The notes under the pieces were generated by a model, which was given only the letters and a program-made list of their open reading frames with translations, was not told the origin of the DNA and did not search any database. A program made the position numbers and the translations under genes. Of a stretch of DNA of 64,000 nucleotides, positions 1 to 64,000 are shown in pieces (positions within the stretch are counted from its first letter, which is position 1; the number at the start of each line of letters is the position of its first letter). The stretch is from Candidatus Binatia bacterium (GTDB taxonomy: Bacteria; Desulfobacterota; Binatia; HRBIN30). The stretch is taken from assembly GCA_023150935.1 (NCBI GenBank), contig JAKLJW010000023.1, positions 1 through 64,000 on the forward strand, read 5' to 3'.

Positions 1-256
<256 letters not shown>

Positions 257-305
257 GGCTCAGTCCTGCTCGCTCTCCAATCGGCGCTCGCGCCGTTTCC
301 CTACA

Positions 306-379
306 AGCCCAGGAGCGGAATCGAACCGCCGACCTCGTCCTTACCAAGGACGTGCTCTAACCGACTGAGCTACCTGGGC
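306..379 (-). tRNA. tRNA-Thr (GGT)
   Basis: A full cloverleaf reads on the minus strand: acceptor GCCCAGG pairs with CCTGGGC, anticodon stem CGTCC/GGACG, loop TTGGTAA with anticodon GGT, and a T-loop TTCGATT. It is 74 nt with discriminator U and no encoded CCA. It is the last tRNA before tuf. Confidence 0.96.
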
Positions 380-432
380 GTTTCCCGTATCAACGCTACG
401 GCTACCCGCAACCTCCGGCGCTCCCACGAGAG

Positions 433-506
433 AGCGGGAAACGGGATTCGAACCCGCGACCCTCAGCTTGGAAGGCTGATGCTCTAACCAACTGAGCTAC
501 TCCCGC
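433..506 (-). tRNA. tRNA-Gly (TCC)
   Basis: Cloverleaf on the minus strand with acceptor GCGGGAG/TTCCCGC, anticodon stem TCAGC/GCTGA and loop CTTCCAA giving anticodon TCC. The T-loop is TTCGAAT. It is 74 nt and CCA is not encoded. Third tRNA of the tuf-linked cluster. Confidence 0.96.
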
Positions 507-541
507 CTGCAGGTAGCGCCCCCTCGACAACCCTTAACAGA

Positions 542-627
<86 letters not shown>

Positions 628-635
628 CCACACTC

Positions 636-710
636 TGGAGCCGATGGCCAGACTTGAACTGGCAACCTACTGATTACAAGTCAGTTGCTCTACCCTTGAG
701 CTACATCGGC
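636..710 (-). tRNA. tRNA-Thr (TGT)
   Basis: Cloverleaf on the minus strand: acceptor GCCGATG/CATCGGC, anticodon stem ACTGA/TCAGT, loop CTTGTAA with anticodon TGT, and encoded 3' CCA. First tRNA of the four-tRNA cluster, 97 bp downstream of rlmB on the same strand. Confidence 0.95.
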
Positions 711-807
711 GTTTCTACCACGCATTCCACTACCACGAGGACTCTCGCCCACATCCCTGCGGCAGCTTGGCGTAAAACGTGCTTGTTACACTCCTCGTTC
801 TTGCCTG

Positions 808-1572
808 TCAAGGTGTCCTCGATCGCCGGTATAGCTCGTAAAGGACTACGGCGGCCGCCACCGACGCGTTGAGCGACTCGGCTTCTTTACACATCGGAAC
901 GAAAACGCGCCAATCGCAGTTGGCGGCCACCAGCGGTCGCAGGCCCGCCTCACCTCCGACAACGACGGTTACCCGGTTGGGCAGATCGGCAGTGTAGAGG
1001 TCGACGCCGTCCCCGGGGGTGAGCCCCACCACCCAGTATCCGGCGGCTTTGGCTTGCCCCAGCGCGCGGGCCACGTTCTTTACCCTTGCGACCGGAAGGC
1101 GGGCGGCGGCCCCTGCGGCACCAGCCTCGACCGAGGCGGTCACGCCGACCGCGCCATCCTCCGGCAAGAGGAGCCCCCCAGCCCCGACGGCCTCGGCCGT
1201 GCGCATTATCGCCCCCAGATTGTGCGGGTCCTGAATATGATCCACGAGCACCAGCATCGCCGCCCCGCTGTCAATGACACGCTCGGTAGAGACAAACGGA
1301 AACGGGGCCACTTCCGCCACCAATCCCTGATGCCGCGCCGTCCCCACCATCGCCACGAGTTCGCGTCTCTCGGTCGGCTCCACGCGTACTCCCCTGGCCC
1401 GCGCCGCCGCGACAACTGCGGCCTGACGCGGAGCAAGAGGCTCCTCGCATAGCAGGACGCGCACTCTGGTCGGCTGGGAGGTCAGCCATGCGCCAATAGC
1501 ATGCGCACCGTACAACACCCCGCTGCGCTCGCCGCGCAACTCGGGTGCGTTTACAAATCGGCGGCGCTTCAT
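808..1572 (-). CDS. rlmB: 23S rRNA (guanosine-2'-O-)-methyltransferase RlmB, SpoU family
   Basis: The 254-residue protein has the TrmH/SpoU knotted-fold signatures: an N-terminal substrate-binding region (VLYGAHAIGAWL, residues 19-30), the N-x-G-x-x-x-R motif (NLGAIMR, from residue 118), the GGEAGL motif (206-211) and ESLNASVA (232-239) before the C-terminal helix. The family 2'-O-methylates G2251 in the 23S peptidyl-transferase loop using S-adenosylmethionine. It lies upstream of the tRNA-tuf cluster on the same strand. The ATG start sits only 15 bp from the divergent lptF start; an internal GTG at 1518 (VLYGAHA) is an alternative. TrmH paralogues modify other RNA sites, so the exact target is inferred. 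Confidence 0.9.
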   Translation of the reverse strand: MKRRRFVNAPELRGERSGVLYGAHAIGAWLTSQPTRVRVLLCEEPLAPRQAAVVAAARARGVRVEPTERRELVAMVGTARHQGLVAEVAPFPFVSTERVIDSGAAMLVLVDHIQDPHNLGAIMRTAEAVGAGGLLLPEDGAVGVTASVEAGAAGAAARLPVARVKNVARALGQAKAAGYWVVGLTPGDGVDLYTADLPNRVTVVVGGEAGLRPLVAANCDWRVFVPMCKEAESLNASVAAAVVLYELYRRSRTP

Positions 1573-1587
1573 TACGATCGGCGCCGG

Positions 1588-2778
1588 GTGCGCACCATTG
1601 ACCGGTACATCCTGCGCGAAATCCTCGTTCCCTTCGGCCTGGGACTGGGGGTATTCACTCTCATTCTGCTGATTGCTCGCATCTTGAAATTGATCGAACT
1701 GGTCGTCAACCGTGGCGTACCAATCATCGACGTCCTGCGAGTCTTCTCCTACATCCTGCCCGCATTCCTCGAAGTAACGATTCCCATGGCCTTGCTGCTC
1801 GCCGTCCTGGTGGCGTTCGGCCGGTTGTCTTCGGACAGCGAGATCACCGCCCTGCAGACGTCCGGAGTGAGCTTGTGGCAGATGCTCCGGCCGGTCGCTC
1901 TGTTCGCACTCGCGGTTTTCGCGGTAGCGCTCGGCGTATCATGGTACGGTCGTGCATGGGGGAACGGCCTGCTACGCACGGGCCTCTACGAAATCGCCAA
2001 GACCGGGGCGACTGCGGCCATGAGAGAGAGGGTGTTCGCCGACGACTTCCCCGGACTGGTGATATACGTCGACCGGATGGGCCCCGGCGGCAACAGCCTG
2101 CGCGGAGTCCTGATCGCCGACACGCGGGAGAAGGGCCAGCGCAACACCATCCTGGCCCAATCCGGGACCCTGGTCCCGAACGAAAACCAGCACACGCTCA
2201 CGTTGCGCCTGGCTCACGGCAGTGTCCACTCGTTCGACAACCATGATCGCAGTTACCACCGGACCGACTTCAACACGTACGACATCAACCTGGATCTCAA
2301 CGCGGCGCTGGCACGTTTGCGGCCGCGCGAACGCGATCCGAGCGAGATCCCGTCGGCGGAGTTACGCAGGCTGATCGCCGAAAAGGAGGCCACCGGCACT
2401 AGTGCTACCGCCGAGGTGGTGGAGATCCAGCGCCGACTGTCGATCCCCTTCGCCTGTCTTGGCTTCGCCGCCATCGCCGTGCCGCTCGGGATACAGCCCT
2501 CCCGCGCGGTCCGCTCCCGTGGCTTTATTCTCAGCATCGTACTGATCTTCATATATTACGTCTTCTTGTCCCTCGGCGAGAATCTGGGAAATCGCGGCAT
2601 CCTGCCGGCAGTAGTCGCCCTGTGGATACCCAACGCCTTCCTCGTCTTACTCGCCCTGGGAGCCTTCACCGTGGTTTCCCACGGGGGCCTCGGCAACTTG
2701 CGCGGCCGCCTCCTCTTCCACTGGCGGGCTAACCGACGACGACCTGCGGTCGCTACGGCGGGGCCGGGCAGACCATGA
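1588..2778 (+). CDS. lptF: LPS export ABC transporter permease LptF (YjgP/YjgQ family)
   Basis: LptF and LptG form the inner-membrane core of the LptB2FG transporter that extracts lipopolysaccharide and passes it to LptC. This 396-residue protein has the family layout: an N-terminal IDRYILREI amphipathic start, about three membrane segments, a periplasmic beta-jellyroll region (about residues 130-270) and three C-terminal membrane segments. The GTG start at 1588 is chosen because the family begins just there; the frame stays open back to an ATG at 1501, but that would run into rlmB. It overlaps lptG by ATGA. Confidence 0.9.
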   Translation: MRTIDRYILREILVPFGLGLGVFTLILLIARILKLIELVVNRGVPIIDVLRVFSYILPAFLEVTIPMALLLAVLVAFGRLSSDSEITALQTSGVSLWQMLRPVALFALAVFAVALGVSWYGRAWGNGLLRTGLYEIAKTGATAAMRERVFADDFPGLVIYVDRMGPGGNSLRGVLIADTREKGQRNTILAQSGTLVPNENQHTLTLRLAHGSVHSFDNHDRSYHRTDFNTYDINLDLNAALARLRPRERDPSEIPSAELRRLIAEKEATGTSATAEVVEIQRRLSIPFACLGFAAIAVPLGIQPSRAVRSRGFILSIVLIFIYYVFLSLGENLGNRGILPAVVALWIPNAFLVLLALGAFTVVSHGGLGNLRGRLLFHWRANRRRPAVATAGPGRP

Positions 2779-3875
2779 CTCACCGACATCGCCTCCCTGG
2801 CAAGACCGCCAGCGGCTACCTGATCCGGGAATTCCTCGCCTTGTTCGCGCCCATTCTGGCGGCCTTCGTCGTCTTGTTCATAATCATCGACTTCTTCGAG
2901 AGGCTGCGCACCTTTCTCTCGTACGACGCCGCAGCCGTAGCCATCCTCAAGTACTTCTTCTTCAAGATCCCGCTCATGGTGACCCTTGTACTGCCCCCGG
3001 CCGTAGTTGCCGCCACGTTGCTCGGGCTCGGCATGTTGGCCCGCCGCAATGAGATAGTCGCGTTCCGGGCATCGGGAATCAGTTTGCTCCAGACCGCGGG
3101 CCCGCTTCTCGCCATGGCGACCGTAATCAGCCTGGCGGCGCTCGCGTGGAACGAGACCGTTGTACCCTACTGCGCGCAGCGTTTTCAGTACGTCAACGTC
3201 GTCGAAATCAAGAAACAGAGGCAGAAAGGGATCCTGAGCGAGCGCAACATCTGGTACCACGGCGCCAACGGCTTCTACAGCATCGATCATCTGGACCCCC
3301 GACGTGAAACTCTTGCCGGCCTGACCGTGTACCGCACTGCGCCCGACTTCGGCATCCAGACGATCATCGAAGCCCCGTCGGGACAGTGGAAGGGCGGGAG
3401 GTGGGAGCTGATCGGTGCAGTGGAACGTACGGTCAGGGCCAACGGAGAAATCGAAACGCGGCCGGTCGATGCGGCCACCGAGGTCATCCCGGAAACCCTG
3501 GGCGACTTCCTCGATGTCCACCGCGAACCCGAGGAACTCAGCTATCTTGCGTTACGCCGAAGAGTGCTGGCGCTCAGTCGCAAAGGAATCGACCCGTCGC
3601 CTTTCCTGGTCGACCTGCACCTCAAGCTCGCGGTACCCTTCATGCCACTGGTTCTTGCCGCCGTGGCGATCCCGATCGCGGGACGCGTGAGCCGTCATCC
3701 GAGCCTCGCCGGCACGGTCGGGGTCGGCTTCGCCGTCGGTTTCCTGTACTGGATCGTGCTCGGCCTGGCGAACTCGCTGGGCGTCAGCGGCGCACTCCCG
3801 CCCGCAATCGCCGCGTGGGCCGCCAATATCATCTTTGCCCTGGTCGCCGCGGCGCTCTTCCTGTTCGCGGAGTGA
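2775..3875 (+). CDS. lptG: LPS export ABC transporter permease LptG (YjgP/YjgQ family)
   Basis: Second permease of the LPS exporter, 366 residues. It has the same architecture as LptF: N-terminal SGYLIREFLALF, hydrophobic helices near residues 22-42, 60-85 and 100-120, a soluble periplasmic middle and C-terminal helices at about 275-365. The ATG overlaps the lptF stop as ATGA, so translation is probably coupled. Which of the two genes is truly F and which G is assigned by order only. The gene converges on rpsI with a 33-bp gap in which no T-rich intrinsic terminator is seen. Confidence 0.9.
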   Translation: MTHRHRLPGKTASGYLIREFLALFAPILAAFVVLFIIIDFFERLRTFLSYDAAAVAILKYFFFKIPLMVTLVLPPAVVAATLLGLGMLARRNEIVAFRASGISLLQTAGPLLAMATVISLAALAWNETVVPYCAQRFQYVNVVEIKKQRQKGILSERNIWYHGANGFYSIDHLDPRRETLAGLTVYRTAPDFGIQTIIEAPSGQWKGGRWELIGAVERTVRANGEIETRPVDAATEVIPETLGDFLDVHREPEELSYLALRRRVLALSRKGIDPSPFLVDLHLKLAVPFMPLVLAAVAIPIAGRVSRHPSLAGTVGVGFAVGFLYWIVLGLANSLGVSGALPPAIAAWAANIIFALVAAALFLFAE

Positions 3876-3908
3876 CGCGGCAACCAACCCGCCGCATCGG
3901 CACCTGGC

Positions 3909-4307
3909 CTAGCGCTTCGAGTATTGCGGACGCTTACGGGCCTTGTGTCGGCCGTACTTCTTACGTTCCACTTCGCGGGGGTCGCGCGTGACGTAGCCGG
4001 CCTTCTTGAGTGGGGCACGAAGCTCCGAATTCGCCAACATCAGTGCCCGCGTCACACCGTGCCTGACCGCCGCAGCCTGCGCGGCCAACCCGCCGCCCCT
4101 GACGTTAGCGGCAACGTCGAACTGCCCGCTGCTGTTCGTGAGCCGGAACGGCTGCTCAATTATCATCTGTGACGTCGGTCTCGGGAAGTAGTCTTCCACC
4201 GCCCGATGGTTGATTCTGACCTGCCCCGTACCAGGTGACAGGCGAACCCTAGCAACTGCCGACTTGCGCTTCCCGGTCGCCGCGAACGTAACACTTCCTT
4301 CCGCCAT
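3909..4307 (-). CDS. rpsI: 30S ribosomal protein S9
   Basis: The 132-residue protein has the S9 hallmarks: ATGKRKSAVARVRL near the N-terminus, the GGGLAAQAAAVRHGVTRAL segment and the basic tail ending RKRPQYSKR, whose last residues reach the P-site tRNA. The ATG at 4307 is preferred over one at 4313 because the AGGGGA ribosome-binding site lies 6 nt before it but overlaps the upstream one. It follows rplM by 14 bp, the normal rplM-rpsI operon. Confidence 0.97.
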   Translation of the reverse strand: MAEGSVTFAATGKRKSAVARVRLSPGTGQVRINHRAVEDYFPRPTSQMIIEQPFRLTNSSGQFDVAANVRGGGLAAQAAAVRHGVTRALMLANSELRAPLKKAGYVTRDPREVERKKYGRHKARKRPQYSKR

Positions 4308-4321
4308 GAACATTCCCCTGC

Positions 4322-4768
4322 CTAGCGCACCGGCATATCGACGAGCGTCGGCTTCTGGGCCACATGTGGATGATCCGGCCCGCGGTAGACCTTCAATTTA
4401 GTCGCCAAACTACGACCGAGCCGATTCTTGGGCAACATGCCTTCGACTGCTTTTCGGAGCAGGCGTTCCGGGCTTTCGGCCATCTCCCGGCCCGCGGTCC
4501 GCACACGCAGGCCGCCCGGGTAACCGCTGTGGCGGTAGTAAAGCTTGTCACGCAATTTGGAACCGGTAAGGCGCATCCCTTCGATGTTGATCACTACCAC
4601 GAAATCGCCCGCATCGTGGTGCGGCACGAAGCAAGCGGAGTTCTTGCCTCGCAGGATGTTGGCGATTCGAGTCGCCATACGACCGACCACCTGGTCCTGC
4701 GCGTCCATCAGGTACCAGCGGCGGGCCGCCAGGCTCTCCTCACGGCTCGGCATGTATGTTCGTTTCAT
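4322..4768 (-). CDS. rplM: 50S ribosomal protein L13
   Basis: The 148-residue protein carries L13 motifs: RRWYLMDAQDQVVGRMATRIANILRGK, split here as WYLMDA and GRMATRIA, then GDFVVVINIEGMRLTGSK, YYRHSGYPGGL and EGMLPKNRLGR. L13 is an early assembly protein of the 50S subunit. The start at MKRTYMPS is chosen because the open frame further upstream only reads through tRNA-Asp. tRNA-Asp and tRNA-Val lie just upstream on the same strand. Confidence 0.97.
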   Translation of the reverse strand: MKRTYMPSREESLAARRWYLMDAQDQVVGRMATRIANILRGKNSACFVPHHDAGDFVVVINIEGMRLTGSKLRDKLYYRHSGYPGGLRVRTAGREMAESPERLLRKAVEGMLPKNRLGRSLATKLKVYRGPDHPHVAQKPTLVDMPVR

Positions 4769-4848
4769 GACGCTGCTTGGCTCTCCACTCGTTTCACTGT
4801 ATGGCCACCCGCGGCAGCCCGACGGCACATCGCCCTCCTCCAAGAAGA

Positions 4849-4926
<78 letters not shown>

Positions 4927-5008
4927 TCGATGCGCCGCGCGATGAATTCCTCGCCTCTCCTTCTACGCCCGTCGACACCGCGTCTGTCAAACGGTGCCGC
5001 CATTCGCA

Positions 5009-5080
5009 TGGGCGGTATCCGATTTGAACGGATGACCCCCGGCTTGTAAGGCCGATGCTCTTCCGCTGAGCTAACCGCCC
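5009..5080 (-). tRNA. tRNA-Val (TAC)
   Basis: Cloverleaf with acceptor GGGCGGT/ACCGCCC, anticodon loop CTTACAA giving TAC, and T-loop TTCAAAT. It is 72 nt with no encoded CCA and begins only 17 bp after the hup stop codon, suggesting processing from a hup-tRNA transcript. Confidence 0.94.
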
Positions 5081-5097
5081 CGATACGTTCCCCTGAT

Positions 5098-5370
5098 TCA
5101 GTTCAAGGAGTCTTTCAGGGTCTTACCCGCCTTGAACTTAGCGGCCTTTGTCGCCGCAATCTCGATACTTGCTCCGGTCTTCGGGTTGCGCCCGGTCCGG
5201 GCCTTACGAACCGAGACGGCGAACGTCCCAAACCCGGAGATGTTAACCTTTTCGCCTTGCTTGAGGGCGGAGACGATATCCTCGAAGAGCGTGTTCACCG
5301 CACGCTCCGCCGTCAAGCGAGGGAGATCAACCTTGCTGGCCACCGACTCGATGAGGTCCGCTTTCGTCAT
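5098..5370 (-). CDS. hup: HU family nucleoid DNA-binding protein
   Basis: The 90-residue protein matches HU/IHF throughout: MTKADLIESVA start, the GEKVNISGFGTF turn (residues 40-51), and the DNA-contacting arm RTGRNPKTG with the intercalating proline. HU dimers bend and compact DNA. It follows lon on the same strand, as hupB follows lon in E. coli, and precedes tRNA-Val by 17 bp. HU rather than IHF is favoured by context, but sequence alone does not separate them with certainty. Confidence 0.94.
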   Translation of the reverse strand: MTKADLIESVASKVDLPRLTAERAVNTLFEDIVSALKQGEKVNISGFGTFAVSVRKARTGRNPKTGASIEIAATKAAKFKAGKTLKDSLN

Positions 5371-5452
5371 CGCCTCCCCCCGACAAAATTATCCAACATG
5401 AGCGGCGGTTAGTAACAGCGACCCTCGGGTATGTCAACGCGAGCCCACGTTT

Positions 5453-7903
5453 TCAGTGGGTAACTACATCGGGCGCCACGGGGGGTACGTCGAACGCGCC
5501 GGCAGCGACTGGCTGGTCCGCCGGCACGGGCCTTTTCAGAAACTCCTCCGGGCTTTCGAGCGCAAGCGCCTGCCGCAGCACCTGGTCCATGTGATCGACA
5601 AGCTTAATGGCCACGCTCTTCAGGACGAGCGGTGGAACGTCACGCACGTCCTTCTCGTTCTCCCCCGGGATCAGGACGGTCTTGATGCCACCGCGATGCG
5701 CCGCCAGCACCTTCTCTTTCAGCCCCCCGATAGGCAGGATGCGGCCCCGGAGGGTAACCTCGCCGGTCATGGCGATGTCGTTGCGCACGGGGATCTTGGT
5801 CAGCGCCGACACCAGCGCCGTCGCCATGGTAATTCCGGCCGAAGGGCCATCTTTGGGCGTCGCGCCCTCCGGCACGTGAATGTGGATGTCCACCCGCTGG
5901 TAGAAGTCCCGCTCCAGCCCCAGCTCTTCAGCGCGAGAGCGAACATAGCTCAGCGCCGCCTGAGCCGACTCCTGCATCACGTCGCCCAGGCGCCCGGTAA
6001 TGATCAGCTTCCCTTTCCCCGGCATCACGGTGACCTCAGTCCCGAGCAGCTCGCCACCCATCTCCGTCCATGCCAATCCCGTGGCGACCCCCACCTTCTG
6101 TTCGCCCTCCGCCTTGCCGACGCGGTATCGTGGCGGCCCCAGGAATTTCGGCAGATTCTTGCTCGAAACGACCACCTTGGTACTGCGATCTTTCTTGAGG
6201 ATCTCAACGGCCACTTTCCTGGCGATCGCAGCGATCTCGCGTTCCAGGTTGCGAACGCCCGCCTCGCGCGTGTAGTGCCGAACGAGACCGAGTATGGCAT
6301 TGTCCGAGATCTCGAGATTCTCGCCCTGGAGCCCGTTCGCCTCGCGCTGCTTCTCGACAAGGTAACGTTTCGCGATGTTGAGCTTCTCTAGGTCCGTGTA
6401 GCCGGCAATCCGGATGATCTCCATGCGGTCCTGCAACGGCCGCGGGATGCGATCAAGCGTGTTCGCGGTGGTGATGAACATCACCTTGGAAAGATCGTAG
6501 TCGACGTCGAGGTAGTGGTCGTTAAAGCTCGAGTTCTGTTCCGGGTCGAGCACCTCGAGCAGCGCCGAAGATGGATCGCCACGGAAGTCGGTCGACATCT
6601 TGTCGACCTCGTCGAGGAGAAACACCGGGTTGCTGGAGCCCGCCTTCTTCATCGATTGGATGATCTTACCCGGCAGCGCACCGATGTACGTCCGCCGGTG
6701 CCCGCGGATCTCCGCCTCGTCGCGGACGCCCCCGAGCGACACTCGCACGAACTTGCGACCGGTAGCCCGAGCGATCGACTTGCCAAGCGACGTCTTGCCG
6801 ACTCCGGGTGGGCCGACCAGACACAGAATCGGCCCCTTAGTCTGCGCCACCAGCGACTGCACAGCAAGGTATTCGAGGATGCGCTGCTTGACCTTCTCGA
6901 GACCGTAGTGGTCCTCTTCGAGAACTCTCTCGGCCTCCGCTATGTCGAGCTTGTCCTCGGTGAACTCGTTCCACGGCAATGAAATGAGCCAGTCGATGTA
7001 ATTCCGCACCACCGTCGCCTCGGCCGACATTGGCGACATCATCTTGAGCTTCTTCAGTTCCTTCTCGGCCTTCTCCTTGGCCTCCGTCGAGATTTTCTTC
7101 TGCTTGATCTTTTCTTCGAGCTCCTGGATCTCGTTCTTGAACTCGTCTTTCTCGCCGAGTTCCTTCTGGATCGCCCGCATCTGCTCGTTGAGGTAGTACT
7201 CCTTCTGAGTCTTCTCCATCTGCTTCTTGACACGCGTCCGAATACGCTTCTCGACTTCGAGGATCTCGATCTCGGAGCGCATGTGGCCGAGGACGCGTTC
7301 GAGACGCTCGGCGGGGTTAATGACCTCGAGCAGGATCTGCTTGTCCTCAATCTTGATCCCGAGGTGGGCGACTATGGTGTCCGCAAGTCGCGAGGGTTCG
7401 TCGATGGACGCCACCGACATGATCATCTCGGGCGGTATCTTCTTGTTGAGCTTGACGTAGTTCTCGAACGTGGAGTTGACCGAACGGATCAGGGCCTCCA
7501 CTTCGGTCGTCTTCTCGCAATCCTCCTCGATTTCTTCGGCCTGCACGAGGAAAAATTCGGCCTCGTCGAGGTAGCGAACTATCCGCGCCCGCTTCTTGCC
7601 CTCCACCAGCACCTTGACCGTGCCGTCGGGTAGGCGCAGCAACTGCACCACGGTACCGAGCGTACCGACCCTGAAGATGTCCTCCTCGGCGGGGTCATTG
7701 GTCTTCGCTTCGCGCTGCGCCGCGAGCAGAATGAACTTCTGCTTGTTCATTGCCTCTTCGAGGGCCCTGATCGATTTCTGCCGCCCTACGAAGAGAGGTA
7801 CAACCATGTGAGGGAAAACGATGATATCGCGAAGCGGCAACAGGGGGATGCGGAGGCTCCCGCCCGATCCCGGGTTGTCGCGCTTGTCGTTTCGAAAGAG
7901 CAT
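5453..7903 (-). CDS. lon: ATP-dependent endopeptidase La (Lon)
   Basis: Lon is a cytosolic AAA+ protease for damaged and regulatory proteins. The 816-residue product has the N-terminal LON substrate domain (from about residue 18), a charged coiled coil (about 215-290), Walker A GPPGVGKT (364-371), Walker [10 protein letters not shown] (428-436), and the protease domain with the catalytic Ser-Lys dyad: PKDGPSAG (Ser688) and GGLKEKV (Lys731). The ATG at 7903 is chosen because GAAAGGA lies 8 nt upstream; an in-frame GTG at 7924 would add seven residues. It sits 25 bp after clpX. Confidence 0.97.
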
Positions 7904-7911
7904 GCAATGCG

Positions 7912-7918
7912 TCCTTTC
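7912..7918 (-). promoter_or_regulatory. Ribosome-binding site of lon
   Basis: GAAAGGA on the minus strand, 8 nt before the ATG at 7903. It would lie inside the gene if the upstream GTG at 7924 were used, so it decides the start. Confidence 0.7.
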
Positions 7919-7928
7919 GCTCACACCT

Positions 7929-9182
7929 TCAGGCGGTTTCGGCCGCCTTCTGATAGAGCACGATCGGGGCCTCGCCCTTGGTCACCACCTCCTCCGACAC
8001 AAGAACCTCCTTGATGGACGGCTGCGAGGGGATCTCGTACATGATGTCGAGCATTGTGTTCTCGAGGATGGCCCGTAGCCCGCGCGCCCCCGACTTCCGC
8101 TTGAGCGCCTCGCGCGCGATCGCGCGCAACGCGCCCTCGGTAAACTTGAGATGCACCGCCTCCATCTCAAACAACTTCTGGTACTGCCGCGTCAACGCGT
8201 TTTTCGGCTCGCGCAGAATGCGAACCAGATCTTCCTCGGCGAGCTCGTCCAGCGTGGCAATGACCGGCAGGCGGCCGACGAATTCCGGTATGAGGCCGAA
8301 CTTGAGAAGATCTTCCGTCTGCACCTCGTGCAGCAACTCGCTTACGCTGCGCTCCTCCTTCCGGCGAATGTCCGCTCCGAAACCGATCCCCTTCATACCG
8401 ATGCGCCTGCGGATGATGTCTTCGAGACCGACAAACGCCCCCCCGCAGATAAAGAGAATGTTGGAGGTATCAACCTGTAGGAACTCCTGCTGCGGGTGTT
8501 TGCGTCCACCCTTTGGCGGAACGCTCGCCGTGGTCCCCTCGATAATCTTCAGGAGGGCCTGCTGAACCCCCTCGCCGGACACGTCCCGGGTGATAGACGG
8601 GTTGTCGCCCTTGCGCGATATCTTGTCGATCTCGTCGATATACACGATTCCGCGCTGCGCCTTCTCCACGTCATAGTCCGCGTTCTGTAGCAGGCTCAGG
8701 ATGATGTTCTCCACGTCCTCGCCTACGTAGCCGGCTTCGGTAAGACTCGTCGCATCGGCAATTGTGAAAGGAACCTGGAGGAAACGAGCCAGGGTCTGCG
8801 CCAGAAGCGTCTTGCCCGACCCGGTCGGTCCGATGAGCAGGATATTGGACTTCTGCAGCTCGACATCGCCGGTCACCAGCTGGCTGTCGATGCGCTTGTA
8901 GTGGTTGTGGACAGCTACCGCCAGGACCTTCTTCGCCCGCTCCTGTCCGATGACGTACTGGTCAAGTACTTTCTTGATTTCGGACGGCTTAGGCACCGCA
9001 GACGTCGACGCGAGACCCTCTTCCTGATCGCACTCCTCCGCAATGATGTCGTTACAAAGGTCGATGCACTCGTCGCAGATGTACACCGTGGGGCCGGCAA
9101 TCAGCTTTCGGACCTCGTCCTGGCTCTTGCCGCAGAAAGAGCAGACGAGATTGCCGCCCCGGTCGTCCCCGTGTTTCGCCAT
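7929..9182 (-). CDS. clpX: ClpXP unfoldase subunit ClpX
   Basis: ClpX is the AAA+ unfoldase that feeds substrates to ClpP. The 417-residue protein has the N-terminal four-cysteine zinc domain (Cys14, Cys17, Cys36, Cys39), Walker A GPTGSGKT (118-125), the pore loop GYVGED, Walker [10 protein letters not shown] and the IGFG loop that docks on ClpP. It lies 7 bp after clpP and 25 bp before lon, the standard order. Confidence 0.98.
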
Positions 9183-9189
9183 ACCGTCC

Positions 9190-9786
9190 TCACGCTTTCC
9201 GAGCTGGCCTGGCGGCGATCACATCGTCCACCAGGCCGTACTCCACCGCCTGCTTCCCCGTCAGAAACAGGTCTCGGTCGGTGTCCTTCTCGACCTTCTT
9301 CAGACTCTGTCCGGTGTGCTTGACCAGGATATTGTTGAGTTGCTCCCGGATCCGCAGGATCTCGCGCGCCTGGATGTCGATGTCGGTCGCCTGCCCCTGC
9401 ACTCCGCCAAGCGGCTGGTGAATCATGATCCGCGCGTGCGGCAACGCATAGCGCTTGCCGCGCGCCCCGGCTGCAAGCAGCCACGCCGCCATGCTCGCCG
9501 CCTGGCCAAGGCACAGGGTCGAAACCTCCGGCTTGATGTATTGCATCGTATCGTAGATCGCCAGGCCGGCCGTCACCGATCCGCCGGGAGAGTTTATGTA
9601 GAAGTGAATTTCGCGCTCGGGGTCTTCGGACTCCAGAAACAGAAGCTGGGCTGTGATCAGATTGGCGATGTCATCCGTAACCGGCGAGCCCAGAAAGACG
9701 ATGCGGTCTTTCAGTAGCCGCGAGTAGATGTCGTAGGCACGTTCGCCACGCCCGGTCTGCTCGACCACGATGGGAACAAGGCTCAT
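9190..9786 (-). CDS. clpP: ATP-dependent Clp protease proteolytic subunit ClpP
   Basis: The 198-residue protein is the serine peptidase that forms a tetradecameric chamber with ClpX. The catalytic triad is visible as Ser98 (GQAASMAA), His123 (RIMIHQP) and Asp172 (TDRDLF). The oxyanion-loop segment INSPGGSV is at about 65-72. A short N-terminal propeptide may be removed. It follows tig by 36 bp in the same direction. Confidence 0.98.
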
Positions 9787-9822
9787 GGCGTCGCGCCTTC
9801 CTCTAACACAACCATCAAAAGC

Positions 9823-11148
9823 TTACCCATTTTGGCTCACCTCGGCAACGCTGTTTCGCCGCTCCACGGTACGTACCTGCGCTCGACCGACGAGCGCGTC
9901 TATGGCTCCCGCGTGCAGGAGCCGCGTCCGCAGTGCGCGGCGCGCTTCGGCCTCGCTATAAATCGCACGCACGCGCTCGCCTTCCCTTCCCGCCCGCGCC
10001 GCCAACTCGGCCACGTGCGCCTCGACAGCCTCGTCGCTGACGGCAATGCCCTCCTGACGCGCAATCGCGTCCAGCAACAAGCTGAGTTTCACCTCTTGCC
10101 TGGCACGCGGCGCCAGCTCCTGCCCGAGGCGCTCGCGCGCTGCGCGTTCGTTCTGCGGGTGAATCCGTCGCTGCGCCCACTCCCGCCAGATCTCGTCGAC
10201 CAGATCCGAAGTCCGCCGCCGCACCAGCGCCTCGGGCAGCGGGACATCTTCACGCTCGGCCAACTGCGCCATCGCCCCCCGTCGCAAAGCCTCGTCCGCC
10301 GCCCGCTCTGCGTCCGCCTCCAGTTGCCGCCGCACCCGCTCACGCAGCTCCGTCACGCTCCCACACTCACCGTGATCCTTGGCAAACTCGTCGTCAAGAA
10401 CCGGGACCTCCTTCCGGAATACGGCGCGCACGCGCACGACAAAGTCCGCCGTCCGCCCGGCGACCTCCGGCGCGCCGTGCTCCGCCGGATAGGCGATCGA
10501 GAACGCCACATCCCTTCCAGCGGTCTGGCCGAGCAGGTGCTCGTCGAAAGCCGGCGGGAGCGGGCTGTTCCCGATCTCGACGACCCGCTCGTCCGAACGT
10601 CCGACAACCCGCCCATCGACCCGGGCTTCGTACGCAAGAGAAACCACGTGACCGCACTCTATCGCCGTGTCGTCCGGGAGCGGATCGAGATTCGCGAACG
10701 ACTGCCGCAAACGCTCAACCGCCGCGTCCACGTCGACCTCCTCCACCGGCACCAGCGGGCGCTCCAGATCGAGGCCGACATAGTTACGCACCACCACCTC
10801 AGGCATGACTTCCACCGTCGCCAGATAACGCAAAGCCGCCCCCGGCTCGGCCTGCTCGGTGACGATCTCCCGAACACCCAACGCGTCGAGTTGCTGGGTT
10901 TCGATCGCCTCGATCAGCGAACGCTGCGTTAATCGCTCGAACACCTCCGACCGGACACGGTCCCCGAACATTTGTTCGAGCACCGCCGCCGGCACGCGCC
11001 CCGGTCGAAAGCCGCGTACGCGGGCATCACGGCGCAGAGCTTCATAAGCTGCACTGAGCTCCGCGCTCACTTCCTCGGCGGGGACCTCGACGGCAAGCCG
11101 CCGCCGCACCGCATCGATCGTTTCAACTTCCACCTTGTGCTTCATCAT
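9823..11148 (-). CDS. tig: Trigger factor, ribosome-associated chaperone
   Basis: Trigger factor binds nascent chains at the ribosomal exit tunnel. The 441-residue protein has the ribosome-binding N-domain with the signature GFRPGRVP (residues about 44-51), an FKBP-like peptidyl-prolyl isomerase domain (about 160-245) and a long helical, highly charged C-domain. The isomerase core is divergent, so enzymatic activity is uncertain. The ATG at 11148 gives the usual MKHKVEVE-type start; a TTG at 11157 in the same frame is possible. It starts the tig-clpP-clpX-lon-hup run, 74 bp after tRNA-Leu. Confidence 0.93.
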   Translation of the reverse strand: MMKHKVEVETIDAVRRRLAVEVPAEEVSAELSAAYEALRRDARVRGFRPGRVPAAVLEQMFGDRVRSEVFERLTQRSLIEAIETQQLDALGVREIVTEQAEPGAALRYLATVEVMPEVVVRNYVGLDLERPLVPVEEVDVDAAVERLRQSFANLDPLPDDTAIECGHVVSLAYEARVDGRVVGRSDERVVEIGNSPLPPAFDEHLLGQTAGRDVAFSIAYPAEHGAPEVAGRTADFVVRVRAVFRKEVPVLDDEFAKDHGECGSVTELRERVRRQLEADAERAADEALRRGAMAQLAEREDVPLPEALVRRRTSDLVDEIWREWAQRRIHPQNERAARERLGQELAPRARQEVKLSLLLDAIARQEGIAVSDEAVEAHVAELAARAGREGERVRAIYSEAEARRALRTRLLHAGAIDALVGRAQVRTVERRNSVAEVSQNG

Positions 11149-11221
11149 GTCGGCCAACTACCCTGACCTTAAACATACGGGTTTCGCCGATTCAAGGAAG
11201 CGTGTTCGCCGCCGCCCATAC

Positions 11222-11303
11222 TGCGAGAGGGGGGACTCGAACCCCCACGGGATGTCCCACTAGATCCTAAGTCTAGCGCGTCTGCCAGTTCCGCCACTCC
11301 CGC
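11222..11303 (-). tRNA. tRNA-Leu (TAG)
   Basis: A class II tRNA with a long variable arm: acceptor GCGGGAG/CTCTCGC with one G-U pair, anticodon stem CTAGA/TCTAG, loop CTTAGGA with anticodon TAG, T-loop TTCGAGT. It is 82 nt with no encoded CCA. It lies just upstream of tig on the same strand. Confidence 0.95.
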
Positions 11304-11366
11304 GCGAGCGCCGCTTCTATCACGCGGGGGCGGCATCGCAACCCGCCATCCCCACGCCGCCCATCC

Positions 11367-12854
11367 TCACGGAGAACCGCCGGCGTCGACAACCTCAATC
11401 CGCAGTCGCCCGATCACGTCAACCATGGCAAATTGCTCTTCGGGTCCACCGGCGACGAACTTGATGTGAGTGGCGTCCGCCGGAAACTGACCCAGCGCGG
11501 GGTCCACAGGCACCCACCGCCCCAGCCATGCCTCGCACCAGGCGTGGTACAGGAACGCCCCGTCGACGTACACGACGCCCGCGACGAGGCGAGTCGGAAT
11601 TCCACTCGCACGCGCCATTGCCGCCAGCAACACGGCGTGCTCGTTGCAGTCCCCGGCGCCCATCTCCAGCACTTGTAAGGCATTCGGGATGGTCACGGTC
11701 GGGGTCTTGCGAAGTGTCCCGTACACCCACTCGTTCAACTGCCGCACAGCCTTCCTTGCGTCGGTAACGCCGCCTCGTGCAACCGACGCCGCCGCGCGCA
11801 CCCGGGGGTGGTCGACCTGGAGCATCGGCTCGCTCGCCAACGCGGCAGCGTGCTCCTTACCACCGTACGGCAACGCGTACGTCCCGATCTCGTTCGCCTT
11901 CGGCGGCACGATCGTGACCATGGTCCCGTCCCAATGCTGCACGCCGTCACTCGGCACGCGATCCGCCCGAATTCCGCTCAGGCGCAGTCGAAGCTCCGAC
12001 CGCGTGCGCGGATGGTCGATCCCGCCCACCGGAATCGAGACCTCCCCGATCAGATCGAGCAGGGCTCCTTCGCCCCAACCATCCGATACCGCACGCTGCG
12101 GGTCTTCCCGGACCGCGATCAAACCCATGGGCCCCTCCTCCCGCAGCACCTTGCCGGCAGCGTCGAGCCACACTGTCGATTGCATACCGCGGAACTCCTC
12201 GCGAACCCGCCAGCCACGCCCCGCTCGGGCAACGCCAGGAACGTCACCCTCTCCCTCCACCACCAAACGAAGACGTTCGCTGCCAAGCACCATCGGGTCG
12301 AACACCGACACTTCGATGACTCGACCAGGAACTGGACGCTCGCCGCCAATCAGGCTGCGGGCCATCGGCACCAGGTACACCGGCCCGGCAAGCGGTATCG
12401 CGTGCCTGGTCGTTTCGCCTCCAACCCGTACCTCCGCCTCCAGCGCGTGCTCGACAACACGCGCATCCACCCTCAACGTTCCCGGTCCACTCGCGAGCTC
12501 GAACGTCATCGTTCTCAGGCCCCAGTCCCTGTCGGTGGTCCCCTGCGCCCGCACGTGAACGGTCTGCGGCGTATCCAGTAAAGACAAACGCAACAACGAA
12601 GTTTGCGAGAACCGGTATCCGTCACCGTCCGCCGCCACGGCCTGTTGCGTGTACCCCACCTTCTGTCGCCCGCGGTACACCCCCAACCATTCCTCTTCTC
12701 CGAAAGCCGCCACGGCTGAGACCGTCGGACCGGGTTCGATGCGCGCCTCAGAATTCCACCACGCGCGCTGCATCGCCACACCCAGAAGCGCAACCCAGAC
12801 CAGCACGGTGATCCATCTCGCCGCGACTAACACCGGTTGCATTCGTATACTCAT
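11367..12854 (-). CDS. Membrane-anchored transglutaminase-like cysteine protease domain protein
   Basis: The 495-residue protein has one N-terminal hydrophobic segment (about residues 8-28), then a beta-rich region of no recognised type, then a transglutaminase-core domain near residues 370-480. The catalytic triad is visible: Cys in GAGDCNEHAVLL, His in FLYHAWCEAW and Asp in WVPVDPALG. Bacterial members act as peptidases or unknown acyl-transfer enzymes, here probably on the periplasmic face. The start at 12854 lies 27 bp from the divergent Mut7-C gene; an ATG at 12842 is possible. The substrate is unknown. Confidence 0.85.
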   Translation of the reverse strand: MSIRMQPVLVAARWITVLVWVALLGVAMQRAWWNSEARIEPGPTVSAVAAFGEEEWLGVYRGRQKVGYTQQAVAADGDGYRFSQTSLLRLSLLDTPQTVHVRAQGTTDRDWGLRTMTFELASGPGTLRVDARVVEHALEAEVRVGGETTRHAIPLAGPVYLVPMARSLIGGERPVPGRVIEVSVFDPMVLGSERLRLVVEGEGDVPGVARAGRGWRVREEFRGMQSTVWLDAAGKVLREEGPMGLIAVREDPQRAVSDGWGEGALLDLIGEVSIPVGGIDHPRTRSELRLRLSGIRADRVPSDGVQHWDGTMVTIVPPKANEIGTYALPYGGKEHAAALASEPMLQVDHPRVRAAASVARGGVTDARKAVRQLNEWVYGTLRKTPTVTIPNALQVLEMGAGDCNEHAVLLAAMARASGIPTRLVAGVVYVDGAFLYHAWCEAWLGRWVPVDPALGQFPADATHIKFVAGGPEEQFAMVDVIGRLRIEVVDAGGSP

Positions 12855-12881
12855 CCAAATCAGGATACTTTACCGACTCGC

Positions 12882-13391
12882 ATGCAGGACGTTCGATTCG
12901 CCGTCGACCGCATGCTCGGGCGCCTGGCAACCTGGCTGCGCCTCCTCGGATACGACACGACGTACGCCCGGGAGGCCGACTCCCAGGCATTGCTCCACCA
13001 TGCGCAAACCGAACATCGCGTTGTTCTGACCCGCAAACGCGTCCTGGCTGCCAGACGGATTTCAGTTCCGATCCACCTTGTAACCGCCGATCGCTTTCGC
13101 GACCAGTTGCGCGACGTCATCATCACCTTCGGTCTCGATCCTGGGCCCCGCCTACTGACGAGGTGCTGCCGCTGCAACCATCTCCTCCATCCCGTGGAAT
13201 CGGCCGCTGCGGCAGGCTCCGTCCCGCCCTACGTGCTTCGCACCCAGCCCCGCTTTTTTCGCTGCCCGCTGTGCCGCCGCGTCTACTGGCCCGCCAGCCA
13301 CCACAACCGTATTCGGGCTGAAATACACGCCCTGAACCTCTTTCCCTGCGGCAGCGATCCGGGATCGACGAGTACCAAGGCGGTCGACTGA
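12882..13391 (+). CDS. Mut7-C RNase (PIN-like) domain protein
   Basis: The 169-residue protein fits the Mut7-C family: an N-terminal PIN-like half with FAVDRMLGRLATWLRLLGYDT (split: FAVDRMLGRLA, WLRLLGYDT), the LTRKRVL segment, and a C-terminal zinc ribbon with CCRCN (about residue 97) and CPLCRRVYW (about 137). Family members are predicted to be RNases; no substrate is established. The ATG at 12882 gives the family N-terminus; upstream in-frame codons are dropped because they overlap the divergent gene. Confidence 0.85.
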   Translation: MQDVRFAVDRMLGRLATWLRLLGYDTTYAREADSQALLHHAQTEHRVVLTRKRVLAARRISVPIHLVTADRFRDQLRDVIITFGLDPGPRLLTRCCRCNHLLHPVESAAAAGSVPPYVLRTQPRFFRCPLCRRVYWPASHHNRIRAEIHALNLFPCGSDPGSTSTKAVD

Positions 13392-13507
13392 CTCTCCATG
13401 CGATTCCAGCCCCATGCGCCCGCGTCATTATATGGCTCGCACGGCACCCACCGGTAAGCATCGCCCTCTCGACAACTGGCTATGCCGCCAGTAGGTTCCT
13501 TCCTTGA

Positions 13508-13771
13508 ATGAGCCTTGAAACCGTTTCCGAAGCCAGCCTCCCGACCGGTATCTGCACGAGGTGTCGCCGCCGGGTCCTGACCCACGTCGAGTGCGACCGA
13601 GATGGCGCACTCGTGCGTCGCTGCGTACACTGCGACTCTGCCGTGATGGGCCTTGAGGCAACCTCCGCGCCGAAGCTTGCGGCACTGGGCTACGAAATAG
13701 TGGAGACATTAGCCGGGTGCTGCAAACGCGGCGACTGCACCCCCAGAGGGGGTTCATCGGCGCCAAGCTGA
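13508..13771 (+). CDS. Small Cys-rich (zinc-ribbon-like) protein, unknown function
   Basis: An 87-residue protein with two CxxC pairs (CTRC near residue 16, CVHC near 39) and a later GCCKRGDC cluster. The spacing suits a zinc ribbon. Upstream of the ATG is TTCCTTGA, a poor ribosome-binding site. No family was recognised by name. It could be a small RNA-binding or radical-SAM-associated protein, but this is not supported; the conserved-looking cysteines are the only evidence that it is real. Confidence 0.5.
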   Translation: MSLETVSEASLPTGICTRCRRRVLTHVECDRDGALVRRCVHCDSAVMGLEATSAPKLAALGYEIVETLAGCCKRGDCTPRGGSSAPS

Positions 13772-13811
13772 GCGCCCCGGAACTCCGCAGGGCCGCGCCA
13801 CACTGCCTCTC

Positions 13812-13881
13812 CCAGCCCTTGCGCCAGTGCAAGGGCTGGCGAAATCGCCAGTGGCCGGTAAGGGGAGAACTACCCACCGGC
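13812..13881. other. Cluster of three strong hairpins, possible structured RNA
   Basis: Hairpin A: CCAGCCCTTGC (13812-13822) pairs perfectly with GCAAGGGCTGG (13829-13839). Hairpin B: CTGGCG (13836-13841) pairs with CGCCAG (13846-13851) and shares four bases with A, so A and B exclude each other at their ends. Hairpin C: GCCGGT (13854-13859) pairs with ACCGGC (13876-13881), with an inner GGG/CCC. No T-run follows. It ends 45 bp before the start at 13927. Confidence 0.5.
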
Positions 13882-13926
13882 TAGTTCGCTGGGCGTGGGA
13901 ACAATCGTTGCTTAGGGTCGTTGGCC

Positions 13927-14379
13927 ATGACGAACGATTACGTAGGCCTGTCACACGAGCCCGGCTTCGGAGGGAGTATGCAGCGAGGCGGTAAGCGCAC
14001 ATACAATGGCGCGGGGCTCAATCTCTCGGACGATGAACTCGACGTATTGCGACTCGGGCCATTGAGCGGCGGTGAGCCGAGGAGCGGCCAGCTCACGGGG
14101 ACACGGGCCCTCATGTTAGCGGTACTTGAGGACGGTATTCGCAGCTACCTCGGCAACTCCCGCATCATCTCCCAGGACGCCGAACACTGGATCTTCTCAC
14201 CCCGCCGGCACTCCCCCTTTTCGTTTATCGTTGTCTGCGAGGTGCTCGGACTCGATCCGGATGCGGTGCGCAAAACGCTCCGCGTGATGAAGAGCGCCCA
14301 GGTCCCTCCGCGGAAAGCCATCCCACGCGCCCGGCACAACGTTCGCATCCCTGGGCGCGTTTACGCGCGCAGGCGCTGA
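13927..14379 (+). CDS. Conserved hypothetical protein (short helical domain)
   Basis: The 150-residue protein has a central block, about residues 60-115, with GTRALMLAVLEDGIRSYLG, an AEHWIFS segment and PFSFIVVCEVLGLDPDAVRKTL. Proteins with this block recur in GC-rich deltaproteobacterial genomes in my memory, but I know no function. The helical C-terminal part resembles a helix-turn-helix-like bundle (LGLDPDAVRKTLR), so a DNA- or RNA-binding role is possible. The ATG at 13927 is used; another at 13921 is adjacent. Confidence 0.6.
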   Translation: MTNDYVGLSHEPGFGGSMQRGGKRTYNGAGLNLSDDELDVLRLGPLSGGEPRSGQLTGTRALMLAVLEDGIRSYLGNSRIISQDAEHWIFSPRRHSPFSFIVVCEVLGLDPDAVRKTLRVMKSAQVPPRKAIPRARHNVRIPGRVYARRR

Positions 14380-14421
14380 ATACTTTGAGACCACCCCGTT
14401 GTCGGGGGCGCGGGGGCACCT

Positions 14422-14474
14422 GCGCACCGGTCTGGGGCCGTCGGCTTGCAGTCGATGAACACAGACCGGTGCGC
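14422..14474. repeat. 13-bp perfect inverted repeat between convergent genes
   Basis: GCGCACCGGTCTG (14422-14434) and its exact reverse complement (14462-14474) are separated by 27 nt. The second arm ends in the stop codon of the minus-strand secreted-protein gene and the first lies 43 bp after the plus-strand gene ending at 14379. It may act as a bidirectional transcript end, though no T-run is present. Confidence 0.6.
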
Positions 14475-15370
14475 TATTCTCGGCGGCGCACACGGCACGC
14501 GGCGTCGCAGGCGTCGTCCGCTGCAAGGTTGCCGTCGTCACACTCCTCGGTCGGTTCCAGAACCCGGTTTCCACACACCGGCGCGGGACAGGTCACCGCT
14601 TCGACCACGAATGCCGCGGCTGCCACGCACTCGCCTCTTGCGGCCACACTGCGCAGAAATGAATCCGTAGAGACCCCGTAGGCCGTTCCAAACTCCGCGC
14701 CGCATGCCTGCTCCAGTGCTGCCGCCGCAACGCGCCGCAAGCGTCCCACCTCGCCGTCCGCCGCCGCCATCGCGGCCAGCTTAGTGGGAACGTCCATTAC
14801 TGAACCGGCGATGCGCCCCAAAGCCCGCCCCCGCTCCTGCAACGCCGCCCGGGCGACTTTGAACGTGCCGTGTGCAGCCGACAGCAGGCAGGCGTCGCGC
14901 GCGGCCGGGCCGCTCTCCAGTCTTCCAGCAACCATCGCCGGGCCAAATATCAGCGATGTCGTCGCCGCCGCCTCCTGTTCGCAAGCACCGAGTAAGTCGG
15001 CCTCCAACTCCTCCAACGACAAGAACCCGAGGAGAAACACCTGGTCTGCGGTGCAGCCCCGGACAATCAGTCGCCTCAGTCGCTCGCGAAGAAAAGCCTC
15101 TTTCGCAGCTAACGCAGTCAGATCGCACCCGGCGCCAAGCAGGTCAGCGGCCGCGCACTGCAGTCGGCTGCGCGCCAGGGGGGCGAAGCACCGATGGGCG
15201 GCGCGGGCGATCATGCGCTGACAACGTCCGGCCTCGACGCCGAACATTTCCGCCCCATAGAATGCCAGCGGGGGGCCCTGTCCGTGCCCGAAGGCGGGGC
15301 CTGCAAACACCAGACTCCAAAACGCCAGCGCGGCACACGCAGCACGCGCGAATCGAAACCAATGAGGCAG
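14474..15370 (-). CDS. Secreted protein with C-terminal Myxococcales-type Cys-rich repeat
   Basis: An Ala- and Cys-rich protein of about 298 residues. It has a signal-peptide-like N-terminus (ARAACAALAFWSLVFAGPAF), a helical middle with scattered cysteines, and at the end the motif CGNRVLEPTEECDDGN followed by DACDAACR, which matches the Myxo_disulf_rpt type of Cys-rich repeat found in exported proteins. Start problem: the frame is open from inside tRNA-Ser, but there is no ATG, GTG or TTG before the signal peptide. CTG at 15370 is the only codon giving an intact signal peptide. The next GTG (15310) cuts it. Function unknown. Confidence 0.65.
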   Translation of the reverse strand: MPHWFRFARAACAALAFWSLVFAGPAFGHGQGPPLAFYGAEMFGVEAGRCQRMIARAAHRCFAPLARSRLQCAAADLLGAGCDLTALAAKEAFLRERLRRLIVRGCTADQVFLLGFLSLEELEADLLGACEQEAAATTSLIFGPAMVAGRLESGPAARDACLLSAAHGTFKVARAALQERGRALGRIAGSVMDVPTKLAAMAAADGEVGRLRRVAAAALEQACGAEFGTAYGVSTDSFLRSVAARGECVAAAAFVVEAVTCPAPVCGNRVLEPTEECDDGNLAADDACDAACRVRRRE

Positions 15371-15383
15371 CGAACAAGAGGGA

Positions 15384-15471
15384 CGGAGAGGGGGGGATTC
15401 GAACCCCCGGACCCACGTGGGGTCACACGATTTCGAGTCGTGCCGTTTCAACCGGACTCACGCACCTCTCC
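15384..15471 (-). tRNA. tRNA-Ser (CGA)
   Basis: A class II tRNA: acceptor GGAGAGG/CCTCTCC, anticodon stem CACGA/TCGTG, loop CTCGAAA with anticodon CGA, long variable arm, T-loop TTCGAAT. It is 88 nt, discriminator G, no encoded CCA. It lies between the tadA-like gene and the secreted-protein gene, all on the minus strand. Confidence 0.95.
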
Positions 15472-15943
15472 GCAAGGCGAAAAACGACTGCATCAGTCCC
15501 TGCGCGGCCTCCGCGCAAATCCCTCCCGTAACCTCCAGCCGATGGTTACCGCGGCCATCGCGCCCAACATCGTAGACCGATCCAAGCGCGCCGGCCTTGG
15601 GCTCCCGACAGCCGTAGACCAACCGCGCGATGCGCGCTTGAACTAGCGCGCCTACGCACATGACACAAGGCTCGACGGTAACGTACACAACTCCACCCGG
15701 GAGGCGATAGTTGCGAACCCGCTGACCGGCGGCACGTAAAGCCAGCACCTCGGCATGGGCGGTAGGGTCGCATAGACCGATCGACCCATTATGGGCGCTC
15801 CCAACCACCTCGCCATCGACAACTACTAACGCCCCAACGGGAACTTCTCCGAGCGCCGTCGCCCGCGCCGCAACTCGTAGCGCCATCTCCATGAAGCCGA
15901 CATCGCTGTGCGCTTGCACGGCACCGAACGCTACGGAATCCAT
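15458..15943 (-). CDS. tadA: tRNA-specific adenosine deaminase-like protein (TadA family)
   Basis: A zinc-dependent deaminase of about 161 residues. The zinc site and proton donor are visible as HAE (TAHAEVLAL) and PCxxC (EPCVMCVGAL), together with the family segment GEVPVGALVVVDGEVVG. TadA converts A34 to inosine in tRNA-Arg(ACG). A start at 15943 (MDSVAFGAV) or 15961 (MVRGYRMDS) fits; upstream in-frame residues look non-coding. The 3' end overlaps the tRNA-Ser 5' end by 14 bp. Other cytidine or guanine deaminases share these motifs, so the substrate is inferred. Confidence 0.85.
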   Translation of the reverse strand: MDSVAFGAVQAHSDVGFMEMALRVAARATALGEVPVGALVVVDGEVVGSAHNGSIGLCDPTAHAEVLALRAAGQRVRNYRLPGGVVYVTVEPCVMCVGALVQARIARLVYGCREPKAGALGSVYDVGRDGRGNHRLEVTGGICAEAAQGLMQSFFALRRGA

Positions 15944-16037
15944 GCGGTACCCCCGTACCATGCCTCCCCAACGGCGGCCACCCCAGGTGCCAGGGACTTT
16001 GCTCGCGCGCCGCGGCACGGCTATCTTGTCTGGCCAT

Positions 16038-16211
16038 ATGACCCTGCAGGTCGGTGACCAAGTGGTGCTGATGAGCGACGTCGGACGCTTCCGGGTCGTT
16101 GCCATAGACGGCCGCCGGATCTCGATCGAGAGCGTGGCCGGGCTGCGCAGGACAGTTATAGACTCGGCCCTCCGCCGCGTGGAACCCAATCGGAGCGCCG
16201 AGGACGACTAG
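16038..16211 (+). CDS. Small conserved hypothetical protein (57 aa)
   Basis: A short basic protein with a beta-rich pattern: VGDQVVLMSDVGRFRVVAIDG then ISIESVAGLRRTVIDSALRRVEPN, shown split as VGDQVVL, GRFRVVAIDG and GLRRTVI. The alternation looks like a small SH3/KOW-like barrel, which is only a guess. The stop codon overlaps that of the convergent Nudix gene (CTAG at 16208-16211). No clear ribosome-binding site is seen. Confidence 0.5.
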   Translation: MTLQVGDQVVLMSDVGRFRVVAIDGRRISIESVAGLRRTVIDSALRRVEPNRSAEDD

Positions 16212-16723
16212 CGGCGATCCATCGCCGCCTCCAACTTCGCAAGATACATCCCAAGCGCCTCGAGGCTATCGGGACAGAAGCTATCGCGGCGACTCCGCTC
16301 CACCACAGCTTCGAGATCCAGCCATTCGCCCCGCACGATCTCCTCAGCCTGCAGTTTGACCGGCCCATCCCAAGTACAACTGAAGACCGCCCCAATCACC
16401 CGGTTGCCGTCCTCCTCGAACCGAAAGCTGAACAACTGGCGCAACGCCGTCCGCACACCCAGCTCCTCAAACAACTCGCGTCGAGCTCCCGCAGCCGTAT
16501 CCTCACCCGCACCGACCACACCTCCGACCGCCACATCCCAGCAGCCCGGATACACGTCCTTGGTGGGGGTCCGCTCGTGCACAAAGAGCTGCCCTCGGGA
16601 ATTGAACACCAGCACGTACACGCTCTGATGAAGCAGACCCTGCCGACGCACCTGACTGCGCGTTGCCTGACCCACCACGCCGCCGTCTTCCCCGAGGACG
16701 TCGACCAACTCGTCTGCCCTCAT
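16208..16723 (-). CDS. Nudix hydrolase (YfcD-like)
   Basis: A 171-residue protein with a complete Nudix box: G-x5-E-x7-REL-x-EE-x-GV in the segment from GVVGAGEDT to RELFEELGV. The upstream stretch LHQSVYVLVFN and HERTPTKDVYPGCWD matches the YfcD/isopentenyl-diphosphate-isomerase-like branch, so a pyrophosphohydrolase of unknown substrate is likely. The ATG at 16723 overlaps the previous stop as ATGA, indicating translational coupling to the transglutaminase-like gene. Confidence 0.88.
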   Translation of the reverse strand: MRADELVDVLGEDGGVVGQATRSQVRRQGLLHQSVYVLVFNSRGQLFVHERTPTKDVYPGCWDVAVGGVVGAGEDTAAGARRELFEELGVRTALRQLFSFRFEEDGNRVIGAVFSCTWDGPVKLQAEEIVRGEWLDLEAVVERSRRDSFCPDSLEALGMYLAKLEAAMDRR

Positions 16724-17358
16724 CTCGTCGCCCCGCGCTGCATCTCCGCACTCAACTCCTGCACCCACCTGGCCAGAGCCTCGAGAAACTGCCTGCGGAG
16801 GGCCCTCTGGCGGGGCGTGAGCTTCGATAACAATTCCTCCTTGAGCCGCTCAGGATCGCTCTCGGCTATCGCCAGATCCTCCGGCACCACGCTCAGTGGC
16901 ATCGAACTGCGACCGTCCCAGTCCTCGTTAACCGGGAAGCCGAACTCGCGTAGGCCGCGCTCCCACGTCGCATCGACGTCTGCCCAATCGCCTTCGACAT
17001 CGATCCGCAGGTAGTCGTGGCAGTCCACGATCTCGTTCTTCTCGAGCAGGTGCTGCATCGGCTCGGGAAACACGATCGGCGACTCGTTGAACCGGTGCGT
17101 GCAGATCATGTGGCGCACCCGCAACCCCATGCCCCGAAACAACGCGCCCAATAGGTAGTGCTTTCCGGAACACGAGCCTCGCTGCAGGCGTAGTACCTCA
17201 GCCGGATCCCGACTCGCCGGGTAGGCATAAGGGATATCGCGGACCCGTTCGAACAAAACGACCCGCGCAGGTAACGGCTCGCGACCCTCCGTCCACTGGT
17301 TCAGGGTCTCAGTCAGCAGATCGGACGCCGACTTGGAAGATGATGCGGCAGTACTCAC
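16720..17358 (-). CDS. Transglutaminase-like domain protein (soluble)
   Basis: The 212-residue protein has a papain-like/transglutaminase-like triad: Cys in RGSCSGKHYLLGAL (about residue 62), His in VDCHDYLRIDV and Asp in WADVDATWERGL. No signal peptide or membrane segment is seen. The C-terminal 50 residues are charged and helical. Related small proteins are annotated only as transglutaminase domain-containing. It is coupled by ATGA to the Nudix gene, which suggests a shared, unknown task. Confidence 0.72.
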   Translation of the reverse strand: MSTAASSSKSASDLLTETLNQWTEGREPLPARVVLFERVRDIPYAYPASRDPAEVLRLQRGSCSGKHYLLGALFRGMGLRVRHMICTHRFNESPIVFPEPMQHLLEKNEIVDCHDYLRIDVEGDWADVDATWERGLREFGFPVNEDWDGRSSMPLSVVPEDLAIAESDPERLKEELLSKLTPRQRALRRQFLEALARWVQELSAEMQRGATR

Positions 17359-17502
17359 GACAGTATCTACAGGAAGTCTGGGCTCGGTTTCGCAGACATA
17401 GGCTCAGCCTGCCCTTTCGGCGACGCCCTTAGCGCAGCCAGTGCTGAGACTCTACTGCGGCCCACTGCAACGGTCAACGCGCGCTGGCAAAACTGCGTTG
17501 GA

Positions 17503-18183
17503 TCACGCGGACAACCGTACCGCGAACCGCGCCGCATCCTCCGGCGTATTAATGTTCCTGAACGACTCTTCCGCACCAGCGACCTGCCGCATCGAGGCCT
17601 CGGGCACATACTCGACCTTAATCCGCGGCAGGAAATCGCGAATCGCCGAAACCCCTTCCCGCAACGCCCCTTCCATCTTCCCGCGCAGGACGGTGCCGTA
17701 CACCGCGTGCAGCGGCTCGATGTCACCGTCCCAGCACGCGATGACGGCATCCTGAGAAGCGATCCGCTCCACAAGCAATGCGATCGGCTCGACGCGCAAG
17801 AAAGGCATATCGCACGCTACCACAAAGGCGTACGGTTCGGTGATGCGCCCAAAAGCGGCGTGGATACCCGCCAATGGTCCCTGGCGTGGGAACTCGTCGA
17901 CCACCACCTCCACGTCAAAGCTGCGGTACTTTTCGGGCGCGTTGCTCGCCACCACGATGCGCGGAAAACATCTCCGCAATACCTCCAAGGTCCGCTCGAA
18001 AACCGAGTGGCCGTCCACGGTGAGAAAGGCCTTGTCGGCCCCCCCCATTCGACGGTTTTGCCCACCGGCGAGAATCACTCCCGCGACATTGTCACTCAAC
18101 CGGCCTCCGACACCGGGGACCTGGGTCAACCCTATACCACGCATCGGGTCCAGCACGGCTTCCTCAAACGGTAGCGCGAGCAT
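17503..18183 (-). CDS. mobA: Molybdenum cofactor guanylyltransferase
   Basis: MobA transfers GMP from GTP to molybdopterin cofactor, giving the dinucleotide form used by many reductases. The 226-residue protein has the nucleotide-binding signature GVILAGGQNRRMGGADKAFL near residue 35, the metal-binding VVACDMPFL, and EPLHAVY. The ATG at 18183 is chosen because GGAGGG lies 8 nt upstream; an internal ATG at 18144 would give a more usual length of 213. No molybdoenzyme is encoded nearby. Confidence 0.88.
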   Translation of the reverse strand: MLALPFEEAVLDPMRGIGLTQVPGVGGRLSDNVAGVILAGGQNRRMGGADKAFLTVDGHSVFERTLEVLRRCFPRIVVASNAPEKYRSFDVEVVVDEFPRQGPLAGIHAAFGRITEPYAFVVACDMPFLRVEPIALLVERIASQDAVIACWDGDIEPLHAVYGTVLRGKMEGALREGVSAIRDFLPRIKVEYVPEASMRQVAGAEESFRNINTPEDAARFAVRLSA

Positions 18184-18191
18184 ATGAACCA

Positions 18192-18197
18192 CCCTCC
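18192..18197 (-). promoter_or_regulatory. Ribosome-binding site of mobA
   Basis: GGAGGG on the minus strand, 8 nt before the ATG at 18183. It supports that start over 18144. Confidence 0.65.
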
Positions 18198-18483
18198 GGC
18201 CAGTCAAGAACGTCGTGCCGGCCCCCAAAGCAGTCGCACCGCCACCCGCCCAGACAGATGCGCACCGGCGAGGGATTGACGCTCTCGCAATCCGGGCGGC
18301 AACTACTCGACGGTCGCGGCGGGTCTGGCCCCGCACTAGAGCCCGGAGCACCCGGGGCACACCCCTTGCCTTCATCATCAACCGGGCAGTCATCGTGCGG
18401 ATGCCGGGGCCTAGTACTTCGTGCCCCGCACCCGGCTGTTCCGTGCGACGACCACCGCCGACCGAGACCCGGAGCACCCGGCC
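18198..18483. other. Intergenic region between divergent mobA and pilin operon
   Basis: About 290 bp with no convincing gene in any frame. It contains a 14-bp direct repeat, CCCGGAGCACCCGG, at 18342-18355 and 18468-18481; the second copy holds the GGAG that serves as ribosome-binding site for the pilin-like gene at 18484. Promoters for both directions are expected here but no good -35/-10 pair was found. Confidence 0.5.
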
Positions 18484-18984
18484 ATGAAGCGAACCCCGAA
18501 AACCTCCGGCTACAGCCTGGTCGAGGTCCTCGTTGCGGTCGGCATCCTGGGCATCCTCGTGGCGACGGCCCTGCCACACATGGACACCCGTCGCGAAACC
18601 ACCAACACCACAGTGCAGTCGGTCATCGCCCACCTACGCCTTGCCCGCAGCAAAGCCATCAGCACCGGATGTCATTACTGCTTCCACAAGAACGCCAGCA
18701 ACAAGTACTACGTGCGCCGCTGGAAGGAGGTCACCTCCGCACCCTACTGGGCCAGCGACAGGAACATCCTCACCTACACCCTCCCCGCGCACGTCAGTTG
18801 GTCCTTGCAGAACTACGTCGGACCGCATGGAGAACATGTAATGTTCAACACCAGGGGCATGTCGATCGACTCCTACACCAACCAGGTTTCGCCGCAATCC
18901 GTGCGCATCGCGGTGTGGGACTCCCTCGGTGCTTCGCACACCGTGGTGGTGACCCCGGCGGGGCAGATTTATGAAGAGGACTGA
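18484..18984 (+). CDS. Type IV prepilin-like protein, GspH/FimT type
   Basis: A 166-residue minor pseudopilin. Near the start the type III signal sequence SG/YSLVEVLVAVGILGIL is visible, with the conserved Glu at +5 of the mature protein after cleavage following Gly. The GspH/FimT-like segment VQSVIAHLRLARSKAISTG follows, then a beta-rich globular region. It is the first gene of a four-gene pilin operon and overlaps the next gene by 14 bp. Such minor pilins prime pilus assembly. Start chosen at MKRTPKTSG, preceded by GGAG. Confidence 0.87.
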   Translation: MKRTPKTSGYSLVEVLVAVGILGILVATALPHMDTRRETTNTTVQSVIAHLRLARSKAISTGCHYCFHKNASNKYYVRRWKEVTSAPYWASDRNILTYTLPAHVSWSLQNYVGPHGEHVMFNTRGMSIDSYTNQVSPQSVRIAVWDSLGASHTVVVTPAGQIYEED

Positions 18985-19387
18985 CCGGCCAACTGCGGTG
19001 ACGTTCGCATCGCGGTGGCGCTGCCGCCGCGGGGTGACCCTCATGGAAACGATGGTCGCCCTGACCCTGTTCGCCCTGTGTTCGTCGGCCATCGGCCGTT
19101 TGATGACCTCTCAGATCCGCATGGCGTCAACAAACAACCTGACTTCGCGAGCCTATGCGCTCGCCGAAGAGGAACTCGAGAACATCCGCGCGCTCGACTA
19201 CTCCGACATCGCCTCGAACAGTCGAACGCTCGACCTGGGCAACGTGCACTTCAGCCTCGCCACTGTCGTCCAGGCGAACGTTCCAGCCACGAACCTCAAG
19301 ACCATCACGGTCACCGTAAGCTGGGACGAGCCCGCGGGCAGCCGCAATGTCAGCCTCAACACCATCTACACCGCGGTCAAACGCTGA
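18971..19387 (+). CDS. Type IV pilus modification protein PilV-like
   Basis: A 138-residue prepilin-like protein with the cleavage site RG/VTLMETMVALTLFAL and Glu at +5, then a helix and the PilV-typical stretch AYALAEEELENIRALDY. The frame overlaps the upstream gene by 14 bp and the downstream one by 41 bp. PilV-type minor pilins form a priming subcomplex with PilW and PilX. Confidence 0.85.
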   Translation: MKRTDRPTAVTFASRWRCRRGVTLMETMVALTLFALCSSAIGRLMTSQIRMASTNNLTSRAYALAEEELENIRALDYSDIASNSRTLDLGNVHFSLATVVQANVPATNLKTITVTVSWDEPAGSRNVSLNTIYTAVKR

Positions 19388-20216
19388 GAACGCCGGTGTC
19401 TCGACGCTCGAGCTGTTGCTCGCCGTCGCCATCACCACAATCGCCATGATGGCGACGACGGCATTCTTCCATGCCAGCGTGCGATTCATGCGCAATCAGC
19501 AGCGCCAGATCGAGACCACCCATACAGCCCGTGCCGTCATCGACACCATGGTTCGCGATCTCCGGCTGGGCGGTGCGTGCCTGCCGGTAACCGGCAGCTT
19601 CGTGACCCTTTCCGGGGTCGATAGTGGCACCGAGGACGAGATCACCACACGCACAGGCCTGACCCGACCCGACCTGTCGTGCGTGCGCACGGCGACGCCC
19701 GGTGACACTCCGGCAACGGGGTCCAGCCTCGTGGTCGAGGACGTCGACGGGTTCATCGTCGGGATGCGCGCCTACATTCAGGCCCCGGACGGCCAGGGCG
19801 AGTTCTTCAACGTCACCTCGATCAACGCCAGCACGGACACCCTGGGGCGCGATCGCAACTTCACGCGCGACTACCCGGTAACCAGCGGCGTCTACGCCAT
19901 GGACGAGCGCCGCTTCTACATCCGGCACACCGATTTCCCCTGGGGCAACGCACCCGAGCTGATGATGCAGATCGGCGAGACTACTGCGCAGTCCTTCGCC
20001 GTCGGCATCGAGGAGCTCGACATTCGGTATGTCCTGCGCCGCAATTGCCCAACTTGCGATGTGGTCGACATCCCGGCCGACGACGACGAATGGCGTCTGG
20101 TCGACGAGATGCGTCTCACGGTTACCGCCCGCTCGTTGCGCCCGAGCCTCGACGGAACTTACTACCGGCGGACACTCGATGTCGCCGTGAAACCCCGCAA
20201 TCTGCTTCCCAAGTAG
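19347..20216 (+). CDS. Minor pilin PilW-like protein
   Basis: A 289-residue prepilin-like protein with cleavage site AG/VSTLELLLAVAITTIAM and Glu at +5. It then has the PilW-like helix TARAVIDTMVRDLRLGGAC and a large beta-rich domain. Cysteines at CPTC (about residue 232) may form a disulfide. The ATG lies inside the previous gene (41-bp overlap). The stop codon TAG is part of the ribosome-binding site for the next gene. Confidence 0.83.
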   Translation: MSASTPSTPRSNAENAGVSTLELLLAVAITTIAMMATTAFFHASVRFMRNQQRQIETTHTARAVIDTMVRDLRLGGACLPVTGSFVTLSGVDSGTEDEITTRTGLTRPDLSCVRTATPGDTPATGSSLVVEDVDGFIVGMRAYIQAPDGQGEFFNVTSINASTDTLGRDRNFTRDYPVTSGVYAMDERRFYIRHTDFPWGNAPELMMQIGETTAQSFAVGIEELDIRYVLRRNCPTCDVVDIPADDDEWRLVDEMRLTVTARSLRPSLDGTYYRRTLDVAVKPRNLLPK

Positions 20217-20221
20217 GAGGA
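20214..20221 (+). promoter_or_regulatory. Ribosome-binding site of the PilX-like gene, overlapping a stop codon
   Basis: TAGGAGGA supplies both the stop codon of the PilW-like gene (20214-20216) and an AGGAGG ribosome-binding site 7 nt before the ATG at 20229. Confidence 0.8.
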
Positions 20222-20228
20222 ATTCGCC

Positions 20229-22265
20229 ATGTCCCGCCGTCGTGCTTCAGAACGCGGGATCGCCCTGGTGGCGGTGGTGGTGGTGCTCGCCTTCCTCTCC
20301 GCCCTCGCCGCAACCATCGCCATGATGATCGGCATGGACACGCAGACTCGCGGCGCCTTCGGCCACAGCCTGACCGGCTTCTACGCCGCCGAGTCGGGGT
20401 TGAACAAGGGCATGGGCGATTACAAGAACATCTTCCTCTCTTTCAACGTTCCCTCGGGTACGGATTTCGACGAACACACCTTCGCCCTGGGCACCCGTAC
20501 CGTTAAGTACAAGCTCCAGGACAAGAACGATCCCCCCGGGACCCCGGAACAGATCACGATTCCTTCCGGCCAGGTATTTGCCGGCCTCAATTCCCTGCAA
20601 TACGACTACACCGCCAATTCGAAGTCCTACAGCGCCCTGGGCGACATCGAGGCCTCCGTCGGCGCCGAGTTCCTCGTCGGCAACATCCCGCTATTCCAGT
20701 TCCTCGCCTTCTACGCCGGGGACCTCGAGGTCCTCCCCGGCGCCAACATGACCCTGAACGGCCGTCTACACACCAACGGCAATCTCTACCTCAACGCCGA
20801 GAGCGGAAAAACGCTTGCCATCTGGGACAACTACGCGCTCGGTATCCCGACGGTCCAGGTGTCAGCGGTCGGCGACGTCTATCGCGGCCGCAAGAACACC
20901 AGTACCTGTCTCGGCACCGTCAGCATCGACAAACTGGAGGACATCGTCGCCCCAACGCCGAACGACCTCGACGCGCGGGAGCTCGCCTGCGTCGGCGGCG
21001 GGACAACGAAGATCTCGACTGCCGAGCTTGCCAAGTGGAAAGGCAGCATCGTCCCCAACATAGAAAGCATCAACGTTCCACAACCTGACCAGATCGCGAG
21101 ACTGAATTCCCAGGGTTTCTGGCAAAAGGCCGACCTCCGCATCGCCCTGGTCCTGAATCAGGCCGACCAGTTGCCCGGCGGCCCGGTCATGTCCCATACC
21201 ATCGAAGTCCAAGACGCCGCCGGCAACCGCGACGCAACGAAGACGACCGCGCTGCACAACTTCATGGCCGATGCCGCGTGGAACTCGGCCAACAGCAGCT
21301 ACAAGGGTACCATGGCAGTCTTTTACACCGACTTACCAGACGCCTCCGGCTCGACCTGCACCGACGCCAACCCCGGCGGCTGCAACAACAACGTGTCGAC
21401 CGCGTACCCCGCAGGATTTTCGAGTAACAACCGCGTCTACGCCAGCATCATGGGCTCCGGTCTCGGCAACTTCGATCTCAACTACCGCCGCGGCGGCTTC
21501 TACAACTGGCGCGAGAAGAAGTGGATCCGCATGCTCAACGTCAACGTGGGCGACTTGCTGGCCTGGAACCGGACAAATGGCGAACCTTTCTTCCTGGCCA
21601 ACGACACCACGGACGGTGGCCTTGTCGTCTTTCTGACCGTCGTCGGGCCGGCTTCGAGCGGCAACAACAACTACGGCGTCCGCGTCTTTGGCAGCACCAC
21701 CCTCTCGTTCCCGGCTCTCGCCGATCCCACGGGAATCACGATCGTCAGCGACCAGGCGATGTATGCCCAGGGTCATTTCAACAACACCGGCACCTGGCAG
21801 CCGGCGGCGATCATCGGCGATACCATCAATGTCCTCTCGCAAGGCTACTGGACCACCGGCTGCACCTCGAACTGCACCAACGACCGCCAGTCGAACCTCA
21901 GCCTCGGTGACGCCTTGCGCGACGCCGCCAGCACCGTCGTCAACGCCGCTTTCCTCGGCGGAATCGACCCCACCGTCGGCGCGACATACAACGGCGGTCT
22001 GGAAAACTACCCCCGTTTCCACGAAGACTGGGGCGGACGGACTCTGACTTACAGCGGCTCCTTCGTTAGCCTCGGCACCCCGGCACACCAGAACGGCGCG
22101 TGGTGTGGGACGGGCGGTACACTCACCAGCGGCTGCAACATATACAACCCGCCCACAAGGACGTGGAACTACGAGCCGAAGTTCAATGACGCAAAATACC
22201 TGCCGCCGCTGACACCCCGCTTCGTCTATGTGCAGCAGGTGCTGTTCACCGAGGACTTCAAGTAG
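20229..22265 (+). CDS. Large PilX-like pilus assembly protein
   Basis: A 678-residue protein with a prepilin-type N-terminus RG/IALVAVVVVLAFLSALAATIA and the AAESGLNKG motif typical of PilX N-domains. The rest is a long beta-rich, Asn/Gly/Thr-rich region with paired cysteines (for example CTSNCTN), like the passenger part of a surface tip protein. PilX proteins are usually about 150-200 residues, so the extra 450 residues are unusual. No PilY1-type tip adhesin follows; the large C-terminal part may take that role (inference). Confidence 0.82.
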   Translation: MSRRRASERGIALVAVVVVLAFLSALAATIAMMIGMDTQTRGAFGHSLTGFYAAESGLNKGMGDYKNIFLSFNVPSGTDFDEHTFALGTRTVKYKLQDKNDPPGTPEQITIPSGQVFAGLNSLQYDYTANSKSYSALGDIEASVGAEFLVGNIPLFQFLAFYAGDLEVLPGANMTLNGRLHTNGNLYLNAESGKTLAIWDNYALGIPTVQVSAVGDVYRGRKNTSTCLGTVSIDKLEDIVAPTPNDLDARELACVGGGTTKISTAELAKWKGSIVPNIESINVPQPDQIARLNSQGFWQKADLRIALVLNQADQLPGGPVMSHTIEVQDAAGNRDATKTTALHNFMADAAWNSANSSYKGTMAVFYTDLPDASGSTCTDANPGGCNNNVSTAYPAGFSSNNRVYASIMGSGLGNFDLNYRRGGFYNWREKKWIRMLNVNVGDLLAWNRTNGEPFFLANDTTDGGLVVFLTVVGPASSGNNNYGVRVFGSTTLSFPALADPTGITIVSDQAMYAQGHFNNTGTWQPAAIIGDTINVLSQGYWTTGCTSNCTNDRQSNLSLGDALRDAASTVVNAAFLGGIDPTVGATYNGGLENYPRFHEDWGGRTLTYSGSFVSLGTPAHQNGAWCGTGGTLTSGCNIYNPPTRTWNYEPKFNDAKYLPPLTPRFVYVQQVLFTEDFK

Positions 22266-22351
22266 GTCCGCCCCGCAACAAAAGCGACCCGAACCTGTTG
22301 GCCCGCCGCGCTCGACCGTGATAAACAGCCGCGGTCCGACGGGATGCCCGC

Positions 22352-22636
22352 ATGACGTCCGACAAGCGCCTCTACTTGCGGCTCGGCGACGCCGTGCTGC
22401 ACCGGGATTACGAGGAATGGGGCCTCGGCCGCGTGGTCGAGGAGATGACCTCAAACCTTCCCGGGGGGACCTGCCTTGTCCGCATTCAGTTCGCCGACGG
22501 CCGTCAGCGCACCTTCAACAACGATCTCGATAACGAGACGTGTTGCTACTACTTCGGGATTCGCAAGGAGTGGCCGGACACCGCAGCACCCGATCTCTCG
22601 CAGCACCCAACGCGCCGCCGCCTGCGGCGCGGATGA
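22352..22636 (+). CDS. Small DUF3553-like protein
   Basis: A 94-residue protein with LRLGDAVLHRDYEEWGLGRV and VRIQFADGRQRTFNND, the pattern of DUF3553-type small barrels that bind unknown ligands. CCYYFGIR near residue 67 is a notable pair of cysteines. It lies 86 bp after the pilin operon on the same strand. The start at 22352 gives a full domain. Function unknown. Confidence 0.65.
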   Translation: MTSDKRLYLRLGDAVLHRDYEEWGLGRVVEEMTSNLPGGTCLVRIQFADGRQRTFNNDLDNETCCYYFGIRKEWPDTAAPDLSQHPTRRRLRRG

Positions 22637-22646
22637 CCCGGCACGG

Positions 22647-23258
22647 TCAGGCCCGGGGCGTACTGGCGTCGAGCCGCGCCACTCCTTCCGGCGAGAGGTA
22701 TTGCTCGATGTAACCGTGCAGCGCCGCAAGGGCTCGCTCCGCGTCCTTGAACACAGCTTCGCCAACCCACTCGCCGCGTATCCAGCAGTCGAAAGACGGC
22801 TCCTCTCCCAACGTAAGCTCCAGCAACCGCTCGCCCGCCGGCGTGCCCGTCACCAGCAGACGCACCGAGCGACCGCAGTCGACAATCACCCCGCGCGCGT
22901 AGGCGGGCAGCGCGACGAGCTTCTTGATGCGATCGAGTTCGCGCCCCGGATATGCCGTCTCGGCCAGTTGCACGTAACCCCACGCGCCCTCGGACGGGAT
23001 CGCCGCCTCGACAACCTTTAGATTGTCGTCGCTGAGCCGCTCGCGCGCTTTTTCCTGATCGAAGTCACGCCCCAGCTCGAAGAACTTGCTACCCGCCGGG
23101 CCCGGCAGCTGCTTCGCCTCCGGAGCCTTGTCGACGCCGGTCTTGTCAACCCACCACTTATCGGTGGCCGGTTGCGACGCCTTCTCGACCCTCGGCGGCC
23201 GGCGCCCAGACTCACGCCCGCGCGAGCCGCCGCCCGTTGATTTTGTGCCCGTCCCCAT
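22647..23258 (-). CDS. Hypothetical protein coupled to a metalloprotease gene
   Basis: A 203-residue protein of no recognised family. The first 60 residues are low-complexity, basic and Pro/Gly-rich; the rest (about 62-203) looks like an alpha/beta globular domain with hydrophobic strands such as RGVIVDCGRSVRLLV and the segment EPSFDCWIRGEWVGEAVF. It starts 47 bp inside the end of the HEMGH metalloprotease gene, so the two are likely co-translated. The N-terminal start is uncertain. No signal peptide is seen. Confidence 0.65.
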   Translation of the reverse strand: MGTGTKSTGGGSRGRESGRRPPRVEKASQPATDKWWVDKTGVDKAPEAKQLPGPAGSKFFELGRDFDQEKARERLSDDNLKVVEAAIPSEGAWGYVQLAETAYPGRELDRIKKLVALPAYARGVIVDCGRSVRLLVTGTPAGERLLELTLGEEPSFDCWIRGEWVGEAVFKDAERALAALHGYIEQYLSPEGVARLDASTPRA

Positions 23259-23622
23259 ACAGCCTACGAACCATGCGGTGGGCGAACAGATCCGCTTTCG
23301 CCTCCGCATCCGCCCAGAGCACGTAGTGCCCCATCTCGTGGTACACTGTGTTGATCCAGCGTCGTTCCGAGTTGTACTTCCGACCCCGCTTCCAATTCTC
23401 CGGGTGCACGAGATGAATCTTACCGTCCTCGTACGTCTTCCCGGCGGTACGGCCCCAGTCGAGATACTCGAACCATTCGACCCGCGGCCGGCGCAGGTGG
23501 TAGAAGCGACACATCGCCCCAATGGCGCGGTTGAACTCCGCCTCCTTATGGGCGCGGAAGAACTCAGAAAGCTGATGGTCAATCAAGCGCCGCGCCCGTA
23601 GCGGCGGTAGAATCATGCGCAT
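23212..23622 (-). CDS. Zinc metalloprotease-like protein with HEMGH motif (ImmA/IrrE-like)
   Basis: A 136-residue protein with the zincin motif HEMGH near residue 101 (NTVYHEMGHYVLWAD) and a downstream EAKADLFAHRMV, the place where ImmA/IrrE (DUF955) peptidases carry their third zinc ligand. ImmA-type enzymes cleave XRE-family repressors. An XRE regulator gene lies 248 bp upstream on the same strand, which fits that pairing. The ATG at 23622 is used (GGAG upstream); a GTG at 23637 is possible. SprT-like or other minimal zincins are alternatives. Confidence 0.68.
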   Translation of the reverse strand: MRMILPPLRARRLIDHQLSEFFRAHKEAEFNRAIGAMCRFYHLRRPRVEWFEYLDWGRTAGKTYEDGKIHLVHPENWKRGRKYNSERRWINTVYHEMGHYVLWADAEAKADLFAHRMVRRLYGDGHKINGRRLARA

Positions 23623-23656
23623 GTACGCTTGCTCCACCGGGAACCACTCTCACACC

Positions 23657-23679
23657 GGGGCACGTGTTCCTAGTGCCCC
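23657..23679. repeat. 7-bp inverted repeat upstream of the metalloprotease gene
   Basis: GGGGCAC (23657-23663) and GTGCCCC (23673-23679) with a 9-nt spacer, 35 bp before the metalloprotease start. It is a possible operator or hairpin in the 247-bp gap between the XRE and protease genes, which otherwise shows no gene. Confidence 0.4.
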
Positions 23680-23869
23680 ACCCTCGGAATGTCAACGAAG
23701 TTCCGGGGGCAGCCCAGAGTCGTCTGAATTTAACGCGCACGCACAGGCACTTACAGCCCAAATCGACAATTCACATTGCGTCTCCTGGCAGCGTCGTGAA
23801 TTCCCAGCCGAATGACCTCATGACTCAGCGCCGCCCGCCGTTCAACCTGGACGACGTCCGGCCCGGTTC

Positions 23870-24178
23870 TCAACCGCTGCGCCGTTTTGCTCGATGCTTG
23901 CCCCGTTCTACCGGCTCGCGCGCCAGCCCAGATCGCCGAGCCACCGCACCTCCGGTCGTTCCCTCGGCATCAGACTCCAACCGATAGACATCCTCCAGGT
24001 CGACGCCGAGCGCTCCGCAAACGGCCAGCGCGAGATCGAGCGGATGGTTTCCGCCATCGCGCACCAGCCGGCGAATCGTCGCGTACGGCAACCCGGAAAG
24101 ATCCGACAGGTCCTGCTGTGACCAGTCACGGTCGGCTAGCGCGGCGCGCAGTCGGTTGGCGACAGCCGGGCCCTTCAT
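23870..24178 (-). CDS. XRE-family helix-turn-helix regulator
   Basis: A 102-residue protein with a Cro/CI-type helix-turn-helix in residues 6-65: LRAALADRDWSQQDLSDLSG, then LPYATIRRLVRDGGNHPLDLAL and LGVDLEDVYRLE. The 35-residue tail is basic and disordered. The ATG overlaps the stop of the ABC ATPase gene as ATGA, so it is translated together with the transporter and may regulate the operon. Confidence 0.85.
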   Translation of the reverse strand: MKGPAVANRLRAALADRDWSQQDLSDLSGLPYATIRRLVRDGGNHPLDLALAVCGALGVDLEDVYRLESDAEGTTGGAVARRSGLAREPVERGKHRAKRRSG

Positions 24179-24897
24179 GACGCAACCCGATCCATCTCGA
24201 CCACCCGCACAGCGCCGCGCGCGCCGGTCACCTCGTCGACAATGCGGCCATCGCGCAGCGTTATAATTCGATCCCCGTAGGCGGCGGCACGGACGTCGTG
24301 CGTGACCATCACCACGGTGCGCCCTTCTCGGTCGACCGCGCCGCGCAACAGTTCGAGAATCTCATCCCCGCGGGCCGAGTCGAGGTTACCCGTCGGCTCG
24401 TCGGCGAGCACCACTTGCGCATCCGTCGCCAACGCGCGAGCGATGGCGACGCGCTGCATCTCGCCCCCCGAGAGCTCACTGGGATAGTGCCGTGCTCGGT
24501 GCGTCATGGCCACCGCATCGAGCGCACGGGCAACCCGTTCCCGCGTTTCGCGCCGGCTGCGCCCGTCGGCGCGCAGCGGCACCGCTACGTTCTGTTCCGC
24601 GGTGAGGGTCGGCAGGAGGTTGAAGAACTGGAAGATCACCGTCACCGTGGACCGGCGCAGCCGTGCCAACTGCCGATCCGCAAGCTGGGCTACGACAGAT
24701 CCGGCAACGCGGACCTCTCCTTCGTGCGGCGCGTCGAGTCCGGCGATGAGGTTCAACAGCGATGACTTACCTGAGCCGCTCGGACCCATGACGGCAAGGA
24801 ATTCCCGCCGCCGCACCCACAGCGAGACCTCTCGCAACGCCCACACGGCACCCGGACCGTCTCCATAACGTTTCGACACCGAATCCAGTTCTATCAT
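24175..24897 (-). CDS. ABC transporter ATP-binding protein (LolD/MacB type)
   Basis: The 240-residue ATPase has Walker [10 protein letters not shown] (about residues 38-46), the Q-loop in [16 protein letters not shown], the signature [15 protein letters not shown], Walker [14 protein letters not shown] and the H-loop VTHD. The [12 protein letters not shown] form is typical of the LolD/FtsE/MacB branch that works with FtsX-type permeases. The ATG at 24897 overlaps the permease stop as ATGA; the open frame upstream is not used. It drives the permease encoded by the previous gene. Confidence 0.93.
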
Positions 24898-27470
24898 GTC
24901 GCTTCTCCGTCTGTGTTTCTCCCGCGCACGGCGCGCCCGTTTCGGCGCGTCGCCAGTCGGGCCGGCATCAACCCGGCGGCGGCCGACAGCAGCAGCGCCC
25001 CCAGGCAGAGCTGCACTGCCGTCGGCGTCGGGAACAGGTATTGAAAGCGCCAACCATTCACCATCGGGACCGAGTGCTCGACGATGATGCGCGAGATCAA
25101 TGTTCCGGCAGCCAACCCGGCTACAACGCCTACCGCACCGAGCAGCGCCCCCTCCGTAACGATCGCGGCGCCGATCTGCGTGGGCGTCAACCCCACCGCG
25201 CCGAGCACGTTCAACTCCCCACGCCGGTCAAGGATCGCCGCGAGAAGAAAGTTGGTTACGCCGACGAAAGAGATCGTCAGCGCCACCAGCATCAGCACGT
25301 AGGTTAGAGAGAATACCTGTACGACCAGTTCGGCAACGTTGGCTCGGAACTCCGCGGCAGTAACGGCGTAAAGGCCGTGCGTGCCTGCGTATGCCGCCTG
25401 GATGGCTGTCCGTACGTCACGGACCCGGTCCGCGGACTCGACCCACACGAACACCGCATTAACCAACGGATCGCGCCAGAGATCCCGGTAAAGACTTCGG
25501 GTCACGCCAATGCCCCCGAGGTCACCATTTTGGAAATCCGAGACCACGCCGAGCACACGGAACGAACGCTCGCCGGACGGTGTCGCCAGCTCCAGAGTGT
25601 CGCCGCGCCTTACCCCGCGACGGTGCGCCAGCTTCTCGTTCACGACGACACCATCTCCGGCCCAGAACGCGGCGGCGATCGCACTCCAGTCGCCGTCGGT
25701 GCGCGGCAGGCCACGGGTCGCCGGATCGACGCCCTCGACGACGATCGGACCGCCGTCGTAAGTGGCACGCAGCACACGCACGCCCTGCACCTCGCGCACC
25801 CCCGGCAGAGCGGCAATTCCGGCCACGACCTCGTCCGCCACCGCCGGGCTGGTCACGAAGCTCACCGTCCCGGTCCCGGCTGTCACCACCAGATCGCTCC
25901 GATAGTATCCATCGAGCCAATCGAGCCAGGAACGCTGCAGGCTCTGCACGAGCGCCGCATCGGCGAGAGTCCAGCCGAGACCCATGACGATCGCCGCCAC
26001 CACCGCAATCGCCCCGGCAGGGTTACGACCCAGAGAACCGCCGGCAAGCAGCGCCGTCGTCCCGCGGCTCCACCCCCCACACACCGAGGCGAGCGCACCC
26101 AGGACCGCCGCCAAAGCCGGCGACAACCACGCCACACTGACCAGAACGAGGCTATTAAGAACGAATATGTAGGTCACCAACGCGGTAAAGCCGAGCCGCG
26201 ACGGCGCCGCCCAGATCAGGAAGGCCGCTGCCAGCAACCCACCTGTAGCGACAAGGATACTGGCGCGAATCTGAACGCGCACGCCGCGTTGCGTGGGCAT
26301 CCCACGCAGGGCGCCGGCGAGAGCCTCGGTCACAATGCTCCGCGCCGCGAGCAACGTCGCCGCCACCGCCGTCACGATCCCGACCGTAAAGCCCACCAGC
26401 AACGTCGTCGCCGATGCCGTGGCCGACTCGATCGGCAAACGAATCCAGGCCGTCACCACCGTCCCCACGGTCGACATCGCGGCCCGGGCAAGAATTTGTC
26501 CCAACACCAACCCTAGCGCGGAGGAGCCGGCGGCCAACACGATCGCTTCGGTCGCCAGCCACGTGAACACCCGCCGGCGTGAGACGCCCAGTGCATGCAG
26601 CAAGGCGATGTCGCGGCGCCGTTGTGCCACCGATACGGTCGTGGTGTGGTAAATGATGCAGAGGCCGACGATCGCCCCAACCAGGCCGGCCAAAGCAAGC
26701 GTAACCCGGAACGAAAACAGCAACTCCTCGGCACGCGTCCGCTGCGCCGACGCGGATTCGACCTTGCCCACACCGTCCACCTGAGCCCCGACCGCATTGC
26801 GCACCGTCTCCGCGTCCGCACCTTCGGCGACCTCGATCTCGATACGATCGACTTTGTCGCCCGTATCGAGAAGGCGTTGTGCGGCAGGAAGGTCCATCAT
26901 CGCCACCGCCCCGCCGAACAGAGCTGCCGGACCGTTCGCATCGGCCAGCCCGCGCACCACCAGCGTGCGCCTACCCCGGGGGCTCATGACGTCGAGACGA
27001 CCACCGAGCTCGAGACCGTGCCGCTCCGCGAAGGGACGCGGCAGGACGATCGAGTCCGTCTGATTGAGGAACTCGATCTCGTCTCTCAGCTCGATCGCGC
27101 TGCGCGGCAGTTGGGTCTCGTAGGGATTCTCGCCAAGCAGATCGAATCCGAACACGGCGAGCATATCCCCCGGCGAGTCTGCCAGACCAACGAAACCCTC
27201 CGACACAGCGGTAACCCGACGCACGCCAGCCACCGCGCCCAGGGTGTCGACCAGGGCTCCAGGAACCCCGGCCGCATCGCCGGTGACGTGCAGGTTCGCC
27301 CGACCCGTGGTGGCGTCGACAGTCCGCCGAAACGCACTCAGCACGGCGTCCGTGACCGCGTCCGTCGCGATAATGGCCCCGACGCCAAGCGCGATACCGA
27401 GGCCGGCCAGCAGCGTACGTGCGCGGTGGTGCCGCAAGTGCGGCCACGAGAGTTCGCGAAGCATCCACAT
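24894..27470 (-). CDS. ABC transporter permease with two FtsX-like domains
   Basis: The 858-residue protein starts with MWMLRELSWPHLRHHRARTL and a first membrane helix (about 20-40), followed by a MacB_PCD-like periplasmic region (about 40-250), an FtsX domain with several helices (about 260-400), then central membrane helices, a second periplasmic region (about 500-720) and a C-terminal FtsX domain. This double-FtsX plan occurs in lipoprotein and lipophilic-compound exporters that extract cargo from the membrane. It starts 9 bp after the GGR-like gene. The cargo is unknown; an isoprenoid lipid is suggested by context only. Confidence 0.87.
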   Translation of the reverse strand: MWMLRELSWPHLRHHRARTLLAGLGIALGVGAIIATDAVTDAVLSAFRRTVDATTGRANLHVTGDAAGVPGALVDTLGAVAGVRRVTAVSEGFVGLADSPGDMLAVFGFDLLGENPYETQLPRSAIELRDEIEFLNQTDSIVLPRPFAERHGLELGGRLDVMSPRGRRTLVVRGLADANGPAALFGGAVAMMDLPAAQRLLDTGDKVDRIEIEVAEGADAETVRNAVGAQVDGVGKVESASAQRTRAEELLFSFRVTLALAGLVGAIVGLCIIYHTTTVSVAQRRRDIALLHALGVSRRRVFTWLATEAIVLAAGSSALGLVLGQILARAAMSTVGTVVTAWIRLPIESATASATTLLVGFTVGIVTAVAATLLAARSIVTEALAGALRGMPTQRGVRVQIRASILVATGGLLAAAFLIWAAPSRLGFTALVTYIFVLNSLVLVSVAWLSPALAAVLGALASVCGGWSRGTTALLAGGSLGRNPAGAIAVVAAIVMGLGWTLADAALVQSLQRSWLDWLDGYYRSDLVVTAGTGTVSFVTSPAVADEVVAGIAALPGVREVQGVRVLRATYDGGPIVVEGVDPATRGLPRTDGDWSAIAAAFWAGDGVVVNEKLAHRRGVRRGDTLELATPSGERSFRVLGVVSDFQNGDLGGIGVTRSLYRDLWRDPLVNAVFVWVESADRVRDVRTAIQAAYAGTHGLYAVTAAEFRANVAELVVQVFSLTYVLMLVALTISFVGVTNFLLAAILDRRGELNVLGAVGLTPTQIGAAIVTEGALLGAVGVVAGLAAGTLISRIIVEHSVPMVNGWRFQYLFPTPTAVQLCLGALLLSAAAGLMPARLATRRNGRAVRGRNTDGEAT

Positions 27471-27479
27471 CTCGCCGTC

Positions 27480-29357
27480 CTATCCGCGTACCGCGCCCGG
27501 AACATGCATCAGCGCGCGCCATGCAGCGAAGAGGCCCGCCGCATCTCGAGCCAAGTACTCCGCCATGGGCACGTCCCCCGCGGACGCCGCGGCATTGCCC
27601 CCTTCCGCAGTCACCGTGTGGGCCGCCGCCACCTGCGCCGCCGCGCCCCTCATCCACGCCGGCAAGGTCGAACCCGGGCCACCGACCGCAACGCCTGCTG
27701 CGGCCATGAACAAAGCGACGGCTCCGCTCGACTGACGGGTTCCGCTCGCGGCGTCGATGGCCGCCGCCCGCAGAAAGCGCCGGGCGGCTCCGCCAACCGC
27801 CACAGCCTCGGCTTCGTCGCACGCGTACAAACGGCGCAGCGCCTCGGCGGTCAGCGCGTCCGCCAACGCCAGCGCTACCGTATTTCTCCCCCACGTACCG
27901 CCCTCGGAACTGCTCCTGTGCGGTAGCAGATCGCGGTGCAAGGCCGCCACGGCCTCCACTATTTCAACCACGACCAGCAGATCCTTTACGGGCATGCGCA
28001 ACGGCAGTTGCGCCGGCTCCAGGCATCCCGCCGCTGCGATTGCAAACGCGGCGCTCCACCCCAGCCCACTGCGTGGGTCGATCACGATTCCCGCCAGCAG
28101 CTCCCCGAACAGCGGCCGCATGCGTCGGCCCACCGACACAACGCCATCCATCACGGAGCACATGTCCAGGAGCCCGGACCGCGGCCCCGGCGCAGTGCCC
28201 ACGCCACCGCAGCGAGGCAAATTGTCCCAGACCAAGCCGCGCAGGGCACCGCCGACCAGCCCGGTCCCTCCCGTCACCGCGTCGGCCCCCCGCCCAAGGA
28301 ACAGGTCCGCGTGCTCGTACAGCGCACGCAGCGCCGGACGTAGCGCCGGACGCCCCGGGAAGAGGCGCGCGAGTTCGCCGGCGTATCTTCGGCCCGCCCC
28401 GTCAGGGTCATCGGCAAGCAGCCGGCCAGCCAGCTCTCCGGACTCCAGCGCGGCGGCGATGCCCTCTCCCGTAAACGGGTTGGCGAGTCCGGCCGCGTCA
28501 CCTACCGCCAGGAGGCCGGACTCCGAGTCGACCAGTGGCTCCACGGCTATGGGTGCAGACGATACCGGCCCGAGCGGACGCAGGGCGCCGAGCCCGACGC
28601 CAGGTCCAACGGTCAAGAGGAACTCGCGCAACACGGAGCGCAGCGAGACCGCACCGATGGCCGCCGAACGGAAGATCCCAACACCGATATTCCAACACCG
28701 CTCGGCAGCCGGGAAGGCCCAGACATAGCCGGCGTAAACCCGTCCGTGAATGCGCACCGGGAAGAAAATCCGCAACTCGCGCCCGGTCCCGTCGTCGCTG
28801 GCGAAATACCCCCGCGCCGCGATTCCCCACCCGACATGGGGCATCTTGGAACGTGGCCGCAGGAGTTGCGCTGTTCCTCCCGACCCGGTGGCAATGACCA
28901 CCGCTCTTGCCCTTACGCGCACCCCCTCTCCGCCCGGCCCCAACGTGACGCCGCCGTAACCGTCGGCCCCAATCTCTATGTCTCGGGCCGCGGCCGTGAC
29001 AACGTCGGCGCCGGCCGTCTGCGCGGCCGCCACCAGTCGCTGGTCGAGTTCCGAGCGCCTTATAACGCTTCCCCAACCCGGGCCGTCGTGGGTTCGGAAA
29101 TCCTCGTACCACGCCTCGCCGCCGGGCTGCCGCACGAAGCGCGTGCCGACAACACGCCAACCCAAAGGCTCCAGCACCCCCATACGTCGCAACGCCGCTA
29201 TGCCCCGCGGGCTCACGGCATCGCCACAGGTCTTCTCTCGGGGAAATCCACTGCGATCGATCAGCAGCACCCGCCGACCGGCGGACGCCGCGTGGAAAGC
29301 TGCCGCGCTGCCAGCCGGCCCGGCTCCCACAACCACCGCATCATACAAACGCGACAT
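27480..29357 (-). CDS. Geranylgeranyl-reductase-family flavoprotein fused to a degenerate prenyl-synthase-like domain
   Basis: A 625-residue fusion. Residues 1 to about 385 are a geranylgeranyl-reductase-family oxidoreductase: FAD Rossmann motif VVGAGPAGSAAAFHA, the KTCGDAVS segment, the family motif WAFPAAERCWNIGVGIF, and GLLAVGDAAGLANPFTGEG. The family reduces isoprenoid double bonds in chlorophyll side chains, archaeal lipids or menaquinone. Residues about 395-625 are helical and align by eye with the polyprenyl synthase encoded upstream: the catalytic HDDIVD of that enzyme corresponds to HRDLLP here, so the Asp-rich motif is lost. The gene overlaps the synthase gene by 17 bp. Confidence 0.8.
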   Translation of the reverse strand: MSRLYDAVVVGAGPAGSAAAFHAASAGRRVLLIDRSGFPREKTCGDAVSPRGIAALRRMGVLEPLGWRVVGTRFVRQPGGEAWYEDFRTHDGPGWGSVIRRSELDQRLVAAAQTAGADVVTAAARDIEIGADGYGGVTLGPGGEGVRVRARAVVIATGSGGTAQLLRPRSKMPHVGWGIAARGYFASDDGTGRELRIFFPVRIHGRVYAGYVWAFPAAERCWNIGVGIFRSAAIGAVSLRSVLREFLLTVGPGVGLGALRPLGPVSSAPIAVEPLVDSESGLLAVGDAAGLANPFTGEGIAAALESGELAGRLLADDPDGAGRRYAGELARLFPGRPALRPALRALYEHADLFLGRGADAVTGGTGLVGGALRGLVWDNLPRCGGVGTAPGPRSGLLDMCSVMDGVVSVGRRMRPLFGELLAGIVIDPRSGLGWSAAFAIAAAGCLEPAQLPLRMPVKDLLVVVEIVEAVAALHRDLLPHRSSSEGGTWGRNTVALALADALTAEALRRLYACDEAEAVAVGGAARRFLRAAAIDAASGTRQSSGAVALFMAAAGVAVGGPGSTLPAWMRGAAAQVAAAHTVTAEGGNAAASAGDVPMAEYLARDAAGLFAAWRALMHVPGAVRG

Positions 29358-30417
29358 GGCCCGCTCCGCACCTGCCCGCCATCGGCACTTCGAGACCAGG
29401 TCCCGGTATCGCTGCCGTCGCTTGCCCGGCCAACCCCTGGCGCAACACCCCCTCGGTCAAGCTCTCAAGCTCCGTCAGGGCGCATCCATGGGACGACACC
29501 GCACGGAGCGCTCCGATCGCCTCGTCAGTCCAACGCCGTAACTGTGCGACGGCGGCGCTAACCCCACCCCCCGCTCGGATCGCCGACACGATGTCATCGA
29601 CATCGGGCTGCGACTCCCCCCGCGCCCGTTTACCAAGGGCACAACGCAACACGGTCGAAGAAAGCCCACGGCCTGCGAGGGCATACACCACCGGCAGCGT
29701 GTAAACACCGTCGCGCAAGTCGGCCCGCGGTGCTCGCCCCAGCTCCGCGGCCGGAGCACACAGATCCCGAAGATCGTCGGCCAATTGATAGGCCAACCCC
29801 AGGAGACGACCGAAGCGCGTCAGTTTCGCCACGCTCACGGTGTCGAGGCCGCCCAGCCAACCCCCGAGCCGCGTCGCCAACTCGAACAAGCTCGCCGTCT
29901 TGTCTCGCATCACCCGTAGCCGGTCGCGCACCGACACACGTGGCTGCCCAATCAACTCGAGCTCTCGCAACTGCCCACGGCAAAGGCGCTGCCCGGCGCG
30001 CCCCACGGCTCGCCGCATCCCCACCGGGAGCTCGGCCAGCAGCTCGACGCTGGCATACAGCAGCTCCGATCCGGCTAGCGCCGCTGCCGCCGTGCCCACG
30101 CTCGCATGAACGCTCGGCTGCCCGCGCCGCTCCTCCGCTTCGTCGACGATGTCGTCGTGGTACAGCGTGGCCTCGTGCAGCAGCTCGATCGCCGCCGCCG
30201 CGCGCACCACCGCGGGCCCCATGCCGCCACCGCCAAGCCTCGCCGACAACAGCAACAAAGCGGGACGCAGACGCTTGCTGCGCACCGAGAGCAACTGCGC
30301 GTGCAATGCCCGCCCAGCCTCGGCCGAGCAGCCCACCCCACGCAGCAAGCCCTCAACCTCCGCAAGGGCCTGCACCACGCCCGCGTCCCTCAACCAGGCA
30401 TGCCTATTTGTGTCCAC
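29341..30417 (-). CDS. Polyprenyl diphosphate synthase
   Basis: A trans-prenyltransferase of about 358 residues that condenses isopentenyl diphosphate onto an allylic primer. Both Asp-rich motifs are intact: DDIVD (residues 88-92, within HEATLYHDDIVD) and DDLRD (214-218). Residues just before the first motif (ATLYH) are small, as in long-chain IspB-type enzymes, so a product longer than C20 is possible. The GTG at 30417 is preferred; a GTG at 30447 is in frame. The gene overlaps padR (14 bp) and the reductase fusion (17 bp), so the three are coupled. Confidence 0.87.
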   Translation of the reverse strand: MDTNRHAWLRDAGVVQALAEVEGLLRGVGCSAEAGRALHAQLLSVRSKRLRPALLLLSARLGGGGMGPAVVRAAAAIELLHEATLYHDDIVDEAEERRGQPSVHASVGTAAAALAGSELLYASVELLAELPVGMRRAVGRAGQRLCRGQLRELELIGQPRVSVRDRLRVMRDKTASLFELATRLGGWLGGLDTVSVAKLTRFGRLLGLAYQLADDLRDLCAPAAELGRAPRADLRDGVYTLPVVYALAGRGLSSTVLRCALGKRARGESQPDVDDIVSAIRAGGGVSAAVAQLRRWTDEAIGALRAVSSHGCALTELESLTEGVLRQGLAGQATAAIPGPGLEVPMAGRCGAGHVAFV

Positions 30418-30979
30418 CCGTCCTATCCCCCTTCTGCTCCCCCGCACCTTCGTCCATGTGTTCGAGGCACCGCCGACAATGCTCCAGCCATTTCAAGTGC
30501 GCCTCACCGTGCAGCAGCGCAGCCTCCAGCCCCAACTCACCGAAACCCAGCACCTCGCCACCGTTCCGCATCGCGCGGCGCTTTTGCGCCACCAGTCGCG
30601 CCAGATGCCGCTTGTAGAGCCGCTCCTGTTCGGTGATTCGCCCCAGCGCTTCCCGACTGCCCGCCGGTCGCACCACCAGCAACCGCACCAGCGTCTCATC
30701 CCGCACCGGCCGGGGCCGCATCGGCGGCCGCTGCAGCCAGCGCTCCAGCACCCGCCCCCCTTTCGCCGTCAGCCGGAACACACGCCTCCCGGTCTCGGCC
30801 GTCGCGCCGTCGTTGACCTCGGCGATCAAGCCGATACGTTCCAAGGCCCGCAGCGTCTGATAGACTTGGCCGATATTGAGCCGCCATACGGCACCCATGC
30901 GCTCGTCAAATCGCCGCTTCAGTTGGTAGCCGTAATCTCTCCGCTCCCGCAGGAGCCCCAACAGTGCGTATCGAACCAC
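30404..30979 (-). CDS. PadR-family transcriptional regulator
   Basis: A 191-residue PadR-like protein: an N-terminal winged helix with RYALLGLLRERRDYGYQLKRRF, NIGQVYQTLRALERIGLI and the wing RRVFRLTAKGG, then a helical dimerisation domain (about 95-175) with a Cys/His-containing tail. PadR proteins are usually repressors that lose DNA on binding a hydrophobic ligand. GTG at 30979 is chosen because GGAGGAG lies 5 nt upstream. It is the first gene of the isoprenoid-ABC operon and likely controls it. Confidence 0.88.
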   Translation of the reverse strand: MVRYALLGLLRERRDYGYQLKRRFDERMGAVWRLNIGQVYQTLRALERIGLIAEVNDGATAETGRRVFRLTAKGGRVLERWLQRPPMRPRPVRDETLVRLLVVRPAGSREALGRITEQERLYKRHLARLVAQKRRAMRNGGEVLGFGELGLEAALLHGEAHLKWLEHCRRCLEHMDEGAGEQKGDRTGGHK

Positions 30980-30984
30980 GAATG

Positions 30985-30991
30985 CTCCTCC
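30985..30991 (-). promoter_or_regulatory. Ribosome-binding site of padR-like gene
   Basis: GGAGGAG on the minus strand, 5 nt before the GTG at 30979; it fixes the otherwise ambiguous start. Confidence 0.75.
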
Positions 30992-31072
30992 AACAAGTTG
31001 CCGCCTGATTCCGCACCCGCTTCTGCCCGGCGGCTCCAATGAGTCCCGACCTACACTCGCCGCAACCGCCGC

Positions 31073-31130
31073 GTCAATTGATATCTGTCAACTCGGCGAT
31101 GATGTTCACTGCAAGCTACATAGCTCTGTA
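31073..31130. promoter_or_regulatory. Candidate operator and promoter region of the PadR operon
   Basis: Read on the minus strand, TTGAC occurs twice with 9 nt between (31073-31091), and TTGATATCTGTCAA on the plus strand is an imperfect palindrome. A second palindrome, TACA-N6-TGTA, lies at 31117-31130. On the minus strand TTGACG (-35-like) and TGTAGG (-10-like) are about 16 nt apart. PadR operators are short palindromes in such positions, so this is a likely control region for 30979 and possibly for 31366. No binding data are implied. Confidence 0.4.
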
Positions 31131-31147
31131 CTACCCGCAAGGCGTCT

Positions 31148-31366
31148 TCACGGCCGCTCGCTATCGGCCAGTCGAAACAGCGCGCCGACCGGCACCCCGA
31201 GAGCACGACTGATGAGCAACGCGTCCCTGACCGTCGGACGGATGCGACGGTTCTTGATGCGGTTCACCCGCAGCCGGGACAGACCAGCCCGTCCGGCAAG
31301 GTCGGCGTCCGACCAGTCGGCCCGAAACAACCGACCGGACATTTCGTTCTCTAGCGCTAAACGCAT
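31148..31366 (-). CDS. Small XRE-like helix-turn-helix protein
   Basis: A 72-residue protein whose whole length is one Cro/CI-type helix-turn-helix: WSDADLAGRAGLSRLRVNRIKN, then RPTVRDALLISRALGVPVGALFRL. The start is uncertain (31366 or 31393). It lies 168 bp upstream of the PadR operon on the same strand and opposite to the enhancer-binding-protein gene. The target is unknown. Confidence 0.7.
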   Translation of the reverse strand: MRLALENEMSGRLFRADWSDADLAGRAGLSRLRVNRIKNRRIRPTVRDALLISRALGVPVGALFRLADSERP

Positions 31367-31620
31367 GGCTGGCCGCGGGCATGCCCTGAACACACCTGCC
31401 GTTCAGTACGACGTCCGGGTAGTCGAAAATCAAGGCCGAATTGGCCCCTGACATCACCTACAGTGCTACCACCGCCGTCCGCGGCCCGGGCTACCGGCAG
31501 CCGCATGGATCTATCTATCGACTCGTGAACATTCGAGTTTTATCCCCGCTTTCCCGTTGACGCATGCGGGCACCCGTAGCATCTGCTGTGCGCCCTGCAG
31601 GACCGAGGCTGACGGGCAGA

Positions 31621-31630
31621 GGAGGAGGGG
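31621..31630 (+). promoter_or_regulatory. Ribosome-binding site of the enhancer-binding protein gene
   Basis: GGAGGAGGGG, 7 nt before ATG 31638. It favours that start over an upstream ATG at 31557. Confidence 0.8.
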
Positions 31631-31637
31631 AAGCGCC

Positions 31638-33218
31638 ATGCGGGAGTCGACAAAGCCGCGACGTCGATGCTGGGACACGCTGCGCCACTGGTGGACGGCC
31701 GGCGCCCGGCGAGAGGAACTACTTGTCGTCAACAAGGAACTCGCGAGGCTCGCACACGAGGAGAGGTCGCCCGTCGACGCCTGCGCGATTCTGGCACGGG
31801 CCGTCGGCGACGCCATCGACCTCATCGGCACCGCCGTCTACCGTCGCGCGGCAGCAACCGACCCCTGGGAACTGGTCGCCGCTTGCGGACAGCTCACCGC
31901 CCCACATGAACTGAGCGCCGCGCCGTACCCCACGGGCGGCCGCATCGGCGCCTCTTCACCGATTCTCGCTGTTTCGTCCGGCGACGCCTACCCGACGGCC
32001 CCCACAACGTGGGGCGCTCACGCCGTCGCTCCGCGAGGCACCACCCTGATCGCACTCGGCCACCGCCGCAACGGCCGCGCCCTCAGCGCACTCGACGTCG
32101 GAATCGCAATGACGGTGGCCGCACATCTAGATGTCCTCTGGCAGGTCGCCGCGCTTGGCGACACGCTGCGTCGGCAGGTCGACGACTGCCGCCGGCTCGA
32201 GCAACAACTCGTTGCAAATAGTATCGCCGAAGTCGAGCCATCTGTGCCGATCGATGGGTTTCCAGAGATAATCGGGCGGAGCCCGGTCTTACAACGGGCA
32301 CTGCTTCTGGTCGATAAAGTAGCCGCCAGCGCCAGCTCCGTCCTTATCACCGGCGAAACGGGCACCGGAAAGGAGCTGATCGCCCGCGCCATTCATGCCC
32401 GCAGCGACCGTCGCGAGGGGCCGCTCGTCAGCGTCAACTGCCCCGCCATCCCGCACCACCTTGCCGAAAGCGAGCTGTTCGGGCACGAACGCGGCGCCTT
32501 CACCGACGCCATCGACGCCCGCCCCGGCAAGTTCGAACTCGCCGACGGCGGCACCGTGTTTCTCGACGAAATCGCCGAACTGCCCCTACCCCTCCAGGTG
32601 AAACTGCTGCGCGTACTTCAAGAACGCGAGATCCAACGACTGGGCGCACGCAAGTCCCGCCGCCTCGACATCCGCATCGTCGCCGCCACCAATCGCGATT
32701 TGCGGGCCGAAATGCCCCATGCCTTCCGCGACGACCTCTACTACCGCCTCGCCACCGTCACCATCGACGTACCAGCGCTGCGCGAGCGAGCCGACGACAT
32801 ACCCGTACTCGCCACCCACTTCGCCACCGCCGCCGCCAGCGCCGCCGGCAAACGCATCCTCGGCTTCACCGGACGCGCCCTCGCCATGCTGCGCTCGTAC
32901 CATTGGCCCGGTAATGTCCGCGAACTCCGCAACGTAATCGACCGCGCCGTTCTCCTCTGCGCCGGCGATACCATCCGCCCCGAACACCTAACCGGCTTCG
33001 ACGCCTACGGCGCCGACAGTCATAGTCTCAGCCACATCGTCCGCGAGGAAAAAGTTCGCCGCGTCCGCGACGCCCTGCACCAGAGCAATGGCAACCAGGC
33101 CGCCGCCGCCCGCCTGCTGGGAATGTCCCGCTCCAACTTCGGCCGCCTCCTCAAGTCGCTCGGACTGAAGACGCCTGCCACCCCGGCCGATGAGGCGGGG
33201 ATGCGAGAGGTGGGATGA
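31638..33218 (+). CDS. Sigma-54-type enhancer-binding regulator with GAF-like sensor domain
   Basis: A 526-residue regulator. The first ~200 residues resemble a GAF-like sensor (hydrophobic core GTTLIALGH, then a coiled linker). An AAA+ domain follows with Walker [22 protein letters not shown], Walker [13 protein letters not shown] and the arginine-finger region FRDDLYYRL; a Fis-type helix-turn-helix ends the protein ([22 protein letters not shown]). These proteins activate sigma-54 promoters. The loop reads GAFTDA rather than the canonical GAFTGA, a variant also seen in other members. No receiver domain or partner kinase is present. Confidence 0.9.
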
Positions 33219-33240
33219 TCCTTACTTCGCCAACAACCTT

Positions 33241-34128
33241 CTACCGCGGCGTCGCCTCCGGCTCGGCGCGCCGCAGATACTCCACGATGGCCGCAGCCTG
33301 CGCTGCGGTTATGGTCCACCGAAAATGCGGCATCGTCGGCTTCTGCTGCCCCAGCATGTGCCAGATCGAAGCGCGCAGTTGCTCCGGATCGTGGGAGCTA
33401 AAGTAGTTCGCGTCGAATACGACGCGCGGCATACCCAGTGCCTCGGCAAGTCGCCCCTCGCCGCGCCCGTCGTCGCCGTGACAGGCAGTACAGTTGCGGT
33501 CCCAGCTCTCGAAACCGGGCGACAGCAGTCGTAGGAAGGCTGCCAGTGGCTCACCTTCGGCTTCAGGCAGTCGCGGCACCAGAGCCGGCATCTTCGCGTG
33601 CCCGCGACGAACCAGCGCTACCAGCGAATCCGGCCGGCCGACCGCCTCGAGGCGCACCGGCGTCAGGTCCGCGGAGCGGGCAACGCCGGCCGGCAGATCG
33701 CGCGGAGCCCGACCGTACGGCCCGTGGCAGATTTCGCAGCGGTCGAGGTATATTTCGCGCCCCACTTCGACCTGCGCCCAATCGATGGCCGGGAGCTTCT
33801 TCATGTAGGCGGCAATCGCCTCCACCTCGGCCGCCCGTGCCTGCAACGCCGGCAAGTCTACCCCGAGCTGGAGCGCGGCACCGTCGCGAATCCGCCGCAC
33901 CAGATCGGCAGTGGAGTACTTATCGAGAAACCCCTCGCGCAGATCGCGCGGACGGCTGGAAAACAACTCCGCATCGGGCCCGTCGCCGCGGCCGTCGGAA
34001 CCGTGGCAAGGAGCACAGTGACGGCGGTACAACCGCTCGCCGCTCGACTCGGCAGCCCCGGCGACGGAAGCCAGCACCACGAGCAGCAGCTCGATTGCGA
34101 GCATCCTCGGGTAAGAAACCTTGATCAT
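33241..34128 (-). CDS. Triheme cytochrome c, periplasmic
   Basis: A 295-residue secreted protein with a signal peptide (about residues 8-25) and three CxxCH heme sites: CAPCH (38-42), CEICH (131-135) and CTACH (213-217). Each lies in a cytochrome-c-like unit with a downstream Met that may be the sixth ligand (HAKMPAL and PTMPHF are visible). It probably carries electrons in the periplasm, but no oxidase or dehydrogenase is encoded nearby. It converges on the enhancer-binding-protein gene with 22 bp between. Confidence 0.88.
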   Translation of the reverse strand: MIKVSYPRMLAIELLLVVLASVAGAAESSGERLYRRHCAPCHGSDGRGDGPDAELFSSRPRDLREGFLDKYSTADLVRRIRDGAALQLGVDLPALQARAAEVEAIAAYMKKLPAIDWAQVEVGREIYLDRCEICHGPYGRAPRDLPAGVARSADLTPVRLEAVGRPDSLVALVRRGHAKMPALVPRLPEAEGEPLAAFLRLLSPGFESWDRNCTACHGDDGRGEGRLAEALGMPRVVFDANYFSSHDPEQLRASIWHMLGQQKPTMPHFRWTITAAQAAAIVEYLRRAEPEATPR

Positions 34129-34321
34129 GCTGCGGCCAGTTCATAGCTCAACTTAGCTGCACGCCGAAACACGACTCGCCGACACCGGAGCCGTCGGCGC
34201 GCGTCAAGCCCGCATCGCGGGAAGTCCAGCCGGATTCGTGCCGACGCGTCTTGGCACCGCCGGTGCCCCGTCATCCTTCGAAGCACACTTCCCTCTCGGT
34301 CTCTCCTTCTCCGTGGTAAGA

Positions 34322-34350
34322 TCGTTTCGGGACCTGGGATGACGAAACGA
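34322..34350. repeat. 8-bp inverted repeat upstream of the dockerin-like gene
   Basis: TCGTTTCG (34322-34329) and CGAAACGA (34343-34350) are exact reverse complements with a 13-nt spacer, ending 22 bp before the ATG at 34373. It is a possible operator or 5' UTR hairpin. The rest of the 244-bp gap shows no gene. Confidence 0.45.
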
Positions 34351-34372
34351 GGAACGTAGAAAGGGCCTTCAC

Positions 34373-34747
34373 ATGCACTACAGCCGTCTTTTCGTGGCAA
34401 TCGCGGCCATGTCGGCGCTTGCGCTTGCAGCATCGGCCTCGGTCGCCCAGTGCAATCCCACCTGCCAGGGGGACTTCAACTCCGACCAGCAGGTTACCGT
34501 CGACGAGATCCTGGTTGCGGTAAACAACGCCATGGGAAACTGCGGCGGATCGGCCGAGCAGCGGGGATGTCTCGCCTCGGGGGGCTCGGTTTCCACTACG
34601 CTGTGCTGTTCGAGCGCACCTGACTTCCCGGATATGTGCGAGATCGGCGCCTGCGGTTGCGCACCGATGTTCAGTCGCAATGTCCCCACTTGCGACTGTG
34701 GACTCGGCCGCTGCTTCAGTCGCGCGCAGCTTGCTTGCGTCCCGTAG
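34373..34747 (+). CDS. Secreted protein with dockerin-like calcium loop and Cys-rich domain
   Basis: A 124-residue protein: signal peptide MHYSRLFVAIAAMSALALAA ending near AQC, then CQGDFNSDQQVTVDEILVAV, a single dockerin/EF-hand-like loop of the GD-x-NxDxxVTxDE form, then a Cys-rich domain with ten cysteines (CCSS, CEIGACGC, CDCGLGRC). It is probably exported and disulfide-bonded. Such single loops recur in secreted proteins of environmental GC-rich bacteria. Function unknown. Confidence 0.75.
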   Translation: MHYSRLFVAIAAMSALALAASASVAQCNPTCQGDFNSDQQVTVDEILVAVNNAMGNCGGSAEQRGCLASGGSVSTTLCCSSAPDFPDMCEIGACGCAPMFSRNVPTCDCGLGRCFSRAQLACVP

Positions 34748-34754
34748 TCGTACG

Positions 34755-34771
34755 GCCGCCCCGGGGGCGGC
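34755..34771. terminator. GC-rich palindrome after the dockerin-like gene
   Basis: GCCGCCCC and GGGGCGGC surround one G, an 8-bp stem just after the stop codon at 34747. A loop of one base needs some opening, and no T-run follows, so it is only a possible terminator. Confidence 0.35.
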
Positions 34772-34939
34772 GCCGACCCGAGCGCAGCGGACTCGCGCCC
34801 CCGGGTGAGCCCGGCGCATCTTTTTCCGGCCGATCGCCACTTATCCCGTCATGTAGTCCCCGAACTGACCCGGAGTCCGGTTGCCGGAACCGTGTCGCAC
34901 AACTTCCGCAGCCAGCTTTGCCAGTATAGAAGAAGAGCA

Positions 34940-36118
34940 ATGACCGTCGCCGTCCAAGGAACAACCGATCCGCGGTTCGCCGCAGTGCAAGAGGTTTTTC
35001 GCGAGAACTTCGCGACCCGCGGCGAGGTCGGCGCGGCGCTGAGCGTGACCGTCGACGGGCGCACTGTGGTCGACCTGTGGGGCGGATACTCGGACCGGCG
35101 GACTCGAACCCCGTGGACGCCGGATACGTTGACGATGATCTTCTCAGCCACCAAAGGCGCGACGGCATTGTGCGCCCACGTGCTCGCGAGTCGCGGCCAC
35201 CTCGATCTCGACGCACCCGTGTGCCGCTACTGGCCGGAATTCGCCGCGGCTGGAAAAGAGCGGATCACCGTGGGCATGTTGCTCAATCACCAGGCGGGTC
35301 TTCCCGCCATAGCCCGCAATCTTCCCCCCGACGCCATCTTCGACTGGCCGACGCTGACCGAGGCTCTTGCCGAACAGCCACCCTACTGGGAACCCGGCAC
35401 GGCCCACGGCTATCACGCCATGACGTTCGGCTGGCTCGTCGGCGAGGTCGTTCGCCGCATCAGCGGCAAGACCGTCGGCACTTTCTTCCGCGACGAGATC
35501 GCCGCTCCACTCGGGCTCGATTTCTGGATCGGCCTGCCCGCAGAATACGAGCCCCGCGTCGCCCCGGTGCGCCTCCCACCACCACAGCGCAAGGCTTCAC
35601 CGCTTCTGGCCGCCATGCTCGACCGCGATTCCCTGACCTCGCGCACGTTCCTCAATCCCCGTGGCATGATGATGCCCGGCCAGGCCAACTCTCGCACTGT
35701 CCGCGCCGCCGAGGTACCCGCCGCCAACGGGATATGCACTGCGCGGGCTCTCGCCGGCATGTACGCACCGCTCGTCGCCGGAGGAAAGACCGGAGGCAAC
35801 CGCGAACTTGTCGGCCCGACCATCCTCGCCCGACTCGGCGTCGCCGAGTCGGAAGGTCCGGACCGAATCCTGTCCATCTCGACCCGCTTCACCGCGGGCT
35901 TCATCAAGACGACCGACAACGGCGACGAAGACAGCATACGCCTCGGACCCAACCCCGAGGCTTTCGGGCATTCGGGCGCCGGCGGCTCTCTGGGTTTCGC
36001 CGACCCGGTAGCCCGGGTGGCGTTCGGGTACGTCATGAATCAGATGGGCCCGGGACTCCTTCTCAACCCGCGCGGGCAACGGCTGGTGGAGGCGGTGTTT
36101 GAGGGCTTGGGGGCCTGA
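34940..36118 (+). CDS. Serine hydrolase of the beta-lactamase (class C/EstB-like) family
   Basis: A 392-residue protein with the penicillin-binding-fold motifs: S-x-x-K as SATK (Ser69-Lys72), Tyr158 in the second motif (GYHAM) and a third motif HSGAGG near residue 340. No signal peptide is seen with the ATG at 34940, so a cytosolic EstB-like esterase is more likely than a beta-lactamase. The upstream open frame lacks coding character. The physiological substrate is unknown. Confidence 0.85.
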   Translation: MTVAVQGTTDPRFAAVQEVFRENFATRGEVGAALSVTVDGRTVVDLWGGYSDRRTRTPWTPDTLTMIFSATKGATALCAHVLASRGHLDLDAPVCRYWPEFAAAGKERITVGMLLNHQAGLPAIARNLPPDAIFDWPTLTEALAEQPPYWEPGTAHGYHAMTFGWLVGEVVRRISGKTVGTFFRDEIAAPLGLDFWIGLPAEYEPRVAPVRLPPPQRKASPLLAAMLDRDSLTSRTFLNPRGMMMPGQANSRTVRAAEVPAANGICTARALAGMYAPLVAGGKTGGNRELVGPTILARLGVAESEGPDRILSISTRFTAGFIKTTDNGDEDSIRLGPNPEAFGHSGAGGSLGFADPVARVAFGYVMNQMGPGLLLNPRGQRLVEAVFEGLGA

Positions 36119-36163
36119 GGGCCTCGGGGAGACGGGGGCGCCTCCGTCCGACAGCTCAACTGC

Positions 36164-36187
36164 TTGACGGTGTAAGGCCTTAAGGCC
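36164..36187 (+). promoter_or_regulatory. Possible promoter/operator before the FG-GAP gene
   Basis: TTGACG (-35-like) at 36164 is followed within the spacer by the 12-bp palindrome GGCCTTAAGGCC (36176-36187). It is 137 bp upstream of the start at 36325. No clear -10 was found, so this is weak. The remaining 207-bp gap shows no gene. Confidence 0.25.
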
Positions 36188-36324
36188 ACCTGGTCTCGTC
36201 CCCGCGTGCCTTCGTCGCTACTTACGGCTGGGAAAACTCCGCGCCACTATGGTACCGCTGGTGTAGTCACCTGCCCTTGGGCGCCGACTCGATAGCCCTA
36301 AGAACTCTCGGAAATCGACCCTTC

Positions 36325-38388
36325 ATGCTACGTCCTCCTCTCTTAACGATCCGCACCGCACTGCTCGCCCTGGCGTGTGCGGCCACGGCGTTGCCTGCGG
36401 TTGCCGACATCTCCTTCGTCACACGGCAAGATTATCCGGCCGGCTCCGGCCCCACCGCCGCCGTGGCAACCCACCTCAACGACGATCGGCAGCCAGACCT
36501 GGTCGTCATAGACAGTCGCGGACTCCTCACGCTGCTGGGCGTGCAGCCATCTGGGTTTTCGACTCCGACCTTGCTGCGCATGACACCGCCTCCCGAGGCA
36601 ATCGCCGTCGCTGACTTCAACGGCGACGGACGGGCCGATGTCGTGGCGGGTGGCAACGACGCAGCAGTAACGCTCCATCCGGGCGACGGGACCGGCGGGT
36701 TCGTGACGGCGCGGAGTTTCCCGGTCTCGGCGGCCGTGTCGGCGATGGCGGTCATTGACGCCAACGGGGACCCGAGCCTCGACCTCATCATCGGACATCA
36801 AGCGGGTTTGTCTCTCCTGCTGAACGACGGTCGTGGGGGGTTCACGAAGCCACGTGAGCTACTGACCGGGTTCCGCGTACGTACAGTCGTCACCGGCGAC
36901 TTCAGCGGCGACGGGCGCACAGACGCGGTGGTGACCGACCCGGAGCGCAACGCCGTCATCGTCCTGGTCGCTACAAAGGCCGGCGATTTCGACGCCCGAC
37001 CCCACACTGCAGCCGGCGCCGGTCCGCGCCGGGCCGTCGCAGCAGACCTCAATCATGATGGCCGTCTCGATCTCGCACTGCTCGACGACCGCGGCGTCGT
37101 CGTTCTGGCCGGCGACGGCACCGGCGGCTTCAGCAACTCACAGTTGGTCTGGCGTGACGATCGCCTGCGCGGCCTCGCGGCAGCGGACCTCAACGGTGAC
37201 GGCCGGCAGGATCTGGCTGTCGTCGATCCCCGCCGCAACCTTGTCCTGGCATTGTTCGGCGCCGCGGACGGGACGTTCCTTAGCGGGCCACTCATGAGTG
37301 TGGGCGCGGGTGCGGAAGCGCTTCTTGCCGCCGATGTCACCGGTGACCGCTACGTCGATCTGGTGGCGTTCAACCGCGGTGGCGACTCGCTCACCCTCTT
37401 GAAAGCCCTGGGCCGCGGGCGCTTCGCCGGCCCACCGTTGCTCGACACCAGTGGCGACCCAGTCGCTGCCACCCTAGCGGACTTCGACAATGACTCGCAC
37501 CTCGATGCCGCGGTTGCAAGTCAGGGGACGGACACGGTTCACGTCCTTCTCGGTGACGGCGCGGGTAATTTTACCCCTCGCGCAACGGCGCGAGTCGGTC
37601 GTGAACCACGCGCACTGACGGCAGCCGACTTCGATGCCGACGGCTGGCTCGACCTGGCGGTGGTCGGGTTTGCTTCCGATGACGTCGCCGTGCTCGCGGG
37701 CACTGGCGGGGGGGCGTTTACAGCGCCGGTGCTCGTTGGTGTCGGCGTCGGGCCCACCGACCTGGCTACCGGCGACTGGAACGGCGACGGTCACCTCGAT
37801 CTCGCCGTCGCCAACAGCATTTCCGACAGCCTTTCACTGGCGTTCGGCGACGGTCGCGGCCGTTTCACCGAGGTACAGAGCTTCCCGGTTGTACCGCGGC
37901 CCACATTTCTCATCACCGGCGACTTGAACGCCGACCGGCGCGCCGACCTGGTGATCGGAGCGCGACACTCGGATCAGGTATCGATTCTGAAAACCGCGAA
38001 GGCGGGGTTCACTCCGCCCGCACCCGGAGATCTTGGCGGTCGGGTTAGACCGTCGGTTTCCGAGGATTTCAACCTCGACGGGGTGATCGATCTTGTCGTC
38101 AGTGAAACCACGGGCGATGATCTGTCGATCCTGCCGGGACACGGCGACGGCAAGTTCGGCGAGCCCGTGCGCTTGCCGGTCGCTCGGCAGCCGATGGCGG
38201 CAGCCGCGGGCGATGTCAACGGCGATCGCCTCCCCGACCTGCTCGTCATCAGCCGCGGCACAAGAACGGTAGCGATGCTGCTCAACGACAGCCGGTCTTC
38301 GTCAAAGCGACCGCTCGCCACCGCCCTGCCGGCGGAAACCGCGGCGCACGTCACGGACCCATGGGAGCGAGCGGCGGTAGGATGGTGA
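36325..38388 (+). CDS. Exported FG-GAP/VCBS repeat protein
   Basis: A 687-residue protein with a signal peptide (MLRPPLLTIRTALLALACAA, cleavage near AVA/D). The rest is a run of about 12 repeats of 45-55 residues, each with a DxNxDGxxD calcium-loop motif such as DFNGDGRADVV, DLNGDGRQDLAVV and DVNGDRLPDLLV. This is the FG-GAP/VCBS beta-propeller seen in integrin-like and surface proteins. The start at 36325 is chosen because the signal peptide begins there. It is likely extracellular, with a role in adhesion or binding. Confidence 0.88.
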   Translation: MLRPPLLTIRTALLALACAATALPAVADISFVTRQDYPAGSGPTAAVATHLNDDRQPDLVVIDSRGLLTLLGVQPSGFSTPTLLRMTPPPEAIAVADFNGDGRADVVAGGNDAAVTLHPGDGTGGFVTARSFPVSAAVSAMAVIDANGDPSLDLIIGHQAGLSLLLNDGRGGFTKPRELLTGFRVRTVVTGDFSGDGRTDAVVTDPERNAVIVLVATKAGDFDARPHTAAGAGPRRAVAADLNHDGRLDLALLDDRGVVVLAGDGTGGFSNSQLVWRDDRLRGLAAADLNGDGRQDLAVVDPRRNLVLALFGAADGTFLSGPLMSVGAGAEALLAADVTGDRYVDLVAFNRGGDSLTLLKALGRGRFAGPPLLDTSGDPVAATLADFDNDSHLDAAVASQGTDTVHVLLGDGAGNFTPRATARVGREPRALTAADFDADGWLDLAVVGFASDDVAVLAGTGGGAFTAPVLVGVGVGPTDLATGDWNGDGHLDLAVANSISDSLSLAFGDGRGRFTEVQSFPVVPRPTFLITGDLNADRRADLVIGARHSDQVSILKTAKAGFTPPAPGDLGGRVRPSVSEDFNLDGVIDLVVSETTGDDLSILPGHGDGKFGEPVRLPVARQPMAAAAGDVNGDRLPDLLVISRGTRTVAMLLNDSRSSSKRPLATALPAETAAHVTDPWERAAVGW

Positions 38389-38869
38389 CGACGAGCCGGC
38401 GGGCCGGCGCGATCGCCCGACAGCCCAACAGTCTGACAACCCGCCTTGAGGACCGCGTCAGTTACACCGGATAGAGTGGGCGTCGCCGGCACAGGCTTTA
38501 TCTTGCGTTGTGAAGCCGGCGACCAGCGTGACCACGACAACGACTTGCCTACGCCTGGCGATGCTTGACACGACAGACCTGCTTCCCGGGCCGCTGGCGT
38601 TACAGGCCCCTGAAAATGCGTACCCGGGTCGCTTCGCGAATGTCAATCGGCAACTCCGATCCGACATAACCTTCGAGCGCCGGCCGGTTCTCCGCTTCAT
38701 CCGGCAGCGATCGAGATCCGCAGGAGATCGGCTTTCCAAGAGGTCGGCGAAGGCATGGTCGCGAGGGCGGAGACGTTATGACCGAGTCATGTCGTTCCAA
38801 TCGAACCGCGCCGAGAACTATTCGGAGGGCGTTGCCTCCTGCTTGCCGCCGGCGATAGATAGTCTTCCC
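38389..38869. other. 481-bp intergenic stretch without a convincing gene
   Basis: The frame of the next gene is open back to 38510 but the translation is Arg- and Thr-rich without protein character. The stretch contains a 9-bp inverted repeat, GTCGCCGGC (38482-38490) and GCCGGCGAC (38515-38523), spacer 24 nt, which could be an RNA hairpin. No tRNA, terminator or promoter was recognised. Confidence 0.5.
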
Positions 38870-39337
38870 ATGAGCCTCAGCGGCGCGCAGATGTTCACCA
38901 CCGAGGTGCTGGCCTCGGTCCCGCTCTGTTTTGCGACGATTACCGACTTCGAGCGCTACCCTGCATGGTTCTCCGCCGTCGCCGCGGCGCGCGTCCTGGA
39001 ACGCTACCGCAATGGACTCGGCAAACGCGTCGAGTTCACCGCCGACCTGCGCCTGAAATCCATTCGCTACGTCCTCGCCTACAAGTACGACAAACCACGG
39101 GCACTGTCGTGGGAATCCATCGGCGGCGACGTCGAATCGATCCAGGGCGACTACCAATTCGAAAAGATCACCCCCAGCATCACCCGCGCCACCTGCCGGC
39201 AGGAAATCGCACTGGGCTTCTGGGTCCCCGGACCAGTCCGCAAGATCATGGAGGGCCAGGCCCTGCGGCAGTCGGTTCTCGAGCTCAAGGTCGCGGCGGA
39301 GGCCGCCGCCCTCCGAGCCGACAAACCCGGCCGGTAG
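38870..39337 (+). CDS. SRPBCC (polyketide cyclase/START-like) protein
   Basis: A 155-residue protein with the helix-grip fold pattern: FTTEVLASVPLCFATITDFERYPAWF at the start, the strand LGKRVEFTADLRLK, SWESIGGDVESIQGDYQF and the long C-terminal helix. Such domains bind hydrophobic ligands; some act on ubiquinone or lipid trafficking. The exact ligand is unknown. The ATG at 38870 fits the fold start; upstream in-frame codons look non-coding. Confidence 0.82.
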   Translation: MSLSGAQMFTTEVLASVPLCFATITDFERYPAWFSAVAAARVLERYRNGLGKRVEFTADLRLKSIRYVLAYKYDKPRALSWESIGGDVESIQGDYQFEKITPSITRATCRQEIALGFWVPGPVRKIMEGQALRQSVLELKVAAEAAALRADKPGR

Positions 39338-39424
39338 GCAGTCGTCGTTCCCTACTCTCCAATCGTCCCACGACCAACGATTCCAGCGCTGGCTTGCACC
39401 GCGCGCTTCCGGTAGCGTCCAGGC

Positions 39425-40717
39425 ATGCTGCTTTGGTCCAACGCCGCCGCCCAGGTGCGCAGCGTCCGGAGGTTGTTGGTCGGCCTGTTCTTCGCCAACT
39501 TCTTCCGATTGTTGCTCGTCGCGGTAAGCGCCGCGCAGTGGGGAATGGCATGGTGGCTCTTCCCCGGCGCGATCGGCAGTTTGCCGGTCGCCGCGCAACT
39601 GGCCGCGCCAGTCGGCGTCTACGGATTCAACCTCGCCCTCGCCTCCCGCACACGGCGTGAACGCCGTGTGCACAGCCCGACTAATGCTCTGCCCCGCCTG
39701 TACTACGCCGCGGCTTTCACTTGCCTCTTCTGCTGCCTTTTCCTTGCGAGCACGGGGGTGCTCTGGATCTCCGCCCGTACAGTGCTCGGCGCCGTCGCCA
39801 CGCAGGCACGCGGCGCCACCGTGGGAGTCGAAATGGACCGCAACCTGGACAGCGGATTTCGCTGGTTCGCCAATGCCGGGGTGGCCGCAATCGCCCTCGC
39901 CTTCCTCTATGGTTACACCGTCGGCCAACGCCGGCTGACGGTTCGCCACGTACCTGTGCTCAGCAGGCGGCTACCGGCCGCCCTCGACGGTCTCCGCATC
40001 GCGCAGATCAGCGACATCCACATCGGCCAGAACCTCCGCCGCCGCGAACTCATGAACTTCGTCGCGCGGGTCAACGAGCTGGACGCCGACATCGTGTGCG
40101 TCACTGGCGACATCGCCGACTCTCCGTTGGCCGATCTCGAAAGCTTTCTGCCCATTCTAGCCGGTCTCGATGCACGCCGCGGGGTGCTGGCTATCCTCGG
40201 CAACCACGATCACTACGCCGGCGCCGATCGCGTGGAAGCCGCGCTGCGCCGCCTGACACGGTTCGTGGTGCTTCGCGACCAATCCGCCACGATACAGCTC
40301 AGGCAAACGCGCTTGCACGTCATTGGCCTCGACGACCGCGGTCGCGACTGGGCCCGCGGTGTCCACGAAGCCACCGCACTCGCCACGGCAATCGAGGCGG
40401 TGCCGGCCGGCGAACCTGTCCTGCTGCTCTGTCACCGACCCGACATCTTCCCCCAGGCCGCCGCTCGCGGAGTGGCGCTAACACTTGCGGGACATACGCA
40501 TGGCGGGCAGATCGGCATCCCGTGGTTCAATGGACGGGTTCGCAACCTTGCCGAACTGGTTACCCGGTTCGATCGCGGTTTATTCGAACACAACGGCAGC
40601 TTCCTTTACGTCAACTGCGGCCTCGGCGTCACCGCCCAGCGCATCCGGCTGAGCACGCCGCGGGAGATCACGCTCCTCGAGCTACGCCACCCCGACACCC
40701 GGCGGAGCGAGGCCTGA
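39425..40717 (+). CDS. Membrane-bound metallophosphoesterase (calcineurin-like)
   Basis: A 430-residue protein with four predicted membrane segments in residues 15-165 and a C-terminal calcineurin-like phosphoesterase domain (from about 180). The metal motifs are clear: AQISDIHIGQN, DIVCVTGDIAD, AILGNHDHYAG, LLCHRP and LAGHTHGGQIG. This topology resembles YkuE/YaeI-type enzymes, some of which hydrolyse lipid pyrophosphates such as UDP-diacylglucosamine; the substrate here is not known. The domain probably faces the cytoplasm or membrane surface. Confidence 0.87.
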   Translation: MLLWSNAAAQVRSVRRLLVGLFFANFFRLLLVAVSAAQWGMAWWLFPGAIGSLPVAAQLAAPVGVYGFNLALASRTRRERRVHSPTNALPRLYYAAAFTCLFCCLFLASTGVLWISARTVLGAVATQARGATVGVEMDRNLDSGFRWFANAGVAAIALAFLYGYTVGQRRLTVRHVPVLSRRLPAALDGLRIAQISDIHIGQNLRRRELMNFVARVNELDADIVCVTGDIADSPLADLESFLPILAGLDARRGVLAILGNHDHYAGADRVEAALRRLTRFVVLRDQSATIQLRQTRLHVIGLDDRGRDWARGVHEATALATAIEAVPAGEPVLLLCHRPDIFPQAAARGVALTLAGHTHGGQIGIPWFNGRVRNLAELVTRFDRGLFEHNGSFLYVNCGLGVTAQRIRLSTPREITLLELRHPDTRRSEA

Positions 40718-40760
40718 AAACAGTGCACGTACGCGGGCCGGAGAAGATCCCGCGAGAATG

Positions 40761-41339
40761 CTAGCCGCCTCGCGGCGTAACCGGACGTGCGACCGCACCT
40801 CGCCCTCGCTGGCGTTCGATCGCGAGGGCGTGCTCGGCAACCAGCCCATCGGGGCAGAGAAACAGAAACGCTTTCGCCGCTATGACGGCGACACACAGAT
40901 CGTCGAAGAAGCCGAACCAGTCGCCGTCGAGCGGAGTGAAATAGGACCACTCGACGAATGGATCGTAAGGGAACAACCAGTAGACCAAACCCAGCACCAG
41001 AATACCGCGCGCCGCCGCCGGTGTTCGCCGGTCCCGTGCCAGGCGGAAGAACGTCCGTACCCCGTGAACGGAGTAGCGCAGGACCTCGACCGAGCCGCGC
41101 AAAGCGAACATGCGGCGATCGAGTACAGACGCCACGGCCACCACGAGGCAATATCCGACGACCGAAGCGACCACCCACAACCAGAGCGCCCCGACTTCGG
41201 CAAACACCATCATCAGCCGCTCCAACGTTCTGTCGGCGCGCGTAACGCTGCGCTGCATCTCGCGGTCGATGGCCGGCTGTGCTGCAGCACGCGCAGCCAC
41301 CGTCCACGCGCCTCCGCATATCGAACCAAGGCGCCACAC
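40761..41339 (-). CDS. DUF1232 (YkvA-like) membrane protein
   Basis: A protein of about 192 residues with two hydrophobic segments (about 50-75 and 120-165). The C-terminal part has the DUF1232 pattern: ARDRRTPAAARGILVLGLVYWLFPYDPF and FFDDLCVAVIAAKAFL. The family has no known function. Start is uncertain: GTG at 41339 has GGAGGAAA just upstream, while ATG at 41258 or 41366 is possible. It converges on the phosphoesterase gene (43 bp apart) and its start lies 104 bp from the divergent SIMPL gene. Confidence 0.75.
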   Translation of the reverse strand: MWRLGSICGGAWTVAARAAAQPAIDREMQRSVTRADRTLERLMMVFAEVGALWLWVVASVVGYCLVVAVASVLDRRMFALRGSVEVLRYSVHGVRTFFRLARDRRTPAAARGILVLGLVYWLFPYDPFVEWSYFTPLDGDWFGFFDDLCVAVIAAKAFLFLCPDGLVAEHALAIERQRGRGAVARPVTPRGG

Positions 41340-41430
41340 CGCTTTCCTCCGGCAGTTCCGCCTCATGGGCCCGTCAGCTAGACTCACGCCTACGCCGACG
41401 GCGGCAGAACTGCAAACGGTCCTACGTGAG

Positions 41431-41437
41431 AAAGGAG
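41431..41437 (+). promoter_or_regulatory. Ribosome-binding site of the SIMPL-domain gene
   Basis: AAAGGAG, 6 nt before the ATG at 41444; it decides that start against an in-frame open stretch back to 41279. Confidence 0.8.
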
Positions 41438-41443
41438 CCTCGT

Positions 41444-42175
41444 ATGCGCCACCCTGACGGCCTGACCTTAACCGGCGCCGCCGTGTTCTTTGCCCTGAGC
41501 GTCGCCGGCACGGCGCCGGGGCAGGAAGCCGGGACGTCCTCGCGCCGAACCGTCTCGGTGACCGGCCATGGAGAGGTCGATGCCACCCCGGACCTGGCGG
41601 TGATCAGCTTCGCCATCGAAACCACGGGCACCAAGGCCGCGGACGCCATCGCCGACAATGCCCGGCGGGCGGACGCCGTGATCAAGGCCGTCCGCAGCAC
41701 CCTGGGCAAGGACGATCGTGTCGCCACCACGCGTTATTCGCTCGAACCCCGCTACGAACAAACCCGCCGCGGAGAAGGGGAACAGCCCCGTATCGTCGGT
41801 TACGTGGCGCGCAACGAAGTGCGGGTGGAGACCCGCGCTGTCGACGCCCTCGGCAGCCTCATCGATACCGCGACGGCAGCCGGCGCCAACCGCGTCGCCA
41901 ACCTGCAGTTCACGCTGAGCAAGAAGAACGAACACCAGGGTGCGGCCATCGAGGGTGCCGCCACCGACGCACGTGCGCAGGCCGAGAGCATCGCCCGAGG
42001 CCTCGGTGTCAAGCTCATCCGCATCGTCGCCGCCACCACCAGCAGCGGCCCGGTGGTCCCGATGCGCCGCTTCGACTACGGCATGATGGCCGCCGAGGCT
42101 CGATCTCCGACCCCGATCGAACCCGGCACGGTCAGCGTGTCGGCAACGCTGACCGTGACCTGGGAGATCGAGTAA
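41444..42175 (+). CDS. SIMPL-domain (DUF541) periplasmic protein
   Basis: A 243-residue protein with a signal peptide (about residues 8-27, ending near GQE) and one SIMPL domain: RRTVSVTGHGEVDATPDLAVI, VTRY-like ATTRYSLEPRYE, the LGSLIDTATAAGANRV segment and the C-terminal SVSATLTVTWEIE. Members include outer-membrane and periplasmic proteins tied to oxidative stress (YggE). Molecular activity is not established. The gene is alone on its strand. Confidence 0.85.
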   Translation: MRHPDGLTLTGAAVFFALSVAGTAPGQEAGTSSRRTVSVTGHGEVDATPDLAVISFAIETTGTKAADAIADNARRADAVIKAVRSTLGKDDRVATTRYSLEPRYEQTRRGEGEQPRIVGYVARNEVRVETRAVDALGSLIDTATAAGANRVANLQFTLSKKNEHQGAAIEGAATDARAQAESIARGLGVKLIRIVAATTSSGPVVPMRRFDYGMMAAEARSPTPIEPGTVSVSATLTVTWEIE

Positions 42176-42340
42176 GGGCTGGCCGGGCGATCGATGAACG
42201 CTCACCTGGGCAGACGACGGCCGCCGTTCGCCGGTCGCCTTCGACCGCCCAGGAAGGACCAACCGCCGATCGCCGGTCGTGGTTCATCGGTCCGGCGACC
42301 AGCGGTTGCAAACTCTCATCCGGCGGCTCATCCTGCACGT

Positions 42341-42658
42341 ATGAACACTCCCGCGTTATGGGGTCTGGCCGTAGTGACCGCCGCGGTCCTCCATCTGCCA
42401 GCCACCACCGCCACCGCCGAATCCCCGGCTCGAGTCGGGCCGCCGGCACAGATCGACGTGAACCGACCCCAGACGCCGTTCGATTGCGACCTCCCCATCG
42501 GCATCAACTGGTACGGTTCGACGAAACGCTGCTTGCAGTACATGTGCGGCGACAGGAACGTTTACAATCAGTGGATCTTCGACCAGGACAACCGGCGGCG
42601 CAGGAATCCCTGTTACGGGCAGAGTCCGACCGACTTCGGCGAGGAGTTCCAGCACTAG
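42341..42658 (+). CDS. Small secreted hypothetical protein
   Basis: A 105-residue protein with a signal peptide (WGLAVVTAAVLHLPATTATA) and a short mature part with five cysteines (FDCDLP, KRCLQYMCGD, RRNPCYG). No family recognised. The ATG at 42341 places the signal peptide at the start; codons upstream from 42194 look non-coding. Confidence 0.6.
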   Translation: MNTPALWGLAVVTAAVLHLPATTATAESPARVGPPAQIDVNRPQTPFDCDLPIGINWYGSTKRCLQYMCGDRNVYNQWIFDQDNRRRRNPCYGQSPTDFGEEFQH

Positions 42659-42807
42659 CTGCGCGCTTCGGATTCGGATACGGAACGGTGGGGTAGCGGC
42701 CGGAACGCGGAGAGCGGGGCGTTGGCCATTAGAAAGTCCTTGTTCAATCCTCTACGCAGCGACCGCCCCGCCCGCCCCCCCTTACGGCGTGTGGCATAAG
42801 CCGGCCA

Positions 42808-43995
42808 CTACAGCGCCGCCTCGAACAATCCTGCCGCACCCATGCCGCCCCCGACGCACATCGTCACGATACCCCAGCGCTTCTTCTGTCGCTGCAACTC
42901 GAGCAACAGGTGTCCGGTCTGGCGTGCACCGGTCATACCGTAGGGATGTCCGATCGAGATGGCGCCGCCGTTCGGGTTCAGCCTGGTCGAGTCGATGCCG
43001 AGCTTGTCCCGCACATAGACGGCCTGCGAGGCGAACGCCTCGTTGAGCTCGACGATGTCGATGTCGTCTATCTTCAGGCCATGCTGCTTGAGCAGCTTAG
43101 GCACGGCAAACACGGGGCCGATGCCCATCTCGTCGGGCTCGCAAGCCGCAAACACACAACCGCGGAAAAACCCGAGCGGCTTGATGCCCAGCGCCTTGGC
43201 GCGGTCAAGCGACATAATGAGGTTTACCGACGCGCCGTCGGAGAACTGCGAAGAGTTGCCCGCCGTAACCGAACCACCTTCCTTGAAGGCCGGGGCCAGC
43301 TTCGCGAGCCCCTCGGGGGTCGTGTCCGGTCGATTACACTCGTCGCGGTCGACAACGACCTCCTTTTGCGAGGTCACGCCGGTCGCCTTGTCGGTGACGT
43401 CCATCGTCGCCTTCATCGGCGCGATCTCGTCCCTGAATTTGCCCGCCTTTTGCGCCGCTGCCGTTCGCTGCTGCGAGGTCAGGGCGAATTCGTCCTGCTT
43501 CTCGCGACTCACCTTGTATCGGGTCGCCACCACCTCGGCGGTGAGGCCCATGGGCATGTAGATGTCCTTCTTGTGATCGAGGAGCCACGGGTTGAAAAGG
43601 TTGTTCTTGTTGAAATCGTTCTGCAGCATCGTGATGGACTCGATGCCGCCCCCGATAACCACATCTGCCCCCTCCACCATTACCATGTGCGCCGCGTTGG
43701 CGACGGCATTGAGGCCCGAGGAGCAGAACCGACTGACCGTCACGCCCGGAACTGTGATCGGCAAACCGGCGAGAACCGCGACGTTGCGGCCGGCGTTGAA
43801 CCCCTGCGGACCTTCGGGGAATCCCGTCCCGATCACGACCTCCTCGATCTCCTTCGGATCGAGCTGCGGAACCTTCTTCACGACTTCTTTGATACAGTGA
43901 GCTGCCATGTCATCCGGACGGGTGCGATTGAAAGAGCCGCGAAACGACTTGGCCATGCCGGTCCGGGCGGTGGCAACGATGACTGCTTCACGCAT
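42808..43995 (-). CDS. Acetyl-CoA acetyltransferase (thiolase)
   Basis: A 395-residue thiolase. The acyl-enzyme Cys91 (VSRFCSSGLNAV), the His in GGAISIGHPYGMTG and the C-terminal Cys in TMCVGGGMGAAG are all present. It either condenses two acetyl-CoA or cleaves 3-ketoacyl-CoA in beta-oxidation; this cannot be told from sequence. AAAGGAG lies 8 nt upstream of the ATG at 43995. An acyl-CoA dehydrogenase is encoded 5 kb away on the same strand but not in the same operon. Confidence 0.93.
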   Translation of the reverse strand: MREAVIVATARTGMAKSFRGSFNRTRPDDMAAHCIKEVVKKVPQLDPKEIEEVVIGTGFPEGPQGFNAGRNVAVLAGLPITVPGVTVSRFCSSGLNAVANAAHMVMVEGADVVIGGGIESITMLQNDFNKNNLFNPWLLDHKKDIYMPMGLTAEVVATRYKVSREKQDEFALTSQQRTAAAQKAGKFRDEIAPMKATMDVTDKATGVTSQKEVVVDRDECNRPDTTPEGLAKLAPAFKEGGSVTAGNSSQFSDGASVNLIMSLDRAKALGIKPLGFFRGCVFAACEPDEMGIGPVFAVPKLLKQHGLKIDDIDIVELNEAFASQAVYVRDKLGIDSTRLNPNGGAISIGHPYGMTGARQTGHLLLELQRQKKRWGIVTMCVGGGMGAAGLFEAAL

Positions 43996-44080
43996 GACGA
44001 GGTCTCCTTTGGACTTGCAAAACTGGCGGATGGTGTCAGGAGTCAGCCTCGGTTGCAAGCAGGGTCGCGGTCGGGGAGAC

Positions 44081-44096
44081 GGAGGGAGGTGATCCG
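44081..44096 (+). promoter_or_regulatory. Near-perfect Shine-Dalgarno of the lytic transglycosylase gene
   Basis: GGAGGTGATCC at 44086-44096 region within GGAGGGAGGTGATCCG matches the full anti-SD complement of 16S rRNA 3' end; GGAGG is about 7 nt before the GTG at 44097. It fixes this GTG as the start. Confidence 0.8.
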
Positions 44097-45938
44097 GTGC
44101 GGCAGACGTGCTGTGGCCTCGCGACGATTCTGGTGTGTGCCCTCGCCGCGGCGCAGACGGAGCGGCAGGTGCAGGTCCCTCTGCGACTGGACCACGCTTT
44201 CGTGCAGCAGGCGCTCGTGCAACAGGTCTATGGGGGGAAGCCCGGCAAAGCAGAGGTTTGGAATGACGGCAAGGACTGCGCTTACGTGCGCCTCTGGGAC
44301 CCAGTGGTCAGCAGCGCCGGCGATCGGCTGCGCGTCGTAACGCGCGGCGAGGGGCGACTCGGAACCGCCGTCGGCGGCCTGTGCCTGTCGCCGATCACGT
44401 GGGACGGATTCTTGGAGCTGATCGAGGTCCCCAGCGTCGGTCCCGATGGCGATGCCATCAGGTTCGCGATCGCCGACTCGCACGTCTACGACTTGCAGTG
44501 GAAGAAGCCTCTGATGACCGGACGGCTATGGGACCTCGTCAAGGATCGCGTGCACCCGAGGTTTGCCGCCGTCAGTATCGACATTGGGGGGCCTTTGCGC
44601 GACCTGCGCGAGCTACTTCCGTTCTGGGTCGCCGGCAGGGACACCCTGCAGGTGCGACGGATGCTCGAGTCCGTACGCGTCAGCGCCGTCGCGGTGACCG
44701 ACGCCGGCCTCGGCGCGACGCTCGCCTTTGAAGTTGCGGCACCGCCGGCAACCAGCCCTGCGCCCGCAGAACCCACGCTGACCCCGGAAGAACTGCGGCG
44801 CTGGGACGACGCCCTGCAGCGCTGGGACGCGTTTCTGACCTTCGTCATCAAGGTATTCGGCCGGGACCGCGCGGCACCCGATCTCCATGCGGCCTTGCGA
44901 ACGACATTGATCGAGGGCCGCTACGAGATCGTCGAAGTCCTCGCTCCGACGACTCCAGAGGCGTACGATCCGACGCCGGCTTTGTTCCTGAAGACCTGGG
45001 AGCGGCTCGCCCCGGTGTTGCGCAACGCCGCCGCGACGCAGCCGGGATCAGTGGGGCTGCGCTACATCAGCTTCATAACCGCAGCGGATGCTCTGGTGGC
45101 GCTGCACGAGCTCGGTCCGGGGATGGGGATCGAGATCTCCGGCGACGGCCTGCGGCGTATGGCTCGCATCCTCGCTCCGACTGCGGACGAAGACCCTTTG
45201 GCGTACTCCACCGAAGTCGACCCGGAGTTGCGCGACCTGTTCGGCTTCGGTGCACCGTTGCCGCCTCCCGACGTCCCTCCCGACGCCGTCGAATCGCAAT
45301 CCTGGTGGCGACAGTGGTGGCTCACGCGACCGGCATTGGCCGGCGAGGCGCCGCCGCCCGCAAGCGTATCCGGATGGCTGCCCACGACCGACCGCATCGA
45401 CGATTACTTGCGAGCGGTACGCCAGGTACTCGACGACGCCACGGCCGCAACCCTCGATCGCCAGCCCCTCGGCGAGTCCTACCTCGATCTGTACCGCCGA
45501 CTGGTGCTGGCGACGGCGTGGCAGGAAAGCTGCTGGCGCCAGTTCGTACGCAGCGGCGGGCAGGCAACTTACATCCGCTCACCGGTCGGTGCCGTGGGTT
45601 TGATGCAAATCAACGAGCGGGTCTGGCGCGGTTTGTACGATATTCGCGGCCTGCGCTGGGACATCCGGTACAACGCCCGCGCCGGGACCGAGATTCTGCA
45701 GCACTACCTGCGCGACTACGCCATCGCCCGCGGCGAGCACGAACGCCCCGGCGGTCATGACAACCTGGCCCGTGCCACCTACGCCGTGTACAACGGCGGT
45801 CCCGGACATCTGGCTCGGTACCGCAAGCCGCAGACATCCCGCCAGTTGCGTCACATCGATCGCGTGTTCTGGGAGAAGTTCAGCGCCGTAAGCGAGGGAC
45901 GGGAGTCCGAAGTGAGGCGGTGTTTCGTGGGGGCCTGA
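44097..45938 (+). CDS. Lytic transglycosylase (SLT domain) protein, exported
   Basis: A 613-residue protein. It starts with a short signal-like segment (CCGLATILVCALAAAQT), has a long N-terminal region of no recognised fold (about 25-430), and ends in an SLT/Slt35-like muramidase domain at about 460-600: catalytic Glu in ATAWQESCW, then SPVGAVGLMQINERVW and ATYAVYNGGPGHLARY. These enzymes cleave the glycan strands of peptidoglycan. The 400-residue N-terminal part is unusual for this size. The GTG start follows a near-perfect Shine-Dalgarno sequence. Confidence 0.87.
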   Translation: MRQTCCGLATILVCALAAAQTERQVQVPLRLDHAFVQQALVQQVYGGKPGKAEVWNDGKDCAYVRLWDPVVSSAGDRLRVVTRGEGRLGTAVGGLCLSPITWDGFLELIEVPSVGPDGDAIRFAIADSHVYDLQWKKPLMTGRLWDLVKDRVHPRFAAVSIDIGGPLRDLRELLPFWVAGRDTLQVRRMLESVRVSAVAVTDAGLGATLAFEVAAPPATSPAPAEPTLTPEELRRWDDALQRWDAFLTFVIKVFGRDRAAPDLHAALRTTLIEGRYEIVEVLAPTTPEAYDPTPALFLKTWERLAPVLRNAAATQPGSVGLRYISFITAADALVALHELGPGMGIEISGDGLRRMARILAPTADEDPLAYSTEVDPELRDLFGFGAPLPPPDVPPDAVESQSWWRQWWLTRPALAGEAPPPASVSGWLPTTDRIDDYLRAVRQVLDDATAATLDRQPLGESYLDLYRRLVLATAWQESCWRQFVRSGGQATYIRSPVGAVGLMQINERVWRGLYDIRGLRWDIRYNARAGTEILQHYLRDYAIARGEHERPGGHDNLARATYAVYNGGPGHLARYRKPQTSRQLRHIDRVFWEKFSAVSEGRESEVRRCFVGA

Positions 45939-45949
45939 GGGCGGTCGCG

Positions 45950-46645
45950 CTACCGTTCGGAACCCTCGCCCGCGCGGCGCTTACGCACGATCGTGAGGCC
46001 GTCGGCAATAGGAACCATCACGCTTTCGACCCGCGGATCGACGGCAAGACCATCGTTGAGGGTTCGCAGGGCAAGCGTATCCGCGTCCTGCGCGTAGGGG
46101 TTGGCAACCTCGCCCATCCACAGCACGTTATCGAACAGGACCAGGCCATTCGGGCGCAGGCGCAGCAGAATCTCCTCGAAGTAGTCGGAGTAGCCGGGCT
46201 TGTCGGCATCGACAAATGCAAGGTCGAATTGCTCCGTCGGCGGCAACCCGCGCAGGGTTTCCAGGGCAGGACCAAGTCGGAGATCGATCTTGTGAGCGAC
46301 ATCGGCCCGCTCCCAGAAGCGCCGGCCGATCGATGTCCATTCCTCGCTGATATCGCAGCACAGAAGGCGCCCGTCGTCGGGCAATGCCCGTGCCAGACAC
46401 AGGGCGCTGTAACCGGTGAAAGTGCCGACCTCGATCGCGTGTCGCGCGCCGATCGCTCGTGCCAGCAGAGCCATGAATGCTCCCTGCTCCGGTGCGACCT
46501 GCATCAGACTGATGTTCCCGAGAGCCGCAGTTTCCTCAGCCAGTTCGGCAAGCAAAGGGTCCCGATCGCTGCGGTGCGCAACGAGATAACTGTACGTCTC
46601 CGGCGTCAAAGCGATGAACTTGTCGAGCACGGGTCCGATCTCCAT
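45950..46645 (-). CDS. SAM-dependent O-methyltransferase (COMT-like family 3)
   Basis: A 231-residue protein of the caffeoyl-CoA/catechol O-methyltransferase-like family: SAM-binding AIEVGTFTGYSALCLARAL, metal site FDLAFVDADKPGYSDYFE and LVLFDNVLWMGEV. These are Mg-dependent enzymes acting on catechols; the natural substrate is unknown. The ATG at 46645 is used because upstream residues overlap the stress-protein gene. It converges on the transglycosylase gene (11 bp). Confidence 0.9.
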   Translation of the reverse strand: MEIGPVLDKFIALTPETYSYLVAHRSDRDPLLAELAEETAALGNISLMQVAPEQGAFMALLARAIGARHAIEVGTFTGYSALCLARALPDDGRLLCCDISEEWTSIGRRFWERADVAHKIDLRLGPALETLRGLPPTEQFDLAFVDADKPGYSDYFEEILLRLRPNGLVLFDNVLWMGEVANPYAQDADTLALRTLNDGLAVDPRVESVMVPIADGLTIVRKRRAGEGSER

Positions 46646-46673
46646 CCGGTTCGCAGCGACGGGCCCGGCGCAG

Positions 46674-47129
46674 CTAGCGCACCACCAACACCGGGCAATG
46701 GGCGTGGCGCACGACCCGTTCGGCGACGCTGCCCAACAGGAGGTGGCGCAAGCCGGTTCTACCCTTGGTGGCAATCACGACCAGATCGACCCCTTCCTGT
46801 TCGGCAACTCGGATTATCTCCTCCGCCGGCATGCCATGGGCGACCACGGTACGGTAGCGCACACCGGCGAGCGGTCCGGTCTTCGGCACACATTCGATCA
46901 AGGCGTTGCGAGCGTCGATCTCGGCCCGCTCCCGTGCATCGGGCCCGAGCACATCGCTGGGATAGTACTGCGCATACATAGGATTGGGCACAACCAGGGC
47001 TTCGAAGACGTGACAGAGCAAGACTTCGGCCTCCTGATCGGCAGCGATGCGAAAGGCGTGGTCAACGGCATGGTTTCCCGCCTCGGAGAAGTCGGTGGTC
47101 ACGAGTATCCGGGTGAAGTATTCGAACAT
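46674..47129 (-). CDS. Universal stress protein (UspA family)
   Basis: A 151-residue UspA-like protein with the ATP-binding signature near the C-terminus: VIATKGRTGLRHLLLGSVAERV, shown split as ATKGRTGLRH and LLGSVAERV, then HCPVLVVR. N-terminal ILVTTDFSEAG matches the family. Start at 47129 (MFEYFTRIL) or 47135. It is divergent from ackA (123 bp between). Confidence 0.9.
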   Translation of the reverse strand: MFEYFTRILVTTDFSEAGNHAVDHAFRIAADQEAEVLLCHVFEALVVPNPMYAQYYPSDVLGPDARERAEIDARNALIECVPKTGPLAGVRYRTVVAHGMPAEEIIRVAEQEGVDLVVIATKGRTGLRHLLLGSVAERVVRHAHCPVLVVR

Positions 47130-47252
47130 GCGCACACCCTCCGGTCCCGAGTATACCTGCTTCCGCGCCGACGAACAGGGATCGAGACAGGTCCCACCGG
47201 ATTGGCCCCGCGACCGCTTCGGGGTATTGAAACGCCACAGCGGCAGGCTCCC

Positions 47253-48458
47253 ATGTCAGAAACGATTCTCGTAGTTAACGCCGGCTCTTCGAGCATCAAG
47301 TTCGCCCTGTTCGACGTCGGCACAAGCGGCAGACTGGCGCCCGGGGCGCACGGCCAGGTCGAGGGTATCGGCACCGCGCCGCGGCTGACGGTCGGCACCG
47401 GCGGATCGGCGAGCATCGACCGGCCATGCCCGAAGGCCGCGACGCACCAGGGTGCGCTCGACGAGATCCGGCACTGGCTCGGCGAGCACTTGAGGGGCGG
47501 TGTCGTTCGGGCCGTGGGCCATCGTATCGTACACGGTGGCCAGGAGTTCGCCACCCCGGTGCGGATCGATGCGGCAGTGCTCGCCGCGCTCGAACAACTG
47601 ATCCCCCTCGCACCGCTGCACCAACCGCACAACCTTGCCGTCATCCGGGCGGTGGCTGAGTCGATGCCCGAGGTGGCGCAGGTGGCCTGCTTCGACACTG
47701 CCTTTCACCGCTCGCAGCCGCCGGTTGCGCAAGCCTGCGCGCTGCCGCGGCAGATCACGGATATGGGGGTGCGGCGTTACGGCTTCCACGGCCTCTCGTA
47801 CGAGTACATCGCCTCGGCCTTGCCGACCCTCGCTCCGGAAGTCGGCGACGGCCGAGTCGTCGTCGCCCATCTCGGTAACGGCGCCAGCATGTGTGCCATG
47901 CGGGACGGCCGAAGCGTCGCGACCACGATGGGGTTCACTGCCCTCGACGGCCTGGTGATGGGTACCCGCTGCGGGGCCCTCGACCCCGGGGTGCTACTCT
48001 ACCTGATGGACCAGCGAGGGATGGACGCCCGTGCGTTGGAACGGTTGCTGTACCACGAGGCGGGTTTGCTGGGCGTCTCCGGCATCTCGAGCGACATGCG
48101 AACGTTACTCGCCAGTGGCGAGGCGCGCGCCGCGGCTGCCGTCGACCTCTTCGTGTACCGGATCTCGCGCGAGCTGGGCTCCCTGGTAGCCGCCCTCGGC
48201 GGTGTCGACGCACTGGTGTTCACCGGCGGCATCGGCGAGAACGCCGCCACAATTCGCGCCCGGGTGTGCACCGACGCCGCATGGCTGGGTCTGGCCCTCG
48301 ATCGCGCCGCCAACGAGGCCGGCGGCCCATGCATCTCCCGCTCGCCCGCACCGCCATCCGCCTGGGTAGTGCGAACCGACGAAAACCTCATGATCGCCCG
48401 CCATACGCAGCGCGTTCTGACGGCTTCCGCCGCACCGCTTTCAGCGCCACGGCGGTAA
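47253..48458 (+). CDS. ackA: Acetate kinase
   Basis: A 401-residue acetate kinase: VVNAGSSSIKFALFD at the start, the arginine-containing GHRIVHGGQEF, the MGVRRYGFHGLSYEYI segment and GFTALDGLVMGTRCGALDPG. It interconverts acetate and acetyl phosphate with ATP. The usual partner phosphate acetyltransferase (pta) is not nearby. The frame is open far upstream, but the ATG at 47253 gives the conserved N-terminus. Confidence 0.94.
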   Translation: MSETILVVNAGSSSIKFALFDVGTSGRLAPGAHGQVEGIGTAPRLTVGTGGSASIDRPCPKAATHQGALDEIRHWLGEHLRGGVVRAVGHRIVHGGQEFATPVRIDAAVLAALEQLIPLAPLHQPHNLAVIRAVAESMPEVAQVACFDTAFHRSQPPVAQACALPRQITDMGVRRYGFHGLSYEYIASALPTLAPEVGDGRVVVAHLGNGASMCAMRDGRSVATTMGFTALDGLVMGTRCGALDPGVLLYLMDQRGMDARALERLLYHEAGLLGVSGISSDMRTLLASGEARAAAAVDLFVYRISRELGSLVAALGGVDALVFTGGIGENAATIRARVCTDAAWLGLALDRAANEAGGPCISRSPAPPSAWVVRTDENLMIARHTQRVLTASAAPLSAPRR

Positions 48459-48483
48459 CCTGCTGCCGGCCTCCGCCTTCCGC

Positions 48484-49632
48484 CTAGGTCAGCCCCAACC
48501 GGCGCGCAATGATAACCTTCATGATCTCGTTCGTGCCGGCATAGATGCTCTGCACGGCCGCATCCGCGTAATCCATGGCGATGGGATACTCCAGCATGAA
48601 CCCATAGCCACCGTGGAGCTGCACGCAGTCGCTGGTCAATCGCTTCTGGAGATCGGTCGTCCACCACTTCGCCATGCTCACTTCCTTGACGATATCCTCG
48701 CCGCGCACGTGGGCGACGAGCAGCTTGTCGACAAACGCCTGACCGATCTCGCACTCGGTGGCGTACTCGGCAAGCTTGAACTGCGTGTTCTGGAAGGCGG
48801 CGACGGACTGGCCGAAAGCCTTACGCTGTTTGGTGTAATCGATGGTGTCGGCAAGGGCCCGCCGGCACGAGGTTATCGACGCCACGGCGATCGACAGCCG
48901 CTCCTGTTGGAGTTTCTCCATGAGCATGCGGAAGCCCTGCCCCTCCGCACCGAGAAGGTTGCGTACCGGCACCGCGCAGTCCTCGAACGACAGTTCGCTG
49001 GTGTCCTGACCGCGCAGGCCGAGCTTGTCCAACTTCCTTCCCTTGACGAACCCGGGTGTACCCGCCTCGACCAGAATCAAGCTAATGCCCTGGTGGGGCG
49101 GGTTGGCGTCGGGATCGGTCTTGGCGACGACGATGAACAGGTCGCCGATCTGACCGTTGGAGATGAATGTCTTGGAACCGTTGAGGATGTAGTGATCGCC
49201 GCGCCGGAGGGCGCGCGTTTGCACATTCGCCAGGTCGGAGCCGGTGCCGGGTTCGGTCATGGCGATGCCGAGGAGGATATCGCCGGCGATCGCCCCCGGG
49301 AGGTACTTCCGTTTCTGTTCGACGTTGCCGTACGCAACCAGGTAGGGCATGCAGATGTCCGAGTGCAGCGAGATCATCATGGCGTGCGCTCGGATCCACG
49401 TCATCTCCTCGATAATGACGGCATCGTAAAGGAAGTCCCCGCCGGCACCGCCGTACTCGGCGGGCTGGTTCGCACCAAGGAAACCTGCCGCCCCGGCTCG
49501 CCGCCAGGTTTCGCGGTCGCTCATACCGCGGAGGTTCCACTCGGGGATCTTGGGCATTACCTCCGCCTCCGCAAAGCGCCGGAACTGGCTACGAAACTGC
49601 TCGTGTTCTTCGGTGAAGATATCGCGTCGCAT
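48484..49632 (-). CDS. Acyl-CoA dehydrogenase
   Basis: A 382-residue FAD enzyme that oxidises acyl-CoA to enoyl-CoA. Recognisable blocks are AMTEPGTGSDLANVQTRA, the FAD/substrate region SNGQIGDLFIVVAK, KAFGQSVAAFQNTQFKLAEY, and VQLHGGYGFMLEYPIAMDY. Length and motifs fit the short-chain class. The stop is 25 bp from the convergent ackA stop. Electron-transfer flavoprotein genes are not in the window. Confidence 0.94.
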   Translation of the reverse strand: MRRDIFTEEHEQFRSQFRRFAEAEVMPKIPEWNLRGMSDRETWRRAGAAGFLGANQPAEYGGAGGDFLYDAVIIEEMTWIRAHAMMISLHSDICMPYLVAYGNVEQKRKYLPGAIAGDILLGIAMTEPGTGSDLANVQTRALRRGDHYILNGSKTFISNGQIGDLFIVVAKTDPDANPPHQGISLILVEAGTPGFVKGRKLDKLGLRGQDTSELSFEDCAVPVRNLLGAEGQGFRMLMEKLQQERLSIAVASITSCRRALADTIDYTKQRKAFGQSVAAFQNTQFKLAEYATECEIGQAFVDKLLVAHVRGEDIVKEVSMAKWWTTDLQKRLTSDCVQLHGGYGFMLEYPIAMDYADAAVQSIYAGTNEIMKVIIARRLGLT

Positions 49633-49742
49633 GCAAGCCTCCTGACGGGCACCCGGCCGTCCGCACGCGAGTGAACGCGGGCGTGGCGGCGCGGGATATT
49701 ACCGGCGTACCGCCGTCATGGCGAGGGGGGCGTACATGCGCA

Positions 49743-50333
49743 CTACCGCGCCGCGGCGTCGGCGCGAATGGCCGCAGCTATGTCGGCGCTCATCGTCGCC
49801 AACGCCCGACTGTGGGCCGCCGCCAGCGCATCGAAGGAGTCGTCGCCAACCGGCTCGCGGGTGGCGGTGCGCCCGACCCGCGTCGACCCGTCGGTCGCCC
49901 GCTGCACGGTCCACACCGCATCCAGCACGGCCGCCTGCAGTCGTAGCGACTCGAAGCGCTGCACATCGATCGTCACACGATACGCGGGAGCGAAGTTCGC
50001 CAGCGGCCAGGCCGCCACGTCGGGCGTCCCGAGCAACGTCGCAAGATCGGCGGCAACGGTCCGCGAAATAGCGTCGGCCAGAGGCGCCACCCAACGATTG
50101 AACTCGTCGATGTCGACACGGTTCGGCGCGATCTGCACCACAAACTGCGGTCGATCGACGGCCGCCGGAATCGTCACCGGCCCGACCAACACCGCACATG
50201 CGGTCGCCGGCGTGCCATCGGCCCGCGCCGTGGCCGACAACGTGTAGAAACGGGAAGGCGCCGACGCTCCGCAGCCACACAGCGACGACGCCGAAGCCAG
50301 GATCGCGAGCATACGGAAGAACGGCGGCGTCAT
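49743..50333 (-). CDS. pqiC: Outer-membrane lipoprotein PqiC-like (DUF330/ABC auxiliary)
   Basis: A 196-residue lipoprotein: hydrophobic signal with lipobox LCGC (about residues 18-21) and the family pattern FYTLSAT near residue 30, VDRPQFVVQI and EFNRWVAPLADAI. PqiC sits at the outer-membrane end of the PqiABC lipid-transport system. The ATG overlaps the pqiB stop as ATGA. Confidence 0.85.
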   Translation of the reverse strand: MTPPFFRMLAILASASSLCGCGASAPSRFYTLSATARADGTPATACAVLVGPVTIPAAVDRPQFVVQIAPNRVDIDEFNRWVAPLADAISRTVAADLATLLGTPDVAAWPLANFAPAYRVTIDVQRFESLRLQAAVLDAVWTVQRATDGSTRVGRTATREPVGDDSFDALAAAHSRALATMSADIAAAIRADAAAR

Positions 50334-51952
50334 GGCCGACCCTCTCCCGACTTGCCGCGCAACAACGCTTCCGGGTGCCGCTCAAGATAGTCAACCAGCA
50401 CGCGCAGACCGCGAGCGGCACGAGCGACTTCCTGCAACGCGACAGCGACCTCCTGACTCAGCACCGACTCGGGCTTGACGAGCTGGTCGGCGTGATCGAG
50501 GGCGCTGCGGGCGCTAACCAGCGTGCGGCCAAGTTCCTCGACGGCACGTTGCACGTCGTTGCCAAGTCGCTCGTAAGGAACCCGATCGAGCTTCGCCAGC
50601 AGTCCCTGCACATCTTCGCCAATGGCATCGAAAGGTACGCCGTCGAGCTTTCGAACGATGCTGGCAATGCGGGTTTCCAGCGCCGCAAGCTGACCCGGCA
50701 CCGTCGGCAGCTCAACCGGATCGTGCGTCCAATCCACGGTCTCGGGAGGGGCTTCGGGAAAGAAATCGAAGGCCACAAATAACGCTCCAGTTAGCAGGTT
50801 CCCCGTCTGGAGCTGCGCCCGTACCCCGTGCGCCACCAAAGAGTCGATCAACTGCCGCCGCATCGCTCCGGAATCGGGGTTCGCCTCCGGTTCGATCACC
50901 CTGACGCCAAAGCGCTGCAGGTCGATCCGGATTGTTACCGGGGCGGTGAACGTGAACGTCCGGGCATCGACCTGTCCGCTGACACCGACCACTTCGCCGA
51001 TGGGAATGCCACGAAACTCCACGGGCGCCCCATCGACAAGCCCACGCACCGACTCCGTGAACACCAGTACGTACGTCTGTGGGTCCTGAGCGGTCATCTT
51101 AAGAGCATCGCTGCGGTTGTCGAAGAGAGGAAAGAGGGCATCGGTCTCCGCCGCCGATCTCGTCGTCGCGGTGGCAGGCGTTTCGAACGCGATCCCGCCG
51201 ACCAGAATGGACAGCAGCGATTGCGTCTCTATGTCGATCCCGCCTGCGGTCAGTGACACGTCGACACCGCTGGCTTGCCAGAAGCGCGTGTCGGCATTGA
51301 CGTACCGGTCGTACGGCGCTTGCACGAAGACCCGGACGGTGATGGCCTGGCCGTCCGGATCGAGTACGTATGACGCCACCTGTCCCACCTGCAGGCGCCT
51401 GAAGAACAGCGGCGTCCCAGTGTCGATCGACCCCAGGTCACGGGTCTTCAGCTTGAAGAAACGACCGGCAGTCTCCCCGGTTACGACGGGCGGAGCGTCC
51501 AGAGCGACAAACTCGCGTCGCCTCTGCGGTGACTTACCGATCTCCATGCCGATGTACGCGCCGGAAATCAGCGTGCTCAAACCGGTCACATTCGCTCCGG
51601 AAATGCGCGGGCCCACGACCCAGAACCGTGTATCCTCGGCAAGCAAGTCGGCCGTTCCCGGTGCCATCTGCGCCCAGGCGATGACCCGTTTGTGATCGTC
51701 CGCGAGGGCGATCGTCGTCAACGTCCCCACCGGTACGCCATTGTAATGGATCTGGGTCTTGCCGGCCTCGAGGCCTTCGGCGGACCTGAAAACGATAGAG
51801 ATCGTGGGCCCCTGATTCAGGATGCGAGTCGCCGCGACCCACGCGCCGACCAACGCAGCCACAGCCGGTACGATCCAGACGGCGGAGATCCGCGCACGTG
51901 CCTTCGCAACGATCTTCGATTCCGGGAGCGGCGGCGGGTCGCGCTCAGGCAT
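50330..51952 (-). CDS. pqiB: MCE-domain tunnel protein PqiB
   Basis: A 540-residue protein with an N-terminal membrane anchor (about 22-42) and three MCE domains: the first near IHYNGVPVGTL, the second near FFRRLQVGQV, the third near VEFRGIPIGEVVGV, then a long helical C-terminus. PqiB forms a periplasmic tunnel for lipids. It overlaps pqiA2 by 8 bp and pqiC by 4 bp. Confidence 0.9.
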   Translation of the reverse strand: MPERDPPPLPESKIVAKARARISAVWIVPAVAALVGAWVAATRILNQGPTISIVFRSAEGLEAGKTQIHYNGVPVGTLTTIALADDHKRVIAWAQMAPGTADLLAEDTRFWVVGPRISGANVTGLSTLISGAYIGMEIGKSPQRRREFVALDAPPVVTGETAGRFFKLKTRDLGSIDTGTPLFFRRLQVGQVASYVLDPDGQAITVRVFVQAPYDRYVNADTRFWQASGVDVSLTAGGIDIETQSLLSILVGGIAFETPATATTRSAAETDALFPLFDNRSDALKMTAQDPQTYVLVFTESVRGLVDGAPVEFRGIPIGEVVGVSGQVDARTFTFTAPVTIRIDLQRFGVRVIEPEANPDSGAMRRQLIDSLVAHGVRAQLQTGNLLTGALFVAFDFFPEAPPETVDWTHDPVELPTVPGQLAALETRIASIVRKLDGVPFDAIGEDVQGLLAKLDRVPYERLGNDVQRAVEELGRTLVSARSALDHADQLVKPESVLSQEVAVALQEVARAARGLRVLVDYLERHPEALLRGKSGEGRP

Positions 51953-52586
51953 ACTGCGGCTCGTTGGCGCTGTCGGCGTCCCATATCAAGCGCGGGTCGA
52001 ATGCATCGACCGCCAGCATGGTGAGCACGACGACGGCAGCGAAGAAAAACAGACCGGGGGCCGGCGAGACGGACATCAACGGCTGCAGTTGCACGAGGGC
52101 AGCCGTGAACGTGTCGACGAAGACATCAACCATCGACCAGCGGCCGATCAGTTCGACCGTCCGGTAGAGGCGAATACGTTGCACTGTGTTGGCGACCGAA
52201 CCGCGCCCAACGCTCACGAGGATGTATCCCATCGCCAGGATCTTCACGCTCGGGATCACGATGCTGGCGCAAAGGACGATCAGCGACAACGGCCAGCCCG
52301 TAGGTGACCACAGGAGCGCGACCCCCTGCAGAATCGTGTCGGATTCGGTGCCCTCGGGTGTCGTCGTGGTCAGCACGGGCAGCAGGTTGGCCGGAACGTA
52401 ACAGATCGCGGCGGCAACGAGGTACGCCCATGTGCGTTGCAGGCTGTAAGGCTTGCGGAATGTCAGTTCGTCGCCGCAACGGGGGCAAAGGCCGCGCTCC
52501 GCTCCATGGGCCGGCCGGGAGAGCAGCGCGCACGTTCCGCAGCTCTGCAATCCAGCCTGCATAGCGGTCGAGGCCGTGCGGCTCAC
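51945..52586 (-). CDS. pqiA: PqiA C-terminal half, membrane protein
   Basis: A 213-residue protein with a zinc-ribbon-like start (CGTC near residue 16, CPRCGDEL near 32) and four membrane helices, ending LIWDADSANEPQY. It matches one repeat of PqiA. A GTG at 52586 overlaps the stop of the upstream PqiA half as GTGA; ATG 52562 is an alternative. In E. coli a single PqiA has both halves, so the gene is split here. Confidence 0.84.
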   Translation of the reverse strand: MSRTASTAMQAGLQSCGTCALLSRPAHGAERGLCPRCGDELTFRKPYSLQRTWAYLVAAAICYVPANLLPVLTTTTPEGTESDTILQGVALLWSPTGWPLSLIVLCASIVIPSVKILAMGYILVSVGRGSVANTVQRIRLYRTVELIGRWSMVDVFVDTFTAALVQLQPLMSVSPAPGLFFFAAVVVLTMLAVDAFDPRLIWDADSANEPQYA

Positions 52587-53308
52587 CGCGTCGCCTCCGC
52601 CAACATGTCGGCCATGCCGGCCGATCGAACGCTGTCTTCCGCCCAGACGACCCGGCGCCATACCTGCTGGCGATCGACGTTCGCCTGCATGGCCGCGAGC
52701 ACGAAGACGAGCGCACCGAGGAAGTAGAGCGCCGCTCCTGGAATCACCGCCGCATAGTCCGCAATCTTGATCAGGGCCACCAGCACACCGAGCAGCATCA
52801 CTTCGATCATGCTCCAGGTCACGGTCAGCCGATGGTAGCGCATGAGTATCCCAACCCAGCGGGGCGGGCGAGTCCAGCGGACACCGAGGACAATCGCCAG
52901 TGCGAATCCGATCTGCAACGCCGGCGCAACCACCGCGGTCCATAGCACCAGAACCGCTACCGCCGCCTCGCCGCTGTTCCACAGATGATGGACGCCGCCG
53001 ATTACGGTCGTGGAAGCGGCCCGACCAGCCGCCGAGAGCCCCAACATCGGAGTTGCGTTGGCAACCACGTAGAGCACCGAGGCCGCCAGAGCGAGAGCCA
53101 GCATCCGGACGAATGCGTCGGGCCGGTGCCGCCCTATCTCGCCGTAGCAACGCGGGCACCGTACCGAGGCCCAGGCCGTCAGGCTCGGATATCCTTGCAG
53201 TAAGTCACAGTGCGGACAGGCGACGATCCCCGCATCCGGCCCGGGTGCGTTGAAGAACCGTCCCGCCTTACCTGCTGAGCCGTCGTCCCTCACCACCATC
53301 TTCCACAT
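52583..53308 (-). CDS. PqiA N-terminal half, membrane protein
   Basis: A 241-residue protein with a CPHCDLLQ and CPRCYGEIG zinc-ribbon pair (about residues 30-55) followed by four membrane helices (AFVRMLALALAASVLYVVAN and later segments). It matches the other half of PqiA. It is the first gene of pqiA1-A2-B-C. Start may be 53308, 53299 or 53347. It is followed directly by its paralogous half. Confidence 0.84.
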   Translation of the reverse strand: MWKMVVRDDGSAGKAGRFFNAPGPDAGIVACPHCDLLQGYPSLTAWASVRCPRCYGEIGRHRPDAFVRMLALALAASVLYVVANATPMLGLSAAGRAASTTVIGGVHHLWNSGEAAVAVLVLWTAVVAPALQIGFALAIVLGVRWTRPPRWVGILMRYHRLTVTWSMIEVMLLGVLVALIKIADYAAVIPGAALYFLGALVFVLAAMQANVDRQQVWRRVVWAEDSVRSAGMADMLAEATR

Positions 53309-53570
53309 CTCAATTCGCGGGATGGCACACGGAAGACAGGAGGTCAATCCAACAGCGGCATCTGCGCGCTTTATCGTTGCCTGTCATACTCACCCCCGTG
53401 TTCCCCGAGAATCGTATGAGACGCGGCCACACCGAGCCACTGCGCCGGGACAGCATCGCCGCGTCGGTTCGGGCGAGGTGTCCACGGTTCCCGCGGATTC
53501 GGATGCGGGAAAGACAACCCCTTGCCCGCGTAACGCACACTCGGCAGCGCGTTCGGTCGGTGCGGCTCCG
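53309..53570. other. Intergenic region upstream of the pqi operon
   Basis: 262 bp between pqiA1 and plsC on the same strand. No gene of coding character is seen in any frame. The pqi promoter must lie here, but no good promoter match was found. Confidence 0.4.
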
Positions 53571-54311
53571 TTACCGCGGGTAGCGGCCGCAGAGCTCTCC
53601 GAACATCTCGATCGGTCGGGCGACTTCACCCCGCGCAATCGTCTCCGGGGCGTTCTCCATGGTGTCGGCAAGTACCAGCGGCGTGCCGACGTGGACCCAG
53701 CAGCTCAGACCTGTTCCCGCGAGAACACGCGTACGTAAGTGCGTCCACATCGTAATATCGTCTACCCAGTAGGCGCTCCGGTCGCTGTAGCGCAACGTCA
53801 CCGGGACCACCGGCACGCGTGCGCAACGCAGGAGGCGCAGGAGGCCGGGGGCGAACGGCCCGGGCAGCCGCTCGCCCCGCGTGGTTCCTTCCGGAAAGAC
53901 GACAACACGCATCGTTCGTACGCGCCGCAGCAACTCGCGCGCCGCCCTTACGCGGTCAGCCGGATCGTCGCGGTCGACGAAGATGCTGCCGGCGGCGCGC
54001 GCCACGCCGCCGAACACGGGCCAGTCGGCAACGTCCGCACGACTGAGAAAGGTCGCCCCGAGCGCGCCGGAAAGGACGGCGATGTCGAGGTATGTCCGAT
54101 GATTGGATACGTAAAGACACGGGGTGTCGAGCGGCTCCCCAACGATCCTCACCTCGAGACGCAGTCGCCGCCAGGCGCGCCGACACCAGCGCTGCATCTG
54201 CGCCACCGCCAGCTGCGGCTGCGGACCGCGACGGCGAACGACCAACCGGTGGACCCACAAACGCAGCGCGGCCGAGACGACGAATCGTGTCACGATGGCG
54301 TACGGGCGCAC
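53571..54311 (-). CDS. 1-acyl-sn-glycerol-3-phosphate acyltransferase-like protein (PlsC family)
   Basis: A protein of about 246 residues with the acyltransferase HxxxxD motif as NHRTYLD (about residue 82) and the FPEGTTRGERL motif (about 150), plus a membrane-proximal N-terminus. The family transfers acyl chains to lysophospholipids. The start is uncertain; GTG at 54311 is the best codon before the first membrane helix. It lies 64 bp after the hypothetical gene at 54376. Confidence 0.84.
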   Translation of the reverse strand: MRPYAIVTRFVVSAALRLWVHRLVVRRRGPQPQLAVAQMQRWCRRAWRRLRLEVRIVGEPLDTPCLYVSNHRTYLDIAVLSGALGATFLSRADVADWPVFGGVARAAGSIFVDRDDPADRVRAARELLRRVRTMRVVVFPEGTTRGERLPGPFAPGLLRLLRCARVPVVPVTLRYSDRSAYWVDDITMWTHLRTRVLAGTGLSCWVHVGTPLVLADTMENAPETIARGEVARPIEMFGELCGRYPR

Positions 54312-54375
54312 CGCACATGACCCAGGTGAGACCGAGCCGAGAACGAACCGCGGTCCCGAGCGCAACCGGTCGTCA

Positions 54376-54999
54376 TCAGCGGCGGCGCCGCCCGCGTCCC
54401 GCCGGCGAACTTGGCCGTGAACTCGCCGATTCCGTCCCGTGCATGGTGACCCCAACTCCCACTTGACCGAAACGCGTCTCGATGGTTTCGCCGAACTGTG
54501 CCGTAACCAGGACGACATCGTCGGTGTCCATCGCGATCGCCGTCCCTTGAGGCACCTGGGGGGTCGGTACCGTAAGAATTACGACGAGACTGTTCGGGAT
54601 CAGCAGGTGCGAGAACGTGAAACCGCCGCCGGGCGGATTCGGGATGACTTGCAGGAACATTTGCAGCGGCCGGGGGCTCTGGCGCAGCAGGCGCAGCACC
54701 TCTAGAAACCCGGCGCGGATGCGGGCTTTCACGTTCGGAACGCTCTTGAACCATCCACCGCCGGACTCGTCGAACCAGTGATCTCTTATGTGCAGTTCCT
54801 CAGCCGGTCCGGCGATAAGATTGAGGGCAATGCCGAGTGCGGCGAGATCCTGAGTACCCTTAACCTGATCGCGGATTACCTTGAGGCTCGCCTGCGTCTG
54901 ATTCAGAGATGCCAGGTCCATACGTTGGAGTATGTCGGGCTTCGAGTACTGCTGTGTGAGCGCCAGGGTCGAGTTGGGGTCATCACCGCTGATGGGCAT
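54376..54999 (-). CDS. Hypothetical protein coupled to a kinase/cyclase gene
   Basis: A 207-residue protein of no recognised family. It is helical in the N-terminal 70 residues (KVIRDQVKGTQDLAALGIAL) and beta-rich in the middle and C-terminus, ending in a basic tail (GRGRRRR). No signal peptide. Its start lies inside the end of the kinase/ATPase/cyclase gene (17-bp overlap), so it is probably translated together with it and may be its partner. Confidence 0.65.
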   Translation of the reverse strand: MPISGDDPNSTLALTQQYSKPDILQRMDLASLNQTQASLKVIRDQVKGTQDLAALGIALNLIAGPAEELHIRDHWFDESGGGWFKSVPNVKARIRAGFLEVLRLLRQSPRPLQMFLQVIPNPPGGGFTFSHLLIPNSLVVILTVPTPQVPQGTAIAMDTDDVVLVTAQFGETIETRFGQVGVGVTMHGTESASSRPSSPAGRGRRRR

Positions 55000-57900
55000 T
55001 GCCTTCTCCTTTTCTTGCGCGCCGTGGGCGCGTCAGTGGCGGTTTGCGCTGCACTTCGAACACGTGAACTCGTTCGCGGAACCCGCGCAAAGAAACGCGG
55101 CCACGGTCCACGAAAGAGAACGCCGGATCGGCGATTAGCTGGCGCACGACGTCCGCCACCAGCACCTGACCGGGCCGGGCACGCCCGCAAATCCGGGCCG
55201 CAGCGTTCACGGCCGCGCCAAACAATTCGCTGCCGTCGCGGACGGGTTCGCCCGCACTAATGCCGATGCGAACTAGCAGCCGAGCGTCCGCGTCGGCCGT
55301 GTTCTGTTTGGCCAGTTCGGCCTGGATGTCGAGGGCGCACCTGACGGCGTCGGCGGCGGCCGCAAACGCCGCCATGAAACCGTCGCCGGTGTGTTTGAGC
55401 TGCCGAGCGCCACGTTTCGTCAGGCAGCGCCTGACAATGTGGTCGTGCCGTCGCAGCACGGCCCGGGCACCAACGTCCCCGAGCCGGTCAATAAGCTCGG
55501 TGGACCCTGCCAGATCGGTGAAGAGCACCGCCAGCACCTGCCGCTCCGGAGTCCTGGCGATGCCCGCTGCTGCCTGGCCCGACCACGGTTGCGCCTGATC
55601 CGCAACACCGCTTGCCCGCGCCAAGGGCACAACCTCGATTCCGTGCGCGGCTGCCCAGGCCTCTGCCCGAGCCGTCCACGGGGCGAGACCCCCACGTCCG
55701 AAGGCGCTCAGGGCGAGGTCGATGAGCTGGCGCGTTTCGTCACCGATGCTAGTTTCCGCCCGAGCGGCGGCCAATAGGCGCGCCAGGTCGAAGCAGGCAC
55801 GGCCGAGTTCCGGACCGGCCCCAGCTCTTTGGGCGGCGGCAATTGCGGTGCGAAAGTGGACCTCGGCCCGAGCGCGGTCACCGAGCAGCGCCGCGGCAAC
55901 ACCCAGCACCCGCGAGAGCAGAAACACCCACCCGCTCGAGAACACCACGCCCTGCGTCTCGGCGTACAGCAAGGGTTCGTAGGCGCGCGCCGCGAGTTCG
56001 GACACCCCGGCGAGGTCCGCCACTTCGACTGCGGCACACAGCGGTCCCAGGCTGTTGACGTCCGCCTTTTCCGGCCATGGAATGGCAGTGAGCATGGCGG
56101 TGGCTAACTCGGCCCTTATCGTCGGTGACGGCTCGGTGTACGCACGCACCAGGTCCCCATAGAGCCTAGCCAGGAGCTGGATGCCCCCGCCGGGCTCGTC
56201 GAAGACCTGCCCGGGACTGACCAACGTTTCCAGGGTTCGCCTGGCATCCGCATACGCTCCGCGTCCGACGTGCGCACCGGCAAGTGCCGGCAGGCAGAGC
56301 GGCGCGCCCCACGGGTAGCGCGTGCGACGGATCATGGCGAGTGTCTGCTCCACGCAACGGCCGGCAGTACGCATGTCGCCGCGCGCCACGGCGATACAGG
56401 CCTGGGTTCCGAGACCCAGGGAGTGCTCGGCCCAGTCGTGGGTCTGGAGGACCAGCGACTCCGCTTCGCGGGCCGCCGCCATGGCATCGTCGAGTCTTCC
56501 GGCCCAGAAGAGCACCATCGGAATACGCTGGCGAGGCCAGTTCTGCAGACGCAGGTCCCCGCTACGCAACGTTATCGTGAGCGCCTTCTCGTAGCTGGCC
56601 AGGGCATCGTCGACACGCAACTGTTGCGCTTGAGCGATCGCCCGCACGACGTGGGCGCTGGCCGCCAGCACGGTGTCGCCGGTGCGCGCACTGATGCCCA
56701 CGGCCCGCTCGGCCGTAGATTCCGCCTCGGCCAGACGATTCGTTACCCATTGCACCTGGGCAATAGTGGTCAGTAGTCGGCCGGCCACATCGTCGGCGTC
56801 CGGCCCCAGACGATCCAGCACGTTCTGCAGCGGCTCGATATCGACGTTCGGTCCACGCATCGTGAGCATGGCATCCGCTTGTTCCTTGAGCGCCAGCGCT
56901 AACGAGCGAACCTCACCCACGGCTTCATATGCGGCCACCGCGGCACGATAACGGGCCAGGCAGGGACCCATGTCCCGACCGCGCAGATGGGCAAAGGCGG
57001 CACCGTGCAGCAGGCCGGCAAACATCCGCTGGTCGAACCCGTCGATGCGCTCGGCGGCCGCGATTGCCGCCTCGTAAAACGCGGCCGCCTCGCCCCACGC
57101 GAAGAGCCGCGCCGCCTGCACGCCGGCGCGGCCGGCGTAGAGCGCCACCTTGGCCGGGTCGACTTCGTTCTCGGCGGCCACAAATTGGCGGGCCAGGCGC
57201 AGAAGGTTAACCTCGTCGGCTCGCGTCTCCAGGGCGGTGGCGATCCCAGCGTGGATAAGACGGCGCTCGGTGGCGCTCGGCAAGGTGTAGAAGGCGTGCC
57301 GAACGAGCGGATGCGTGAAGCGGAAATCGTCCCCCTCGGGCTCGACCATACCCTGCGCTATCCCCTCATCGAGGCGGGTCCGCACCGTGCGTGGGGCCAC
57401 GGCGACAACCGTGGCAAGCGTCTTCAGATCGAAAGGGTCACCCAGAAACGCGGCCCGGGCCAGCACCCGGCGACACGGCACCGATAGAGCCTCGGTCCGC
57501 GCCGCGACGACCGACGCGATTTCCCCCGGCAGGTGGAGCGGCGCGGCCGGGTCGGCAAGGGTGAGCAACCCGTCGCGCTCCCGCAGCGCCCCCGCTGCCA
57601 TCCAGCCCTGAACAATCTCCCGCACGAACAAAGGGTTGCCACGCGTAGCGGCCACGAGGCTCTCCACCAGCCGCGGGGCCGGCTCAGCCTGGGTCAGGGC
57701 ACGAATCAGGGCTTGAACATCGATCTCACCCAGCCCGGTGAGGTCGAAACGCTCGCAAAAGGACTCCCTTAGCAAGCGCAACAGAACAGTTGCGAGCTGA
57801 TCGCTCGGCTGCACTGGGCGGAACGCTCCCACTATCAAGAGGCGCACTGCTTCACGGGCGCCATGGTCGGCGGTCGCAAACGCCAAGTGTAAGAACAGGT

Positions 57901-59386
57901 CGAGCGAAGATCGGTCGGCCCAGTGTAGATCGTCAAGGACCAGAAGCAGCGGCTTTTCCTTCGTCGCTTCGATGACGGCGCGCGACACGGTCAGAAAGAG
58001 ACGCAGCCGTTCCCGATCGGCATCGACAACCGCGCCCACCGAGGGCGGGCGTCGACTGGACACCCCTCCCTCCTCCAGAAATCGGCGCAGTATCGAGCGA
58101 TTGCGGCCCTCCACCGCAATAGAATTCGGCGTCGACAGATCGAGCGCCTGACGCACCGCTTCGACGATCGGCAGGTAAGGTGGAGTGCCCTCCTCGAAGC
58201 TGCGGCCCCAGCCGACCGTAACTCCGCGGTTCAAGGCTACCGCGCGTAGCTCGGCAAGGAGGCGGGTCTTGCCGATACCAACCTCGCCGCCAATGAGCGC
58301 CACGCGCGGCGCACCCGCACAGGCGTCTCCGAGACGCGCCTGGATCCAGGCCAGGGGTTCTTCACGTCCGACGAGCAGTGCACCAGGTAGCGCGCGTCCC
58401 GCAACGGCCGCACCATCCGTGCCGGTAACCGGTGGCGGCAGCGGACGCCGGCGTCTGGCCGGCGCAACGTGGCGCCGGCCGGCGGCACGCGCTCCACCAC
58501 TCGCCCCGATGCCGTCGAGCGCGGCCAGGGTCGCCGATGCGGACTGCGGCCGTTGCTCGGGGCTTTCCGCGAGCAGCGACAACACCAGGTCTTCGAGGGC
58601 CGGAGGCACGTCTGCCCGTCGGCGTCGGGGCGGCACCGGAGCGGCGCGCACCAACTGCAAGAGCCGATCGCGGAGCTCCGCGCCGGCGAACGGCGGGCGT
58701 CCCGTAAGCATCTCGTAAAGTACGCAGCCCAGCGCGTAGAGGTCGCTACGCGCATCCCCGAGCCTCCCGTCGAGCACTTCGGGAGCCATGTACGGCGGCG
58801 TACCAACGAGCATCTCGTCTTCAGTCAGGCGGCCACGGCGCGAGTCCAGCGACAGACCGAAGTCGCCCAGATGAGCCGTTCCTCGATCGTCCAGAAAGAC
58901 GTTCGCCGGCTTGACGTCCCGGTGCGTAACGCCGGCGTCGTGGGCGTGCTGCAAGCCAGCACACACATCGCGGGCAATGACAACCACGCGCGCGATCGGC
59001 AACCCGGCGGCACCCTCGCGGGCAAGCTCCTCGGCCAGCGTCCCCCCGCGCATGAAGCGGCTTACCAGGTACAGAACGTCCGGATGCTCGATCGTGTCAA
59101 AGATCGGAACGAGGTGCGGGCGCTCTCCAACCTTGGCCATCAACTTCGCTTCGCGCCGAACACCCGCCCGGTCGGCCTCGCTCATCGCAGCCAGCGGCAA
59201 CACGGCGATGGCCACCTCTCGTTCCAGCATGGCGTCGTGTGCCCGATAGACACGCTTCTGACTCCCCTCGCCAAGACACTCCCGGATCTGGAAGCGCTGC
59301 GGCAGGCCCGGGAAGCCCGCACGCTCTCCGGCCGCCGCCGGCACGCTCGACGCCGGGCGCTCACCTGTCGATTGGCCGCTGTTCAT
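54983..59386 (-). CDS. Protein-kinase-like / AAA ATPase / helical repeat / adenylate-cyclase fusion
   Basis: A 1467-residue cytosolic signalling protein. Residues 31-290 are a Ser/Thr-kinase fold: GEGSQKRVY glycine loop, HRD with Asp157, Asn162 and DFG with Asp175. The beta3 lysine of VAIK is absent: the sequence reads VAIA (Ala61). Residues about 335-600 are a predicted ATPase with Walker A GGEVGIGKT (366-374) and LLVLDDLHWAD. A long helical (TPR-like) region follows (about 650-1200). The C-terminal ~190 residues are a class III cyclase (LFTDLAGSTEL, HTGDGFMAAF). Start at ATG 59386; a TTG at 59419 is possible. Confidence 0.85.
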   Translation of the reverse strand: MNSGQSTGERPASSVPAAAGERAGFPGLPQRFQIRECLGEGSQKRVYRAHDAMLEREVAIAVLPLAAMSEADRAGVRREAKLMAKVGERPHLVPIFDTIEHPDVLYLVSRFMRGGTLAEELAREGAAGLPIARVVVIARDVCAGLQHAHDAGVTHRDVKPANVFLDDRGTAHLGDFGLSLDSRRGRLTEDEMLVGTPPYMAPEVLDGRLGDARSDLYALGCVLYEMLTGRPPFAGAELRDRLLQLVRAAPVPPRRRRADVPPALEDLVLSLLAESPEQRPQSASATLAALDGIGASGGARAAGRRHVAPARRRRPLPPPVTGTDGAAVAGRALPGALLVGREEPLAWIQARLGDACAGAPRVALIGGEVGIGKTRLLAELRAVALNRGVTVGWGRSFEEGTPPYLPIVEAVRQALDLSTPNSIAVEGRNRSILRRFLEEGGVSSRRPPSVGAVVDADRERLRLFLTVSRAVIEATKEKPLLLVLDDLHWADRSSLDLFLHLAFATADHGAREAVRLLIVGAFRPVQPSDQLATVLLRLLRESFCERFDLTGLGEIDVQALIRALTQAEPAPRLVESLVAATRGNPLFVREIVQGWMAAGALRERDGLLTLADPAAPLHLPGEIASVVAARTEALSVPCRRVLARAAFLGDPFDLKTLATVVAVAPRTVRTRLDEGIAQGMVEPEGDDFRFTHPLVRHAFYTLPSATERRLIHAGIATALETRADEVNLLRLARQFVAAENEVDPAKVALYAGRAGVQAARLFAWGEAAAFYEAAIAAAERIDGFDQRMFAGLLHGAAFAHLRGRDMGPCLARYRAAVAAYEAVGEVRSLALALKEQADAMLTMRGPNVDIEPLQNVLDRLGPDADDVAGRLLTTIAQVQWVTNRLAEAESTAERAVGISARTGDTVLAASAHVVRAIAQAQQLRVDDALASYEKALTITLRSGDLRLQNWPRQRIPMVLFWAGRLDDAMAAAREAESLVLQTHDWAEHSLGLGTQACIAVARGDMRTAGRCVEQTLAMIRRTRYPWGAPLCLPALAGAHVGRGAYADARRTLETLVSPGQVFDEPGGGIQLLARLYGDLVRAYTEPSPTIRAELATAMLTAIPWPEKADVNSLGPLCAAVEVADLAGVSELAARAYEPLLYAETQGVVFSSGWVFLLSRVLGVAAALLGDRARAEVHFRTAIAAAQRAGAGPELGRACFDLARLLAAARAETSIGDETRQLIDLALSAFGRGGLAPWTARAEAWAAAHGIEVVPLARASGVADQAQPWSGQAAAGIARTPERQVLAVLFTDLAGSTELIDRLGDVGARAVLRRHDHIVRRCLTKRGARQLKHTGDGFMAAFAAAADAVRCALDIQAELAKQNTADADARLLVRIGISAGEPVRDGSELFGAAVNAAARICGRARPGQVLVADVVRQLIADPAFSFVDRGRVSLRGFRERVHVFEVQRKPPLTRPRRARKGEGNAHQR

Positions 59387-59666
59387 GCAAGCCCCAACGC
59401 CACCCGCCAACCTTGACAACCAGGCCCTCTGCCCACGTCCCCATGACTCGACTTCGTGTGACCTGACTGCGTCGTGTACTGTGGCGCCCCGCGGGCGTCA
59501 ATCGATTCGATGTACCCAGTCGGTCTCCACACCCGTTCGATACCCAACCGGCTGCCTACCGAACCAGCCAGACCGCCGCAGTTGCGGCCCGGCATCGGCA
59601 CCCGCGGTGTCTCCGCGCCGCGCTGAACACGGGGCAGCGTCGGGCTCGGCGGACCCGCCTGTCCCT

Positions 59667-60740
59667 TCACGGGGTCGGAGCGCGAGATGGATTCACGAAG
59701 GGCAACGGCACAACGTGCGCCGCTCGGCCATCCGGAGTTGAAATCGCCACCGTGGCGCCCGGTTCCCAGTACCCGCGGCGGACATAACCGAGGGCGATCA
59801 CGGCTTTGCATGCCGGAGACCACGCCGCACTGGTGATTCTCCCCACGTCCTTGCCGGCATCAACCAGATCGATCGGCACCGCGGGGACCGCTTCGCCCTC
59901 GCACACGAGCCCCACAAGCTTCCGCTGCACCTGCCCGCGCGACGCGACGCGCTCAACCACTTCCTGCCCGAGATAGCACCCCTTGCGATAACTGATGGCG
60001 CTCTCAATGCCGACCTCACTGATCAGCGTTTCGTCGTCCATGTCGCGACCGTACCAGGGGATACCGGCTTCCAGTCTCAGGATATCGAGGGCCTCCATGC
60101 CGACCGGCTCTGCCCCGGCGGCGCGTCCGCGCTCCCAAAGCGCCGCGGCGGCCGACGGCGACCCGTAAAACACGTACCCGGGTGCACCGCCGTGGCTCAT
60201 TGCCGCGATGCGAAACGTAACGCCGTCGATATCAGCCGGCAGATGCGCGAACGCCGTCGTTGGAACCGGCCCACCGATCAGCGCGGAGACGACAGCGGTC
60301 GCTTCCGGGCCCTCAAAGGCGATCAGAGGTGCAGTCGCCTCGGCCGGCAGCAGTTCGACGTCGTCCGCGATGATGTACCGATCCAGCGTCTCGCGCACGA
60401 CATCTACCCGCGCGGCCGGCAGGTCCAACCACATCTCCTCCGCCAGCCTCAGCGCAAATAGATCGGCCACAATGCGACCCTGAATGGTCAGCAGGGCGGC
60501 ATACACACCCTGCCCGGCATTGAGATGAACGACGTCGTTAGTGAGCATCCCCTGAAGGAAGGTCTCATGATCGCCGCCGGCCACCCGCAGGAGACCACGA
60601 AAGCGCGCGTCAAGCAGGCCGCAGCCCTGCCGCACTGCCGCCCACTCCTGGGTTAGCCCGGCGAAGCGGATCGGCAACGCCACACCCGCGACGAAAGAAC
60701 CGCCGGCGGCCGCTTCGACCGTCTCCAACGCGTCTGGCAT
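59667..60740 (-). CDS. ygfZ: Folate-binding protein YgfZ-like (GcvT-related)
   Basis: A 357-residue protein with the YgfZ signature KGCYLGQEVVER near residue 254 (the Cys is the functional residue) and GcvT-like features such as LRLEAGIPWYGRDMDDETLI. YgfZ binds folate and supports Fe-S cluster enzymes. Several in-frame Met choices exist; ATG 60740 gives MPDALETVEAA and the usual length. It is divergent from the Cys-rich gene with the tandem operators between. Confidence 0.85.
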   Translation of the reverse strand: MPDALETVEAAAGGSFVAGVALPIRFAGLTQEWAAVRQGCGLLDARFRGLLRVAGGDHETFLQGMLTNDVVHLNAGQGVYAALLTIQGRIVADLFALRLAEEMWLDLPAARVDVVRETLDRYIIADDVELLPAEATAPLIAFEGPEATAVVSALIGGPVPTTAFAHLPADIDGVTFRIAAMSHGGAPGYVFYGSPSAAAALWERGRAAGAEPVGMEALDILRLEAGIPWYGRDMDDETLISEVGIESAISYRKGCYLGQEVVERVASRGQVQRKLVGLVCEGEAVPAVPIDLVDAGKDVGRITSAAWSPACKAVIALGYVRRGYWEPGATVAISTPDGRAAHVVPLPFVNPSRAPTP

Positions 60741-60846
60741 TATCTCAGCCCCACCCGGCATCGGACTAACAGAATCCCGGCAGGCACGGAAGCGCGCCGA
60801 TAGGCGCACCGAAGCACCACGAACTTTTTCCTTGTGCGTAAATAAA

Positions 60847-60886
60847 AATGGGAGTATTACCCATGACTATGGGATGTTTTCCCATA
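60847..60886. promoter_or_regulatory. Tandem palindromic operators ATGGG-N7-CCCAT
   Basis: Site 1 is ATGGG-N7-CCCAT at 60848-60864; site 2 is TATGGGA-N5-TCCCATA at 60868-60886. Their centres are 21 bp apart, close to two helical turns, so two dimers would bind on the same face. The segment is A/T-rich in a GC-rich genome. It lies between ygfZ (start 60740) and the Cys-rich gene (start 61026), in a 285-bp gap without genes. Confidence 0.6.
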
Positions 60887-61025
60887 AACATGCGTGGCCC
60901 GCCTTAGACCCTGATCGCTGCGGCCGGGTCCCTGCGAACGAGGAGAGCGGCCCTCGTGTCAAACGGTCCGAAACCTGTCACTACTCATCAAGCCAGAGAA
61001 AGCTAAGACCGAGGAGAAGGTAACG

Positions 61026-61754
61026 ATGATCTCGAAACGACTTATGGGACTGACCCTTGGATTGGGTCTCGTACTTGCGAGCGCCGCCGTGGCCCACGGA
61101 CGCGGACCGTCGGGTCCGGGGATTCCGCCTAACCCGGGGCCGCGACCGAGTCCTGGACCGGTCAAGGATCGTTTGTGTGTCCATCTCTGCAAGGACGACG
61201 CGCGGGCCTGCACGGCATCGGCCCACGCCGAAAGGCGCGCTTGCCGTGCCGAAAACTGCGGCGAGGCCATCGATGCGGCTCATGCCGCCTGCTCGGCTGA
61301 CCCGGCGTCGCCCGAGTGCGCCGACGCCCGCACGCAAGCCCGCGAGTGCCTGCACACCTGCAATGCCGCCTTCCGCGCCGCCATGGAGGAATGCGGCACC
61401 GATCTGAGGGAGTGTATCGCGATCTGCCCGGATGCCGGCGCAACGCCACCCAAGGACCCGACCTGCATCGCCACGTGCCGCGAGGACCTGCGGGCATGCT
61501 TGACAACCGTCCGTGCGAACGCGCAAACCTGCCGCGAGGGGTGCAGCGATCTCGTCGAGGCCGCGAAGACCGCCTGCGAGGCCGATCGCCATTCGGCGGC
61601 CTGCAGGGATGCTCGCGCCGCCGCGAGCGCTTGCTTGCAACCATGCCTGGAAACCCAGCGCTCCGAACACGCCGCCTGCGACCGCGCGGCCGGCGCATGC
61701 GCGGAGGCGTGTCCTGACGCGCCGGTACCCACACCAACGGCAGCGGCTGAGTAA
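61026..61754 (+). CDS. Secreted 24-cysteine protein with two copies of a 12-Cys domain
   Basis: A 242-residue protein with a signal peptide (GLTLGLGLVLASAAVAHG), a Pro/Gly-rich linker and then two repeats of about 83 residues. Each repeat has 12 cysteines. Gaps between cysteines in copy 1 are 3,6,10,4,10,8,9,3,10,6,3 and in copy 2 are 3,6,10,3,10,8,9,3,10,6,3. The 3 and 10 spacings suggest disulfide-stapled helical hairpins. The mature protein ends in TPTAAAE. No family was recognised. It is likely extracytoplasmic and rigid. Confidence 0.85.
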   Translation: MISKRLMGLTLGLGLVLASAAVAHGRGPSGPGIPPNPGPRPSPGPVKDRLCVHLCKDDARACTASAHAERRACRAENCGEAIDAAHAACSADPASPECADARTQARECLHTCNAAFRAAMEECGTDLRECIAICPDAGATPPKDPTCIATCREDLRACLTTVRANAQTCREGCSDLVEAAKTACEADRHSAACRDARAAASACLQPCLETQRSEHAACDRAAGACAEACPDAPVPTPTAAAE

Positions 61755-61792
61755 TGCGACAGTAGTAGACGCTGGCCCGACCGTGGGCCCTC

Positions 61793-61854
61793 CCCCGCCG
61801 GGATGTCCGATCGTGCTGCCCCCCCCACACCTGCACGGTCGGCGCCCGGCGGGG
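61793..61854. other. Long nested hairpin between the Cys-rich and DUF6502-like genes
   Basis: Outer stem CCCCGCCGGG (61793-61802) pairs exactly with CCCGGCGGGG (61845-61854); inner stem CCGATCGTGC (61807-61816) pairs with GCACGGTCGG (61833-61842) with one G-U. It could end transcription of the Cys-rich gene or be a leader for the next gene. No T-run follows. Confidence 0.55.
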
Positions 61855-61886
61855 CACGGTTGCCTCGTTAACGGAGCGCCCCACTC

Positions 61887-62780
61887 GTGACCCTGCCGCC
61901 AGTACGCGGTCCTCTCAAGGCCAAGTTCGTCGCCGCCATCAGGCGCCTGCTGCACCCTGTGGTTCGGCAACTCGTCACCTACGGGGTGAGCTACCCGGCG
62001 CTCAGCCGCCTTCTCAAGCAGATCTACGTGGAGGTTGCGGAGCAGGACTTCGCTCTGCCGTTCAAGCGCCTCACGGACAGTCGGGTTTCACTGCTCACCG
62101 GAATCAACCGCAAAGAGATCGTCCAACTCCGGCGCCGTCCCTCGCGGTCCACGGCCGTAGTCGAAGTCGAGGACACGCTCGCTACCCATGTGCTCGGCCG
62201 TTGGATGGCGAGCCCGCCCTACGCCAGCCGTGACGGCGTTCCCAGGCGTTTGCCATATGACGTGTCCGACTCCGCCACGCCGAGCTTTGCCAGACTGGTA
62301 CGCGAAGTCGGGGTCGACATACCTGTCCGGTCGGTACTCGACGAGTTGCTACGTCAGGGTGCCGTCGAATTGCTGCCGAACGGCGACGTAGCGGTGGTTA
62401 GAGAAGCGAACATCCCGCAGGACGATATCGAGGCAAAGCTCACGTTACTTGGTGCAGATCCGGGGGAGCTGTTCACCACCATCGTGCACAACATCGAACA
62501 CCCGGAGGCACCCCTCCTGCAGCGCAAGGTCGTCTACGACAACATCGGCGCCGATGCTCTCGTCCAACTTCGCGAGGAGGCCCGCCGCCTTGGCGAGGAG
62601 TTCATTCGCCGCGCCAATGCCCTGTTGGCCACCCAGGATCGCGACCGCAATCGGGATGCACCCGGCGGCCGGCGCACCCGCGTGGTGCTCGGCACCCACT
62701 ACTTTGAGGAACCGTACGAACCGTCACCACCGGCCCCGGTGGACTCGCCGCTGCCCGGTCGTATCCGGAGGTCTCGATGA
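61887..62780 (+). CDS. DUF6502-family protein
   Basis: A 297-residue protein with the family pattern LLHPVVRQLVTYGVSYPALSRLLKQIYVEVAE, split as VTYGVSYPALS and KQIYVEVAEQDF, then SRVSLLTGINRKEIVQLRR, a helix-turn-helix-like segment, and ATHVLGRWMASPPY. The second half (about 180-270) is helical and acidic. The molecular function is unknown; a DNA-binding or regulatory role is inferred. The GTG at 61887 is used. It is coupled to the next gene by ATGA. Confidence 0.75.
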   Translation: MTLPPVRGPLKAKFVAAIRRLLHPVVRQLVTYGVSYPALSRLLKQIYVEVAEQDFALPFKRLTDSRVSLLTGINRKEIVQLRRRPSRSTAVVEVEDTLATHVLGRWMASPPYASRDGVPRRLPYDVSDSATPSFARLVREVGVDIPVRSVLDELLRQGAVELLPNGDVAVVREANIPQDDIEAKLTLLGADPGELFTTIVHNIEHPEAPLLQRKVVYDNIGADALVQLREEARRLGEEFIRRANALLATQDRDRNRDAPGGRRTRVVLGTHYFEEPYEPSPPAPVDSPLPGRIRRSR

Positions 62781-63721
62781 AACGGCCGCGCAGTCTCTTT
62801 CTCCTGGCCCTCTTGCTCCTGGGCGGGTGCGCAGCCGACGGCGGCCCGGTCGGCACCGGCATCGCCGCGATCAGCGGCAACGTCGTGGCCGTGGACACTG
62901 CCACCGATGGCGCCACCGCGGAAAGTGGCCTCGCCACCGCACTCCCCTTCCCGGTCACGGTCAGTATAGACGAGGCCCCGGGGATCGCCGACACCACCGA
63001 CGCCGAGGGCAACTTCGAGTTACGTGGCGAGTTCTCGGGCGCGCTCACATTGCGCTTCCGGGGCGACGGTATCGATGCAACGACTCCCATAGACATTCCG
63101 GCGGGCTCCGTGCTCGTCCTCGAAGACGTCACCCTGCGCCGCCAGTCGGTCGAGCCGGCCAACGTGCGCCAGCTCGAGTTCCTCGGCCGCATCGTGATGG
63201 TGGACTGCGTCGACGACGCCAACGGAGTACTGCTCGTCGACGACCGGGCCCCAGGACGCAATCAATTCCTCGTGCGTATCTCGGCTGACACCGAAATCAC
63301 GCGCCGCGGAGGCCGTCCCCTCGCCTGCACCGCGCTACGGGTCGGCGACGAAGTCGGCATCCAGGGCGAGGTCCGTCTCCGCACCGACCGCACCATCGAC
63401 GCCCTCGCCATCGTTGTGGCACCGAAGAACCCGCCGCCGGACCCGGGCCCGGTGCAACCGGTGCGGTTTACGGGCACGGTTGTAGCCGCGGACTGCACCG
63501 CCGAGGTGCTCCTGCTCGCATCCGTAAACGGCGGCACCCGCGTTCGACTGGTGCCAACGACACGTTACTTCACCCCCGACGGGCACGGTGGCCGACGCCC
63601 GATCGCCTGCACGGACCTCGCGCCGCGGGGTCACGTCGAGGGCAACGGCACGGTGCGGCTGAACAACCCGGGAGCGATCGTCGCCGAGACCATCGTGTTC
63701 CGCCCGGCGACCCGCGGTTGA
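62777..63721 (+). CDS. Lipoprotein with two DUF5666-like domains
   Basis: A 314-residue lipoprotein with lipobox LGGC (residues 15-18). It carries an N-terminal beta domain with IADTTDAEGNFELRGEFSG (about 72-90), then two DUF5666-like OB-type domains: one at about 133-218 (FLGRIVMVD, LRVGDEVGIQGEVRL) and one at about 230-312 (FTGTVVAAD, ACTDLAPRGHVEGNG). It is likely exported to the outer membrane. The ATG overlaps the DUF6502 stop; this pair recurs in other genomes in my memory. Confidence 0.78.
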   Translation: MKRPRSLFLLALLLLGGCAADGGPVGTGIAAISGNVVAVDTATDGATAESGLATALPFPVTVSIDEAPGIADTTDAEGNFELRGEFSGALTLRFRGDGIDATTPIDIPAGSVLVLEDVTLRRQSVEPANVRQLEFLGRIVMVDCVDDANGVLLVDDRAPGRNQFLVRISADTEITRRGGRPLACTALRVGDEVGIQGEVRLRTDRTIDALAIVVAPKNPPPDPGPVQPVRFTGTVVAADCTAEVLLLASVNGGTRVRLVPTTRYFTPDGHGGRRPIACTDLAPRGHVEGNGTVRLNNPGAIVAETIVFRPATRG

Positions 63722-63777
63722 GCAGCGCGGCATATGCGTTAGCGTGGTGTGGCGGGCACCAATCAGGGCCACTCAGG

Positions 63778-64000
63778 TTGCTTAGCGCGACCCTCGGTGC
63801 CGCTTACGCCGCAGGCCTGACCCGGATCGAACTCGAGGTCGTTGCGTCGAACGCGGCGGCCATCGCCCTCTACGAGCGCGGCGGCTTTGCGCACGATGGG
63901 CGCAAGCGCGCTGCGCCCATCGTCGACAACCGGGTCGAGGACCTCATCTGCATGGCAATCGCGCGTGCGGATGCGCCCGGCGCCGCAAGACTGCCCTTCG
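63778..64000 (+). pseudogene. C-terminal part of a GNAT acetyltransferase, truncated by the window edge and probably at the start
   Basis: The frame reads TRIELEVVASNAAAIALYERGGF then VEDLICMAIAR, the C-terminal acetyl-CoA and B-motif part of a GNAT N-acetyltransferase. The N-terminal half with the motif A loop is missing: only about 20 residues of unlikely sequence precede it before the lipoprotein stop at 63721. It may be a remnant. The end lies beyond base 64000, so truncation at the 3' side is not known. Confidence 0.6.

Follow-up and report, generated by a model that had tools for sequence, protein, structure and literature searches.

An exported protein with two 12-cysteine domains, predicted to fold as disulfide-laddered helical hairpins, in a Binatota-like bacterium

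Plant α-hairpinins consist of two antiparallel helices whose CX3C motifs are joined by nested disulfides, Cys1-Cys4 and Cys2-Cys3, and κ-hefutoxins are built likewise (PMC7191063). The small Tim proteins of the mitochondrial intermembrane space, which carry twin CX3C motifs, also form a helix-loop-helix with C1-C4 and C2-C3 disulfides (PMC3759932). In the N-terminal hairpin of CP12, a tip motif CxxDPxSxxC lies between two helices and its cysteine pair is joined by a disulfide (PMC9406205). Csp1 and Csp3 are cysteine-rich helical proteins of another kind, four-helix bundles whose thiols bind Cu(I), with Csp1 exported by the Tat route (PMC7558416).

We analysed a 64,000-nucleotide stretch of DNA (the window) from a Candidatus Binatia bacterium of the HRBIN30 lineage; HRBin30 is an order of Binatota (PMC8262859). 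The features discussed here are the following, with helices and linker confidence taken from AlphaFold models.

60848–60864, no strand: palindrome ATGGGAGTATTACCCAT, first putative operator copy, of the TGGGA-N5-TCCCA type with one mismatch
60869–60885, no strand: palindrome ATGGGATGTTTTCCCAT, second putative operator copy, 21 bp from the first
61011–61016, + strand: ribosome-binding site GAGGAG, read in the sequence
61026–61754, + strand: gene of the exported, predicted two-hairpin 24-cysteine protein (242 aa, ATG start)
61026–61097, + strand: Sec-type signal peptide, about residues 1–24, MISKRLMGLTLGLGLVLASAAVAH, read in the sequence; homologues have similar N-termini
61098–61169, + strand: Pro/Gly-rich low-confidence linker (pLDDT <60 up to about residue 40)
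61176–61427, + strand: predicted hairpin domain 1, cysteines 51–134, helices 49–77, 79–91 and 96–132
61464–61712, + strand: predicted hairpin domain 2, cysteines 147–229, helices 145–172, 174–186 and 191–227
61887–62780, + strand: DUF6502 (PF20112) protein, probable DNA-binding regulator, Pfam E 2.9e-57
62777–63721, + strand: lipoprotein with an LLLLGGC lipobox and CarboxypepD_reg-like and DUF5666-like parts; its start overlaps the DUF6502 stop (ATGA)

The open reading frame 61026–61754 contains exactly 24 cysteines in 242 residues, and the 12-cysteine duplication reported in a preliminary description of this DNA was exact on recount. The cysteine gaps are 3,6,10,4,10,8,9,3,10,6,3 in repeat 1 and 3,6,10,3,10,8,9,3,10,6,3 in repeat 2, with 12 residues between the repeats; as that description had it, ten of the eleven gaps are equal, and only the fourth differs (4 versus 3). 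When the repeats were aligned with the cysteines fixed, the score was 155, as against 85 ± 16 in 2000 shuffles of the other residues, none of which scored as high. The non-cysteine residues are thus related beyond chance, indicating a true duplication. Together with the same 12-cysteine spacing in dozens of divergent homologues from related genomes, this test shows that the repeat spacing is not a chance pattern. Within the window, the cysteine pattern of helix 1 occurs only at the two repeats. The protein had also been described as exported, and we read a Sec-type signal peptide at residues 1–24. Its N-terminus, MISKRLMGLTL, has no twin arginine and so differs from the Tat signal of the Csp1 type.

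We found no family match for the protein above the curated cut-offs of Pfam-A or NCBIfam, nor any in PHROGs or among PDB sequences. This agrees with the earlier statement that the family is not a recognised one, and the named-family match proposed as its refuting test was not found. Vanabin-2 (PF11437), a small cysteine-rich protein, was matched by one of 30 family members, without significance (E = 0.83). In a search with the profile of the family, the CP12 tip motif lined up with C6-C7, in a match confined to 33 residues at the tip and again without significance (E = 0.07). CP12 has a single rung and is a conditionally disordered Calvin-cycle switch, unlike the 12-cysteine domain, and the likeness at the tip is probably convergent. 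In structure searches, the nearest solved arrangements to the domain model are long helical hairpins. The Foldseek/VIA matches (Rad50, MacA, the LSD1 tower, ROP and colicin receptor domains) were set aside as generic long hairpins and no family was assigned from them: no E value was below 0.9, and Z scores of up to 9.3 lie in the range expected of any helical hairpin. The 24-cysteine hairpin family is real, has no name and belongs to no named family.

The gap string, 3-6-10-(3/4)-[10-8-9]-3-10-6-3, is nearly identical when read backwards, a palindromic symmetry absent from the preliminary description. Across 83 full domains, the four N-terminal gaps differ from the reversed four C-terminal gaps by a mean L1 difference of 0.67; without the reversal the difference is 8.5. 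In each of the five arm rungs the cysteine indices add up to 92, and in the tip rung to 93, as they would in an in-phase hairpin. On an 11-residue helical repeat, the ten arm cysteines fall at two positions, one stripe per helix. Such palindromic spacing predicts an antiparallel helical hairpin with the rungs C1-C12, C2-C11, C3-C10, C4-C9 and C5-C8 and a tip rung C6-C7. For domain 2, AlphaFold also predicts a hairpin (pLDDT 97.6; domain helices 3–29, 32–44 and 49–85). In the model of the full protein both hairpins are confident, and their mutual placement is uncertain (pTM 0.56). These models, made from the window and fetched-locus sequences with small alignments (10 and 5 rows), do not represent the redox state; the ends that they give the helices, and a rung register that stays constant, are consistent with cysteines lying adjacent across the helices, as a ladder requires. 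The mature protein has only about 10% large hydrophobic residues, with 11% cysteine and 23% alanine, so it would need disulfides for a core. The antiparallel hairpin fold is thus a model-based prediction, and a six-rung ladder per hairpin is well supported by the sequence pattern and the models. We infer the disulfides themselves from the spacing symmetry and from paired cysteine losses.

The losses were surveyed in 130 distinct fitted domain copies, clustered at 55% identity. Three-helix-like paralogues, in which the automatic register spanned two neighbouring domains, and the weak or fragmentary L019, L318 and L346 were not counted as evidence. All twelve cysteines are kept in 82 of the 130 copies. 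C6 and C7 are missing, with the tip loop shortened to 7–12 residues, in 21 copies from 13 clusters. C3 and C10 are jointly missing in four copies (three clusters) of one kind of N-terminal domain, perhaps through one event. Joint absence of C4 and C9 was found in L305 and L311 by the automatic fit and in further copies by profile register (3-6-14-10-13-10-14-6-3), and that of C5 and C8 in L321, a paralogue encoded by the same genome as the window protein. For the three-helix-like paralogues L305, L306, L314, L316 and L338 the automatic fit leaves the register ambiguous. An apparent C5+C8 loss in L345 in the automatic table was an artefact of arm deletions and was not counted. In this homologue from outside the class (G592) the two arms are shortened at the corresponding interval, by 4 and 5 residues, and insertions of about 4 residues flank another of its tips on both sides. 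Some copies do not follow the pairing: C4 alone is lost in repeat 2 of L015 and C1 alone in L319, and arm lengths change without compensation in L012, L015 and L028 (3-4-10) and in L331 (3-6-8). The clean double losses in about 130 copies hit predicted rung partners, which supports the ladder pairing at the level of sequence. With random loss of two positions out of ten, a predicted rung would be hit with a chance of 1/9, and three independent cases would have a chance of about 0.0014, figures that serve only as a guide as the copies are related.

The same survey bears on a periplasmic store or buffer, in which reduced cysteines would line a helical bundle and bind Cu(I) or Zn(II), as in Csp1/Csp3. 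An exported helical protein with 24 cysteines, many in CX3C pairs, would suit this role; Csp proteins are themselves cysteine-lined helical bundles, of which Csp1 is exported (PMC7558416), and two hairpins could in principle pack as a four-helix bundle, given their uncertain placement. However, the losses track the cross-helix rungs, and the 130 fitted copies show no clear joint loss of CX3C partners (C1-C2, C4-C5, C8-C9, C11-C12), which counts against CX3C metal sites. A possible four-cysteine site can lose one rung while its neighbour stays (C4 and C9 gone with C5 and C8 kept, and the reverse in L321), which counts against four-cysteine zinc sites. Moreover, the family has no conserved His or Met, and the 24-cysteine protein lacks a Tat signal and any Pfam match. 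We consider metal storage unlikely. The preliminary description had left the choice between disulfides and metal binding; spacing symmetry and paired losses favour cross-helix disulfides and speak against metal sites. Its proposal of an undescribed disulfide-stapled helical domain is borne out by the lack of a family match, the confident hairpin model, the spacing symmetry and the paired losses, as far as models and sequence comparison go.

Several family members depart from the simple two-domain form. L305, L306, L314, L316, L338, L321, L386 and L388 have a longer gap chain, 10-3-10-6-3-6-10-3-10-13-10-3-10-6-3 and variants, and look like a half domain fused ahead of a full domain; L321 shows that this form also occurs in the window's genome. 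L005 and L006 carry one extra cysteine near the tip of each repeat, in differing places, possibly for an inter-hairpin disulfide. Five or six tandem hairpin domains are found in L024, L301 and L053, the first being a short hairpin without C3 and C10. Most members have two copies, and L016, L022 and L343 have one.

A protein search found homologues in 26 of 98 genomes, and a profile built from 30 domains found the domain in 43 of the 148 genomes of the class. With a few copies outside the class, about 130 copies were collected. Outside the class the domain is rare: one same-phylum genome had it in a draw of 395, and in the phylum of a Kofleriaceae MAG 6 of 377 genomes gave a match, three of them (L343, L344 and L345) convincing by spacing. 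Among the matches listed in a DNA scan of the whole collection for a 10-cysteine pattern, four are genuine, all in Binatota-like genomes already found by the search for relatives. The remaining listed matches were discarded, being mostly trinucleotide repeats (TGY tracts) and other cysteine-dense frames. A search for related loci found no relative in the viral or the plasmid collection. The family thus occurs mainly in one uncultured, Binatota-like bacterial group. Our literature search found no paper joining Binatota with cysteine-rich proteins.

Among the described systems, the α-hairpinins and the small Tims share the hairpin principle of the 12-cysteine domain. Like the α-hairpinins, the domain has an antiparallel helix-loop-helix, as modelled with a pLDDT of 97.6. 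The CX3C-Xn-CX3C arrangement is present twice, in the nested pairs C4-C5 with C8-C9 and C1-C2 with C11-C12, although C4-C5 of repeat 1 in the window is CX4C. α-Hairpinins are short plant peptides with two disulfides only, whereas the bacterial domain has 12 cysteines in about 83 residues, with five predicted nested rungs and a tip rung, and is repeated. Small Tims likewise have only two rungs and are subunits of chaperone complexes, and we found no sequence match between them and the domain. The domain works like a stapled hairpin and differs in rung number, size, repetition and operon.

We also investigated the genetic loci of the family. The order cysteine protein, DUF6502, lipoprotein is found at 10 loci in 9 genomes (L001, L002, L004, L011, L012, L014, L015, L027, L028 and L029). 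The window's genome has a single DUF6502 gene, so its position beside the cysteine gene is not an effect of abundance. Single-domain or short cysteine genes adjoin divergent or neighbouring DUF6502 genes at L018, L056, L333 and L328, and many family members have no DUF6502 nearby. Two relatives of the lipoprotein match DUF5666. Other neighbours include a GcvT/YgfZ-like folate-binding protein (PF01571, PF08669) encoded divergently from the cysteine gene in the window (59667–60809, − strand). Further away, a 1478-aa protein (54983–59419, − strand) reads as a Ser/Thr kinase with an ATPase and a C-terminal class III nucleotide cyclase. At L016 (G050:C15), on the minus strand, a neighbouring protein has repeated CGNG...ECDDGN cysteine motifs.

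The two palindromes lie about 180 and 160 bases ahead of the cysteine gene. The exact form ATGGG-N7-CCCAT has six sites in the genome, and only the two at 60848–60885 have an AT-rich centre. TGGGA-N5-TCCCA was found upstream of the cysteine gene in 8 of 9 assessable cassette loci; L002 has a palindrome with mismatches, L014 has none and L012 is cut by the contig end. The palindrome is doubled at 21 bp in L011 and L029 as well. It also precedes L005 and L006 as well as the solitary DUF6502 genes L380 and L381, and in L307 and L333 it lies in the gap between a DUF6502 gene and a divergently transcribed cysteine gene. In total, 44 palindromes lie in 58.9 kb of upstream sequence versus 10 in 620 kb elsewhere, overlapping loci being counted repeatedly on both sides. 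In G003, G005 and G006, members of the order without DUF6502, such palindromes are found only away from these genes. A perfect TGGGA-N5-TCCCA in L395 (G014:C412, 1285–1301) stands ahead of a long open reading frame, away from DUF6502 and cysteine genes, and may be a further regulon member or chance. A sigma-70 promoter scan found none. Our literature search found no paper on DUF6502 either; judged from its sequence, with a putative helix-turn-helix, it is likely to be a regulator. The simplest reading of the sites is that DUF6502 binds TGGGA-N5-TCCCA and regulates its own operon.

Two further roles were weighed. The ladder or the lipoprotein might sense envelope redox state or oxidative folding load and signal to DUF6502; in favour of this, the cassette combines an operator-like palindrome with a probable regulator in the cytoplasm. 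But we identified nothing that spans the membrane to connect the envelope with DUF6502, and a ladder of six buried rungs would serve poorly as a redox switch, making a sensor quite improbable. The protein might instead be a secreted antimicrobial or inhibitor acting like enlarged α-hairpinins. It is secreted, and its twin-CX3C hairpin follows the principle of these peptides and of κ-hefutoxins (PMC7191063). Its size, its alanine-rich arms and a domain number of one to six per protein fit this poorly. It also shares an operon with a probable regulator and a lipoprotein, no immunity-like gene was recognised, and the family centres on one class and was not found in the plasmid collection. We regard such an activity as very improbable.

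We think it likely that the 24-cysteine protein is a Sec-exported protein with two laddered hairpins, encoded in a DUF6502-controlled operon. Once outside the cytoplasm, it would fold as a pair of antiparallel helical hairpins, with six disulfides (C1-C12, C2-C11, C3-C10, C4-C9, C5-C8 and the tip C6-C7) closing each around a core mainly of cystine and alanine. The genome contains two VKOR-DSBA fusion frames (G000:C4:174584-175642 and G000:C1:463042-464178), so exported proteins can be oxidised; no DsbB was found in it. These fusion enzymes would most likely form the disulfides. The cysteine gene would be the first of a three-gene operon, followed by DUF6502 and the lipoprotein, with DUF6502 most likely exerting control by binding TGGGA-N5-TCCCA. 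The product may be a rigid, protease- and stress-resistant envelope part, a spacer or binding module, probably acting with the lipoprotein. This role as a highly stable scaffold or binding module partnered with the lipoprotein is our tentative suggestion.

On balance, we lean slightly towards the broader view that this is an unnamed domain, a hairpin held by a complete six-rung cross-helix ladder with little hydrophobic core and present in 1–6 copies per exported protein, and that part of the family is under DUF6502 as a new regulator family recognising TGGGA-N5-TCCCA. The two-rung stapled hairpin would then be extended to a six-rung ladder, a compact bacterial scaffold that is probably very stable and whose pairing code can be tested. 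For DUF6502, a role and a DNA target would become open to testing for the first time, in an uncultured bacterial group that is widespread.
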